Source of the DNA: Notolepis coatsorum
Lineage: Eukaryota; Chordata; Actinopteri; Aulopiformes; Paralepididae
Assembly (NCBI GenBank): GCA_963971535.1
Contig: OZ020587.1
Coordinates: 155,517,668-155,581,667, forward strand
Direction: 5' to 3'
Length of the DNA stretch: 64,000 nt
Below are positions 1-64,000 of the stretch, in pieces (position 1 is the stretch's first letter; each line of letters starts with the position of its first letter). The translations under genes were made by a program, and so were the position numbers. The notes under the pieces were generated by a model. It was not told the origin of the DNA. It did not search any database and saw nothing but the letters and a program-made list of their open reading frames with translations.

Positions 1-131
1 ACGCTTAACCCCTAATTTCTCCCGATGAGCAGGTTGGCACCTTGCATGGTCGCCTCCGCCGTCGGTGTGTGAATGGGTCAAATGTGAGGAACAAAATTGT
101 AAAGCGCTTTGGATAAAAGCTGTTATATAAA
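1..131 (+). repeat. 3' part of a tRNA-derived SINE (family A), cut by window start
   Basis: The stretch matches the 3' two thirds of the SINE at 21478-21712: the block ACTTAACCCCTAATT, the cluster around GAGCAGGTTGGCACC, and the tail AAGCGCTTTGGATA with TATATAAAT. The pol III head lies before the window start. The 39-bp minisatellite begins within a few bases of its tail, so SINE end and array start are in contact. Confidence 0.7.
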
Positions 132-3299
<3,168 letters not shown>

Positions 3300-3364
3300 T
3301 AACGTTGTTCACTACTGTTCCTCCACGATGTTTACATGCCTGGTATTCTTATATACAAAAAACA

Positions 3365-4006
3365 CCTACTGTTCTTATACAACCCACCTACTATTTTATT
3401 ATAATACAAACATCAGAGCACCTACTATTTTATTATAATACAACAATCAGAGCACCTACTATTTTATTATAATACAAACATCAGAGAACCTACTATTTTA
3501 TTATAATACAACCATCAGAGCACCTATTTTATTATAATACAAACATCAGAACACTTATTTTATTATAATACAAACATCAGAGAACCTACTATTTTATTAT
3601 AATACAACCATCAGAGCACCTATTTTATTATAATACAAACATCAGAACACTTATTTTATTATAATACAAACATCAGAACACTTATTTTATTATAATACAA
3701 CCATCAGAGCACCTATTTTATTATAATGCAAACAACAGAGCACCTATTTTATTATAATACAACCATCAGAACACCTATTTTATTATAATACAACCCTCAG
3801 AGCACCTATTTTATTATAATACAACCATCAGAGCACCTATTTTATTATAATACAACCCTCAGAGCACCTATTTTATTATAATACAACCATCAGAACACCT
3901 ATTTTATTATAATACAACCCTCAGAGCACCTATTTTATTATAATACAAACATCAGAACACCTATTTTATTATAATACAAACATCAGAACACCTATTTTAT
4001 TATAAT
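3365..4006. repeat. AT-rich minisatellite, units of about 27-34 bp
   Basis: Tandem copies of ATTTTATTATAATACAA followed by a variable CATCAGAGCACCT or CATCAGAACACTT part. Long units keep CTACTATTTTATT and short units lose the first CTA. It lies in the intron after the 3209-3298 exon and contrasts sharply with the GC-rich array on the other side of that exon. Confidence 0.93.
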
Positions 4007-4200
4007 AGCACCAGACAGTCAAACAAGGAACTGGACCGACAGACGAGCAAACCAGAACAGAAACTACAAGTAACTACACAGATAAACGTGTAACTAGACA
4101 GACGGGCAAAAATGCAACTGACGGACAAGCCACCGGATCAACGACAGGCAATCAAACCTACAGACATGCAACCGGACCAACGGACGAGCCACCAGAAGGG
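4007..4200. repeat. Degenerate tandem repeat of GACAGACGAGCAA-type units
   Basis: Loosely repeated segments such as CTGGACCGACAGACGAGC, CTAGACAGACGGGCAAA, ACTGACGGACAAGCC and CCGGACCAACGGACGAGC, each about 25-30 bp apart. Units are diverged and no coding pattern is visible. From 4200 to 4480 I see only unassigned intron sequence with a C-run near 4441. Confidence 0.55.
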
Positions 4201-4481
4201 GGCGGGCAGGCAGGCGGGCGGGGAGGAGGTCCAAGCTGCCGCTCCTCACTCAGGTGAGGCCTCGGCCCGATTATGCTTCAGCCATTCATTTCCCGGCTGC
4301 AGTCTGTCTGTCAGAAGATTGATTTGTCCATTTAACCTCCAGTGTGGCGAGTGATGGTCCATGTCAAATGAACAAGGGCTCTGCACTCACTTCCTCCAAA
4401 CAGGGTTTAGAGAGAGCAACAATACAAAGTGTTCTATCACCCCCCCCCACCACCCTGAATCATTTCCTGAAGAGATGATAG

Positions 4482-5133
4482 ATACTTGATGTAGATTAGA
4501 TTCTATTTCATTGTCGTCATGCAGCACAAGTACAACGAGAAAAGTGTGGCATCCAACCAGAATCCGACATTAATATACAATGTACAGGCGATTAAACTGG
4601 GTATAAAATATATAAATGAGTACTACTGAGTAACGGTGCTAATCAGATGCATGTACAGAGTTGTAGTATTAATACGCACAGTGATACAGGTATAAAGACA
4701 CTATGGTAGTAAGTCATACTGGCCAGCAGCGTAACTACTAAGAGTAGGTACAGTAAGGGATACAGATATATAGTATCTACAGATATGTAAAAAGGATTAT
4801 ATGCAGCTATGTACAGACGGATGTGGATATATATACACGGCATTATTATTGTACATGCTATCATACAGAGTTAAATGCAGGTCTATAAGTAGGTATATAG
4901 AAGAAATACATGCTCTACAGTTGGCTCTACTGTAGCTAATGGTTTTGAGTAGAAGTGTGACGATGCCTTGAATTGCTTTTCTAAAATGGCAAAGTGATTA
5001 ATCAATTCAATTCCTTGTTTCGTATTCATTGGGGAACATGGCAGTGTCACGTCATCACCTTGCATATTAAACTATATTTAAAACAATACTTGCGTACTAT
5101 AAACGTTGCTCGGGATTATCTTTTAATGTGATA
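4482..5133 (-). mobile_element. Interspersed repeat, probable Rex1/Babar-like LINE 3' end, - strand
   Basis: It begins with the T-rich motif ATTGTCGTCATGCAGCAC and AAGTACAACGAGA, typical of reversed 3' ends of fish non-LTR elements, and continues with a segment containing TAAAGACACTATGGTAGTAA. Related copies lie at 13182-13718 (near-identical from 4656 on), 20697-20765 and 21127-21428. No coding part is left. The class assignment rests on the tail motif only. Confidence 0.6.
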
Positions 5134-5260
5134 TTAACCCCTTCACTGCCACACGACAGAAGGTTAACCCTTTACTATCGCACATAGTAAAGGGCTAACC
5201 TTCTCTGTATTGTCACAGTGAAAGGGTTAACAGGCTGTCGTGTGGCAGTGAAAGGGTTAA
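5134..5260. mobile_element. TTAA-bounded palindromic MITE-like element
   Basis: It starts TTAACCCCTTCACTGCC and ends in the reverse complement form GGCAGTGAAAGGGTTAA, with a nested second inverted pair (TTAACCCTTTACTAT and ATAGTAAAGGGCTAA). TTAA at both ends is the target site of piggyBac-type elements, so a piggyBac-derived MITE is the likeliest reading. Partial copies are at 5931-6003 and 13671-13718. Confidence 0.6.
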
Positions 5261-5411
5261 AGGTGACTGCCCCTCCTCCGCCGCCTCCTGCTTTTCAGAA
5301 AACAAGAGTGGAATTGGGGTCAGGAGGGAAGGCCGGCCTGCCTGCCTCCTCCTCTTCACGCTTCCCCTTTCCAACTGCAAAGGGGAATGAAATGCAGCAG
5401 AAAAGTGTTTA

Positions 5412-5731
5412 AGTCAAGTCAAGTCAGTTTTATTTATATAGCACATTTACAAATGACTAACAGCCAAACCAAAGTGCTTCACAACATGGTAAAAAAAACA
5501 CATACAATGCAATAAAATACACTAGAATTACAAAAAAAGGTAAAGAGTACAGTACATATAAGAAAGCAAGGGCAAAGTGCAATAAAAGAGACAAGAAAAT
5601 TAGATAAAAAGTGCAGAGTGACAGCAGACGTCATGTATAGATGCTAGGCTAGCTCTGGTCACAAAGGCCAGGGAGAAGAGGTGTGTTTTGAGCAAGGATT
5701 TAAAAACCTGTAGGCTCTGGGCAGATCTTAG

Positions 5732-5762
<31 letters not shown>

Positions 5763-5925
5763 GCTGTTCCAGAGCCGGGGGGCAGCAGCAGCAAAGCCTC
5801 TATCTCTCCTGGTTTTAAGCCTGGTCCTAGGCACCTCCAGCAGCAGCTGGTCAGCAGACCTTAGGGCTCTGGATGGGGGGTGGGGTGATGCAAGAGCTCC
5901 GCTAGTAACGCCTTGACACAACGGT
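5412..5925 (-). mobile_element. 5'-truncated L2-like LINE fragment, - strand
   Basis: The + strand begins AAGTCAAGTCAAGTCAG and TTTTATTTATATAGCACA, the reversed 3' tail of an L2-type element. On the - strand, 5921-5700 encodes ALRSADQLLLEVPRTRLKTR followed by APRLWNS, the conserved C-terminal end of L2 reverse-transcriptase ORFs. A run of 30 G (5734-5763) sits inside the former coding part and breaks it. A related copy on the + strand is at 36270-36845. Confidence 0.75.
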
Positions 5926-5930
5926 ACTCT

Positions 5931-6003
5931 TTAACCCTTTCACTGCCACACGACAGCCGGTTAACCCTTTCACTGCCACACGACAGAAGGTTAGCCCTTT
6001 ACT
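5931..6003. repeat. Two half-copies of the TTAA element terminus
   Basis: TTAACCCTTTCACTGCCAC followed by ACGACAG occurs twice in direct orientation, then GGTTAGCCCTTTACTATC. This matches the left half of the palindrome at 5134-5260. The interval 5261-5930 between them holds the L2 fragment, so this may be the same TTAA element broken up by insertion. Confidence 0.55.
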
Positions 6004-6035
6004 ATCACACAACCGACGGCGATGCTCCATTAGCT

Positions 6036-6150
6036 CCGCAATTATAGTGGAGACTCAGTCAGAACCAAGTAGGCTGGTTATAGTGGAGACTCAGTCAGAA
6101 CCCAGTAGGCTGGTTATATTGGAGACTCAGTCAGAACCCAGTAGACTGGT
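6036..6150. repeat. Short tandem repeat, about 36 bp, three copies
   Basis: Three tandem copies of a unit containing GGAGACTCAGTCAGAACC and AGTAGGCTGGTTATA. The third copy decays into the foldback element that follows. Confidence 0.8.
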
Positions 6151-6184
6151 ATAGTCTGGGGCGACTGGGCCTTCGCTGCAGCTG

Positions 6185-6815
6185 CCCCCACCCTCTGGAA
6201 CGGCCTGCCCAACCGCGTCTATGCTTTCCACAACAAATTTGTGTTTCCGCGTTCGAGTTTTGCGCTCTGATTGGCCACGCGCGTTTCTGGTCATGTGACA
6301 TGTGCGGCAATCGTGGGACGGCAAGTTCTGCGCCTATTTCCGGGTCAGCCTGCAAACTGCCTAACGCCTAGTTTATCACTGGTTAAGCTTAGGCGACTCT
6401 TAAGCAGTTGGTTAAGGTTAGAGTTTGGAGTCAGGGCTGGTGTTCTATCGCTCTCTAAGACAAACTCTAACCTTAACCAACTTCGAAGGAGCGCCTAAAC
6501 TTAACCATCCAAAAACTTGCGGTCCCACGATTGGCGCACATGTCACATGACCAGAAACCCGCGTGGCCAATCAGAGACGCGGAAACACGAATTTGTTGTG
6601 GAAAGTATTCAGGCTGCCCAACCGCGTGTAGTCTTTTACCAACAACTTGCATTTTTCCGCAATCTGATTGGCCACTGACGTTTCTGGTCATGTGAAATCT
6701 GCGCCAATCGTGTGACGCCTGTTTCTACATCGGTTAAGCTTAGGCACTCTTTCGAAGTTGGTTAAGGTTGGAGTTTGTCTTGGAGGGCGATGGAACACCA
6801 GCCCTGATTCCATAG
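6185..6815. mobile_element. Foldback MITE with long inverted repeats (family F), plus a partial second copy
   Basis: From about 6219 to 6611 the arms are reverse complements: CTTTCCACAACAAATTTGTG on the left against ACGAATTTGTTGTGGAAAG on the right. Internal matching blocks are CTGATTGGCCACGCG, GGTCATGTGACATGTGCG and GGTTAAGGTTAGAG. A second, partial copy runs from about 6618 to 6815 in direct orientation, and a third, more complete copy is at 25635-25990. No coding capacity. It ends about 75 bp before an AGPS exon and carries repeated ATTGG (CCAAT) and CATGTGAC motifs. Confidence 0.8.
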
Positions 6816-6873
6816 AAGAACCGCGTCCCAAATGGTGCTTTCCGCTCATCTTCACTTATTGTCTTGATGTTGA

Positions 6874-7002
<129 letters not shown>

Positions 7003-7039
7003 TAATCTGTATTACAGAGTTCCCTCGTTGAAATGGCTC

Positions 7040-7385
7040 ATTGAAAACCAGCATTGCCAACACTTGGGTGTGTGTGGATATGGTGCGTTTGTCTATGCCT
7101 GGGTCTTATGTCATGATGTGCTCGGTCCTTTTGTCCATGACTGTATTGTGCCCTGTATTCCTGTATCCCTATCGTATGTTCTATGCTTTTGTTTGTGTTT
7201 TTATTCTAATGTTATTTATCTTGATTTTATTCTGTTTGTATTGCTAACCCCTTTTCACACAGGATTTTAGCCTGTACCTTCTGACAGGGGGACTGCCAAT
7301 TAGCCTTTTGGCTAAAGTTGGGTGCATTTACATTTGTAAAATGTTTTATTAATGCACGCCGTCCCCCTTGAACAAATAAAGTAAA
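7040..7385 (+). mobile_element. 3' end of an unassigned retroelement with polyadenylation signal
   Basis: T-rich sequence is followed by GGGGGACTGCCAATTAGCC, TTTTGGCTAAAGTTGGGTGC and a terminal AACAAATAAAGTAAACC. This resembles the 3' untranslated end of a fish LINE. There is no coding part, so the clade cannot be told. From 7390 to 7688 nothing specific is seen. Confidence 0.4.
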
Positions 7386-7689
7386 CCTAACCTAACCCTC
7401 GGATCACGGAGAAACGGGTCACGCGAGTATTAAAATAGTGTTTTCCTGTCCTGCAAAAGCTGCAGAGAATTATACATTTCCCCCCAAAAGATGTTGGAAA
7501 TATCATGGAAATCATTATAGTCTTTTCCTCGACAGGATGTGCGAGATGTGCTGGTTGCTCCAACAACCAAAATGACACATTTCCTTATGAGTCACACAAG
7601 TGATAATTGTAAATGATCCAAAATATAGGCTGGAATGTTCAAATTGGCTAAAGGTTTCATATTTGAACACAGATATTGGTTATGGATAT

Positions 7690-7974
7690 TAGGGTTGCAC
7701 GATACACTGATACTAGAAAATTGCGATACCCAGGCATAAAAAACGGTCCAATACTCCATTTTATTAGTATTGATACTTTTAGAATACTAGCCCGATTGCT
7801 TTATTTTCACGACACGGCACTGTTTATAAACTATGTTCTGTTGTCTAATACTATATTCCATAACTTTTCCTGGTATTTTAGGTTTTTGCCGTGGTATCGT
7901 TTTAGAACCGGTATCGTGATACTTGGGCTGGTATCGGTATCGAAGTCCAAATTCTGATATCGTGACGACACTAA
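7690..7974. mobile_element. MITE with imperfect inverted termini
   Basis: The left end is TTAGGGTTGCACGATAC. The right end CGTGACGACACTAA is its imperfect reverse complement, and subterminal GATAC/GTATC motifs (GGTATCGTGATAC, GGTATCGGTATCG) mirror the left side. About 285 bp, non-coding. The superfamily is uncertain. Confidence 0.6.
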
Positions 7975-8068
7975 TGCATTATTGCACTGTATTCCATGGT
8001 ATTACCAAGGAGGCGGCATGGAATTCGATAATGTCAAATGTGTTAGGCCCTCTCGTATGATCTACATT

Positions 8069-8556
8069 TTTTTTTTTTTTTTTTTATCTTTCTCCCTCCT
8101 TTTTCCTCCGATTTTTCTCCCATCCCAATGTTAGTAGTTATGCCAATTCCCAATCCCCTTCCTGGTCGCTGCGCACTTACCCCCCACAGTCGGTCTGGGA
8201 GAGTGGAGGCTATCACGTGCTTCCTCCGACACACGTCTAGCCAATCAACCGCTTCTTTTCACCTGGCAGCACGGACTCTCACTGAGAGCGTGTAACGTGT
8301 GGAAGGATCACACTACCGCCCTTAGATCCTATCCGCGCTTAGCAGGCGCCCCGACCGAACTGTAGGAGTCGCTGTTTACAACGACCCGGACCCACCCTGC
8401 CAGCTTCTCCCACCCTCTAATACTGCCAATTGTATTAGTGTGAACGGCCAGCCAAGCTGGTGACAACCCCGGAGCTATGAGCTGGATTCGAACAAGCGAA
8501 TCCAGTGTCTCCGGGGTTGGTGATGAACGCAATCTCCGCTACGCCACCTGACCGCC
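8069..8556 (-). mobile_element. Full-length tRNA-derived SINE (family B), - strand, perfect TSD
   Basis: The perfect 15-bp TSD CGTATGATCTACATT is at 8054-8068 and 8557-8571. On the - strand the element starts with a tRNA-like head (GGTGGCGTAGCGGAGATTG) with box B TGTTCGAATCC (8484-8494 on +), then a body of about 400 bp, and ends in an A-tail seen on + as T-run 8069-8085. Other copies, all on the - strand: 27779-28412, 28425-28889, 41622-42106 and 47334-47791. It sits in the AGPS intron 160 bp before an exon. Confidence 0.88.
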
Positions 8557-8723
8557 CGTATGATCTACATTCTAGTTGCAGGAGAACCTCAGATTCAGGT
8601 GGTTCTCCTGAACCGGTGCGGTGTCTAAACGCAGACGGAGAGTTAACGTGCCGCCAGCGTAATGATTTGTTCCACTTACATAATATTGACCAAGTGAACT
8701 GTGTTGTTGTCCTTCCTCCTCAG

Positions 8724-8781
8724 CAAGCAGCCAGAGAGGAGATCCTGGCCAACGGAGGAAGCCTGTCGCACCACCACGGAG
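8724..8781 (+). CDS. agps: AGPS, penultimate coding exon (catalytic HHH motif)
   Basis: It encodes QAAREEILANGGSLSHHHG plus the first base of a Val codon. SHHHGVGK is the AGPS signature: a histidine of this triplet is an essential catalytic residue in mammalian AGPS. The acceptor is TTCCTCCTCAG ending at 8723 and the donor is G|GTAACA at 8781/8782. The exon is 58 nt and phase 1 at its end. Its last 12 bases, together with the donor GTAAC, are repeated many times in the minisatellite that starts immediately downstream. Confidence 0.96.
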
Positions 8782-10603
8782 GTAACAACCCTGCTAACTG
8801 TTTCTTTAGTAGTTTAACCACCACTAACAACCCTGCTAACTATGTTTCTTTAGTAGTTTAACCACCACTAACAACCCTGCTAACTATGTTTCTTTAGTAT
8901 TTTAACCACCACGGAGGTAACAACCCTGCTAACTGTGTTTCTTTAGTAGTTTAACCACCACGGAGGTAATAACCCTGCTAACTATGTTGCTTTAGTAGTT
9001 TAACCACCACTAACAACCCTGCTAACTATGTTGCTTTAGTAGTTTAACCACCACGGAGGTAACCACCCTGCTAACTGTTTCTTTAGTAGTTTAACCACCC
9101 TGCTAACTATGTTTCATTAGTAGTTTAACCACCACTAACCACCCTGCTAACTGTTTCTTTAGTAGTTTAACCACCCTGCTAACTATGTTTCATTAGTAGT
9201 TTAACCACCACTAACAACCACTAACAACCCTGCTAACTATGTTTCTTTAGTAGTTTAACAACCCTGCTAACTATGTTTCTTTAGTAGTTTAACACCACGG
9301 AGGTAATAACCCTGCTAACTATGTTTCTTTAGTAGTTTAACAACTCTGCTAATTAGTAGTTTAACAACCCTGCTAACTATGTTTCATTAGTAGTTTAACC
9401 ACCACAGAGGTAACAACCCTGCTAACTATGTTTCATTAGTAGTTTAACCACCACGGAGGTAACAACCCTGCTAACTATGTTTCTTTAGTAGTTTACCACC
9501 ACTAACAACCCTGCTAACTATGTTTCTTTAGTAGTTTAACCACCACAGAGCTAACAACCCTGCTAACTATGTTTCTGTAGTAGTTTAACCACCACTAACA
9601 ACCCTGCTAACTGTTTCTTTAGTAGTTTACCACCACTAACAACCCTGCTAACTATGTTTCTTTAGTAGTTTACCACCACTAACAACCCTGCTAACTATGT
9701 TTCTTTAGTAGTTTAACAACCCTGCTAACTATGTTTCTTTAGTAGTTTAACACCACGGAGGTAATAACCCTGCTAACTATGTTTCTTTAGTAGTTTAACA
9801 ACTCTGCTAATTAGTAGTTTAACAACCCTGCTAACTATGTTTCATTAGTAGTTTAACCACCACAGAGGTAACAACCCTGCTAACTATGTTTCATTAGTAG
9901 TTTAACCACCACGGAGGTAACAACCCTGCTAACTATGTTTCTTTAGTAGTTTACCACCACTAACAACCCTGCTAACTATGTTTCTTTAGTAGTTTAACCA
10001 CCACAGAGGTAACAACCCTGCTAACTATGTTTCTGTAGTAGTTTAACCACCACTAACAACCCTGCTAACTATGTTTCTTTAGTAGTTTACCACCACTAAC
10101 AACCCTGCTAACTATGTTTCTTTAGTAGTTTACCACCACTAACAACCCTGCTAACTATGTTTCTGTAGTAGTTTAACCACCACTAACAACCCTGCTAACT
10201 ATGTTTCTTTAGTAGTTTACCACCACTAACAACCCTGCTAACTATGTTTCTTTAGTAGTTTAACCACCACTAACAACCCTGCTAACTATGTTTCTTTAGT
10301 AGTTTAACCACCACTAACAACCCTGCTAACTATGTTTCTTTAGTAGTTTAACCACCACTAACAACCCTGCTAACTATGTTTCTTTAGTAGTTTAACACCA
10401 CGGAGGTAATAACCCTGCTAACTATGTTTCATTAGTAGTTTAACCACCCTGCTAACTATGTTTCATTAGTAGTTTAACCACCCTGCTAACTATGTTTCAT
10501 TAGTAGTTTAACCACCCTGCTAACTGTTTCATTTGTAGTTTAACAACCCTGCTAACTATGTTTCATCAGTAGTTTAACCACCAGAGGTAATCACCCTGCT
10601 AAC
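8782..10603. repeat. Minisatellite whose units copy the AGPS exon/intron junction
   Basis: Units of about 35-60 bp contain AACCCTGCTAACTATG, TTTCTTTAGTAGTTTAACC and, in many copies, ACCACCACGGAGGTAAC. The last piece is identical to the end of the 8724-8781 exon joined to its donor. Copies with CGGAGGTAA occur near 8911, 8960, 9051, 9295, 9453, 9750, 9907 and 10391; CAGAGGTAA versions near 9405, 9855 and 10000. Each unit therefore has a CTAAC branch-point-like site, a T-rich tract with TTTAG, and often a GTAAC donor. The array is interrupted at 10604 and resumes at 12377 and 13719. Confidence 0.95.
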
Positions 10604-12376
10604 CAGGGGAGGAAATTAGGCCACTTTACTCGCCAATTGCGAGTATTTTTTACGTTTGGCGAGTAATTCATGAAGAGCACTCGCCAGTCTGGCGAGTACT
10701 AGTAATTACAAAACAAAACAAAAAAATCATTCTGCAATCTGCTGATTCGCTCACTGGCACAAACCGAACTCTGACTCCCCCCTTGATTCCTCCCATTTGC
10801 GCCACATAATAATCAGACCATAACCAATGAACATCATCGTTGTACAGATGCGCTCTAAGCTCCTCCAATGAACACTCGTTTTCTAGAAGATGCCGCCCAT
10901 CTAGGGGAAGTGGACAGACCACTGCGTGCGGCCCTACAGACTCCTGTCACCGGCTTGACAACGTAGACAAACTTACAAAAACACATGAGTGGATGAAAAT
11001 AATTGCATGTAGAGTCGTCTCTTTCGGATATCGGTGCGGTCTGACATGGGGGCGAACAACAGCACGCGACGCGTCTCCTTCGAGTCGGATGAGAATGACA
11101 AGTCAACCAGCATTAGCCGGCTAGCTACCTAGCATGTAACAAGCTACCATAACGCGCATTCAACATAGTGGACGACTATACTGAGCGGCTTTGCTTAAAT
11201 GCAGCCGAGTGACATTTTATTATTACCGGGTTTCCCAGCATATCACCACTCGCCCATATGCCCTTCACAACGGTGATGTTGTCATATTTGGCATTCAGAA
11301 CACACCTGCTGAACCCCTAGCGTTGTCGATTCGGTTCCAATGTATTGTCATCTTACAGCACAAGTACAGTACAACCAGAATACATTTGGCATACAACCAG
11401 AGTGCAAATGTAACGAGTCAAGTTCAAGTTGTTTTATTTAGCTATTACATTACAGTGAAATGCTTGGTTCTTTCACTGCCCAACCCAGTATTGATTGATT
11501 GATTGAAAACTTTATTAACAGATTGCAGAATGGGTACAATACAGTACAGCTCAATACACACAATTGTTAAGGGGATGCAGACCAGAGAAGGACTTTAGTC
11601 TTGTTTACATCAGGGTCCCCCATTTCAGTCCTGTTTGCTTAATGCCTTGTCCACTTCCTCCACACCAATATGTTATGATGAATTGAAAATGGGGGACCCT
11701 GATGTAAACAAGACGAAAGTCTTTCTCTGGTCTGCATCCCCTTAACAATTGTATGTATTGAACTGTACTGTATTGTACCCATTCTGCAATCTGTTAATAA
11801 ACTTTTCAATCAATCAATCCCTTCAACCCTGCTCCTGTCAAACCTGCTCTTTCCATTCCCTCCATCATGTCCCCCCTTTCTGATGAATATTTCCTGCACT
11901 TAAGAGTCAGACACACATTCCTAGTAGTTGAGCTGTGATGAATGAAAACTTTTAACAGATTGCAGAATGGGTACAGTACAGTACGGCTCAATACATGCAA
12001 TTGTTAAGGGGATGCAGACCAGAGAAAGACTTTCGTCTTGTTTACATCAGGGTCCCCCATTTTCAATTCATTTTCAATTCATCATTCAGTATAACCTAGA
12101 CCAGCCCAACCCAGCATCTTTCACTGCCCAGTTCAGCCCAACCCAGTCCAGAATAGTTCCCTCTTTCATGTTAATATGTGATTTAATGATGTAATATTTT
12201 GAAGAGTAGAGACAGTGTGATTAATTTATTGAAAATCAATTTAGACGAAGACGTACAAAGAAGTAATTATCACAATTAGCGATTTTTTTTGTCTGGTAAA
12301 AAATCTATTTGGCTGGTAAAAAAAATCAGATACCCGCCAGTTGGCTGGTAAGCCAAAAAGTTAGTTTCCTCCCCTG
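10604..12376. mobile_element. Non-autonomous hAT-type element with perfect 8-bp TSD
   Basis: The TIRs start CAGGGGAGGAAATTAG on the left and read CTAACTTTTTGGC-side CAGGGGAGGAAACTAA on the reverse strand of the right end. An exact 8-bp duplication CTGCTAAC flanks it (10596-10603, 12377-12384), and the target is a minisatellite unit. The 1773 bp hold no recognisable transposase; the longest open frames are about 100 codons and look random. Within it lie secondary L2-tail insertions (11491-12090) and a small Rex1-like tail at about 11330-11470. An 8-bp TSD with CAG-starting termini is the hAT signature. Confidence 0.85.
11491..12090. repeat. Cluster of L2-type LINE tails, two in inverted orientation
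   Basis: A tail with TTGATTGATTGATTG and AACAGATTGCAGAATGGG (- strand) at 11491-11640 is followed by its reverse complement at 11681-11819 ending CAATCAATCAATCC, and by a third copy (- strand) at about 11935-12090. The first two can form a stem of about 130 bp. Similar tails recur at 12673-12810 and 14456-14600. Confidence 0.75.
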
Positions 12377-12567
12377 CTGCTAACTATGTTTCAATAGTAG
12401 TTTAACCACCCTGCTAACTATGTTTCATTAGTAGTTTAACCACCCTGCTAACTGTTTCATTTGTAGTTTAACAACCCTGCTAACTATGTTTCATCAGTAG
12501 TTTAACCACCAGAGGTAATCACCCTGCTAACTATGTTTCATTAGTAGTTTAACATGCCCCTCGCGGT
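12377..12567. repeat. Continuation of the junction-copying minisatellite
   Basis: Units with CTGCTAACTATGTTTCA and TAGTAGTTTAACCACC resume directly after the hAT element. One unit carries ACCAGAGGTAATC. Confidence 0.93.
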
Positions 12568-12927
12568 AGTAGTTTAACAACCCTGCCGTCTTAAGTACCG
12601 TTCCATTACTATGAAGAACTCAAGTGAACTTTGTGAAATCCACACTTCAAGGACCGAGGGAGCGAGTCGACAGTTTTGATTGATTGAAAGCTTTATTAAC
12701 AGATTGCAGAATGGGTAATACAGTACAGCTCAATACACACAATTGTTAAGGCGATGCAGACCAGAGAGACTTTCGTCTGGTTTGCATCAGGGTCCCCCAT
12801 TTTCAATTCATCATAACATATATGATATACACATAGTGTCATAACATACAGTACTGTTACATCCAGAAAACGACAAAAGGCTTGTTTTTTTATAGTTTAT
12901 TTTTATATAAATCTTTGAATTTTGTAG

Positions 12928-12968
<41 letters not shown>

Positions 12969-13184
12969 AAACGGGAACTTTTATCCACCTGATCCCCCTA
13001 GTCTGCTAATTATACACGGACCGCCCGGCACCGGGACAGACCGGTACCAGGTCACGGGCCGGTGTGGCGAGTCCGTTGTGCCGGTCCGCCTTTGCCACCG
13101 GGGGTGGTTCCCGCTCTCCGCTCCTCCGGTACACCCTCCCACGCTCTCTCCGAGATCCTCTCGCCGCCTCCTCCACGAGGCCAG
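12568..13184. repeat. Duplicated block X, first copy
   Basis: It starts at the end of the minisatellite (AACCCTGCCGTCTTAAG), then contains an L2 tail, a TA dinucleotide run (12929-12965) and a GC-rich segment with GGACCGCCCGGCACCGGG, ending CCACGAGGCCAG. The same order is present at 14347-14947 with high identity. This is a local duplication of about 600 bp inside one intron. Confidence 0.88.
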
Positions 13185-13718
13185 AGTTGTAGTATTAATA
13201 TGCACAGTGATACAGGTATAAAGACACTATGGTAGTAAGTCATACTGGCCAGCAGCGTAACTAGTAAGAGTAGGTACAGTAAGGGATACAGATATATAGT
13301 ATCTACAGATATGTAAAAAGGATTATATGCAGCTATGTACAGACTGATGTGGATATATATATATATATACAGCATTATTATTGTACATGCTATCATACAG
13401 AGTTAAATGCAGGTCTATAAGTAGGTATATAGAAGAAATACATGCTCTACAGTTAGCTCTACTGTAGCTAATAGTTTTGAGTAGAAGTGTGATGATGCCT
13501 TGAATTGCTTTTCTAAAATGGCAAAGTGATTAATCAATTAAATTCCTTGTTTCGTATTCATTGGGGAACATGGCAGTGTCACGTCATCACCTTGCATATT
13601 AAACGATATTTAAAACAATACTTGCGTACTACAAACGTTGCTCTGGATTATCTTTTAATGTGATGATATTAACCCCTTCACTGCCACACGACAGAAGGTT
13701 AACCCTTTACTATCGCAC
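13185..13718. repeat. Duplicated block Y, copy of 4656-5183
   Basis: It is near-identical to the intron segment 4656-5183, including the Rex1-like repeat body and the left half of the TTAA palindrome. Small differences include a longer TA run near 13353. It joins block X at a shared CAGAG. It joins the minisatellite at CGCAC|CACGG, where the shared CAC suggests a microhomology junction. Confidence 0.9.
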
Positions 13719-14346
13719 CACGGAGGTAACAACCTGCTAACTATGTTTCTTTAGTAGTTTAACCACCACTAACAACCCTGCTAACTATGTTTCTTTAGTA
13801 GTTTAACCACCACTAACAACCCTGCTAACTGTTTCTTTAGTAGTTTAACCACCCTGCTAACTATGTTTCATTAGTAGTTTAACCACCACCAACAACCCTG
13901 CTAACTGTTTCTTTAGTAGTTTAACCACCACTAACAACCCTGCTAACTGTTTCTTTAGTAGTTTAACCACCACTAACAACCCTGCTAACTATGTTTCTTT
14001 AGTAGTTTAACACCACGGAGGTAATAACCCTGCTAACTATGTTTCTGTAGTAGTTTAACAACCAGAGGTAACAACCCTGCTAACTATGTTTCTTTAGTAG
14101 TTTAACAACCCTGCTAACTATGTTTCTTTAGTAGTTTAACAACCCTGCTAAATATGTTTCTTTAGTAGTTTAACAACCCTGCTAACTATGTTTCTTTAGT
14201 AGTTTAACAACCCTGCTAACTATGTTTCTTTAGTAGTTTAACAACCCTGCTAACTATGTTTCTTTAGTAGTTTAACCACCAGAGGTAACAACCCTGCTAA
14301 CTATGTTTCATCAGTAGTTTAACAACCCTGCTAACTATGTTTCATT
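13719..14346. repeat. Third segment of the junction-copying minisatellite
   Basis: Units with CCACGGAGGTAACAACC near 13719, CACGGAGGTAATAACC near 14015, and ACCAGAGGTAACAACC near 14062 and 14280. It ends in CCTGCCGTCTTAAG, the start of block X second copy. Confidence 0.93.
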
Positions 14347-14700
14347 AGTAGTTTAACAACCCTGCCGTCTTAAGTACCGTTCCATTACTATGAAGAACTC
14401 AAGTGAACTTTGTGAAATCCACACTCCAAGGACAGAGGGAGCGAGTCGACAGTTTTGATTGATTGAAAACTTTTAACAGATTGCAGAATGGGTAATACAG
14501 TACAGCTCAATACACACAATTGTTAAGGGGATGCAGACCAGAGAGACTTTCGTCTTGTTTGCATCAGGGTCCCCCATTTTCAATTCATAACATATATGAT
14601 ATACACATACAGTGTCATAACATACAGTACTGTTACATCCAGAAAACGACAAAAGGCTTGTTTTTTTATAGTTTATTTTTATATAAATATTTGAATTTTG

Positions 14701-14741
<41 letters not shown>

Positions 14742-14947
14742 CGGGAACTTTTATCCACCTGATCCCCCTATTATTCACGGACCGCCCGGCACCGGGACAG
14801 ACCGGTACCAGTTCACCGGGTCGGTGTGGCGAGTCCGTTGTGCCTGTCCGCCCTTTGCCACCGGGGGTGGTTCCCGCTCTCCGCTCCTCCGGTACACCCT
14901 CCCCCGCTCGCTCCGAGATCCTCTCGCCGCCTCCTCCACGCGGCCAG
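14347..14947. repeat. Duplicated block X, second copy
   Basis: Same order as 12568-13184: short minisatellite end, L2 tail, TA run (14706-14737) and GC-rich GGACCGCCCGGCACCGGG segment. After CCACGCGGCCAG it continues into unique sequence. From 14948 to 15239 I recognise no feature. Confidence 0.88.
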
Positions 14948-15239
14948 AACAGAACCTTCCCACGGTACAGACGAGCTGCTCACGAGTCGCCTATCTGTTC
15001 ACTTCCACCACGGCCAAATGAAACATGAGCTGGGGGAGTGGCCAGGGGAGGGGCCGGGGGAGGGGAGGGCAAAACAACTCTTCGGGGCCCCCCATCGGGG
15101 CCCCAAACCGAAATGGCCGCCTTATCTATATTGCCATCCGCCTCGCTGTTCTCGTACATCACTTAAGGCCATTCATCACGGCTGTCAAAAACAGCATGCA
15201 GCGAATCAGCTGCGATATTAAATCACAATTTCTCCTGAA

Positions 15240-15580
15240 GGGGGGGGGGGGGGGGGGGGGTTCAAAATTAAAAGATTGCTAATAAAAAGGGAGGCGAGAG
15301 ACCCCGGGGTAAATGATGCTGCAGTTATCGTGTAAGCTGACCTCCAAACGGTGAGGGGGAGGGAGGGGGGGGGGGCGGGGGGGAGAGAGGAGGAGGGAGG
15401 GGCAGGGGACGGGAGGGATGGAGGAGGGTGTAGGCTGAGGAGGAGGGAGAGAGGAGGGTGTAGGCTGACCTCCAAACGGTGGCCTGGCCACCCTGAGCAG
15501 CGCAGGGAGGCATCGGGGGGGGGGGGGAAGAGAAGAGGGAGGGAGGGAGCAGGGTATATTGATGCAGCTCCTGTGTGTGT
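15240..15580. repeat. Poly-G tract and G-rich low-complexity repeat
   Basis: A run of 21 G (15240-15260) is followed by AG-rich sequence containing GCTGACCTCCAAACGGTG at about 15336 and again at about 15463, with GTGTAGGCTGAGGAGGAGG between. This is strand-asymmetric low complexity; open frames on either strand are artefacts. Confidence 0.8.
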
Positions 15581-15769
15581 GTGAGGAGCCCCCACTCTGT
15601 AATTGTGATTAATAACGCTGGGGCTCGCTATCTGGGCGCAGACAGGCCGGTTTGTCTGCCCACAATCAGCACTTGACAAATGGAGCTAGTTTCGCTGGGT
15701 TTTGTGTATCAAAGAAAACAGATGTAGTCCGGGAAGGCGAGGTGGGGGGGCACGGCAGGGAAATATACA

Positions 15770-16400
15770 TTTTTGTAGCCTGTGTTTACAGCGGGTCAGC
15801 CTGCCGCTGGGTGGGTGTGGAGCGAGGGCGCGTGGGGAAGCCTGCTAGCCTGTGTTTACAGCGGGTCAGGTGGGTGTGGAGCGAGGGCGGCTGGGGGACG
15901 CGTGGTGAATCAAATGTATCTGTAAGGCCCGACAACACACGTTAATGCCCCCATGGGCCGCACACGTCTTCTTTAAACAAGTCAAGGCACATCACAATAA
16001 GTCAAGAAACAAAACAAGAACACCAAAAAGTCCAACATTTTTAAATAAATGCAACACTCCCAGACACACCCCACGCGAAGGTATGGAAAAACTCACTAAA
16101 ACCCAGCAATAGGAAAAAATGCACCACAGGCAATGTGGAGGAGAGAAACCTTAGAAGGGCCGTTCAAGGGGGGGATCTCCCTTCTTAGATGTCGGTGATA
16201 GTAGTGTTGCTATAAAACAGGCGAACAGTTGGTAAGCATGCACACAGGGAAGCCTGCTAGCCTGTGTCTACAGCGGGTCAGCCTGTCGCCGGGTGGGTGT
16301 GTAGCGAGCGCGGCTGGGGGGTTGCGGCGTGGCTGGGGAAGCCCGCCCCCCTGTGTAACGGGTTAGGGTGTGGGCGGGGCGCGTGGGGAAGCCCCCGCCC
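15770..16400. repeat. G-rich tandem repeat with an embedded interspersed repeat
   Basis: Units with GTTTACAGCGGGTCAG and GGGTGGGTGTGGAGCGAGG occur at about 15785, 15850 and again near 16265. Between them, about 15965-16200, is an interspersed piece with CTCACTAAAACCCAGCAATA and GAGAAACCTTAGAAGGGCC, which I know as a common fish repeat motif but cannot class. From 16400 to 16860 nothing specific. Confidence 0.6.
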
Positions 16401-16869
16401 CCCTCCGTCATACATAATACTCTCTGCGCGCACACAACACACGGCACGGTTTGTGATTCGGAGCCCCGCTTGCATAATAATAACACAACTTCCGATTGTT
16501 ATTCTGAGTCCGTGAAGCGGGGGTCAGATCAGATGTATATTTAGAGGCAGGGGAAGCAGCGTTTGCAGCGCGTGTTTTGATTTTTTTTCCAGTCGGCTGT
16601 TCTGTGAAAGGCCCCCGGAACGGTGGGAGAAATGTCCTCTTTAACCAGGTCACTAGTGTGGCGAGCGGAGGGGAGCCGCAGAGTCATCCATCACCGCTGG
16701 AGAGAGTCGTCCATCCATCAGGCCGCTGACCTGGCTCTCTGCACCCGGCCGGCCTGGCCTCTCACTCAGACGCTGCTCTGGCTCTGCTCCACCGTATCAC
16801 AGGAGTGCAGAGAGCCACTACCTCACCAGTCTTTCATCTGCTGACCCCCATTTGTCAAAGCGACCCGGG

Positions 16870-17922
16870 GAGAGGGAGAGTGTAGGTAGGGAGGGAGGGC
16901 GGGTGAGTAGGGAGGGAGGGAGGGAGAGTGTGGTAGTGTGGAGAGGGAGTGAGATGGATTGAGGGAGAGCGAGGGAGGCAGAGTGTGGTAGTGTGGAGAG
17001 GGAGTGAGATGGATGGATGGAGGGAGAGCGAGGGAGGTGGAGAGGGAGGGAGGGAGATGGTGTGGAGAGGAGTGAGATGGAGGGAGGGAGAGCGAGGGAG
17101 GGAGGGAGGAGCGAGAGAGGGAGGAGTGTAGAGAGGGGGGAGGAGTGTAGAGAGGGAGAAGAGAGCGAAACGAGTGTAGAGAGAGCGAGCGGGAGGGGAG
17201 TAGTGTAGAGGGGGAGAAGAGAGCGAGACGAGTGTAGAGAGCGAGCGGGAGGAGTGTAGAGGGGGAGAAGAGAGCGAGACGAGGGTAGAGAGAGCGAGCG
17301 GGAGGGGAGGAGTGTAGAGGGGGAGAAGAGAGCGAGACGAGTGTAGAGAGCGAGCGGGAGGGGAGGAGTGTAGAGGGGGAGAAGAGAGCGAGACGAGGGT
17401 AGAGAGAGAGCGAGCGGGAGGGGAGGAGTGTAGAGGGGGAGAAGAGAGCGAGACGAGTGTAGAGAGCGAGCGGGAGGGGAGAAGTGTAGAGGGGGAGAAG
17501 AGAGCGAGAAGAGTGTAGAGAGAGCGAGCGGGAGGGGAGGAGTGTAGAGGGGGAGAAGAGAGCGAGACGAGTGTAGAGAGCAAGCGGGAGGGGAGGAGTG
17601 TAGAGGGGGAGAAGAGAGCGAGAAGAGTGTAGAGAGAGAGCGAGCGGGAGAAGAGTGAGGGGGGAGAAGAGAGCGAGGGGGGAGAAGAGAGCGAGACGAG
17701 TGTAGAGAGAGAGCGAGCGGGAGGAGAGGGGAGAAGAGTGAGGGGGAGAAGAGAGCGAGACGAGTGTAGAGAGAGCGAGGAGTATAGAGGGCGAGCGGGA
17801 GGGGAGGAGTGTAGAGGGGGAGAAGAGAGGGGGAGAGAAGAGGGAGGGGAGTGTAGAGCGAGAGAAGAGGGAGGGGGGAGTGTAGAGGGGGGAGTGTAGA
17901 GGGGGGGGGGGGGGGGGGGGGG
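16870..17922. repeat. Purine-rich (GA) minisatellite ending in 22 G
   Basis: Units of about 55 bp contain GAGGGGGAGAAGAGAGCGAG, ACGAGTGTAGAGAGCGAGC and GGGAGGGGAGGAGTG. Almost all bases on + are purines for about 1 kb. It ends in a G-run at 17901-17922. The open frame on the - strand is compositional only. Confidence 0.93.
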
Positions 17923-18479
17923 TCAGGCTGAGCTCAGTCTGAGCTCAGTCTCTTTAGCCTACTGTGAATGAGAGCTGCCCCAAGGCTTCACCTTGTGGAT
18001 CTGCAGAGGGTCGCCCCCCCCCTCAGAGGGTCTCTCCCCCCCACCACCACAGGTCACTCAGGAGGTAGAGAAATGACTTGATTCAGTGATGCCCCCCCCC
18101 GCCCCCATTAAGACCGGGCTCCCTTCAACTGTGCAAGTCTCGTACACAAGAGATATCTGCCGCTCGAAGACCTTCTTCTTCTTCTTCCGTCGTTCTCTGA
18201 AATAGCCGCCCGTTCTTCTTCTTCTTCTTCACGTCTCAGCTGCTGCGCGTGCGGGGGAGCGGCCCGGGGAGATTGATTGCGATCGCGGGCGAAAAAGAAG
18301 AGAATATGACAAGATAGATGTGTAAATTATCAGCGTGATGGAGGCAATGATGCAGTCCCAACGCCTTCTGTTTGCTCCCCTCTCCCTGCGAGGGGGGGGG
18401 GGGGGGGGGGAAGAGAGGCGGAGAGAGGGGAGCAGGTTACTTTCTTAGTTATTGGGTAGCTACTGATTGGGTGAATGAC
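17923..18479. repeat. Low-complexity intron sequence with CTT run and 19-G run
   Basis: It contains two CTTCTTCTTCTTC runs (about 18170-18235) and a 19-G tract at 18392-18410. No gene signal. Confidence 0.7.
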
Positions 18480-19490
18480 TGGCCCTCCTGTCACCATATC
18501 TCTCTTCCTTCCTCTCTCTGCTTCTATACAATCTCTCTCCATATCTCTCTTCCTTCCTCTCTGCTTCTATACAATCTCTCGGTCTATCTCTCTTCCTTCC
18601 TCTCTCCGTGTCTATACTATCTCTCTCTCTTCCTTCCTCTCTCTCTCTGTCTATACAATCTCTCTCACTCTCTTCCTCTCAGTCTATATCTCTCTTCCTT
18701 CCTCTCTGCTTCTATACAATCTTGCTCTCTCTCCCCCTCTCTGTCTATCTCTTCCTTCCTCTCTCTGCTTCTATACAATCTCTCTTCCTCTCTCTGCTTC
18801 TATACAATCTCTCTTCCTTCCTCTGTGTCTATAGTCTCTCTCTCTCTCTCTCTGTGTATCGTCTCTCTCTCTCTCTGTCTATAGTCTCTCTCTCTCTCTG
18901 TGTATCGTCTCTCTCTGTCTATAGTCTCTCTCTCTCTCTCGGTCTATAGTCTCTCTCTCTTGTCTCTCTCTCGGTCTATAGTCTCTCTGTATATATCTCG
19001 TCCTTCCTCTCTCCGTGTCTATAGTCTCTCCCTCTCTGTATATATCTCTCTTCCTTCCTCTCTCCGTCTATACAATCTCTCTCGCTCTCTTCCTCTCTGT
19101 CTATATCACTCTTCCTTCCTCTCTCTGCTTCTATACAATCTCTCTTCCTCTCTGTCTATAGTCTCTCTCTCTCTCTGTCTATAGTCTCTCTCTCTTGTCT
19201 CTCTCTCGGTCTATAGTCTCTCTGTATATATCTCGTCCTTCCCCTCTCAGTGTCTATAGTCTCTCCCTCTCTGTATATATCTCTCTTCCTTCCTCGCCGT
19301 GTCTATACAATATCTCTCTCTCTTTCTCCCTCTCCGTCTATCTCTTCCTTCCTCTCTCCGTGTCTATACAATCTCTCTCGCTCTCTTCCTCTCTGTCTAT
19401 ATCACTCTTCCTTCCTCTCTCTGTCTATAGCCTCTCTGTCTATAGTCTCTCTCTCTCTCTCTGTCTATAGTCTCTCTCTCGGGCAAACAA
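18480..19490. repeat. Pyrimidine-rich (CT) minisatellite
   Basis: Units around CTCTCTTCCTTCCTCTCTGC and TTCTATACAATCTCTC, grading into TCTATAGTCTCTCTCTC units and back again. About 1 kb in which + is nearly all pyrimidine, opposite in bias to the array at 16870-17922. Long open frames here are compositional. Confidence 0.93.
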
Positions 19491-19544
19491 TCACCCTCGT
19501 AGGGTCAGCTGCACTCTCTCTCTTACACATACCCAAACCCTCAG

Positions 19545-19893
19545 TGGAGACATATACACACACACACTCTCAAACAAACACACATCAACAGACATGCACG
19601 CACGGCCCCTCCCCTCCTCGTGGCTCTGGGGGGAAGGGAGGGGGGGGGGGGGGGGGGGGTAGTGGGGTAATGGGAGGGGAGTTGTGGCCTGCTCTCCGAG
19701 AGAGCGAGATGGAGAGAAGGGGGGCAGAGGGAGAGAGACTCATACACAGAGAGAGGGAGGGAGAGAGAGACTCATACACACACAGAGAGGCTGCCACAGA
19801 GAGGGAGAGAGAGATAGAGAGAGAGAGAGAGACACACACAGAGAGACACACACTCACACACAGACACACACAGAGAGAGAGAGGCTGCCACAC

Positions 19894-19937
<44 letters not shown>

Positions 19938-20375
19938 AGAGACTCATACACAGACAGAGAGGCTGCCACAGAGAGGGAGAGGGAGAGAGAGAGAGACACA
20001 CACACAGACACACACACAGAGAGGGACACACACGCACAGAGAGAGAGAGGCTGCCACACAGACAGAGAGAGAGAGAGAGAGGGAGGGAGAGACTCATACA
20101 CAGACAGAGAGGCTGCCACAGAGAGGGAGAGAGAGAGAGAGGGAGAGAGAGACACACACACAGACACACACACAGAGAGGGACACACACGCACAGAGAGA
20201 GGGAGAGAGAGGCTGCCACAGAGGGAGGGAGAGGGGGAGAGGGAGGGAGGGAGAGGCTTCCACAGAGACACACACAGAGAGAGGGAGAGGCTTCCACAGA
20301 GAGGGAGAGGAAGGGAGAGAGAGAGAGAGACGCACACAGAGAGAGGGAGACACACAGGGAGAGGCTTCCACAGCC
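19545..20375. repeat. GAGA/CACA compound minisatellite
   Basis: Units with GAGGCTGCCACAGAGAGGG, GAGACTCATACACAGACAG and CACACACAGACACACAC repeat about six times. A 20-G run lies at 19640-19659. Both strands carry long spurious open frames. Confidence 0.92.
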
Positions 20376-20696
20376 CCCCACCGGCCCCTCCCCTGGGAAC
20401 ACACAGGGCCTAATGAGTTTGATAGTCTGCTGAGCTCCATAAATCATGCCATGCAAAACATTTCTCCTCTCTGAATAAAAACATTTATCACCCTCTGTTT
20501 ATTCACTCACTCTCACAAGATTGATTGGCTCCCAGCAGCCTGCTGAGCGATCAGCCGTGCCGATTCCTCTATTTCTAACACCCGCCCCTGCCCCATTGGT
20601 TGTCGTCCTCGTCGTTTTCTTTTTTGTCTTTTCTCCATCCTTCTAGTGGGGAAACTTGAGATGGAGAAATCCAGTTTTTGCTGTTTTTCTTTGATT

Positions 20697-21428
20697 AGAT
20701 TCAAATGTATTTTGCATTATGCAGCACGAGTACGGTACAACGAAAAGAAGTTTGGTGTCCAACCTTTTCTCTTCTTTAAGAAACAGAATTTTTTCTCTTT
20801 ATTATTATAATAATAATATGTTCTTTACATTAGTATTAGTATTACATATTAATATGATATTGTAAGGAAGGGGCAGGACCCGATGAGCTATGTTGACTAT
20901 CGCTTCAATGTCTAGGAAGATATATTTAATTTTATTTAGTATTTCATTAAATTTTTTTATAACTTTTTTGTTATTTCAAGTTTGTGTGTTTACTTGTTAG
21001 AGATAAATAAAGGATCACCCAGCCTAGTAAACGATTTCTCTCTCACTGACAAACTAAGTCCCACCCTGTGCCTCTAGGGGGCAGGATTATCATCATCACA
21101 GCATGAGCCAAGGGTCCAGAACCCTTTATAGATTAGATTCAAATGTATTGTCGTCATACAGCACAAGTACAGTACAACAAAAAAGAGGTTTGGCATCCAA
21201 CCAGAGTGCAAATGTAACTGTAAAGTGCAATAGTAATATACAGGTGATTAACTGGATGTAACAAATATAAATTAGTACTACTGAGTAATAGTGCTAATCA
21301 GATGTGTGTACAGAGTTGTAGTATTAATATGTACAGGTATAAAGACACTATGGTAGTAAGTCATACTGGCCAGCAGTGTAACTAGTAAGAGTAGGTAAGG
21401 GATATGTATAGATATAATATCTACAGAT
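20697..21428 (-). mobile_element. Two partial copies of the Rex1/Babar-like tail repeat
   Basis: 20697-20765 has ATTCAAATGTATTTTGCATT and CAGCACGAGTACGGTACAAC. 21127-21428 has ATTGTCGTCATACAGCAC and the downstream body with AAAGACACTATGGTAGTAA shared with 4482-5133. The sequence between (20766-21126) is AT-rich with no feature recognised. Confidence 0.6.
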
Positions 21429-21477
21429 TAAATGCCTTGCTCAACGATCGCGCGGTGAGCGACCCCCTCCTTTTTAA

Positions 21478-21868
<391 letters not shown>

Positions 21869-24594
21869 AGGGGCCGCTCCGCCCAAGATGACTGTTTAGG
21901 CGGATGCTTTGCAAAAAGAAAAGAAAAAAATCCTCATTTTTGGAGATTTTCTTTTGACCTTTTTGTTATGGAGGTTGAGGATCTTAAATTCAATCTTATG
22001 ATGACATAATCAAACTGCATTGACTGAGATGGTTGAAAGGAGATTGTATTTTTTCACACCGATCACACGAGGGGAGACTTGGCTCTCCATGGGATCTCTC
22101 GTAATGCGGCTCGATGATTTCACCGTCTCGAAAGCTTAAAAACACTTTTTTTTAATATTTTTTTTTTGAAAATTTCTTCCTTTTGCAGAATAGAAACCTA
22201 GAAGTTAATTTGGGGCGGAAGGATCCTTTAATTCCCACCGTAGTTTTTTCCAACGATCTCGCGTATTCTTTTTTATATAACAACCTTGTCTCGTGGTTTG
22301 GATTAACGGTTACTAAATGTGAATTTATATCTGGACGGAAATTGCGTCTTTCTCAAGTCAATGAAAGTGTTTGTTTTTTTGGTGCCATTCCTGTTGATTC
22401 CCCCCCCCCCCCCAGCAATTTAGCAGCTTTATTTTCACATTGCACTGACATGCTGTAACAATCAATCGATTAATCTTTATTTTTTCAAGCAGGAAGGTGA
22501 CTGAGGATGAGTTTCATTCCAAAACGAGACATCGAGCCACTGTTATGGAATGCGGGCCTCATAGCAGCGTAGGGGGAGGGGAGCTAGAGGTATGGGCAGG
22601 GTAATGGTAGAAAAACATAAATATAGGCAATCATATTAAATCTGAATATAAAAAAATATGAGAAAAATAAACCGTGTAAAAACGAATGAACTCTAAAATA
22701 TAAAAGAATATGAGAGGTTTAAAAACATTGTTGGTAAACTTACAAATGCATGATGTTATTGGATATCTTGAGACCTTGCTTTCTTAAGCATTTGGTTTGT
22801 CATTATTGATCGACCCTCCACCACAGAGATCCAGTGGATATGTCGTGTTTTGGAATGAAACCTCTTGAGATGGCCATCGACTGTCGATCTTCTCCCCCTC
22901 ATCCGTCGACGTGAGGCGAGAATCACTCCGATATCGTCGTGTTTGCTTATGGTTAACGAGATCGTACTCCTACAACAACAAAATCCTTGCCAACTTCATT
23001 AACAAAAAAAAATTTAAATTGTATCTAAATTAACTGTTTGTTTTGTGTTCCTTCAGCCGTAAGCTCTGAAGCTCTGTGCCTTCCTACAGCGACGTCTGCC
23101 CTGCCGTGTCCTGCACTGTTCTCTAACTCCACGTCGCGTTCTCCAGCCCCTTTATACTCGTTTATACCGTACACGTTTTTTGGACGTCATACAGAACGAT
23201 TTTAAAAGAAAGTACAAACCTGGCAAGTTATTTTTTTCTTTCTTGTATCGAGCCTATTTCAGGATATATGTAGTCAAATGATCTTGCTGCGTTAGTAGTG
23301 TGATTTTACTATAACTTTTATAACGTCTTCTTTTTCACGATAAATGTAACTTATTTCTAACACGTTTCTTGTTTCACGATATCTTCCCGTTTCGTGATTA
23401 TCACGTAGAACCGGTCGTTGTCGATGAAATTTAATATCTTGAAACAAACTATTAGCGCAGTGAGATGGTTTAACTTTAATTTGCTTGATGAGTCTCGAGT
23501 ACGAGAGAAAAAGACTCCCACGGTTTGCATTCTAATCTTTTTCTACGGCATTATTATGTCTTCTCCTAAATGTCCCGGTATCGTGCCTTGTGTCGTTCCG
23601 TGCCGCGTGTCGTGTCGCGTGTCCCACATTCCATGCTGCGTGCCGTTTCGTCGTGCCCTCATGCCTTTTCTTTTGGACAGACCTGTTGCCATAGGAGATC
23701 TGTTTGTTGGACTTTGAGAAGTGGTGTGTGTGTGCATCCGTGCGTGCGTGCATGTGTGTGTGTGCCTCTACTGAAAACGTACCTGGTATCTTGAGTAATT
23801 TGACATGTAAAATAGTTTTATATTGAACCTTGCATGGTTTATTAGAGTTTGGGGTAACGCTTTATACATCTGTAAAGGATTGCAAATATATTCATAATCT
23901 ATGATAATGCTTTGCACATGTGTTTATTAATCTTTGAGGTATGATTCACTTTTTTTTCTTTTTTTTTTATTTCATAAATGTTTCCTCAAAATTATATCTT
24001 GCAATTCTCTAGGTTTCTGTGACCCAGAGGCCATTGTGACATCATCACTAGATGAATATTAAATTCTCATAATTCTCACCACCGGTGTGATCGTAAGCCT
24101 CACAGGGTTATCTCCTACAGCTTGAACCTGGCCGTTACTAACTCTTCATAAAGACTCGCAACATGTTAGTTCTTATTTGTCATATTATATATATGTGTTG
24201 TACTTTTATATTTTTTTCATATCTTGCATCATGACGGGCAATGTTGTCCAAATGAATGATAAAAAGCAAATAATAGACATTTCTGAAATATTTGATCGTT
24301 TCAATCGAAGATTACAATTTCCTGCCGATGCTGTTTTAACGACACTTTGCATCACATGAGATGAATTGACCTAATGCAAGCCCCGCCCTGTTTTCTTGAC
24401 CCTCCAATCACATCAACTGCCCCCCCCCCCCCCCCCCCTCAACAAACTTTGTTTAGAGTCGATTGGATTGTCGAACGTGACTATTCATGCCCACGCACGT
24501 AGTGTGATGTATTGTTATTGAGGGTGGGAAAAGTCTGAATATCGCCCGCCATATTGCCCAACCTTAACTATAATCTGTTACAGATGTCTAAATT

Positions 24595-24690
24595 AAAAAG
24601 GGGATTAAACTGTTCTAGAATGCAGTGATCCCGGGGATTAAAAGGTTCTAGAATACAGGGATCCCTGGGATTAAAAGGTTTGATAATGAA
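24595..24690. repeat. Tandem repeat of about 40 bp, three copies, in the AGPS 3' UTR
   Basis: GGGGATTAAA, GTTCTAGAATGCAG and GATCCC recur three times with small changes (GGGATTAAAAGGTTCTAGAA). Confidence 0.75.
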
Positions 24691-25037
24691 GGCTAAATGC
24701 AGGGTGTGTGTGTGCAAAGGGCCGGTCAGTAACATGCCTTTATTCACCTGCTTTTCAGTTTGTCTTTTCCTTAACACACTTTCCTTGTCACTGTTGTGAC
24801 CAGCGTGTCTCCTCCTTCCCAAGGCTCCCGCCATGTGGGTAATGATATGGCCTCCGTGAAGCTGCAGTGAAGGACATGGCATTCTGCCTTTTCCCCGGCA
24901 TTTTCTTCCCGTCTGTGAACCTCACGAGCGCTTGAGATCTGAATGTTATGGATGTACCCCTTTTTTGTGTTTTATTTTTTTCACTTCTCTTTATAATGTA
25001 TTAACATTCGAGTACATTTTGTCGATGCTGTTTGTGC

Positions 25038-25043
25038 AATAAA
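25038..25043 (+). terminator. agps: Probable AGPS polyadenylation signal AATAAA
   Basis: AATAAA is followed by TTTAAATAAAAGACTC and a GT/T-rich downstream region. It lies at the edge between quiet UTR sequence and the CT-rich array that follows. Confidence 0.6.
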
Positions 25044-25149
25044 TTTAAATAAAAGACTCAGTCGTCTTGTGTTCCTTTCCGTGGCGTGATGTATGGATTG
25101 ATGGTTCTGACATTTTGAGAAAGCCTTTTCAGACGTTGGGACTGTCCTT

Positions 25150-25530
25150 GACCTACCTCTTCCCCCTCTTGCTCTGTTGCTCCTCTTTCTCTGTTGCTGC
25201 TCTCTACCTCTTCCCCCTCTCATTCTGTTGCTTCTCTTTCTCTGTTGCTGCGCTCTACCTCTTCCCCCTCTCATTCTGTTGCTCCTCTTTCTCTTTCTCT
25301 GTTGCTGCTCTACCTCTTCCCCCCTCTTGCTCTGTTGCTCCTCTTTCTCTGTTGCTGCTCTCTACCTCTTCCCCCTCTCATTCTGTTGCTGCTCTCTCTT
25401 CCCCGTCTCGTTCTCTGTTGCTGCTCTCTCCCTCTTCCCCCTCTCATTCTCTCTCTCCCTCTTCCCCCTCTCGTTATGTTGCCTGCCGCTCCCTCTCTCT
25501 CCGTCTCTCCCTCTCTGTCTGTTTCTCTCA
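25150..25530. repeat. Pyrimidine-rich minisatellite downstream of AGPS
   Basis: Units of about 51 bp contain CTCTTCCCCCTCTCATTCTG and TTGCTCCTCTTTCTCTG. Units shorten toward the right. Long frames on both strands are compositional. Confidence 0.9.
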
Positions 25531-25634
25531 CACTGAATGTATTTTCTCCATGCTGGTTTCCATGCCATCATGTGGTCTAGTGGGAGGTCAGGGGTCAGCG
25601 GTGCAAGAGGCCCCCCACGTGTAATTTTTTTCCG

Positions 25635-25990
25635 TAGCAGCATTTTGCGGAGACGCTCTGATTGCCCACTGACGTTTCTGGTCGCGCCAATCGTGTGACG
25701 GCAAGTTCTTTCGCCGGTTAAGCTTAGGCACTCTTTCGAAGTTGGTTAAGGTTAGAGTTTGTCTTAGAGCAGGGCGACAGAACGCCAGCCCTGATTCCAA
25801 ACTCTAACCTTAACCAACTTCGAAACCAGCTTAACCAGTGATAAACTAGGCGTTAGGTCGTTTTCAGGCTGTTAGACCCGGAAATAGGCACAGAACTTGC
25901 CGTCGCACGATTGGCGCACATGTCACATGACCAGAAACGTCAGTGGCCAATCAGATTGCGCAAACCGAACGCGTAAGTACAACCCCTTAG
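25635..25990. mobile_element. Foldback MITE, family F copy
   Basis: The left arm has CTGATTGCCCACTGACG and GCCAATCGTGTGACGGC; the right arm has GCCGTCGCACGATTGGCGC and CAGTGGCCAATCAGATTGCG. The centre has GGTTAAGGTTAGAGTTTG facing CAAACTCTAACCTTAACC. Same family as 6185-6815. Confidence 0.82.
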
Positions 25991-26059
25991 GGAAAGTATT
26001 CACGCCGACCGAGCGCTTTACCTCGACCTGCGAGCGAAACGTCCGGTCTTGCTGTCGGA

Positions 26060-26440
26060 GGCGTCTCCACCCACTCTGCCCCCCACGCCCCCTGACTACC
26101 CACTCTCTGCCGCGCCCTGACTACCCACGCTCTTCCGCCCCCTGACTACCCACTCTGCCCCCACCCACCCTGACTACCCACTCTGCCCCCACCCACCCTG
26201 ACTACCCACTCTGCCCCCACGCACCCTGACTACCCACTCTCTGCCGCGCCCCTGACTACCCACTCTCTGCCGCGCCCCTGACTACCCACTCTCTGCCGCG
26301 CCCCTGACTACCCACTCTCTGCCGCGCCCTGACTACCCACTCTCTGCCCCCCCCTGACTACCCACGCTCTGCCCCCCCCGACTACCCACGCTCTGCCCCC
26401 CCCTGACTACCCACACTCTGCCACCCACGCACCCTGAAAT
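26060..26440. repeat. 27-bp minisatellite
   Basis: About 14 copies of CTGACTACCCACTCTCTGCC followed by GCGCCC, CCCACCC or CCCCCC variants. Confidence 0.92.
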
Positions 26441-26654
26441 ACAGCGCCACAGCCGATGCTGGTGCTTGTATTATACACGGAGCGAGACGACGGTAGCCGC
26501 TCTGTCTGGCAAAAGACTAAATGTGGGTGAACGGATGAGACGACTAAAGCTATTGCAGGTGCCACAGACGTTGATGTAGGCTTTTATCCTGTAAGAACTA
26601 AATATGACTGGATATTATGTTCAAGGACCTAGGTCATGGTATGACTGTCTTCTG

Positions 26655-26800
26655 TTTACGTTTCAAGTTTGTTTATTATTTGTCACAACAAAATACAGAA
26701 TACTTTATGATGAAATGCTTGTTTCTGTGAGCCCCTGAGAGTGTGCTACATACAGTAAAAAGAAAGTAAAAATAAAAGTAATTAAGAAGTAAGTAAAGTC
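26655..26800 (-). mobile_element. Rex1-like LINE 3' tail, - strand
   Basis: TTTCAAGTTTGTTTATTATT and ACAGAATACTTTATGATG with AAATGCTT match, in reverse, the 3' end of the Rex1-like element at 57981-59618 (GTATTCTGTACTTC and AACTTGAACTTG). From 26800 to 27330 I recognise nothing beyond a duplicated GTCCCGCCACAGAC (about 26869 and 26907) and a 16-G run at 27145-27160. Confidence 0.5.
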
Positions 26801-27334
26801 AATATACATATATACAATACAGAGAAAACTGAGTAAACTAAGGTACAATGCAGAGGTACAAACTGGGGGTCCCGCCACAGACGGCACCGGCCTCCCCCTG
26901 CCGCCTGTCCCGCCACAGACAGCGAAGCCGGGGGGAGATTTATGGCGTGGAACATAAAGTTGGAGCAGTATACTCCACCAACAAGGTCATGGTCAGTGAA
27001 CCCAGCTAATGAGAACCTGACCAAACGGGCTGGAATGGCGCTATAGCCTTAGCCAACCTAGCGGGAATAAGTATTCAGCCTCATGGGAGCAATAGTGACC
27101 AACGCCAGCAGAGAGGTTGCGGAGGGGTCACAGGGAGAGAGAGAGGGGGGGGGGGGGGGGCCTCCTATACAGTAGTGATCGGCGCTAATAAAAGAGAGGT
27201 GGTCACCCTCTTGTCAAGATGTCAATGTGATTGATTGTATAGCCTATGTGGATGTGGACCACCTGGGAATCATTCCTGTCCATCTACAAAGCACTTAAAC
27301 CCGTGGTTTGCTTTTGGAGATGGCTGATAGCGAC

Positions 27335-27480
27335 ATGGTGGTGTGGTGGTTAACACTGTCGCAGCAAGAAGGTCCTGGGTTCGATTCCTGCTTGAGGACC
27401 GGGTTGCCAGGTACCCAGGTGGGGCCTCTCTGTGTGGAGTTTGCATGTTCTCCCCCTGTGCTCGCAAGGGTTTCCCCTCC
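27335..27480 (+). mobile_element. DANA/Mermaid-like tRNA-derived SINE fragment
   Basis: GTGGTGGTTAACACTGTCGC, GGTCCTGGGTTCGATTCC (box B) and TGTGTGGAGTTTGCATGTTC with TCCCCCTGTG are the hallmark order of the zebrafish DANA / HpaI-type SINEs. The 5' TSD was not resolved. The open frame running on to 27619 has no recognisable family, and I do not call it a gene. Confidence 0.75.
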
Positions 27481-27778
27481 AGAAAAAGAGATGAACCCAA
27501 TGGAAAAACACCTAGAAGAACAGATCGCTGACGCTGTCGCGTCCCTGGTGAAGATGGACAGGAGCATTTGGATTGGTCCCCACGCCGCAACCCACGTCTG
27601 CTCCCGGCTGCCGAGATGACGAGATGGGTCGGGTGCAGAGAATACTTTTTATTTGTATTATCTGTGATGTGTGTTCCTGTGTTCGCTAGTTTAAAAAATG
27701 TATCTTAATTCTAAATATAATTTGCATTTGTTAGTAATAGCCATGACGCAATGGGGGCCCACACAAGAAAATCATCAT

Positions 27779-28412
27779 TATTTTTTTTTCTTTTCACTTT
27801 TTCTCTTTTTTTCTATTTTTCTATTTTTCTCCCATCCCGATTTTGCTGTTCCCAATTCTCCCCTCCCCTGTCTTGAACGTTGCTCGACTATGCCCCCCAC
27901 TGGTTGGTTGTAGGGAGAGCCTACAATTATTCTATTATTCTACCTATGTGAATGCGTCTAAGCTTCTTACCCCGCGTTGTGTCTTACTCTATATCAGTTG
28001 CTACCGTTCAGTTACCTCCCGTCCTCCATACCAATAAAATTCCATACTCCACAGAGGCCCTCGCTCATCTTTCTTGCACAGTCCCCGACCGGCCTCGCCT
28101 CCCCCTTCTCCCCATGCTGGCCAGCCTCAGCTGTAGCCACTGTTTGTAGGCCTGTGATCCTGTCATATTCTGACCTATGACCGTCCTTCCTTGGATTTAC
28201 AGACGGCCACTCCCTGTCTCTGCTGTGCAGGCGTCCCCCAACCGACCTGTAGGAGTCGCTGTCCACAACCCATCGACTTCCACCCGCTAACCCTGCCAAT
28301 TGAGTCAGTATGACGGCCGGCCCAAGCCGGAGGCAACGCCGACAGCTGGAGTCGAACCCGGTGTCTCTTGCGTTGGTGACAAGCACAGTGTCCACTGCGC
28401 CACCCAGCCGCC
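27779..28412 (-). mobile_element. tRNA-derived SINE (family B), - strand, split by a 277-bp insert
   Basis: The T-run and TTTCTCCCATCCCGATTTTG tail are on the left. The tRNA-like head on the right reads, on -, GGCTGGGTGGCGCAGTGGAC with box B GGGTTCGACTCC. Family sequence is interrupted at 27931-28207 by a segment that also occurs at 32287-32563. Confidence 0.8.
27931..28207. repeat. 277-bp duplicated segment, copy 1 (inside a SINE)
   Basis: It starts TCTATTATTCTACCTATG and ends TTGGATTTACAGACGGC. An equally long copy with only a few substitutions is at 32287-32563, in the interior of the LTR element. No TIR or TSD is apparent, and it is not recognised as a known family. Confidence 0.85.
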
Positions 28413-28424
28413 CATTTCTAACAT

Positions 28425-28889
28425 GTTTTTTTTTTTATCCACTTTCTCCCATTTTCTATTTTTCTCCCATCCCAATTTCGTATCATCCAATTCAACCCTC
28501 CCCTGTCTCGAACGCTGTTTCTTGCCTCCCACAAGCCGGCTGCAATGTGGACTAAGTCATACATAGCACGAGTCCCCTCCGATACTCGAGGTAACAGCAG
28601 TCGCATCTTTTCACCTGCGCGGCGCGATCTTTCAGCGTCAGGGGTCTGCGCTTTGGAGGGGCGCTTCCTGATTCTACTGCGCAGGCGCACCAACCGACCT
28701 GTAGGAGTCGCTGTCCACAACGCCCGATCCCCACCCATCAGTTTCCCACCCCCTAATACTGCCAATGTGTATTAGTACGGACGACCAGCTAAACTGAAAG
28801 CAATGTGGAGCGCTGGGCTCGAACAGGCGAACCCAGCGTCTCCAGTATTCGTGGTGAGCGCCTTTCCCACTGCACCACGTAGCCGCCCT
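28425..28889 (-). mobile_element. tRNA-derived SINE (family B), - strand, 12-bp TSD
   Basis: Flanked by CATTTCTAACAT at 28413-28424 and 28890-28901. T-run at left; the head at right reads, on -, GGCTACGTGGTGCAGTGGG with box B GGTTCGCCTGTT-type sequence (GGGTTCGCC). It inserted directly beside the 5' end of the SINE at 27779-28412. Confidence 0.87.
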
Positions 28890-28919
28890 CATTTCTAACA
28901 TATGTTAACATTTTCTACT

Positions 28920-29040
28920 GATCTACCTTTAATCATTTAGCTGAACGCTTTTATCCAAAGCGACTTACAAGTTCAAGCTCAGGTCAGCAGGAAGGGTACA
29001 ACTCTGGCAGCTAAGGGTCGAAGATGGTTCGTTAATTAAA
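28920..29040. repeat. Interspersed repeat fragment of a common fish type
   Basis: TCATTTAGCTGAACGC and TTTTATCCAAAGCGACTTAC are a motif I know from many teleost interspersed repeats. Boundaries and class are not resolved. Confidence 0.45.
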
Positions 29041-29086
29041 TAGTGTAGAACTTGAGTGCTTACAGTCTTGAGTGCATAGTAGTAAA

Positions 29087-29403
29087 GCCGCCTATATTAC
29101 TACCTAGTACCTACTATTGTGACTGTGGATAGACACGCGGTACCTCCGTTACACTACTATACTAATGTCTATCCACAGTCACGATGGACAGTGTTGTGAA
29201 GTGGCTGTGGACGTTAAGCGTCAGAGGCGTCCAGACACATTACCAAGAAGTTAATTCACCTCTTGGTCTAGTGGTCTGTGATGCTGCCCATGGCGCGGGA
29301 GACCAGGGTTCAACTCCCACTCAGGGCGATCCCTTAACGGGGGTCGAATCGAAACACAACGCAGAGGAATACGACACCGGTTACAGTAGGTAGTAATATA
29401 GGC
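29087..29403. mobile_element. TIR element of about 317 bp carrying a tRNA-like pol III cassette
   Basis: Terminal inverted repeats: GCCTATATTACTACCTA at 29090-29106 against TAGGTAGTAATATAGGC at 29387-29403. Inside, a perfect 16-bp hairpin TGACTGTGGATAGACA (29120-29135) pairs with 29166-29181. A tRNA-like segment has box A TGGTCTAGTGG (29264-29274) and box B GGTTCAACTCC (29307-29317), 33 bp apart. No coding frame. It may be a MITE that captured a SINE head, or a SINE inside a MITE. Confidence 0.65.
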
Positions 29404-30133
29404 AAGGTGGATTCCTTAGTACGAAGCTCGACAAAAAAAGATTCGGCTATTGATTCTGATTGTAACTAAATAAATAAATACCGGAGTAGGTACTTATAAA
29501 AATGGACCACGGCGACTGAATTCGAAACATATCAGTTATGTGATATGATATCGGACTTCTTAAATGGGTAGAGTAGAGTAGTTTGTAAAGTATCGTCCCT
29601 AAATGAAATCATTGATGTCGTGAGAACGACGTCGAGTTGTATTCAAGAGTGTTTGGATTCAGGCAGCGACACCGTTTTATTGATCCATCCAAACCGCGAC
29701 ACTTCCTGCGGTCCGAAGTGACCTGGATCTGATCATTATGAATGAAACACACACCCTGAAAACGAAATACGCATGTGCGACTGCCCTCCTTTTCATAATT
29801 CACTTTTTCGTTGTCGGAACCTTTTCAACTCTGAAAAGCATTCCCCCTCTACTATCCTGTAAGTATGAGGAGAGGAAGAGAAGAGGATAGGTTTAGTCAT
29901 GATTTAATTTCTTTCTTCATTTTCCTCCTTCTCTCTGTTATTATTCCAGGCCTTCGTTTGCTTCACCACACCCCTGCCTACAGTGGACCACCGTTCAGCC
30001 GTTACCTGCTCTTGTGTATATGGATGCATTTGACCACATGAGGTCAGCACTGTATCACTCTGCAACTAAGATTGGATCTCCATCCTAACAGACCTGGATC
30101 AATGTGTATTTAGAAAATAATTCAATACAGGTG
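29404..30133. other. Unassigned sequence
   Basis: No gene, repeat or RNA recognised. The segment TTATTATTCCAG at 29940 looks like a splice acceptor, but the frame after it closes within 30 codons and matches nothing I know. Confidence 0.5.
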
Positions 30134-30466
30134 CTGTAAGTGGTATTCTTTTGTTAAAATAAGTGTTAAGTAGCTCTACATTCCGACAGCCATCACTGAT
30201 ATAGAGTGTCTGGTCAGTAACATGGGTCTCCCAGTCCCTCCCCTCTGCAGTAAACAGCCATCACTGATATAGAGTGTCTGGTCAGTAACATGGGTCTCCC
30301 AGTCCCTCTGCTCTGCAGTAAACAGCCATCACTGATATAGAGTGTCTGGTCAGTAACATGGGTCTCCCAGTCCCTCTGCTCTGCAGTAAACAGCCATCAC
30401 TGATATAGAGTGTCTGGTCAGTAACATGGGTCTCCCAGTCCCTCCTGCTCTGCAGTAAACAGCCAT

Positions 30467-31709
30467 TGTAGTATATTTCTATAGAATCCTACAATAATCT
30501 AAGGTTATTGTACAGTACAATGAGATTGCTATCTGGAAGGAGCAGATGAGAAATAAACGTGTACGCCAGACAACCAGAACTCTAGTTCAACTCAAATGAT
30601 TTATTTGACCCAGGGCCAAGAGTGAATAAAAGGTTGCCTTTCACATACAAGGATTATCAGAAAACATTAACATGTCTGCTGTGTACAGGAATCAACAAGG
30701 TTTGCATCTCAAACCCCAACATAGGTACATACAACAGTCATTCGTTAACATAATTTGAACATACATTGACAATACTGTAAGCCCTTTTTGCATATAAGTA
30801 AGCCTGGTTTCTAAGCTAAGTTACATTCTATTCTAACCAAACATAATGGTTCCATCCGGCTTACTTACATCAAAAACAGCACAGTCTCTCTGGTCGGGAG
30901 GGGTGGAGCCGCAGACCTCTGGGCTCCTGAACTACCAATATGTTCGCTCTTATATACTATAATTTCTGGCCAATAATAGCACATTTTACTAATACAGTTG
31001 GTCCAATCAGGCGTCTTCTGTGGGGGGTTGGTGTTTTCTTCCTGTTGGGGCTGGTTGCCCCCACCTCTGGGTTTCTCTGGGGGGAGGCCGGCTGCCCCCC
31101 CCCCCTTGATCTCCTGTGTGGATCTTGACTCAATACCCAGAGGGGGCCGCTAGTGGCCCCCGTCATTGTCTTCCTGATGGGTCTGTCCCAACAGGTCCCC
31201 AACAGGTTCGTGGGTGGGGGTTGGTGTCGTCTTCCCTCAGTGAACAGAAGGGGGGGGGGTCTTGATGGCCCCCCTCCTTGGTGTGGTCAAATCTCCTCTT
31301 AAATGAATAATATATAACTTTAACATTCCTTCTATATGGCTATAGATGTCTAATATCATCCAAGTACAGTCAGTGCTTTCTTAGACTGATACCAGACATC
31401 ATATGAGACCTTTTGATACTAAACAGTTGATTAATAGATTGTCCTGTCTTATAATGTCAGAGCCAGTATGAGGTCTCTGGTTAGACCAGCTGTCCTCTGC
31501 GGTAATCTGGTCACAGTAGGTGTGACCTTTGTCTCTTTGTTCTGAGTACTGAGTACATTTGTTAGTGGGGGTTTATTGACTGTTTCTGTAACACCAGTAT
31601 CACTTAAAACACCCTCTACTGTTGAAAGGGTACACCTGGCTTTTTGCATTATGGTTCTCTAATTTATTCACACATATTAATTATGAAATTCAAAGGCAAT
31701 ATTACCACA
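30467..31709 (-). repeat. LTR (the 3' LTR of the - strand element)
   Basis: It ends, in + orientation, CAATATTACCACA and begins TGTAGTATATTTC. It carries AATAAA on - (30600-30605 on +). It differs from the other LTR by scattered substitutions and small indels, and lacks about 55 bp present there after GCTATCTGGAAGGAG. Confidence 0.9.
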
Positions 31710-32286
31710 TTCCCCACTTTGGCAATTCACATTGTCATATACTGTATATTGACTTGATTTTCATACTAACCATACAATATAATAATAATCATTTTTTCAA
31801 AATTTTCTCAATTTTTTCTTTTTTCTCACATTTTTCTTTCATTATTCTTTAGTACATATCATCAATGAGTTTCTTCTCCTCAAAGCTCATTAGCCAGAGG
31901 CCCACCTTTTAAACAACAACTTTTGGGTTTGTTGAAAACAATAAAACAATTCAATCTAATCATTATATCTTAAAATAAAACACAATCTTTAAAAACCCAA
32001 TTTTCTTAAGTTACAGAACGTTTAGTTCCACATTCTTTTATAAGATCTGGGGGAGACAACATGCATTAGTATTCATTTTTACATTAATTTGTTTCTTCTC
32101 CTGTTAATTCCTTTCCTAAAACAGCACAATCACATCTGCATAATCCTTCAATTGGTCTTCTCATCTATCCACCCCCCTTATGACCATATCATGGTCATAA
32201 AACCTTACCACCTCGTCGTTACAGCACAGTCGGGCAGGGAAGGCGGAGAATCACTCAAGGAGAAAAAAAATGTGCCATAATCTATG

Positions 32287-32563
32287 TCTATTATTCTACC
32301 TATGTGAATGCGTCTAAGCTTCTTACCCCGCGTTGTGTCTTACTCTATATCAGTTGCTACCGTTCAGTTACCTCCCGTCCTCCATACCAATCAAATTCCA
32401 CACTCCACAGAGGCCCTCGCTCATCTTTCTTGCACAGTCCCCGACCGGCCTCGCCTCCCCCTTCTCCCCATGCTGGCCAGCCTCAGCTGTAGCCACTGTT
32501 TGTAGGCCTGTGATCCTGTCATATTCTGACCTATGACCGTCCTTCCTTGGATTTACAGACGGC
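32287..32563. repeat. 277-bp duplicated segment, copy 2
   Basis: Same length and nearly the same bases as 27931-28207 (for example ACCAATCAAATTCC here against ACCAATAAAATTCC there). The flanks are unrelated. Confidence 0.85.
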
Positions 32564-34669
32564 TCTCTCAGTCTGGACGTTTTCCCAAACCTGCGTCTGT
32601 TTTGGCCTCTGCTCTCGGGGCTATGATGAAGGAGGGGCCAGCGTCCACAAGCGACCTCTTTTCACAACCTAATAATTTCCCACAGGAGACAACTGAACAG
32701 GTTCACTCCTCTGTGTCGTAATCTACTGAAATGTATTCATACCCATCCTCCATGACTCCTCTACATGTGATGGTCCGCTTCCCCCCCTCGACTGAATCTG
32801 TGAGGGAAAAAACACAAAGCAAATCCTTTTCACATAATATGTCAACTACTTTCAAGAGAAGCCAATGTTAATCATATGCAAACGTGATAGGCCACTTAGC
32901 TTTTGTTGACATTCTGCCCTGACGCCATCACTCCTGCCACCAGCTCTCTCCTCTCACACCCAGACCAAAAAAAAAAAAACAGATGTAGAAAAAAACAAAA
33001 GACAAATAATTAACAAAACATCTAAATACACCACATCCTTCAACCACATGTTTTGCAACATGTGAAATTACCATTCATCCCTAAAACAGTAAATCAATAA
33101 AAACAACAAGCTCCAAACTTCACATGCACACCACTCTGTCACTCACCACCATCACACAACTGCCCCATTCAAACATGTTTCTGTGACTTGACACCTCTAT
33201 GTTAGCACAGTCTCCCCCACTGGCTCCATTCAAACACATTCAGTCCACACAATCAAAAATTAAAATAGACATATGTACTGACAAACCATTCTAAAAGAAA
33301 CAATATCAAATGAAAGTAATAAAATAAAACTCCTTTAAAGTAATACAATAAAACTCCTTCCATCCAATATCTCACAGTCCCAAGCACTCACTGAAATCAA
33401 GACACCCAGACATGCACTCACACGCCACTCAATCCATCCTCACATTATCAGGTAACCACTCAAAGACAAAGCCATTCTCGCTTGCCCCACTCATGCATAC
33501 CACCTGGCACACAATCATCCACAGTCACTCTGATAATTTGAACCACCATCTTTTCCCAACATACCTCACTCATATCATAAACAAATACTTTCACCCTCAC
33601 TCCCTCACTTGTTAATCAACCAACATACAGACATACAAGGTTAGTTTCCCTGCCTGCTCTCAGCTTCAGGCTAATTCAGTGCACACTTTCCTACCATACA
33701 GTTCTCACTGTATTTTCTACTCCTCACATCCAGAGGAAGTCTGGGAACCCCCTCAGCGATAGAACCTCAAAACATACCCAGTGTCCTGAGAGCCTAACGC
33801 TAATCCTCCTAATCAACTAGTTAGCCCTTCAATGTAATTAACCTCATCTGAACTGGCTATCCTAATTCAATTACTGTGCTCACTCCTCCCTCAGCTGTGT
33901 TCTGTATTAGCGCTCCTGTCTCCTCCTCCTGTCACTTCCTGGCCCCCTCATGCTATCCCAAACTAGCACCTTATCTTCCTGTCTCCCTGTTGTTAAAATA
34001 GCTGCATCTGTTATCTCACTTCTCCAACTGTTCTCTCCTATCTTCACCTCTGACCTCTCTCCTGTTGCATCTAATCTTACCAGGCCTGCTTCGCCATCCT
34101 GTCATAAAAAACAGCCATTGTAAGCAACAGCTGCCCATCTCGACCCCCCTTGGGCATACAACGTTATCATCTTCCTGCTGTAAAGATCTATTCGAGGTCC
34201 CTCTCATGAGTTGTAACAGCGATCATAAACAACAGGCGCTACCACCATATGCAGGCCCCCTGCAACTTCATCAAAAGGTTAATCATTTCATACATCTCAC
34301 CCTGGGGGCAAGCCGCCCCCCAGGTTTGAATAAAACACACATTCCTACTGCCTCCAGGGGAGGCTAAATCCCTTCCCCCCAGAGGTTAAGTAGCACATAT
34401 TTGCAATTTCACCTAGTATTATCTCAACTACTGTAAACACAATCATATCATTAAATCGTCATTGCATTAATAAAATTGTTTTCTAACACAGACAGCAAAC
34501 CTCCATCAATAAATTATAATTTCCTACAAGTCTGAGGCTTGTGTCAAGCATTAAATATCCTAATCATATTAACAGTGTATTAAAGATTTACCTCATACAA
34601 GCATAAACAATCTCAAAATAATTTCCATTGTATACAGATTTTAAAATCACATATTTGCACAACACTAAT

Positions 34670-36020
34670 TGTTACAAAGGATCAGATTAAACCGAATATA
34701 TATATTTATTGATTGATATATATTGCATAGTATTTGTATATCATTTGATATCCCTTGTATATTCCTTGTACATATACACGGAATATCCCTTTAGCCTAGT
34801 ACAGACCATAATATTTCATTCTCCTATTGGACAGCGGTCCACAGGCGCCAAGGCCATGCCTCCAAAGTCAGGTTCAAAGTCACCGCCGGGGACATGCCTG
34901 GACAAGAATGGTATTGCGCAAGGATATGAGACAGGAATAAAGCTGGTACTAGTTTATTCATCTAAGCGTATAAATACGGCGCAGGTGAATACAGAAGCAC
35001 TTAGAGAAACTTAGAGTGTTACCCAATAAGTTGAAGCCTCACCCACGATACGACGTGCGGTGAAGTATGGCCTGTTTGGCCCCAAATAGAGCATTGAGAC
35101 CGCGTGCGAATTAATAACTGAAGTGTCAGAGTTTGGCGCTATACCGTCGAGTGCGACCTAGTCTATTAAGTCAGTAATAGTCTATTTGTGTATAGTGTAT
35201 CGTGCGGCTAAAGTTCTACAGTGACCAGCATCACCAACGTTTTCCTCGTATCAGCTAGAGTGCTTATCCAGGCTGGGCTGCTTTCATGGCGCTTTCACCC
35301 GAGGGGCCCTAGACGAGGATCGTGTGGACATGTACACTGGATTATCTACCCGACGATTGCATAGCCCTTTTCGGCTGGATTATATTTGCTTTTGGTCCTG
35401 TAATTAATGGAGCGGAGAATCGCCGACGCCCACAAGTGTGTGGGATTTACCCTGTGAGGAGCCACGTCGAGTCTGCCCCTCAGAAGCCTGAGGCAGGCTA
35501 GCTTTCTTCCCTGTGGAGCTACAGGCTACGGAGAACAGCTGTATTCGTCTGTGGATCAAGATCTTATTGCACCGTCTCCCGTACTCGGAGTCTCCTTATC
35601 ATCGTTGACCCAGACTCTACTACCGACAGATCCTCTACCCTTGCTGGCTTACAACCGGGGGGACCCTTCCAGTATCTCCCGCTATATATTACTAGTGTAC
35701 CATAGATATAATTCCCTAAGATTCAGGTTGTATGATTACCTCCTGCGTAACCAGAGAATGGACATTCGTTATTGATTTACCTACGCACATTCCTTTGCCT
35801 TATAAGCGCATTCAAAGTGAAGTAAAGAAAGTATATTATGTACCTTTTGCTGCAATAAATACTTAAATACAACTTTGTGTAGAACCGATTCATTGTGGGA
35901 AGTGTTCATCATTATATATATCATGTACTGTATGGCCAGTAATTAAAGTGCATAAGACGGTAGTGGTTTAATGATACCATACTTATCAATACAGTCAGGG
36001 AATTGTACCCCTCAGTTACA
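34670..36020 (+). mobile_element. Probable solo LTR, + strand
   Basis: It starts TGTTACAAAGG and ends CAGTTACA, with CTAAT on both sides (34665-34669 and 36021-36025), a 5-bp TSD. It has a TATA-like CGTATAAATACGG near 34969 and an AATAAA near 35853 followed by GT-rich sequence. No internal region or partner LTR is present. A competing 13-bp direct repeat TTAAACCGAATAT (34688 and 36125) leaves the left boundary open. Confidence 0.5.
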
Positions 36021-36234
36021 CTAATCATGCATAACACAAATATAAGCATCTCTATCAAACACCACTCATTAGAAATTAAACATTATTATTAGTTAAGTTC
36101 CAATCATGCTAAGACTCAAAAATGTTAAACCGAATATTCTGGGAACGTTAGCTCTGTATATAGGTGACATGTGATTCTAATGTAGATGTATTTAATCAAA
36201 TATAACGCAAGCAATATGCCTTTCCCAGTGTAGA

Positions 36235-36657
36235 GTGCTTTCCCACCTCAGCTCTCAAACATTATCCCTCCCGGTCAAGACTATACTCACAGGTACCCGG
36301 AAGAGAGCTCACATCACCCCTGTACTTGCCTCCCTCCACTGGCTCCCGGTGCACTTTAGAATAGACTTCAAGGTCCTCTTAATGGTGTACAAAGCCCTAA
36401 ATGGTAAAGCCCCTGCTTACCTAGCAGACCTCCTCACCCCCTATACCAACGCCAGGGCCCTCAGATCGGCTGATAAGGGTCTCCTAACCACTCGTAGGTC
36501 CAACTTCAGGTCTAGGGGGGGACGTGCTTTTGCGGTCGCAGCCCCTGACCTCTGGAACAGCATCCCCATGTCCATCAAATCTGCCCCCTCCATCGAGTCT
36601 TTTAAATCAAAACTCAAAACCCACCTATATCGCCTGGCCTTCCCTGACTCACTTTGA
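36235..36657 (+). pseudogene. L2-like reverse-transcriptase ORF, C-terminal remnant
   Basis: It encodes RKRAHITPVLASLHWLPVHF, ALNGKAPAYLADLLTPY, ALRSADKGLLTTRRSNF and SFKSKLKTHLYRLAF, the conserved end of L2-clade ORF2 downstream of the RT domain. The N-terminal endonuclease and RT core are absent (5' truncation, usual for LINE copies). The frame from about residue 14 on is clean. The true element starts near 36270; the preceding residues are chance sequence. Confidence 0.88.
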
Positions 36658-36845
36658 CTCTTGCCGTACTTGTTGACGTGTTGTTCTGTTTTTCCTTTGT
36701 CTATCCGTTGATTTATTTTATTTCTCTGTTTATTTTATACTTTTCTTTGTACTTAGCTTAGCCATGTGAAGCACTTTGGTTGACAAGCGTCATGTTTAAA
36801 CGTGCTATACAAATACATTTGATTGATTGATTGATTGATTGTGTA
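36270..36845 (+). mobile_element. 5'-truncated L2-like LINE with (GATT)n tail
   Basis: The coding remnant is followed by a 3' UTR with GTGAAGCACTTTGGTTGAC, TGCTATACAAATACATTTG and a terminal GATTGATTGATTGATTG. The same 3' design is seen reversed at 5412. It inserted in the interior of the LTR element. Confidence 0.85.
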
Positions 36846-39838
36846 ACATATTCTTGCCCAGTGTTACAGGTTCAATGTGTATCTGGTTTGTGAATTCCAG
36901 TTTAATTTGGGAATGTATATTAAATCATCTCCTCTTTGTTTGATAGGCTCCCTGCATTGTTTGCAGCCCAAGTAACCCCTCATTGACTATCTCCCCTAGT
37001 CTAATCACATGCTGCACCTACCCTCCCCTTTTGCCACACAAACTTGTAGCAACACAACCAAAACCACTCCCAGAACATTGTTTACAACCCAAAGAATGCA
37101 CAACATACAAACACAACCATTTTACACAATGCACAATATTCCCTCACCTGGTATTCATCCTCTGAGCGAATTAATATGAATGCAGTGATCTGCGCTGTAC
37201 CGCGCCTGCGCAGTAGCGCAAACGGCGCACACAGAACGATGTATCGCGACAAAGCATAACTAATATCATAAAACACTCTGTTTCAACTCAACACAATGCC
37301 ACGACAACCACCGCGTCCTCTAACACTTTCTAACCATCACTTTCAAAACTCGAATCATAACATACGTCGCCCGCAAACTCACAAAACAGCCGCATGCAAG
37401 CTAAATAGCCTAGCCAGCCCTGATGCTATTCCCCTTTTCTAGGTCCCACAATATGACGTCAGAAGCGACCAACTTTTGCATATAACTCCCAACCAACGTT
37501 ATTATCACACAATCGCTTCACACATAAACATCGCTCACTCAACGCCACCACGCCGCTTCTAACCATAATATTGCACGAGCCCTCTCCACGGCGCTATCTC
37601 CCAAACTCTCATACCAGCTAAACAGCTAGCCAACCTAATGCGACGTTCAATGCCCCCCGGGAGCCGCGCTTTACGTGCTGTTCGAGATCCGTACATTCAT
37701 TCAATCCGCTCAGTACCAATCTAACAATAAACAACTCACACATGCTCAAATAACAAACTACTTTAAAAGAAAAGAATTTAAAACATTCTCACATACCAAC
37801 GCCGTTTACACAGTCCAACACGAATCATAAACCAATTCTCCTACCCTTCTCTTCGCCCGGCTCCACGCACAGCGGACGTTTCACACTCTCCACTCAACTC
37901 CATGACGTCATCAAACAGCGACTTCTTCCTCTACCATAATACCGTACACAATTGTTACCGCATTAAATATAACCCTCAAAACGGCCACAATCCCCTCAAC
38001 TTACGCCTCGATTCGCTTCTTACCAGCAATTGCCGCCACAGTGTTTCGTCAATTCTCTCACATCGCCGCCTTAATGTCCCTAGATTTACCGCGGTTCTTC
38101 CACAGAGCTAAGCTAGTTAGCCCCAATCTCCAATATGATTCGCTCCAGACTCGTATACCACCCTGATCCACGTTAAAACTACACAACAACCCAGCCAAGG
38201 CTGCTCTGCATACATACAATACACGCAATGTACACTTACATTTGTAAACAGTATTATTTAACAATGTGTTGTTAAGAGCTACTGTCCCCGTTTTTGCCAT
38301 GACGCGAACGTGTCGATATAGGACGCCGAAGCCTGCCAAACACGTTCTAATCGGATTTGCTGCGGCTTTTTGCTTTCTGTAATTACCCTTCTCACGGCTA
38401 ACAAGCAAATCCCGCCTACCCTTCTAATCAACCCTCAATATCGGAACGACTATAGTTAGATCGGCTGATATTCTCAGAAAAAATCCCCTCCCTGTTAAAC
38501 TTTCGAGGTGTCTGGCTAATCTGATCAATATTTTCAAAAGCCTACGCGCTGGCTTCGAACAAGCCCCTGTTCACCTATATCACCATACCACGTTTATATT
38601 CCCGCGACCCGTGACGATCTCTCATCATATTAGCGCATTTCTTTACATATCCATCTGAATCCGCGGATCTGTTTCAGCGTTGGCTATAGGGCCTGTAACT
38701 TCCATCCGCATCGCTCGCCGACGTTTAAAACCTCCGTACCCTGCCGCTCGAGAGGCGACAACGAACGGAAATTCTGCGTTAGCCCAGCAAGACGTACACC
38801 CAGGCCACTCACTGTACAGATTCACGAAAAAAATAACCATCACATTTCTACGCTCCCTGGAACAACACGGCCTGTCTTGTATCCCAGGGCGTACTCCTAT
38901 CGTACTTACCAAACACAACGACGAATGTGGCCTGATCAGGACCACACGCCGACGCGCAGTACAATACCATCAATCATCGCATTAAACTGACATTCTGCTC
39001 TATATGATCTCTGATCGCCACGCACACCCTATTCACCCCCTCATTTCCCCCCTCGACGGCTGCTCCGTCCTGGGCGAGAATCCCATGAGGCAACCTCTGT
39101 TCTCACCGTGGAACCAGGAAATCCTGTACTACAATCACGGTTCTATCATCAGACTCTTTACCTTACCCTATAATCTTTTCTTTAAGATCTGACTACTCTG
39201 CATTACCCATTAATGTCCATAATCACATCACAGTCCCACGTCCTGCATATCTGTGACTATTCTCCGTTCTACCGCTCCACGCCTTCGCCTTCTAGTAAAT
39301 TAGCTATCCCTAACCTATTCCCCTAAGCTATTACTTTCAACAAAAATAAAAATTACTATCCCCCTGTCCGCAAGGGCCTGGCACCAAATACGCTGCTCAT
39401 ACTTACTGCCATAAACCTCAAACGAATAGGCCGGGAACGGCCTCCTGTGTCTGAATAATCATAAAAACATCAAAAGCACATGTTTGTATGTTTACTGCAT
39501 AACAAGCGCGATCCCTTTACCTTTGGATATTCTAACCTAAACTAACCTAAACACCACTCCCCCATTCCTGTACGCAAAAGGCTATATTCACCGTGGGTCC
39601 CAACTAGTGGCGTACACAACCAGCCTTCATCCTGTTCCCTCTGTCCTCCATCCAGACAGCAAAACCCTGCACTGCAACTATCCTTATTGAAACGCAACAA
39701 CCCCCGGCTCTTCTCCTGCATGTCCCCAACATACAAGCAAGGTCATGGCTCTGAGCAGCCTGCCACATAGACCTCACCGCACATCTTCAGGGGGGGGCAC
39801 AACAGGGCGGGTGGAACGGCACCACTTCTGTAGTATAT

Positions 39839-41113
39839 TTCTATAGAATCCTACAATAATCTAAGGTTATTGTACAGTACAATGAGATTGCTATCTGGAA
39901 GGAGGAGAAAGGATCATAAGTGATAGAATTGTTGGTCTCCTCATCTGACTTAAAGCAGATGAGAAATAAACGTGTAAGCCAGACAACCAGAACTCTAGTT
40001 CAACTCAACTGATTTATTTGACCCAGGGCCAAGAGTGAATAAAAGGTTGCCTTTCACATACAAGGATTATCAGAAAACATTAACATGTCTGCTGTGTACA
40101 GGAATCAACAGGGTTTGCATCTCAAACCCCAACATAGGTACATACAACAGTCATTCGTTAACATAATTTGAACATACATTGACAATACTGTAAGCCCTTT
40201 TTGCATATAAGTAAGCCTGGTTTCTAAGCTAAGTTACATTCTATTCTAACCAAACATAATGGTTCCATCCGGCTTACTTACATCAACAACAGCACAGTCT
40301 CTCTGGTCGGGAGGGGTGGAGCCGCAGACCTCTGGGCTCCTGAACTACCAATATGTTCGCTCTTATATAATATAATTTCTGGCCAATAATAGCACATTTT
40401 ACTAATACAGTTGGTCCAATCAGGCGTCTTCTCTGGGGGGTTGGTGTTGTCTTCCTGTTGGGGCTGGTTGCCCCCACCTCTGGGTTTCTCTGGGGGGGGG
40501 CCGGCTGCCCCCCCCCCTTGATCTCCTGTGTGGATCTTGACTCAATACCCAGAGGGGGCCGCTAGTGGCCCCCGTCATTGTCTTCCTGTTGGGTCTGTCC
40601 CAACAGGTTCGTGGGTGGGGGTTGGTGTCGTCTTCCCTCAGTGAACAGAAGGGGGGGGGGTCTTGATGGCCCCCTTCCTTGGTGTGGTCAAATCTCCTCT
40701 TAAATGAATAATATATAACTTTAACATTCCTTCTATATGGCTATAGATGTCTAATATCATCCAAGTACAGTCAGTGCTTTCTTAGACTGATACCAGACAT
40801 CATATGAGACCTTTTGATACTAAACAGTTGATTAATAGATTGTCCTGTCTTATAATGTCAGAGCCAGTATGAGGTCTCTGGTTAGACCAGCTGTCCTCTG
40901 CGGTAATCTGGTCACAGTAGGTGTGACCTTTGTTCTATCTTTGTTCTGAGTACTGAGTACATTTGTTAGTGGGGGTTTATTGACTGTTTCTGTAACACCA
41001 GTATCACTTAAAACACCCTCTACTGTTGAAAGGGTACACCTGGCTTTTTGCATTATGGTTCTCTAATTTATTCACACATATTAATTATGAAATTCAAAGG
41101 CAATATTACCACA
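39839..41113 (-). repeat. LTR (the 5' LTR of the - strand element)
   Basis: 1275 bp, TGTAGTATATTTC to CAATATTACCACA in + orientation. It includes about 55 bp around GGATCATAAGTGATAG that the other LTR lacks. AATAAA on - is at 40013-40018 on +. Confidence 0.9.
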
Positions 41114-41621
41114 CCATCACTGATATAGAGTGTCTGGTCAGTAACATGGGTCTCCCAGTCCCTCCACTCTGCAGTAAACAGCCATCACTGAGAGTGTCTG
41201 GTCAGTAACATGGGTCTCCCAGTCCCTCCACTCTGCAGTAAACGCAAAATACATTTCCTGGTATCCCTTTCCACTTTATCCAGAACCCTAGATATTTTAC
41301 TTATTTCAAGAAATCTTGATAAACCAGATTTGCTTTCTTCACTGGCAGATTATTTTACCTGTTTAAAGCACACACTATATCAGTGATGGCTGTGTTTACT
41401 GCAGAGCGGAGGGACTGGGAGACTCATGTTACTGACCAGACACTCTATATCAGTGATGGCTGTCTTTACTGCAGAGCGGAGGGACTGGGAGACTCATGTT
41501 ACTGACCAGACACTCTATATCAGTGATGGCTGTTTACTGCAGAGTGGAGGGACTGGGAGACCCATGTTACTGACCAGACACTCTATATCAGTGATTGCTG
41601 TCGGAATGTAGAGCTATTATT

Positions 41622-42106
41622 ATTATATATATATTTTCTTTTATCTCTCTTTCTCAGATTTTTTTCTCTGTTTTCTCCCCGTCCCAATTTTTTGTCGTTG
41701 TGCCAATTCCCCCCCTCCCCTACCTGGTTGTTGTGCGCATGTTCTCCTACTGGTCGGTACAAGGGTACCCTGAAGTATCCGCACGCTTCCTCCGACACGT
41801 GCGGCGACAGCCAGTGGCTCTCTTCTCACCTGGCAGCGAGGGCTCTCATTGGTGAAGTGTAACGCGTGCGAGGTCACACTGCCTTCCTCAAGTCCTGCCT
41901 CCGCTGAGCAGGCACCCAGACCTGACCTGTGGGCGTCGCTGTCCACAACGCCAGTTTCCCACCCACGGCTTCCCTCCCCCTAACCCAGCCAAACGAGTTA
42001 GTATAGCGATCAGCCCAAGCCAAGGCAATGCTGACTCCGGGAGTCAAGACCGCAGCCTCTTGCATTGGTGACAAGCGCAATCTCCGCTACGCCACCTGAC
42101 CGCCCC
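41622..42106 (-). mobile_element. tRNA-derived SINE (family B), - strand, 13-bp TSD
   Basis: TAGAGCTATTATT flanks it at 41609-41621 and 42107-42119. The tail TTTCTCCCCGTCCCAATTTT is on the left; the head, read on -, is GGTGGCGTAGCGGAGATTGC. Its TSD is part of the foldback element's right arm, so the SINE landed in that element. Confidence 0.88.
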
Positions 42107-42388
42107 TAGAGCTATTATTTTAACAAAATACCACTTACAGTTTTGTCCTTCTCGTCACGTGCGTACCACGAAGTACAACAATTAAAACTATATGAAAGTA
42201 AATGTAGTATAGGCTACTTCTCTGTGATTGACAACTTGGACAGGGATTACACCATCTGAATTTTCCTGATGAGCTAGACCCCACCCATGTGGGACTACAA
42301 GCAGTTTAAAACAAATGTTAAGATTTATTTGCAAATACCAGCATTACTTAGCACGGTCTCATCAGAAAACGTAAATATATGACTTATA

Positions 42389-43114
42389 TATATGAACTAT
42401 ATTCATAGGACATACTTGACTCCAATAAGACTGAACAGAATGGGTCTTAAACAAGACTCCAAATGCTCCTTATGTACAAATGGGGACGAGGGTACATTTA
42501 TGCACATGTACTGGGACTGCCCACCAGTTAAGATATTCTGGAAAGAAGTGACCCAGCAATTATCAAAACTCTTAACTCTGAATATACCTGTGCACCCCTC
42601 TGTATTACTGTTGAATGATGTTTTTGAGTGTGCAGTACCTATACAGCTAAAGAGATTGGTTTTATCTGGTATCACAGTGGCTAAAACGCTGATAGCATCA
42701 CGATGGTTTCAACCGGAAAAAATTTGCCGGAAGGTCTGGATTCTTACATATCTCGATGTGATTTATCTAGAAATATCTACAGCAAGAATTTTGGGTCTTA
42801 ATGAATCCAAAATGTCAATGTGGTTAGAAGTGGTGGAGAGAATAAAAGCTAGCATATAATGGTAGGGTCTGGTTAGGAGCGAATGATAATGGATGGATTA
42901 TCCATTGGGGGGTCCAGGGGGGGTGCGAGCAAGAGCATATGTGTGTAGGGTAATAGATAGCAGGTATTAGGGGTATATCTTGTATAAGACATTTATCTAA
43001 ATGGTGATTTCATTGGATGTGCACTGTTAATTAATGCTTGTATATCTAATCTTGTGTTGTCATGTTTGTTTATGTGTTGGTTTAAAAAATAATAAAAAAA
43101 TAAAATACAAAAAA
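42389..43114 (+). mobile_element. 5'-truncated L1-like LINE, + strand, with TSD
   Basis: Flanked by ATATGACTTATA at 42377-42388 and 43115-43126. The 3' end is A-rich (AATAAAAAAATAAAATAC). It contains only the C-terminal part of ORF2 and a 250-bp 3' UTR. Confidence 0.88.
42392..42859 (+). pseudogene. L1-type ORF2 C-terminal domain, truncated
   Basis: It encodes HRTYLTPIRLNRMGLKQDSK and then CSLCTNGDEGTFMHMYWDCP, the Cys/His knuckle (C-x2-C, then H and C) found downstream of RT in fish L1 ORF2 proteins, followed by a helical tail to TAA. The endonuclease and RT are missing because of 5' truncation. The remaining 155 codons are open, which suggests a fairly young copy. The first Met is not a real start; the sequence reads in from the TSD. 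Confidence 0.88.
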
Positions 43115-43203
43115 ATATGACTTATACAATCCGTAAATTATGGCTATAACATAACGCACATTTTGTAAGTTTGTCCTGTGGTTGATAATACGTATTTACA
43201 TAA

Positions 43204-43295
43204 TGGGCAGACCCATCTCAAATAGCAACCCAGATTTCACTTAAAATATTATTGTAAGCAAGATCGGTCTGCTATTGGAGATAGGTCTGCCCATG
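43204..43295. repeat. Palindromic hairpin sequence
   Basis: ATGGGCAGACCCATCTC at 43204 and AGATAGGTCTGCCCAT at about 43280 are near-complementary, with AAATAGCA/TGCTATTGG continuing the stem. This is probably a small MITE remnant. Confidence 0.6.
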
Positions 43296-43299
43296 TGTG

Positions 43300-44346
43300 G
43301 CAAAACTGTTAACAACACACATTTTTATAGCAGCATATTTTATTTAAACCAACAAAAACATTATTATTTAAACATTGCACATCATGCCTTAGGTTTCCCT
43401 CAGTTCAGCCTTATGAATAAATAAATAATAATAATAATAATTTATAATATAATAATAAACCATCATCCCATCGGGACGGGGAGGAGGGGGAGGAATACGA
43501 CGAGTCACAATGCAAAACGACAGCACCAAGGAGAAGTGGGCCACACCTGAAACCTAAATAGAAAAATATAACGGCAATATCAATACGTCAATAAACATGA
43601 TGCAATAGAATTCAAACCATGCAATTTCAACGAAATAACCTGTGTTTTACTGATAAAATCCCAAAGATACGAGGTTTCTCTCTGTTTAAACCTGTTTGTT
43701 TACTAACATCCACAGCAGTTGCTTGTATTACATTTTCTGCAGCAAGAACCTCATGCATTTCAATCTGACGTGTCCCTCCGCTTCAGTGGTTCTTCTACCA
43801 GGATGCAGCGCAGTACAGCTCCATGCCACCATGGGCACAGTCACGTTTTGAACTCAACAAAGCTACAACACAATTCATAGATCCTACCCCAAAGGAAACT
43901 TAACAAAAGAAAAGAAAAAGTGCCACATTTTAACAAATATTTAAAAAAATTTAAAGAAAAGATTAAAAAAATAAATAATTATAAGTATAATTTAAGAATC
44001 AAAGGGGGGAGGCGGGTATATGCAGTTATAAACTTGTTTTGTAAGTTTTAAAGAGAAAAGTGTTGATTTCTGTACACGGGGAGGAGTTACTGTTACAATC
44101 TATTTACTGTAGGTCAGCGTTTGAAAATGGCATTACTGTATGTTTTAGTTCAGAGTGAGACCTCCTGCTAATGGATCTGTGTACAAAATGGCTAAAAGTG
44201 TTTTCCAAATGTCTAGCATCCTCGAGAGAGTTTGTTAAAACTTAACAAACGGGTTAACAGAAAATCGCAAGCTACTAATGTGAGTTCACCTTGGCAAATC
44301 ATTTACAAAACGTGATGTATTATCAGAGCGGTTTTATCAAGGCACA

Positions 44347-44394
<48 letters not shown>

Positions 44395-44886
44395 CATGCA
44401 CATATACATGTCTGTGTGGGCGACAAATTAGATCTTGTTTCAGCGAAAGGGGTCGGAACACAAATCCGTACGGATAAACAACTCAAGACTATAATACGAC
44501 ATTATGCTGCTTTTAGTTGCAAACACGTCATGGTTCAATATGTGTTTTCTTTTTCAAACTATCAAAATAATTTGAGAGGAGGCCATGCATTAATCATTAT
44601 GGTCTTCAAACAAGCCAAGGTACAGGAAGGGAGGAGGAGGGGGAGGAGGAAGGAAGGGCAGGAGGGAGGGAAGGAAGTGGGGGGGGAGGAAGGGAGCGTT
44701 GAATTTGCATTGCAAGCATTGCCACAGATCCTGCTGTTCCTATTCGCCCCTTCACCCGTCACTCTACAGACGGGTTACAACCCGGAGCCAGGATATATAT
44801 TTCATATTTAATTTAATTAGATTTAGATTTAAATTATAATTATAACCAAATTGTTTACCCCATGCTCAGTATGCTCAGTATACTCT
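43300..44886. other. Unassigned low-repeat sequence with a TG microsatellite
   Basis: It holds a (TAA/AAT) run near 43423, a (TG)n microsatellite at 44352-44390 and a GA-rich patch at 44625-44690. On - there is an AATAAA near 43340, so part of this could be the 3' UTR of a - strand gene lying elsewhere. No coding exon is seen. The open frame at 44350-44811 starts in the microsatellite and has no recognisable family. Confidence 0.4.
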
Positions 44887-45086
44887 NNNNNNNNNNNNNN
44901 NNNNNNNNNNNNNNNNNNNNNNNNNNNNNNNNNNNNNNNNNNNNNNNNNNNNNNNNNNNNNNNNNNNNNNNNNNNNNNNNNNNNNNNNNNNNNNNNNNNN
45001 NNNNNNNNNNNNNNNNNNNNNNNNNNNNNNNNNNNNNNNNNNNNNNNNNNNNNNNNNNNNNNNNNNNNNNNNNNNNNNNNNNNNNN
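44887..45086. other. Assembly gap, exactly 200 N
   Basis: A run of exactly 200 N, so the size is likely a placeholder. The right edge falls inside a Rex1-like reverse-transcriptase sequence. Confidence 1.
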
Positions 45087-45235
45087 AGTCGTTGAGGCAA
45101 GCGGGCGTAGATTTTTTGGGTACAGGGATGATGGTGGACTTCTTCAGACAGGTGGGGATGACGGCCTGTTCCAAGGACAGGTTGAAGATGTCAGTGAATA
45201 CCGGGGCCAGTTGGTCGGCACAGACTTTTAGGACG
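45087..45235 (-). pseudogene. Rex1-like reverse-transcriptase fragment, - strand, cut by the gap
   Basis: Read on -, it encodes [20 protein letters not shown] and then [20 protein letters not shown] with PACLND, the segment just before the RT domain in Rex1/Babar elements. It stops at the gap. Its last 36 bases repeat the first 36 of the Rex1-like element at 57981. Confidence 0.85.
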
Positions 45236-45345
45236 CGGGTGGTCTAGAGGTAAAGAGACAGGGTGGTCTAGAGGTAAAGAGACAGGGTGGTCTAGAGGTA
45301 AAGAGACAGGATGGTCTAGAGGTAAAGAGACAGGATGGTCTAGAG
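45236..45345. repeat. 24-bp minisatellite, about 4.5 units
   Basis: Units GGTGGTCTAGAGGTAAAG followed by AGACAG (GGATGG in the later units). Each unit carries the palindrome TCTAGA. Confidence 0.93.
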
Positions 45346-46202
45346 CAGTGGTCACCAACCCGTCGATCTTGATCGATCTGGTCGATCTTTGGGACTGTCC
45401 CTGTAGATCTTTCAATGAAAATTAAAAATTAAAAATTAAAAAAAAACATTTTTTTTTTTTTTTTTTAGATCTTACCCTGAGAGTCCACATTACAGTTCTA
45501 CCTTTGTTTTGATGTGAAAAGTGATGCTGCACTTAGCACTGACTGAGAAAGTACACATACAGTTCTACTTTTGTTTTGATGTGAAAATGATGCTGCACTT
45601 AGCACTGACTGCACTTAGCACTGACTGAGAAAGTACACATTACAGTTCTACTTTTGTATTGATGTGAAAAGTGATGCTGCACTTAGCACTGACTGAGAAA
45701 GTACACATTACAGTTCTACTTTATAAAATGCTAATTGTAAATATGTTTGTCAATGTTAATAATATGAGAAAGTCCACATTACAGTTCTACTTTTGTTCTG
45801 ATGTGAAAAGTGATGCTGCACTTAACACTGACTGCACTTAGCACTGACTGAGAAAGTACACATTACAGTTCTACTTTATAAAATGCTAATTGTAAATATG
45901 TTTGTCAATGTTAATAATATGAGAAAGTCCACATTACAGTTCTACTTTTGTTTTGATGTGAAAAGTGATGCTGCATAAGATGACTGCACTTAGCACTGAC
46001 TGAGAAAGTACATAATAGTTCTACTTTGACATTTTAATGTTGGACCAAAGCATTGCATGTAATTAGAATACAGGCAAATAAAAGTAATTTAGTTTAAAGT
46101 ACAATCTTGGCTGTCTTTTTCTCTCAACGCTTCAATAGGTAGATCTTGCCTTCACCAAAAAAAAAAAAGTGATCTTGGGCTTAAAAAGGTTGGTGACCAC
46201 TG
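45346..46202. mobile_element. Non-autonomous hAT MITE
   Basis: The termini CAGTGGTCACCAACC and GGTTGGTGACCACTG are perfect 15-bp inverted repeats. The flanking 8-mers GTCTAGAG (45338-45345) and CTTTAGAC (46203-46210) fit a diverged 8-bp TSD. The body is mostly about seven partial repeats of a unit with GAGAAAGTACACATTACAG, TTCTACTTTTGTTTTGATG and GATGCTGCACTTAGCACTG. No transposase. Confidence 0.87.
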
Positions 46203-46429
46203 CTTTAGACCATATTTTAGTATGAATATGTGAATGAAAAAGTATATCGTTGCTACACCCTGAACAATGGATATAGGACATTGAATGGGCCATAATAATG
46301 GCAATTTAGCAATAGAATTTAAAAAGTTATAGCCCTGCAAAGAAGGGGAACTTCTCCATAGACAAATAGAGCTGGCTAGGGATGGTAAATTATGAATTTA
46401 ACCCATGGCGATCAAAGTGTTAAATAGCT

Positions 46430-46700
46430 CTACTGTACATTCCAACAGCCATCACTGAGTGTCTGGTCAGTAACATGGGTCTCCCAGTCCCTCCACTCTG
46501 CAGTAAACAGCCATCACTGATATAGTGTCTGGTCAGTAACATGAGTCTCCCAGTCCCTCCGCTCTGCAGTAAACAGCCATCACTGATATAGAGTGTCTGG
46601 TCAGTAACATGGGTCTCCCAGTCCCTCCGCTCTGCAGTAAACACTAAATAAATGTTCTGGTATCCCTTCCCACTTTATCCAATCAGGAGAGAGAACCCTA
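46430..46700. mobile_element. Partial copy of the foldback element with 68-bp units
   Basis: AAATAGCTCTACTGTACATTC and three CAGCCATCACTGA units are followed by the internal segment CTGGTATCCC and CACTTTATCC, seen also at 41250. The right arm is missing. Confidence 0.78.
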
Positions 46701-47333
46701 GATATTTGTAAATTAGACGGTTGGATAGCTACCTAAGCTTTGTGACATACTGTGCTGTTATATCATATTCACTGTTTGCAAACCTTATGCAACGCTAGCG
46801 ACCATAATGCCTGCTACTAGCGTAACATTAATACTTGTCAACAGCTAGAAAGATATTCAGATTCACAGGTGTTAATGTTGAAAACGCATGGAAACATTAA
46901 TAAATGCTCCTTATTTTTGTTTTATCTTTGGCTGACGGCCATGGTATAAGCGGTGCAATTCCCTTTGAGCCCACATTAACATATTTTAATGGTTTCGGTG
47001 GAGGCGACCGTCTCCACCTCGTCCATTAAAATATGTTGATGTACAGATCGTCTGGCATTATCCCTTACTTGAGAATGTCCTAAAACTGCCACTATACCCC
47101 CGTTTGTCTGTTTGTCTCTGAGCAAGATGGCTCAATCCAATATGATATCTCAAAGATGTCGTGTCAAACTGGATTGCCATCAAATTTGCGGTGAACATTC
47201 ATGACCACTAGAGGAAGAAACCTCTTGAAGCAGAAAAGTCTTACTTTTGAACGATTTGTTGGATTTGCAACAATTTGACAAATATCCTACTATATCAAGG
47301 ATTTGTGTGATTTGGCCTCATGGTGGCGCTATT
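46701..47333. repeat. Interspersed sequence with a strong hairpin at 46974-47041
   Basis: ACATATTTTAATGG and CCATTAAAATATGT form a 14-bp perfect stem, with GGTGGAG/CTCCACC inside. Around 47150-47330 the text (CCACTAGAGGAAGAAACCTC, GATTTGGCCTCATGGTGGCG) resembles the repeat at 63230-63700. Confidence 0.55.
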
Positions 47334-47791
47334 TTTTTTTATCTACTTTTTCTCCCCCTTTTTTCTGTATTGTTCTCCCATCCCAATTTAGTCGTTATGC
47401 CAATTCCCTTCCCTCCCTTCCGGGTTGTTGCGTGCATTTGCCCCCCACTTGCCCGTCTAGGGAGGGTTGATACTCCGATACATGTGGAGTCAGCCAGCCG
47501 CTTCTTTTCACCTGACAGCGAGGACTCTCACTGAGGGAGCGTAACACGTGGGAGGATCACACTACCTCCCCCAGTTCCCTTCCTCGCTGAGCAGGCGCCC
47601 CGACCGACCAGTAGGAGTCGCTGTTTACAACGACCAGGATACACATCCCACCGGCTTCCCACCCGCTAACACTGCCAATTGTGTTAGTATGGATGACCGA
47701 CCATGCCGGAGGTACCGCTGACAGCTGGATTCGATACCAGTGTATCTGCGGTGGTAGGCAGACGCTTAGTCCGCTGTGCTACCCAGCCGCC
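47334..47791 (-). mobile_element. tRNA-derived SINE (family B), - strand, 13-bp TSD
   Basis: TGGTGGCGCTATT flanks it at 47321-47333 and 47792-47804. A T-run and TGTTCTCCCATCCCAATTTA tail are on the left; the tRNA-like head with GGCTGGGTAGCACAGCGGAC, read on -, is on the right. Confidence 0.87.
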
Positions 47792-47844
47792 TGGTGGCGC
47801 TATTCACACAACTAAATACACAAAACATATCTAACTGATGGTAT

Positions 47845-48536
47845 ATACAGTTAGCCGTTAGTTCTCCAGCCGTTAGTTCTCCAGCAGTTAGTTCTGTAGC
47901 AGTTAGTTCTGTAGCAGTTAGTTCTGTAGCAGTTAGTTCTCCAGCAGTTAGTTCTGTAGCAGTTAGTTCTGTAGCAGTTAGTTCTGTAGCAGTTAGTAGC
48001 AGTTAGTTCTGCAGCAGTTAGTTCTGTAGCAGTTAGTTCTGTAGCAGTTAGTTCTGTAGCAGTTAGTTCTGTAGCAGTTAGTTCTCCAGCAGTTAGTTCT
48101 GTAGCAGTTAGTTCTGTAGCAGTTAGTTCTGCAGCAGTTAGTTCTGTAGCAATTAGTTCTGTAGCAGTTAGTTCTGTAGCAGTTAGTTCTGTAGCAGTTA
48201 GTTCTCCAGCAGTTAGTTCTGTAGCAGTTAGTTCTCCAGCAGTTAGTTCTGCAGCAGTTAGTTCTGTAGCGTTCTCCAGCAGTTAGTTCTGTAGCAGTTA
48301 GTTCTGTAGCAGTTAGTTCTGTAGCAGTTAGTTCTCCAGCAGTTAGTTCTGTAGCAGTTAGTTCTGTAGCAGTTAGTTCTGTAGCAGTTAGTTCTCCAGC
48401 AGTTAGTTCTGTAGCAGTTAGTTCTGTAGCAGTTAGTTCTGTAGCAGTTAGTTCTGAAGCAGTTAGTTCTGTAGCAGTTAGTTCTCCAGCAGTTAGTTCT
48501 GTAGCAGTTAGTTCTGTAGCAGTTAGTTCTGTAGCA
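47845..48536. repeat. 15-bp minisatellite, left part
   Basis: Unit AGTTAGTTCTGTAGC, with TCTCCAGC and TCTGCAGC variants, about 45 copies. It is interrupted by the DIRS-like element and resumes at 53354. Confidence 0.96.
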
Positions 48537-48539
48537 GTT

Positions 48540-48727
48540 CTATGACGTTAATGGATTGCTCAGCACCTGTTCTGCACTGTACTTCACTTTGTGCATGAGC
48601 ACTGAATAAAAAATTCCACCATGTACCTTTACCTCCCAACATCCGTCTGACCACACCCCCTTCCGCTTACCTTCATAAGCAGGTGTGTGGCCACCTACTC
48701 GCCTCCTTCTTCACTTTCACCACAAGG
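48540..48727 (+). repeat. Left inverted terminal repeat of the DIRS-like element
   Basis: It starts CTATGACGTTAATGGATTGC, holds CTGAATAAAAAATTCC and GTGTGGCCACCTACTCGCC, and ends CACCACAAGG. It is the reverse complement of 53137-53325 with few mismatches. Confidence 0.88.
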
Positions 48728-50873
48728 AAGTGCCTTCGGTAGATCCCCACTTGACGAGGTTGTTAGTAGAAGAAAGTTGGAAAACATCATATCTTTATTT
48801 TCTCTCTCACTATTTTCGAGAAAATACAGCAATATTGTCTTCGTTACTGGAGTGTCTGGGTCATTCCGACCTTCAAAGTTTTTTTCGTATTAGGAGCTCA
48901 CGCCGCTGACATGCTTCCCAACTACAATCCTCCTTGCTGCGGCTGGATGGGGTAAGACCCTCCAGCAACACAGCTGGACTGTAGGACGCACCGACTGTTG
49001 TGAGAAGCGGTGGTTTCCAGGTTGGGTATGTACTGTTTTGCTTGCGAGCTCTGGTTGTTGTTGATGCTATGGGGGTTACCTAACAATTTACGAAACGCCG
49101 ACCCCAGGCTAGGGTCCTCTGCTCGGCTTAAAACGGCGGTCGGAGGATCTTGGCCTGACGCCCATGATGGCTAATCTAGTGGCCCGCGCTAGGTTCTGGT
49201 GATCCCAGGATTCTAGAGCGGATGCTTCTCTGTCCCGTGTAGGCCCCATCTTTCATATACAAATGAAAGTTTACCCTAACGAGGAAATGTGGGCATAAGA
49301 TCTTCTTTATCGGAAGTTCCATGCTCAAAGGGCCCTGTGTGTGTCTGGATCACCGTTGACAACTGTGTTCTGACATTTCTTTTTCTTTTCCCTGTTAGGG
49401 AAGGGATTGGGACAGCGGCCTGTCTGAAGTGTGGCTTGTTATGTCATTGTATGCAGTTCAGGTGATGGCTGGTTAGCTTGCGTGCTAGTTGTGGAGCTAC
49501 TGTGTAGCCAGTCAGCTGTTAGCTGCGCAGCTGTTAGCTGCGGCGTTAGCTTGCTGTGTTTACCAGGCTGGTATACGTTAGCTTGTTGCTATCAGCCGAT
49601 CGGCTGTTAGCTTAATGCTACACTGTTGAACGTTCTGTGACTATAACATGCCTTAAACACTCTGACTACGACGTCATCTTTGACAGAGGATGTTAGTCGT
49701 ACCTACCGGGAGCCCGGCCGGCGAGGACTGCGTCAACATGGAGGACCGTAGCGGCTGGGTGGCGCAGCGACGCTGCCCTTGTCGTCGACACAGGAATGCT
49801 GTGTTTACCGTCGGTGCCCCGTTAGCCAGACTGCAGTTGGCTTGGCCTGCGCTCACGGTAGGAAGGTCCCGACCAGACCTTAAACACGTCTTCTTCCTTC
49901 CCTTCTAAATGTTTTGTAATAACGATGTTTTCCAAAACGGGTGTTGCTGCAATACATTTAGGATACGACGCGTGTTGTGTGTGAATTGTCTTGTTACTGG
50001 TATAGCTTCTCCATACAAATCGGGTTGTTGTTTACATGTGTAAAAATTATCTGGTTAGTTGTGTTGAACATCATGTGTGTTCATGTACCGTGAACTCACA
50101 ACTAAGGGGGTTAATTAACCTATAAAGCTATGCTTAGTGACATATGAGTGAAGAATGAATTATTTTCTCAGCCTGTAATGACAATGAACAGTGTGTTCAC
50201 ATATTAACAGGTTTACCTGTTCAACTGGGCCGTATCAAGGGTAAGGTAGGAGGGGTGTTCCCCCCGGTTCCCTGGGGCTTCCCCACTCTCCTCTCAGACA
50301 TGTTGTTTACAATATATTGTGTCACTGTGTTGTGGGGATACGATGTAACCCTTAGCTTAGTTACTGGGGTTGTGCTAAACCGCTTGAGAAACTATATTTT
50401 CCTAAAGAAATGATTGTTTGGTCGCTTTTCGTGTGTGCTTAGCAAGGCCTGTGGCCGATACTAATCGAGGATTCTGTATTCTCTCGTTATGAAAAACGGC
50501 GTTCCTCTGTAGCAAAAGTGTACTTGCCATTTTTTGTTGTGATAAAGGGTTGTGTGTGTCTTGTGATCTACAACTGGGTTAGGTTGGCCACAGAAGCACA
50601 TGTGTAAGTCTGGTACCGGGGCTCTTAAGGGGGCCCTCTCTATTCTGTGTTTTTTCCTTAGTAAAAATCAGATAGCAGGTTAGCACATGAGCTGTGTGAA
50701 GCTGTTAGACACTTCATGTAGCTGACTATGACTGTCATGCTTTTTTTTTTTTTTTTTTTTGTCATTACATCGTATCATGGGTGTGGGGTCGTAAAGGGGT
50801 GAACTGGTATTCCTTTCCTCCCCTTTTGATGGGCAGGGGTTAAAACCTCCTGTCCTTCAAGGTTCTTGTCACG

Positions 50874-53053
50874 TTGCTGTTCGGCACGTTACAGGGTAAG
50901 AGGGGGGGGGGGGGGAGGGAGTTTCCTGGTCCCACGCCCTGGAAGATTGGGCGTGTGCACCGCAGAAATTCCCCCGCCATAGAGTACGTCACTGTGCGCG
51001 TCTCTGTTGGTAAGACTTCCGTGAGTTGTGCAGGTCCATATGATGGATCTGTTTCAGGGAGTGGTCAGGGCTCCTCCTCACGAAGCTCCTACTCGGGCCT
51101 TCTGTGAGTTAGGACTCTCCTTCCCTGTGAGGGAGCCTCCTCAGAGTTCAGAGCCTCCTCCTCAGATTGTCAAGGTGAGTAGAACTTCAAAAAGGAGTCC
51201 TGCTCTATTGTGTGTGTATTCGATTCAATTCGATTATTGAGTGTGTATTGGTTCAGTGCCTCCTCCTCGGAGAGCCCTAACCCTAATTTACATAGCTCAA
51301 TGTTGCAATATATTCTTTTCAATCTATACAGCTCGCGTGGGAAGTCTCTCTGGGGATTTCCGTCTCCTCCCTATGGGAGGGTGGTGGGATGTAAAAATGT
51401 AAAAAGAAAATTACCCTCAGCTGTGTCACGAGGGATTCATGTCAGTCTGTGTTCTTTCTTTTTTGAATAAAAAGAGGAAGGTACATGAAGCACGATGGCT
51501 CCGTGTCGTTCTCCCAGGCAACTTGGAGGAACAATGTTTGGTGTCTTGTTAGACTATCCATTGATGTGTTTGGGTCTCATCTGGGTGGCGCCCTCTTTTC
51601 ATGTTTTAGATCGACACGCATACTTATCCCCTCTTCTGGAGTGGGCATGTCGGCGTGGTTAGGGCATGGGACTGGTTCTGGTCACGCTGGTCCAGGTCAG
51701 TTAACCCGTTGTCCGCCGGGGATGCAGATCTGCTGTTCTGGTACCCTGAGGGACTTGGGTTTTTTCAGGGGGAAAAAATGCTGGGTCGGCCCGGGGTGTC
51801 ACAAGGTTAGGCGTTATAGAGACCCTTGTTGGGTACTTTGTACCTGGCACTATCATGGGGGTTGGTTCTCCTTTTCTTCGCTCCTCTCTCACGCATGGCG
51901 AAGAGAGGGCTGTTGGGGTGGTCTTCTGGACCTCCTCTGGTAACCCTGTGTACTTCCCGAGCCGCCGGGGCCGGTCCGAAGTAAAGTTTCGTTGATACCG
52001 TAGGCCTGGGATAACCCTTTTTTGAAAACTGAAACACTTGTACTGCGGTATAGCCAGTGTATGCCCGCAGGTGTGTTTTGGAGTTTTTTCTTGAGGGGTT
52101 ATAGGAACAACCACCATCGGTACCAAGAGGGTGGTTGATTCCCTGGTGTGTTGGAGCAGTGTCAACTCCCGGGTTACCCGGTTGAGTGTGCCCCTGCACG
52201 TTCATGACTTCTGCCAATCATGTCAGCCTTCTCTGCCTCGACCCCTCTGGGTTTTTTTTTTTTAATGGAGGCTTTGTCATGCAACAACGCCAGCATACGC
52301 CCCTTCCGCCAGGAGGGCTGTTTTCAGCTGACTCCTTTGGCGCCTGTCTCATCCGCAGTGCTCCAGGCTCAGGTTACAGCCTGTTGCCTGGTTTCCCCGG
52401 TGCGCTACCTGCTTCCGTTGGTTAACCTTTTTGTGTGCTTACGGCCATGCTGTCTGCCTGTTCTGCAGGGTCAGTGTGCCAGGCGGTGTGCTATTGGGGG
52501 GAAAGGGCCCGCTCTTGGAGGGGCCTTATCCGAATACACTGGCGATGTGGGGGGCGGTGTCACTAAGTGACCACCTGGTGGGGTCTTGATGCCTGGCGTC
52601 ATTGACCTCTCCGGGCCCCCGTTTTCCAGGAGGTCCAGTCCCTTCAGTGGGTCTGGGTCTTCCTTCGCGCTCCGCTGCTACGGCCTTGCCACGGGGTTGG
52701 GTTTGCTCTTAAACCCCGTGATTTATGGGGGCAGTAACGAGGTTGTTCCTTCCGTTCCTTCCGTTCGTTCCCGGGTGGCATGCGTGTTGTGCGTGTGTGT
52801 AGTTGTGGGGTCAAGCCACGGTCTGCTCACCCTGTGCATTGAGTTGCTTGAGTGCCTCTTCGCACGGTCGGATCCGTCGCCCTCCCGTGAACCTCCAATA
52901 GGGGGGGTATCCTCCATTAGGGAGGGTCGGGGGGGCTCGGTCCTCCCCGGTCTGATGGTTGTGGGGGGCCTCAGCGGGGTACATTTGTCGGGCTATGGCT
53001 CCCGCTCAGCCCCTGTTGCAGAACAGGTGCTGAGCAATCCATTAACGTCATAG
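50874..53053 (+). other. Open frames inside the DIRS-like element, function unknown
   Basis: Frames at 50874-51107, 51485-51943, 52186-52425 and 52586-53053 (77-155 codons) lie in order on +. A Met-started stretch at 51042 reads MDLFQGVVRAPPHEAPTRAF and runs into a GTGAGT donor-like site at 51175. None matches a family I know and none has RT or recombinase motifs. They could be decayed gag-like remnants or chance. The upstream part near 49460-49640 is rich in GTTAGC words. Confidence 0.3.
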
Positions 53054-53111
53054 AACGAAGGGTTATGTATATAACCCAGTTCTATGAGTTAAATTGTGCG
53101 CTCAGCACCTG
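53018..53111 (+). other. Internal complementary region (circle-junction copy) of the DIRS-like element
   Basis: 53018-53053 is the exact reverse complement of 48540-48575. 53054-53056 is AAC. 53057-53111 is the reverse complement of the right terminus with two mismatches (AAATTGTGCG against AAATGATGCG). In DIRS elements this region templates completion of the termini and circularisation. Confidence 0.85.
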
Positions 53112-53136
53112 GACGCCGCTGCAGCCCTTGATCTCA

Positions 53137-53350
53137 CCTTGTGGTGAAAGTTTGGGAAGGAGGCGAGTAGGTGGCCACACACCTGCTTATGAAGGTAAGC
53201 GGAAGGGGGTGTGGTCAGACGGATGTTGGGAGGTAAAGGTACATGGTGGAATTTTTTATTCAGTGCTCATGCACGAAGTGAAGTACAGTGCAGAACAGGT
53301 GCTGAGCGCATCATTTAACTCATAGAACTGGGTTATATACATAACCCTTC
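53137..53350 (-). repeat. Right inverted terminal repeat plus 25-bp extension
   Basis: It starts CCTTGTGGTGAAAG and includes GAGTAGGTGGCCACACACC and AATTTTTTATTCAG. It ends with TAACTCATAGAAC and the extension TGGGTTATATACATAACCC. The extension is absent from the left end, as in DIRS1-type elements. Confidence 0.87.
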
Positions 53351-54735
53351 GTTAGTTCTGTAGCAGTTAGTTCTGTAGCAGTTAGTTCTGTAGCAGTTAG
53401 TTCTGCAGCAGTTAGTTCTGCAGCAGTTAGTTCTGTAGCAGTTAGTTTGTAGCAGTTAGTTCTGTAGCAGTTAGTTCTGCAGCAGTTAGTTCTGTAGCAG
53501 TTAATTCTGTAGCAGTTAGTTCTGCAGCAGTTAGTTCTGTAGCAGTTAGTTCTGTAGCAGTTAGTTCTGTAGCAGTTAGTTCTGTAGCAGTTAGTTCTGC
53601 AGCAGTTAGTTCTGCAGCAGTTAGTTCTGTAGCAGTTAGTTCTGTAGCAGTTAGTTCTGCAGCAGTTAGTTCTGCAGCAGTTAGTTCTGTAGCAGTTAGT
53701 TCTGCAGCAGTTAGTTCTGCAGCAGTTAGTTCTGTTGCAGTTAGTTCTGTAGCAGTTAGTTATGCAGCAGTTAGTTCTGTAGCAGTTAGTTCTGTAGCAG
53801 TTAGTTCTGTAGCAGTTAGTTCTGTAGCAGTTAGTTCTGTAGCAGTTAGTTATGTAGCAGTTAGTTCTCCAGCAGTTAGTTCTGTAGCAGTTAGTTCTGT
53901 AGCAGTTAGTTCTGTAGCAGTTAGTTCTGTAGCAGTTAGTTCTCCAGCAGTTAGTTCTGTAGCAGTTAGTTCTGTAGCAGTTAGTTCTGCATCAGTTAGT
54001 TCTGCATCAGTTAGTTCTGTAGCAGTTAGTTCTCCAGCAGTTAGTTCTGTAGCAGTTAGTTCTGTAGCAGTTAGTTCTGTAGCAGTTAGTTCTGTAGCAG
54101 TTAGTTCTGTAGCAGTTAGTTCTGCAGCAGTTAGTTCTGTAGCAGTTAGTTCTGTAGCAGTTAGTTCTGTAGCAGTTAGTTCTGTAGCAGTTAGTTCTCC
54201 AGCAGTTAGTTCTGTAGCAGTTAGTTCTGTAGCAGTTAGTTCTGCAGCAGTTACTTCTGTAGCAGTTAGTTCTGTAGCAGTTAGTTCTGCAGCAGTTAGT
54301 TCTGTAGCAGTTAGTTCTCCAGCAGTTAGTTCTGCAGCAGTTAGTTCCTGCAGCAGTTACTTCCTGTAGCAGTTACTTCCTGTAGCAGTTACTTCCTGCA
54401 GCACTTAGTTCCTGCAGCAGTTACTTCCTGTAGCAGTTACTTCCTGTAGCAGTTACTTCCTGCAGCACTTAGTTCCTGCAGCAGTTAGTTCCTGCAGCAG
54501 TTAGTTCCTGTAGCAGTTACTTCCTGCAGCAGTTACTTCCTGCAGCAGTTACTTCCTGTAGCAGTTACTTCCTGCAGCACTTAGTTCCTGCAGCAGTTAG
54601 TTCCTGCAGCAGTTACTTCCTGTAACAGTTACTTCCTGTAGCAGTTACTTCCTGCAGCACTTAGTTCCTGCAGCAGTTACTTCCTGCAGCAGTTACTTCC
54701 TGCAGCAGTCTTCCTGCAGCAGTTACTTCCTGCAG
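53351..54735. repeat. 15-bp minisatellite, right part, grading into a 16-bp unit
   Basis: AGTTAGTTCTGTAGC units run to about 54350, then 16-bp units AGTTACTTCCTGCAGC and CACTTAGTTCCTGCAG to 54735. The one-base longer unit appears abruptly and then dominates. Confidence 0.95.
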
Positions 54736-55430
54736 CAGTCCAGGCCCACGGTTGTGGAGCCTGATGGCCGCCGGCTGAGGACCGAGGAGGGCAGTGAAGC
54801 CGGTTGGGGGGGATTCTAGTTGAATCCTATAATCCATAGTTATCTTTAGCATTTTAAGAACTGAACATTCTAATGATGTAAACTAAAGGACCACTGGCCA
54901 TTTGAAGGCTACCATATAGAACTCTTTGAAGAAGGAAAAACACACACCTGAAAGGGTTCACCCTCGATGCAAGATGCAATTATCTGTTGTGAGATGCATA
55001 TTATTATTATCGTCGTTATTATTTCATTATTTTTTCTTTGCACCAGCAGGAGTTGGAGATCAGTGGGGAATAGAACACGGTTCCTCCCACAGACACAAAC
55101 CCTGTGAACCTCCTCTGCTCCCCCCTCTCTCTACTCTAATTGGCAGCGTCAGGTCGTGAGCTGGGTATCTGCTTCACCGTCCTCACACACATGAGCACGT
55201 TTACACCAGAGCCGGAGACAGAGCCAGAGACAGAGCCGTGCGCAGAGAACATACAGGAGATCCCCTCTCTCTTCCTCTACACAGGGCTTGGAATAACAGC
55301 GGTGGATGCAGACCAGCACGGCGACTTCAGACGTTGATCCTAGCATAAATTAATAGGGTTTATTATACATTGATTACGGGCGGAGAACCGCATGTTGTGG
55401 AAAGGCGGTCTTGCCGTGCGGTGGTGCAAA
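54736..55430. other. Unassigned sequence
   Basis: No gene recognised. An open stretch at 55140-55337 (with PEPETEPETEP) has no ATG start and ends at a TGA. It is preceded by an AATTGGCAG that could be a splice acceptor. I do not recognise it. Confidence 0.4.
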
Positions 55431-55701
55431 GGTCCTTTGTTGTCTTTTTTTTTTTGTAAACTTAAATTTTTTAAACATTTATAGACAAACAACACGACAT
55501 ATACAATAACCTCAACAACACTATTAAACAGACATAAATAATAAAGAAAAAATTGAATACCCAAAAGACGAAAAATTAAAAAAACTGACTTAAGCAAATA
55601 AAAAACATAAAACAGTTGTCATACCTTAAACAAAAATAAAATTAGAAAACATTAAGTGTGTGACATGGGTTCAGAGACCCTCTTTGAACCTCTTTCCTCC
55701 T

Positions 55702-56701
55702 TTACCATTCGCCCTCTTGTGGTGTATTTGGTTCTTCCTCTGTGATGTCGTTTTCGTTCCCCTTGTAATCCTCCCACTTTCCCCATCTTTCTCCAAATTT
55801 CTCTTCCTGTAACCTCAGCATGTGTGTTATCCTCTCCATATCATGTATCTCTTCCACTATTCCTACCCATTGTGCTATTGTCGGTGGGTCTTCCTTGTAC
55901 CACAGTCTCGTTATTGCTTTTCTGGCCGCTATCAACATTATCTTTATTAAATATTTGTCCCCCCCTTGTATTCCCTTGTGTGTCAGGTCTCCTAAGTAAA
56001 GCACCAGTCCTGTTTGTGGTAACCCGTATCCTAATATACTGATCATTGCCTCCCCTATCTCCTCCCAATACCCCTTCAGCTTCTGACATCCCCAGAATAT
56101 GTGCGTGTGATTTGCCCCCTCCTTCCCACACATCCTCCAGCATGCTCTTTGTGTTGGTGCATATTTTCCCTTCAGCTCTGGGGTTATAAAGAATCTGATT
56201 ATGTTTTTCCATCCAAACTCTTTCCATATCCTCGATCCTGTTGTTGAATGTTGCACCTCGCATATGTTCCCCCATTCCTTCCCTGTTATTTCTATCTCTA
56301 GCTCTCTCTCCCATTTCTCCCTTATGTAATCGGTCGTGTGTCCCTTGCTGTTCATTATAGCCCGGTATATTGCTGATATTACTCTTCCTTGCCCCCCTTC
56401 GTATGCCCATACTATCATCTTTATTATTCCATTCTGTTCTTCGTCTTTGGCCCCCCTTATTTCTTTGTTGTAGTAGTCTCTAACCTGTAGATATCTGAAG
56501 TGGTCCCTGTTTTCTAGTCCAAATTTCTCCTTTAATTTTTGTAGTGTCTGCATTTCCCCCTTCTCTATCATTTTGCATATCGCTGTTGCCCCCCCCCCCC
56601 CCCCCCCCCGTCTCCCACCTTCTGAATCCATGGTCTAACCTCCCTGGTTTGAATCTCTTGTCATGTGCTACCCATCTCAGAACCCCTGACTGCTTCTCCA
56701 A
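55702..56701 (-). pseudogene. L1 ORF2, C-terminal domain with Cys/His knuckle
   Basis: It reads SGVLRWVAHDKRFKPG, then, past a run of 21 C on + (56589-56609) that shifts the frame, KLKEKFGLENRDHFRYLQVR and CWRMCGKEGANHTHIFWGC (C-x2-C, then H and C), ending GEW and stop at 55702. It is homologous in layout to the C-terminal remnant at 42392-42859 but of a different L1 subfamily. The homopolymer may be an assembly error or a true mutation. Confidence 0.9.
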
Positions 56702-57980
56702 TTTGTGTGTTTTTACTACTCTATATGGTCAAGGTGCATTTGGTGATTGGATCTAATAGTCCCTCTTTTTCTTTAAATAGTTCCCTATCTCCCACCAGAG
56801 CTTGTACCTTGTATCCCTCCCCTTCTTTTTCAATGTCTTTCCATCTTGCCTCATATCTGTCGTTACACCAGCACGTCACTGCTCTCAGTTGTGCTGCATA
56901 GTAATAATCTTGTAGGCTGGGTACTGCCATCCCTCCCTCTTCCTTTGGTAGTTGTAGTGTTTTATATCTGACCCGTGGTCTTCTCCCCGCCCATATGAAC
57001 CTCGATATCAGTCTGTCCCACTCCCTGAATTGATTCTGTGGTATTTGTATCGGTAGTGACTGGAATAGGTACAGTAACCTTGATAGTATGTTCATTTTAA
57101 TGACCTCTATTCTTGAATTGAAGTCCAAGGGCATTACTGTCCATCTCTCTAAGTCTCTCTTGATGTTCTGATTTATCTGTGTATAGTTCGCCTCAAACAG
57201 TTTCTCCACCCCTCTCGTGATGTTCACCCCTAAGTATTTAATCTTGTCCATGTCCCATCTTATCCCGTACTGTTCCCTAATTTCCGTCGTTGGGGTATAG
57301 TTCCATGCTAAGGTCTGTGTCTTTGTCACGTTTAGTTTGTATCCTGAGTAGTGGCCATATTCCTTCAGTAGATCCATCAGTGCCGGGAAGCTCATGTATA
57401 CTATCACGTCGTCCGCAAATAGGCCTAGTTTATATTCCGTTCCCTTTATCCTTACTCCCTTAATGTCCTCGGTCTGTCTGATCAGTTGTGCCAGTGGTTC
57501 TATGAAAACGGCGAAGAGCGTCGGTGAGAGACAACATCCCTGTCTGGTAGCCCTCTCTAATCTGATTCTATCCGTCAAGCTGCCATTCACCTTAACCCTC
57601 GCTGTCGGTTCTTGATATAGCGCCTTGATCATCTTCATCGCCCTCCCGTTCAGTCCGAACCTCATCAATGTTTTATATAAAAATGTCCAGCTCACACTGT
57701 CGAATGCTTTTTCTGCATCTAGGCTAATCAGTACCGCGCTACCACCTTGTTTTTGTATCTCCTCTACTATGTGTAATGTCTTTCTCACGTTGTCCTGTGT
57801 CTGTCTCCCTTTAATAAATCCAGTTTGATCTTCATCTATAATGTCTGGCATAAACGTCTCAAATCTTTTTGATATTATCGATGTATACATCTTGTAATCC
57901 ACGTTGAGTATGGACACAGGTCTGAAACTACTACATAATTCTCTATCCTTCCCTTCCTTCGGTATCGTGGTGATTATGGC

Positions 57981-59618
57981 TACCCAAAAAATCTACGCCC
58001 GCTTGCCTCAACGACTACCGCCCTGTAGCCCTCACCTCCATAGCCATGAAGTGCTTTGAGAAGCTAGTGAAGGGCTACATCTGTTCCTCCCTCCCCATCA
58101 ACCTGGACCCCCTGCAATTTGCATATTACCCCAACAGGTCCACGGAGGACGCCATAGCCCATGTGCTGCACACAGCAGCATCACACCTGGACAAGAGGCA
58201 GGGGAACTATGTGAGAATGCTGTTCATCGACTACAGCTCAGCATTCAATACCATAGTCCCCTCCAAACTCATAGCCAAGCTCAGGGACCTGGGCTTGAAC
58301 TATGACCTCTGCCAGTGGGTCCTGGACTTCCTGACGGGCAGACCCCAGGTGGTAAGAGCAGGCAACTGCACCTCCTCATCCATCACGCTCAACATAGGGG
58401 CCCCCCAGGGCTGTGTTCTGAGCCCCCTCCTCTACTCCCTGTACACACATGACTGCGTGGCACAGCGGAACAACAACACAATCATCAAATTTGCTGATGA
58501 CACAGTAGTGGTGGGCCTGATCTCTGCCAACGACGAGAGGGCCTACCTGGAAGAGGTAGAGAATCTGTCACAGTGGTGTCAGGAGAACTGCCTCTCCCTG
58601 AACGTCAGCAAAACAAAAGAGATGATTGTGGACTTCAGGAGGTCGGGGGGTCAAGGACTACAGCCCCCTCAGCATCGACGGGGCACCGGTTGAGAGAGTG
58701 AACAGTTTCAAGTACCTCGGAGCCCACATATCCGAGGACTTGACATGGACCACACACATTGACAGTGTTGTGAAGAAGGCACGACAACGCCTCTACTTCC
58801 TCAGGCGCCTAAGGAAGTTCCAAGTCAGTCAGAAGATCCTTAGGAACTTCTACTCATGTACAATAGAGAGCATCCTGACTGGCAACATCACCTCCTGGTT
58901 TGGGAATAGCACTGCACAAGACCGTAGCAGACTACAAAGAGTGACACGTTCAGCCGAACGCACAATTGGAGGGGGGCTTCCCACCCTCCAGAACATTTAC
59001 AACAAGCGGTGCAGGGGGAAGGCTAAGAGAATTATTAAGGACTCGAGCCACCCGAACAACTGCCTCTTTGAACTGCTGCGGTCAGGCAAGCGATACCGGA
59101 GTCTTAAGGCGAGCACAGAAAGACTCAGAAGAAGCTTCTATCCCCAGGCCATCAGGCTGCTAAACGAACAATAAACACTATGCAACAACCATCAAATGCA
59201 CACAGCACACACACCCACACGCACACACTCACTTAAACCACACAAACACACTTTATATTTATTGATAAAGGATTTGCACTACAACTCGTACACCCACTGT
59301 AAATTGTACCTAAATTGCACCTCATCCCATTTCTGCCTTGCACTATATAGTATTGTATTAGTACACTGCACAGTATTGTATATTATATGGTAACTCAGTT
59401 ACGTCTATTCTGCATCGAACATTGTACATATGTCTATACTGAACACTGTGACCTAATTTTTTTTTTTTTTTACTTCTAATTTACATGCTATACTATGTTA
59501 TTTTATTTCATACTTATCTTGTCTTGCACAGTCTCTGGAGCGTAACAGTAAGAAGCATTTTGTATAAAAGTATTCTGTACTTCTGTATGACAACTATTAA
59601 AGAAACTTGAACTTGAAA
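57981..59618 (+). mobile_element. 5'-truncated Rex1-like LINE nested in the L1
   Basis: It begins at TACCCAAAAAATCTACG inside the ORF and ends TTAAAGAAACTTGAACTTG. Flanking L1 sequence resumes on both sides with no visible TSD (GATTATGGC left, CTCCTTCCACG right). The 3' UTR (59175-59618) has CA-rich and T-rich patches. Confidence 0.88.
57983..59174 (+). pseudogene. Rex1-like reverse transcriptase, truncated and frameshifted
   Basis: The frame is open from 57983 ([19 protein letters not shown]) through 58046-58693. RT motifs in order: [61 protein letters not shown] and [19 protein letters not shown] single-base shift in the G-run near 58648 moves the rest to 58626-59174 (YLGAHISEDLTWTTHIDSVV, RLYFLRRLRKFQV and the thumb/C-terminal part ending NEQ). 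This is the Rex1/Babar pattern of fish. The endonuclease and the RT N-terminus are missing. The copy is young-looking apart from the one shift. Confidence 0.93.
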
Positions 59619-60111
59619 CTCCTTCCACGAGGGGGGCATTTTTCCCTCTTCCATCGTGTGTCTGAACGCCGCCCCTAACATGGGTGCTAATTCCGTTCTA
59701 AATGTCTTGTAGAATTCCGATGGGAATCCGTCGCTCCCCGGAGACTTGTTGTTTTTAGCTCTACTAATTGCCTCTTCCAGTTCTCGTTCCGTAATTATTT
59801 TATTTAATTCTTCATTCTGTTCTTTCCCTATCGATGGTAACTCTAGCTTCTCCAGATATGCTTCTATTTCCTCTTCTCCCGCTGCTTTTGGCTGTGTGTA
59901 TAGTTTCTCATAGTATTCTCTAAATGTCCTCTCTATTTCAGCTGGGTCTCTCAATATTTCATTAGTCTTTATATCCCTTATTGTGTGTATCGTGTTCAAC
60001 TTCTGTTGCGTCCTAATTCTCCTAGCCAACAATCTGGTCGCTTTTGGTCCCCCTTCATAGTACGTTTGTTTCATGAACCTCGCTTTCTTTTCTATTTCCG
60101 TCAATAATTCC

Positions 60112-61293
60112 CTATTTATCCTGGCCTTTACTTCTTTGATTTCTCCGAGCGTTTCCTGTTCTTTTGATATCTGGTGTCTCCCCTCTAGCTTCTTCAGCTT
60201 CCTTCAGATTGTGATATGTCTCCGTTCTGGCCTTCTTCAGCATTGCTGTCTTCTCCATCAATTTCCCCCTTATCACCACCTTCAGTGTGTCCCATAGAAT
60301 GTTCGGATCTACCGCCCCGTTGTCATTTTCTTCCTTATACCTGGCTATCTCCTCCTTGATCTGACTCACCACCCCCTTGTTATTTAATATTCCTACATTT
60401 AGTCTCCAGATCGTGTTCCTCCGTCTCCCTTCTAGATCTACTGTCAGATATATGGCACTGTGATCCGATATGTCCGCTACTCCTATTCTGCTCTCCCGTA
60501 CCCTGTAACTGTCCCCCGTCGTCATCAAAAAGTAGTCTATTCTCGCATATGTCACGTGCGGGTGTGAGTAATGTGTGTATTCCCTGTCCATGGCGTGCAT
60601 CCCCCTCCAAACATCTGTAATTCCCATTTCCGTCATCTGAATATTCATATATCTACTGATTGGTGCCCGTCCTTTTCTAGTACTCGTGGTGTCTACAGTA
60701 GGTCGTGATTCAGTACTACATTAAAATCTCCCGCGCATATCAATATCCCTTCTAGTTCCATCACTATCATATCAAAAATGGTCTCATATAAATCCCTCTC
60801 ACTCTCTGGGGGTGCATAAACATTCACTAACGTAATCATTTGACCCTCCATTTTTCCCTTCACCAGAACAAACCTTCCCTCCTTGTCTCTTACTTCCTTG
60901 ATCAATTCAAATTTGACTGTTTTTGATTAACGTGATTACTCCTCTCCTCAGGTTCCGTTTAAAGGAACTATAGTATGCATTTTCATATCCAAATCTCTTC
61001 AGTTTCTCATGATCCTGTGCTACCAAATGTGTCTCCTGCAGGAAAATCACTTCCATCTCACTTTTTTTACACTTCAACATCACTTTGCCCCTCTTTATCT
61101 TATTATTCATTCCATTAACGTTTAACGACATCATTTTTATACCTTTAACCATTGTCATCTTTCTTCTTCTTTCGTCAGTCCCCCCCATGTCACATTCATT
61201 CCCCCCTCCGGTTGTAGCCTCCGCTCTCTTCACCGAATACATATAATGATTAACATAAATAAAAAACATAAACTTTACATAAAGTGCTCCCAA
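60112..61293 (-). pseudogene. L1 ORF2, apurinic-type endonuclease domain, frameshifted
   Basis: The domain nicks target DNA to prime reverse transcription. Visible parts: KMMSLNVNGMNNKIKRGKVM and VIFLQETHLV (61293-60907), LVNVYAPPE and CAGDFNVVLNHD (60905-60693), then YARIDYFLM and ADISDHSAIYLTVDLEGRRR (60648-60112). The catalytic-type residues N, E, D-N and H of the APE family are present. Single-base shifts lie near 60907, 60693 and about 60190, so it no longer reads through. The real start is probably one of the Met residues just before GIKMMSLNVNG. Confidence 0.9.
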
Positions 61294-61984
61294 GGCGTTC
61301 GGGGGGTCCCTGTGTCCCCCCTGTCCCCTGCTGGTGGGTGAGGAGTAATTGCTCTCCTAGTGAGAGGCCTCCTCCTGACGGCTTGGGGGTTTGAAACCTT
61401 TACCCCCAACCGCTCGTCATATTTGTCCAGCATTCTTACTGTTTTTATTGCTGTCGAGCTCCTGGTCAAAAGCGCTCTGTCCTTCATTCTGATCAAAGAC
61501 CCCCATTTCCTAGGTCCCTCTCAATGTGGCTCATATGTTCCAATGTCCCTCCTTCCTCCCAAACCCGTGTGTGGTGTCTTCTGTGTACCCCTTTTTACTT
61601 TCTTTTCCTCCTCTCTATTTTCTATGTGATGTCCATTTATCCCCTTAATCCCTTCCAACTGTGTTACTCGCAGCGTGTGTCTATGTATTTGTTTCAATAT
61701 ATTCTGTGTTCCGTCTATCATACCTAATTTTATTTCCATTTATTTCCTCCATCATCATGTGTATTATGTGTCCATGTACACGTTATGTTCGTTCCTATAT
61801 CCTGCCTCTACCTGGGAATGTGTGTTTATGTATATGTTATTTCAGTTTCTATATTTTGTCTCTATTTGGATAGTTTTTTCAATCTCTTGTGCGTGTACTC
61901 ATCCGTTCGTCTCCTCCCGCCTCCTCTCCTCTCCTTCTCCGTCTCTGGCCTCCTCGTCCGTCTCCGCCTTCGGTCTGTCACGTC

Positions 61985-63094
61985 TCACCTCGGCCTTCTC
62001 CTCTCTCCTCCCTCCTCTCCCGGGTTTCGATCTCCTACTCTGGTCCACCTGCGTGCTTTCTCCAATCTCTGCTGCAGGCTCCGCGTCTGGCCCTCCTGTC
62101 CCCTTCCTTCTCCGTCCTCCGCCATCTGCATCCCCCGTCGCCTCATCTCCTCCGCCGCCTCCCGCGCCGTCGCGTACGTCACCGTCCCTTCCTTCCAGTG
62201 AATCCTTAGCGAGGTCATGGGTGATTGGAATTTCATTCCGTTTTCTTTCAGAATTCTCTTCAGTCCCGCGTAGGACCTGCGTGTTATTGCTACCGCTGTC
62301 GAGTAATCGTGATCAAACGACAGTCTTTTCCCCTCGATTTCTATCTTCTTGGTCCACGCGGTTCTGAGTATCAATTCCTTAATCTCAAATCTCAGAAAGT
62401 TAATAATCACCGCTCTCGGAGGTCTGTCCGGTTGCGGTCTCGGAGCCAACGCCCTGTGGGCCCTCTGTATCTCCATTTTTTCCAGTCCCGTCTCCTTCAG
62501 TTGCTCTTTGATAAGCTTTTCCACATATTGGATCACCGATTCCCCTTCGACTCCTTCTTTCAATCCCCATATTCTGATGTTATTTCTCTGTGACCTCCCC
62601 TCCATGTCCGATATCTTTGTCTCCATCTGTTCTTGTTTTTGAATCGCACACGTTAACACCTCGTGTATCTCTGTGTTCCATTCCTCCATTTGTGCCGTTC
62701 TAGTCTGTACCTCTGTTACATTTCTGTCCTGTTCCGCCATCTTCTCATCCACCCTTTTGAGTTCTGTATTCATTTCACCTCTGAAGTCCTCCTGTTCCTT
62801 CCTCAATTCCTCCCGTAACTTCCCAATATCATTTCTTATCGTGTCCGAGTTCAGTTTTATGGTCGCCTGCATCGTGTCAGAGTTCAATTTTATGGTCGCC
62901 AATATCCCGGCCTGCATGAGCACGGCCCATCCTGGCATTTCCTTGTCCGTCTCAGCCGAGACTCCCCCTTCCTCCGCCTGCTCCTTCTCGGTCTCGCCTC
63001 GGGGGTTCTGCTCCATCGAACTCTCCTCTTCCTGTGAGTTCTCCATTTCTCTTTCCTTCATATTTGTTTTCTCCTCCTTCCTTCTCGTTTGCAT
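61985..63094 (-). CDS. L1 ORF1 protein (RNA-binding chaperone), intact frame
   Basis: 369 codons from ATG to stop. L1 ORF1 proteins coat element RNA as trimers and are needed for retrotransposition. Seen here: an acidic/polar N-terminus (1-55); a heptad-rich coiled coil about 65-165 containing a direct duplication of ATIKLNSDT (66-74 and 77-85); an RRM-like domain from about 171 (RNNIRIWGLKEGVEGESV) to 255; and a C-terminal domain with WTKKIEIEGKRLSFDHDYS and RRSYAGLKRILKENG, which matches the Transposase_22-type ORF1 family. A basic tail follows. The start is 116 bp from the element end, a short 5' UTR. An intact ORF1 beside a frameshifted ORF2 means the copy could not move by itself. Confidence 0.9.
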   Translation of the reverse strand: MQTRRKEEKTNMKEREMENSQEEESSMEQNPRGETEKEQAEEGGVSAETDKEMPGWAVLMQAGILATIKLNSDTMQATIKLNSDTIRNDIGKLREELRKEQEDFRGEMNTELKRVDEKMAEQDRNVTEVQTRTAQMEEWNTEIHEVLTCAIQKQEQMETKISDMEGRSQRNNIRIWGLKEGVEGESVIQYVEKLIKEQLKETGLEKMEIQRAHRALAPRPQPDRPPRAVIINFLRFEIKELILRTAWTKKIEIEGKRLSFDHDYSTAVAITRRSYAGLKRILKENGMKFQSPMTSLRIHWKEGTVTYATAREAAEEMRRRGMQMAEDGEGRGQEGQTRSLQQRLEKARRWTRVGDRNPGEEGGERRRPR

Positions 63095-63226
63095 CTTGAT
63101 TTTTGATCTCTTTTCGTCACTTTTCGGGTCTTTATTTCTCAGTTTTTCGCTCTTTTGACCAGGAGCCTCACCTGTGCGTGTTACTCTTCCGCTCTCATAC
63201 CGGAAGTCTCGGTCCTTTGTTGTCTT

Positions 63227-64000
63227 AAATGATTAGGGATCCTTCGTCTTGGGGTCACGAATGTGCGAAGATTCTGAGGAAAGCTGTTAGGAGATACGCT
63301 AATGTGAACATTTTACATTTGGCCTGATGGTGGCGTCAGAGGAAAGGTGATGGGGGGGGGGGGTGTCACCAAAATCAATAGGTTTCTTCCTCTAGGGATC
63401 ATGAATGTGCAGCGCAAATTTGAAAAGATTGCAATGAAAGCTTTTCGAGTTACCGCATTCACAAGTGCGCTGTTTGGCCTAATGGTGGCGCTAGGGAAAA
63501 GGTCATGGGGTCACCAACATCGCAGGCCTCCTTGCTATGATAAGGCAAATATATTTGTCATGTTTGGTGGAAATTGTATCAGGATTTTATCAAGTATTAC
63601 ACTGAGCATTGGGATTCTTCTTGGGGTCACGAAGATCTGCTATAGTCGGGGTAAATCATATTTAAGTTGGGATATAAATACCACCTGACTGGCATGCAGA
63701 AACCTTTAGAGAAAGTCGAGTATAAACAACTTAGTGACTACCTGAATAGATACAAAATATTTGACAATTCTCCATTTGAATCCTCCATGCCATCCTCATT
63801 GACCATCTTACAAGTTATCTAAGCTTGCCTCCAATAGATCAGACAGACAGTTTTCAGTTGGTGTAGGTAATTCAGTTTCCACCCCTGCACATATGAAGTG
63901 CGATGTGCCTGCCACAAGGCTCTATTCTTGGCCCAATATTATTATCATTCTACATGCTTCCATTAGGCCATATTATCCATAAACGCAACACAAAATCCAC
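63227..64000. repeat. Interspersed repeat with recurring GATGGTGGCG motif
   Basis: GGGTCACGAATGTGC / ATCATGAATGTGC and TTTGGCCTGATGGTGGCG / TTTGGCCTAATGGTGGCG recur with a spacing of about 150 bp, together with GGGTCACCAACAT. This resembles a widespread fish repeat and matches part of 47150-47330. From about 63700 on no structure is recognised. The open frame 63347-63688 is not a known gene. Confidence 0.5.

Follow-up and report, generated by a model that had tools for sequence, protein, structure and literature searches.

The 64-kb stretch of DNA analysed here, which we call the window, contains an element of about 4.8 kb that splits a 15-nt minisatellite array and carries inverted terminal repeats (ITRs) and an internal complementary region (ICR), as listed in Table 1. 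Coordinates given in an earlier note on this DNA hold; inclusion of the GTT at each edge extends the element to 48537–53353, and the internal region starts at 53017.

Table 1. Features of the element and its target site, in window coordinates.
Feature	Position	Strand	Remarks
Complete element, type A, read as non-autonomous DIRS-like	48537..53353	+	4817 nt including both edge GTTs
15-nt minisatellite, left part of target array	47852..48539	+	
15-nt minisatellite, right part of target array	53351..54739	+	In phase with left part across one GTT
Left edge GTT	48537..48539	+	Target / circle-junction trinucleotide
Left ITR	48537..48727	+	Core of 152 nt differs from right ITR at one position; outer ~20 nt divergent
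Right ITR	53137..53328	-	From self-comparison
Right extension	53329..53353	+	25 nt including GTT
Non-coding interior	48728..53016	+	48733-53016 tested
ICR, left half	53017..53056	-	Reverse complement of 48537-48576, 40/40
ICR, right half	53054..53111	-	Reverse complement of 53296-53353, 56/58
AAC, circle-junction trinucleotide read on + strand	53054..53056	+	Overlap of both ICR halves
5′ 243-nt module, types A and B	48537..48779	+	97.5-98.5% to nine type B copies (L030: 205 nt only)
More diverged 5′ part of common 3′ module	51316..51576	+	71-75% to type B
Deletion of ~258 nt in window copy	51578..51580	.	Relative to type A and type B references compared
3′ 1.77-kb module, types A and B	51580..53353	+	About 89-99%

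When the element is taken out and its flanks are joined by a single GTT, 146 of 150 positions of the 15-nt array are recovered, while 16 other joining offsets recover only 83–100. The earlier proposal that both edges share GTT with the host array, with no target-site duplication, is borne out by this reconstruction, and the pattern recurs elsewhere in the host genome. GTT stands at the left edge in all 40 copies examined (39 located by coordinate, plus the window copy), which represent 38 distinct sites since two copy pairs have common flanks. At the right edge it is present in 15 of 16 copies, the exception (L024) being cut short. A longer target duplication, named beforehand as an outcome that would count against a DIRS assignment, was not found in the 16 copies with both flanks, apart from a match of 3 nt beyond the GTT in L038 and, in the window copy, the array repeat itself. 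Insertion at a trinucleotide without target-site duplication is the pattern of DIRS1-like elements.

The termini follow the same pattern. In self-comparison the ITRs (48537–48727 and 53137–53328) are 94.8% identical; they diverge in their outer part and are conserved further in, as in DIRS1-like elements, and an extension is found at the right end alone, as previously read; within its 25 nt lies an 18-nt near-palindrome (16/18 positions). The ICR (53017–53111) is the reverse complement of right end–GTT–left end, its two halves overlapping on the trinucleotide in DIRS1-like fashion. The earlier description of this region as the reverse complement of the left end, AAC and the reverse complement of the right end is thus correct at 40/40 and 56/58 positions, and the match distinguishes the left from the right end at positions where the two differ; an exact 40-nt match in the region is expected by chance at about 2e-17. 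A split direct repeat arrangement of the Ngaro/PAT/VIPER kind (A1...B1 A2 B2) was considered and rejected: the long matches (I1, I2, I3) are inverted, and the direct-oriented matches D3 (83%) and D4 (80%) arise because the ends are inverted. The ICR is whole in 12 of 16 copies and incomplete or missing in the other 4, so that it is not a secondary duplication peculiar to the window copy. In 6 of the 12 complete cases it is identical to the copy's own ends; in the window copy, ends and ICR differ at 2/98 positions and the ITR cores at 1/152. Copy L030 carries the same G-to-T change in the ICR and in its end, as templating predicts, although L030 stands alone in this, and in L035 that position is changed differently and in the end only.

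These features resemble those of the fish DrDIRS1 group (GaDIRS1, GaDIRS2, TnDIRS1a) as described in PMC3266345: GTT edges with an AAC junction (GTT/GTT/AAC; GTT/GAT/AAC in TnDIRS1a), ITRs divergent outside and conserved inside, an extension at the right end only, an ICR near the 3′ end and no target duplication. Extensions of 26–27 nt and internal halves of 36–46 and 56–57 nt are given there (PMC3266345), compared with 25 nt and 40/58 nt in the window element. Unlike that group, the window element has no gag, reverse transcriptase (RT), RNase H, methyltransferase or recombinase ORF that we could find, and its interior is non-coding sequence common to a family.

Of 20 copies fetched from the host genome, several of them truncated, 11 have the same non-coding interior as the window copy (type A), which answers the earlier question of whether the interior is shared and makes this a non-autonomous family, not one decayed element. 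Interior identity among type A copies is about 90–99%; 40 of the 42 matches listed for an interior query are at 97–100%, and the less disturbed copies measure about 4.8–5.6 kb. The remaining nine copies (type B) have only the 5′ 243 nt and about 2 kb at the 3′ end in common with type A. RT matches in copy L022 were judged LINE-like by eye and set aside.

Intact type B copies contain one ORF of 558–565 aa, a length reached in 0 of 200 shuffles for L036 and likewise for L035. Its dN/dS is 0.29–0.66 over ten pairs (0.29–0.44 in nine), and it is under purifying selection. From its position in the usual DIRS layout, we take the product to be a putative gag, a capsid-like protein. Searches of Pfam, PDB and the protein collection turned up nothing credible for it: in the last, no match at E≤0.001 among 7992 sequences scored, and in PDB a single match at E≤1, to a LacI regulator (E=0.19). 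With a profile of four type B sequences, 41 PDB matches came up at E≤10, the best at E=0.063; most are antibody light chains, and we regard them as chance. None of the 41 is named LAP2alpha, whose domain is reported to derive from DIRS1 gag (PMC4495291). Neither RT, RNase H or methyltransferase nor recombinase was found in the sense-strand frames of four type B copies (L025 whole, L036 over its 5′ 3 kb, L060 and L061 after the ORF). Type B copies could instead have arisen by deletion, again and again, from an autonomous family that escaped sampling and in which the purifying selection on the ORF took place. We consider this a real possibility, if a somewhat doubtful one: only top-scoring copies were read, with 78 of 17393 first-look candidates scored and 3 of the 78 newly fetched, but L036, L060, L061 and L062, at synonymous divergence of up to 0.21, are laid out alike throughout, gag first and non-coding sequence after it, and independent deletions would not give a common layout.

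The type A interior (48733–53016) shows no sign of coding. Its longest stop-free run, 166 aa, is reached in 84 of 300 shuffles; no period-3 signal was found, and no type A ORF rises above chance. A six-frame Pfam search of the window copy at E≤5 returned only one DUF (E=0.24) and, in agreement with the earlier impression that no RT or tyrosine recombinase is visible, neither a tyrosine recombinase ORF nor one for RT, RNase H or methyltransferase; the same procedure detects two RTs elsewhere in the window (5.5e-39 and 3.5e-28). For one interior ORF (52571–53050), none of 274 candidates in the protein collection matched at E≤1. Where the interior came from is a separate matter, and its capture from host DNA, for example a promoter and intron, between DIRS ends would be compatible with the reading we prefer. 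An AT skew of −0.24 and a CpG-rich stretch at 49737–50036 (CpG o/e 1.04) resemble gene starts and introns, but we judge capture unlikely, as two of 98 other window stretches have a comparable skew, the interior has no protein match, and no host locus with its sequence appears among the 40 best matches.

The autonomous relative that the earlier note had proposed to look for was not found. A Dam family search of the host genome gave 0 candidates and a phage-integrase family search 18 matches, eight of which were examined (six over about 3.2 kb and two over 8.5 kb, one of the latter containing 2366 N). None of the eight has DNA similarity to type A or B elements or their ends, and against the type B protein they yield only 26-residue matches at E of about 1. 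Recombinase ORFs in the host genome reach 419 aa, and related ORFs at four of the eight loci look Crypton-like. Such ORFs, together with the failure to find an RT in type A or B, would suit an inverted-repeat element of DNA-transposon or Crypton-like type that a recombinase moves with no RNA step. We hold this to be quite improbable: an element moving as DNA would not need the circle junction copied inside it, a one-sided extension, or ends that are unlike each other yet agree with the ICR, and the eight recombinase loci examined show no similarity to the elements at the DNA level. Decay of a once autonomous DIRS element after insertion would account for termini of ordinary fish type but is scarcely credible, since ends and ITR cores differ by only about 1–2% around an interior without domain, long ORF or period-3, and since other copies have the same non-coding interior at about 90–99%, the ground on which we reject decay of one autonomous copy.

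We therefore read the window element, with a probability of about 0.88, as a copy of a high-copy, wholly non-coding, non-autonomous DIRS family that retains the set of DIRS1 cis signals and would obtain its enzymes in trans. The earlier suggestion of a non-autonomous DIRS derivative keeping ITRs, ICR and extension is supported, and the arrangement recurs across copies. Types A and B are best read as a two-tier non-autonomous DIRS system. The small differences within the window copy indicate that it is young, and as it nevertheless has no coding trace, it moved while already non-coding. In the cycle we envisage, RNA would be made from the left repeat, and RT, RNase H and tyrosine recombinase would come in trans from an autonomous DIRS relative. 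The ICR, which we interpret as the trace of a DNA circle in which the junction trinucleotide occurs once, would act as template or splint, restoring both ends and closing them into a circle that holds a single GTT; the recombinase would then cross this GTT with a chromosomal GTT, giving insertion without target-site duplication.

SIRE of Trypanosoma cruzi is described as a non-autonomous version of the DIRS-order recombinase retrotransposon VIPER that keeps terminal sequence of the latter (PMC6681497). SIRE is a few hundred nt long and derives from a split-direct-repeat element, whereas type A is about 4.8–5.6 kb, in its less disturbed copies, with inverted repeats and a large non-coding interior. 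Among plant LTR retrotransposons, the helper-dependent classes LARD and TR-GAG have a large non-coding interior or gag only. Type A resembles LARD and type B resembles TR-GAG, with intact termini and helper dependence; LARD and TR-GAG have LTR ends and an integrase route, while types A and B have DIRS ends and a recombinase route. Neither "non-autonomous DIRS" nor "nonautonomous DIRS" turned up as a phrase in the literature covered, from which Repbase and most subscription papers were absent. In searches for further relatives, plasmids gave no exact-pattern match; viral contigs gave 11 exact matches to a 17-nt piece and 0 to a 20-nt ITR piece, and bacterial and archaeal genomes one to a 19-nt piece, these being isolated 17–24 nt stretches in the extension that we take as chance. 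Four Rfam matches up to E=1 in 47000–56000 all lie in the minisatellite and below gathering score, and no tRNA was detected in the 64-kb window.

What the ICR does in DIRS elements is deduced from their anatomy. An element that multiplied without genes of its own reveals the sequences that are enough in cis, and its numerous copies, in which changes of end and ICR can be traced, make the templating model testable by sequence comparison alone. Type A also offers a small, naturally occurring construct with which to study DIRS transposition when the proteins are provided in trans.

Three observations lie outside what the earlier note had covered: the type B ORF in the gag position, the common 3′ part, and the deletion of ~258 nt in the window copy. 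A division of labour, in which an abundant gag-only type B, its capsid-like protein kept under purifying selection in the absence of pol, would provide particles and non-coding type A ride along, with the common 2–2.7 kb 3′ module as a functional RNA or DNA signal, is a tentative idea to which we give fairly little weight. What points to such a signal is low divergence: in the pairs compared, the module has changed less than synonymous gag sites, and also less than the ends when set against L061 and L062, the most diverged copies.

The element lies within a 15-nt repeat array that surrounds it on both sides, and its inverted repeats have a 152-nt core with a single mismatch between left and right, while their outer ~20 nt are unlike and an extra 25 nt is present at the right end only. 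Upstream of the right repeat, a 95-nt internal stretch is the reverse complement of the right end, GTT and the left end in that order, matching the left end at 40/40 positions and the right end at 56/58; because the outer parts of the ends differ, each half matches its own end specifically. According to PMC3266345, DIRS1-like elements carry an internal circle junction of this form, to which the 95-nt stretch corresponds, and the sizes tabulated there for fish elements are near those of the window copy. Judged by its termini, the element would be labelled fish-like. RNA folding pairs the internal region with the right end over most of its length (-160.5 kcal/mol, z -11), a predicted pairing that follows from their complementarity and is no proof of function.

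Features of the window and members of the element family
Feature	Location	Basis
Element (window copy)	48537-53353	
Left inverted repeat	48537-48727	self-comparison
CpG-rich stretch	49737-50036	
Deletion in window copy	51578/51580	
Internal region	53017-53111	
Right inverted repeat	53137-53328	self-comparison
Right extension	53329-53353	
Stretch with right extension, L062	L062:5125-5200	
Insertion in type A copy	L032:3511-6093	
39-nt minisatellite	189-3161	
Run of N	44887-45086	
Minus-strand LINE	55702-63232	
Second LINE RT	57974-59174	
Type A copies	L021, L024, L026, L027, L031, L032, L033, L037, L038, L039, L040	
Type B copies	L022, L023, L025, L028, L029, L030, L034, L035, L036	

We searched the host genome (3.42 Gb, 4787 contigs) for further copies. 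The left repeat gave 2620 first-look matches, which like all such counts here are candidates and not confirmed copies; the best 40 (the window copy, 20 stretches of up to 10 kb and 19 left flanks of ~200 nt) were scored, all at 97-100% identity. GTT, which lay beyond the query, adjoins the left end in 40/40, and identical flanks in two pairs leave 38 distinct sites. Both ends could be compared in 16 copies, namely the window copy and 15 of the 20 fetched stretches (L021, L022, L026, L034 and L040 being gapped, cut or without a right end), and the right edge is GTT in 15 of them. Among these 16, no target duplication longer than GTT was found except in L038 (a 3-nt match) and the window copy (the array repeat); the right side of L024 is cut short, so that no duplication is visible there. 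When a single GTT is left between the flanks of the window copy, the 15-nt repeat continues in phase at 146/150 positions, against at most 100 of 150 at the other 16 joining offsets, in agreement with the single-GTT empty site that the earlier note wanted checked. One 30-nt minisatellite hosts 7/38 distinct insertions (L023, L029, L037, L039, L050, L052, L055), all at its GTT and in a single orientation, with the right flank known for four of the seven. A background of 121,720 bases holds 4474 GTTs; 6 belong to one motif of the 30-nt unit and 14 to another, and every one of the 6 falls within the L023 and L029 loci themselves. The clustering of insertions may thus point to a target preference.

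The 20 fetched copies fall into two types. Eleven (type A) have their interior in common with the window copy, a point that the earlier note had asked to check, and several are truncated, deleted or interrupted. Nine (type B, L022 being assigned on its 5′ part alone) share only 5′ positions 1-243 and a 3′ part, which in copies extending there starts at element position ~2780 and is 71-75% identical up to position 3040 and ~89-99% from 3044. The window copy lacks ~258 nt present in references of both types. An interior query gave 2855 first-look candidates, and 40 of the 42 matches listed are at 97-100% identity; a type A copy of 81% identity lies within L029, and type A therefore spread in more than one wave. 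An insertion within the type A copy in L032 bears an 861-aa ORF, with apparent 9-nt repeats of the element on both sides.

Type A is non-coding. Six-frame Pfam comparison of the window copy gave no match except one DUF (E=0.24), while the same procedure found RT elsewhere in the window at 5.5e-39 and 3.5e-28. No ORF in its interior is above chance: the longest stretch without a stop codon is 166 aa, where shuffles average 154, and 84/300 shuffles reached that length. Period-3 power is 0.12-1.04, versus 3.2-10.2 for the LINE ORFs of the window. In the type A copies L027 and L038, too, ORF lengths fit chance (reached by 119/200 and 39/200 shuffles); isolated 600-nt stretches of the two have period-3 power of up to 2.7 and 2.1, under the type B ORF peak and over the window copy. 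The CpG-rich stretch in the interior (o/e 1.04 vs 0.86 and 0.23 in neighbouring bins) could represent a host-derived promoter.

Type B has an ORF of 561-562 aa directly after the shared 5′ module in L036 and L035, a length reached by 0/200 shuffles in each, with period-3 peaks of 7.6 and 6.5. By position the protein is gag; no profile match was found for it, and we take it to resemble DIRS gag. The ORF query gave 17393 first-look candidates, and 49 of the 78 scored (88-100% identity) are stop-free. Three of the 78, newly fetched as L060-L062, keep the type B layout with an open ORF of 558-565 aa. Pfam comparison of the sense-strand frames downstream of the ORF in L060 and L061 gave no match up to E=0.1. 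Ten pairs of five ORFs, picked because open, gave dN/dS of 0.29-0.66 (closest pair 0.66; pairs with dS >0.1, 0.29-0.37; maximum dS 0.21).

A complete internal region is present in 12/16 two-ended copies and differs from its own ends at no position in six and at 1-2 in five; the 25 differences in L024 arise because its right end is cut. L030, the single such case, carries one substitution in both internal region and right end, absent from the others of the 12 compared, as templating would predict; L035 has a different, end-only substitution at that position. The remaining copies displayed in that comparison have changes on one side only, as expected of mutation after insertion. By eye, the right extension of the diverged copy L062 apparently keeps the palindromic layout of the window copy with different letters, a layout that would suit a recombinase binding site.

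As to the shared 3′ module, the non-coding half differs by 6.6% between L036 and L062 (synonymous gag divergence 0.21), 2.1% between L061 and L062 (0.123) and 4.5% between L036 and L060 (0.078). Excluding CpG-like contexts leaves the pattern in place for L061/L062 (1.5% vs 3.9% across all sites of gag); when L036 is compared with L062 or L061 it weakens (3.7-4.6% vs 5.2-6.3%). Over their terminal 250 nt, L061 and L062 are ~11-14% diverged from L036, above the module, and L060 is only 2-3% diverged at its ends, below the module. Such figures may stem from constraint on the module, from template switching that exchanges modules, or from a gag that changes fast.

The proposal of a non-autonomous DIRS derivative with intact cis signals is borne out by the ends, the internal junction and the GTT edges. 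The host-genome searches made yielded a family of such elements and a sister family in which a gag-position ORF is all that is kept, but no RT- or recombinase-bearing element with these ends. A Dam family search of that genome gave 0 candidates and a phage-integrase family search 18 matches, of which eight loci were examined (L063-L068 and two 8.5-kb stretches, L069 and, with 2366 N, L070). None of the eight has DNA similarity to the window copy or two type B copies, and three gave 26-residue matches to the type B protein at E about 1, nothing longer. We take the related ORFs in L064, L065, L069 and L070 to be Crypton-like, and the RT in L069 is presumably Penelope-like. Because a non-coding body carries young ends, we infer that type A would be moved by enzymes supplied in trans. 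By coding criteria the element is outside the autonomous DIRS1-like superfamily, yet by its ends it works like a member. A non-autonomous relative in the order, described in PMC6681497, is SIRE of VIPER; DIRS families of the large non-coding or the gag-only kind were not met in the literature searched, which is weak evidence of novelty.

Elsewhere in the window, the minus-strand LINE has an RT at 5.5e-39 and is L1-like, judged by a weak match to ORF1 (E=0.016); a second LINE RT in opposite orientation interrupts it. The run of 200 N is probably an assembly gap. The 39-nt minisatellite (~76 units) has long open frames on both strands, which are probably meaningless.
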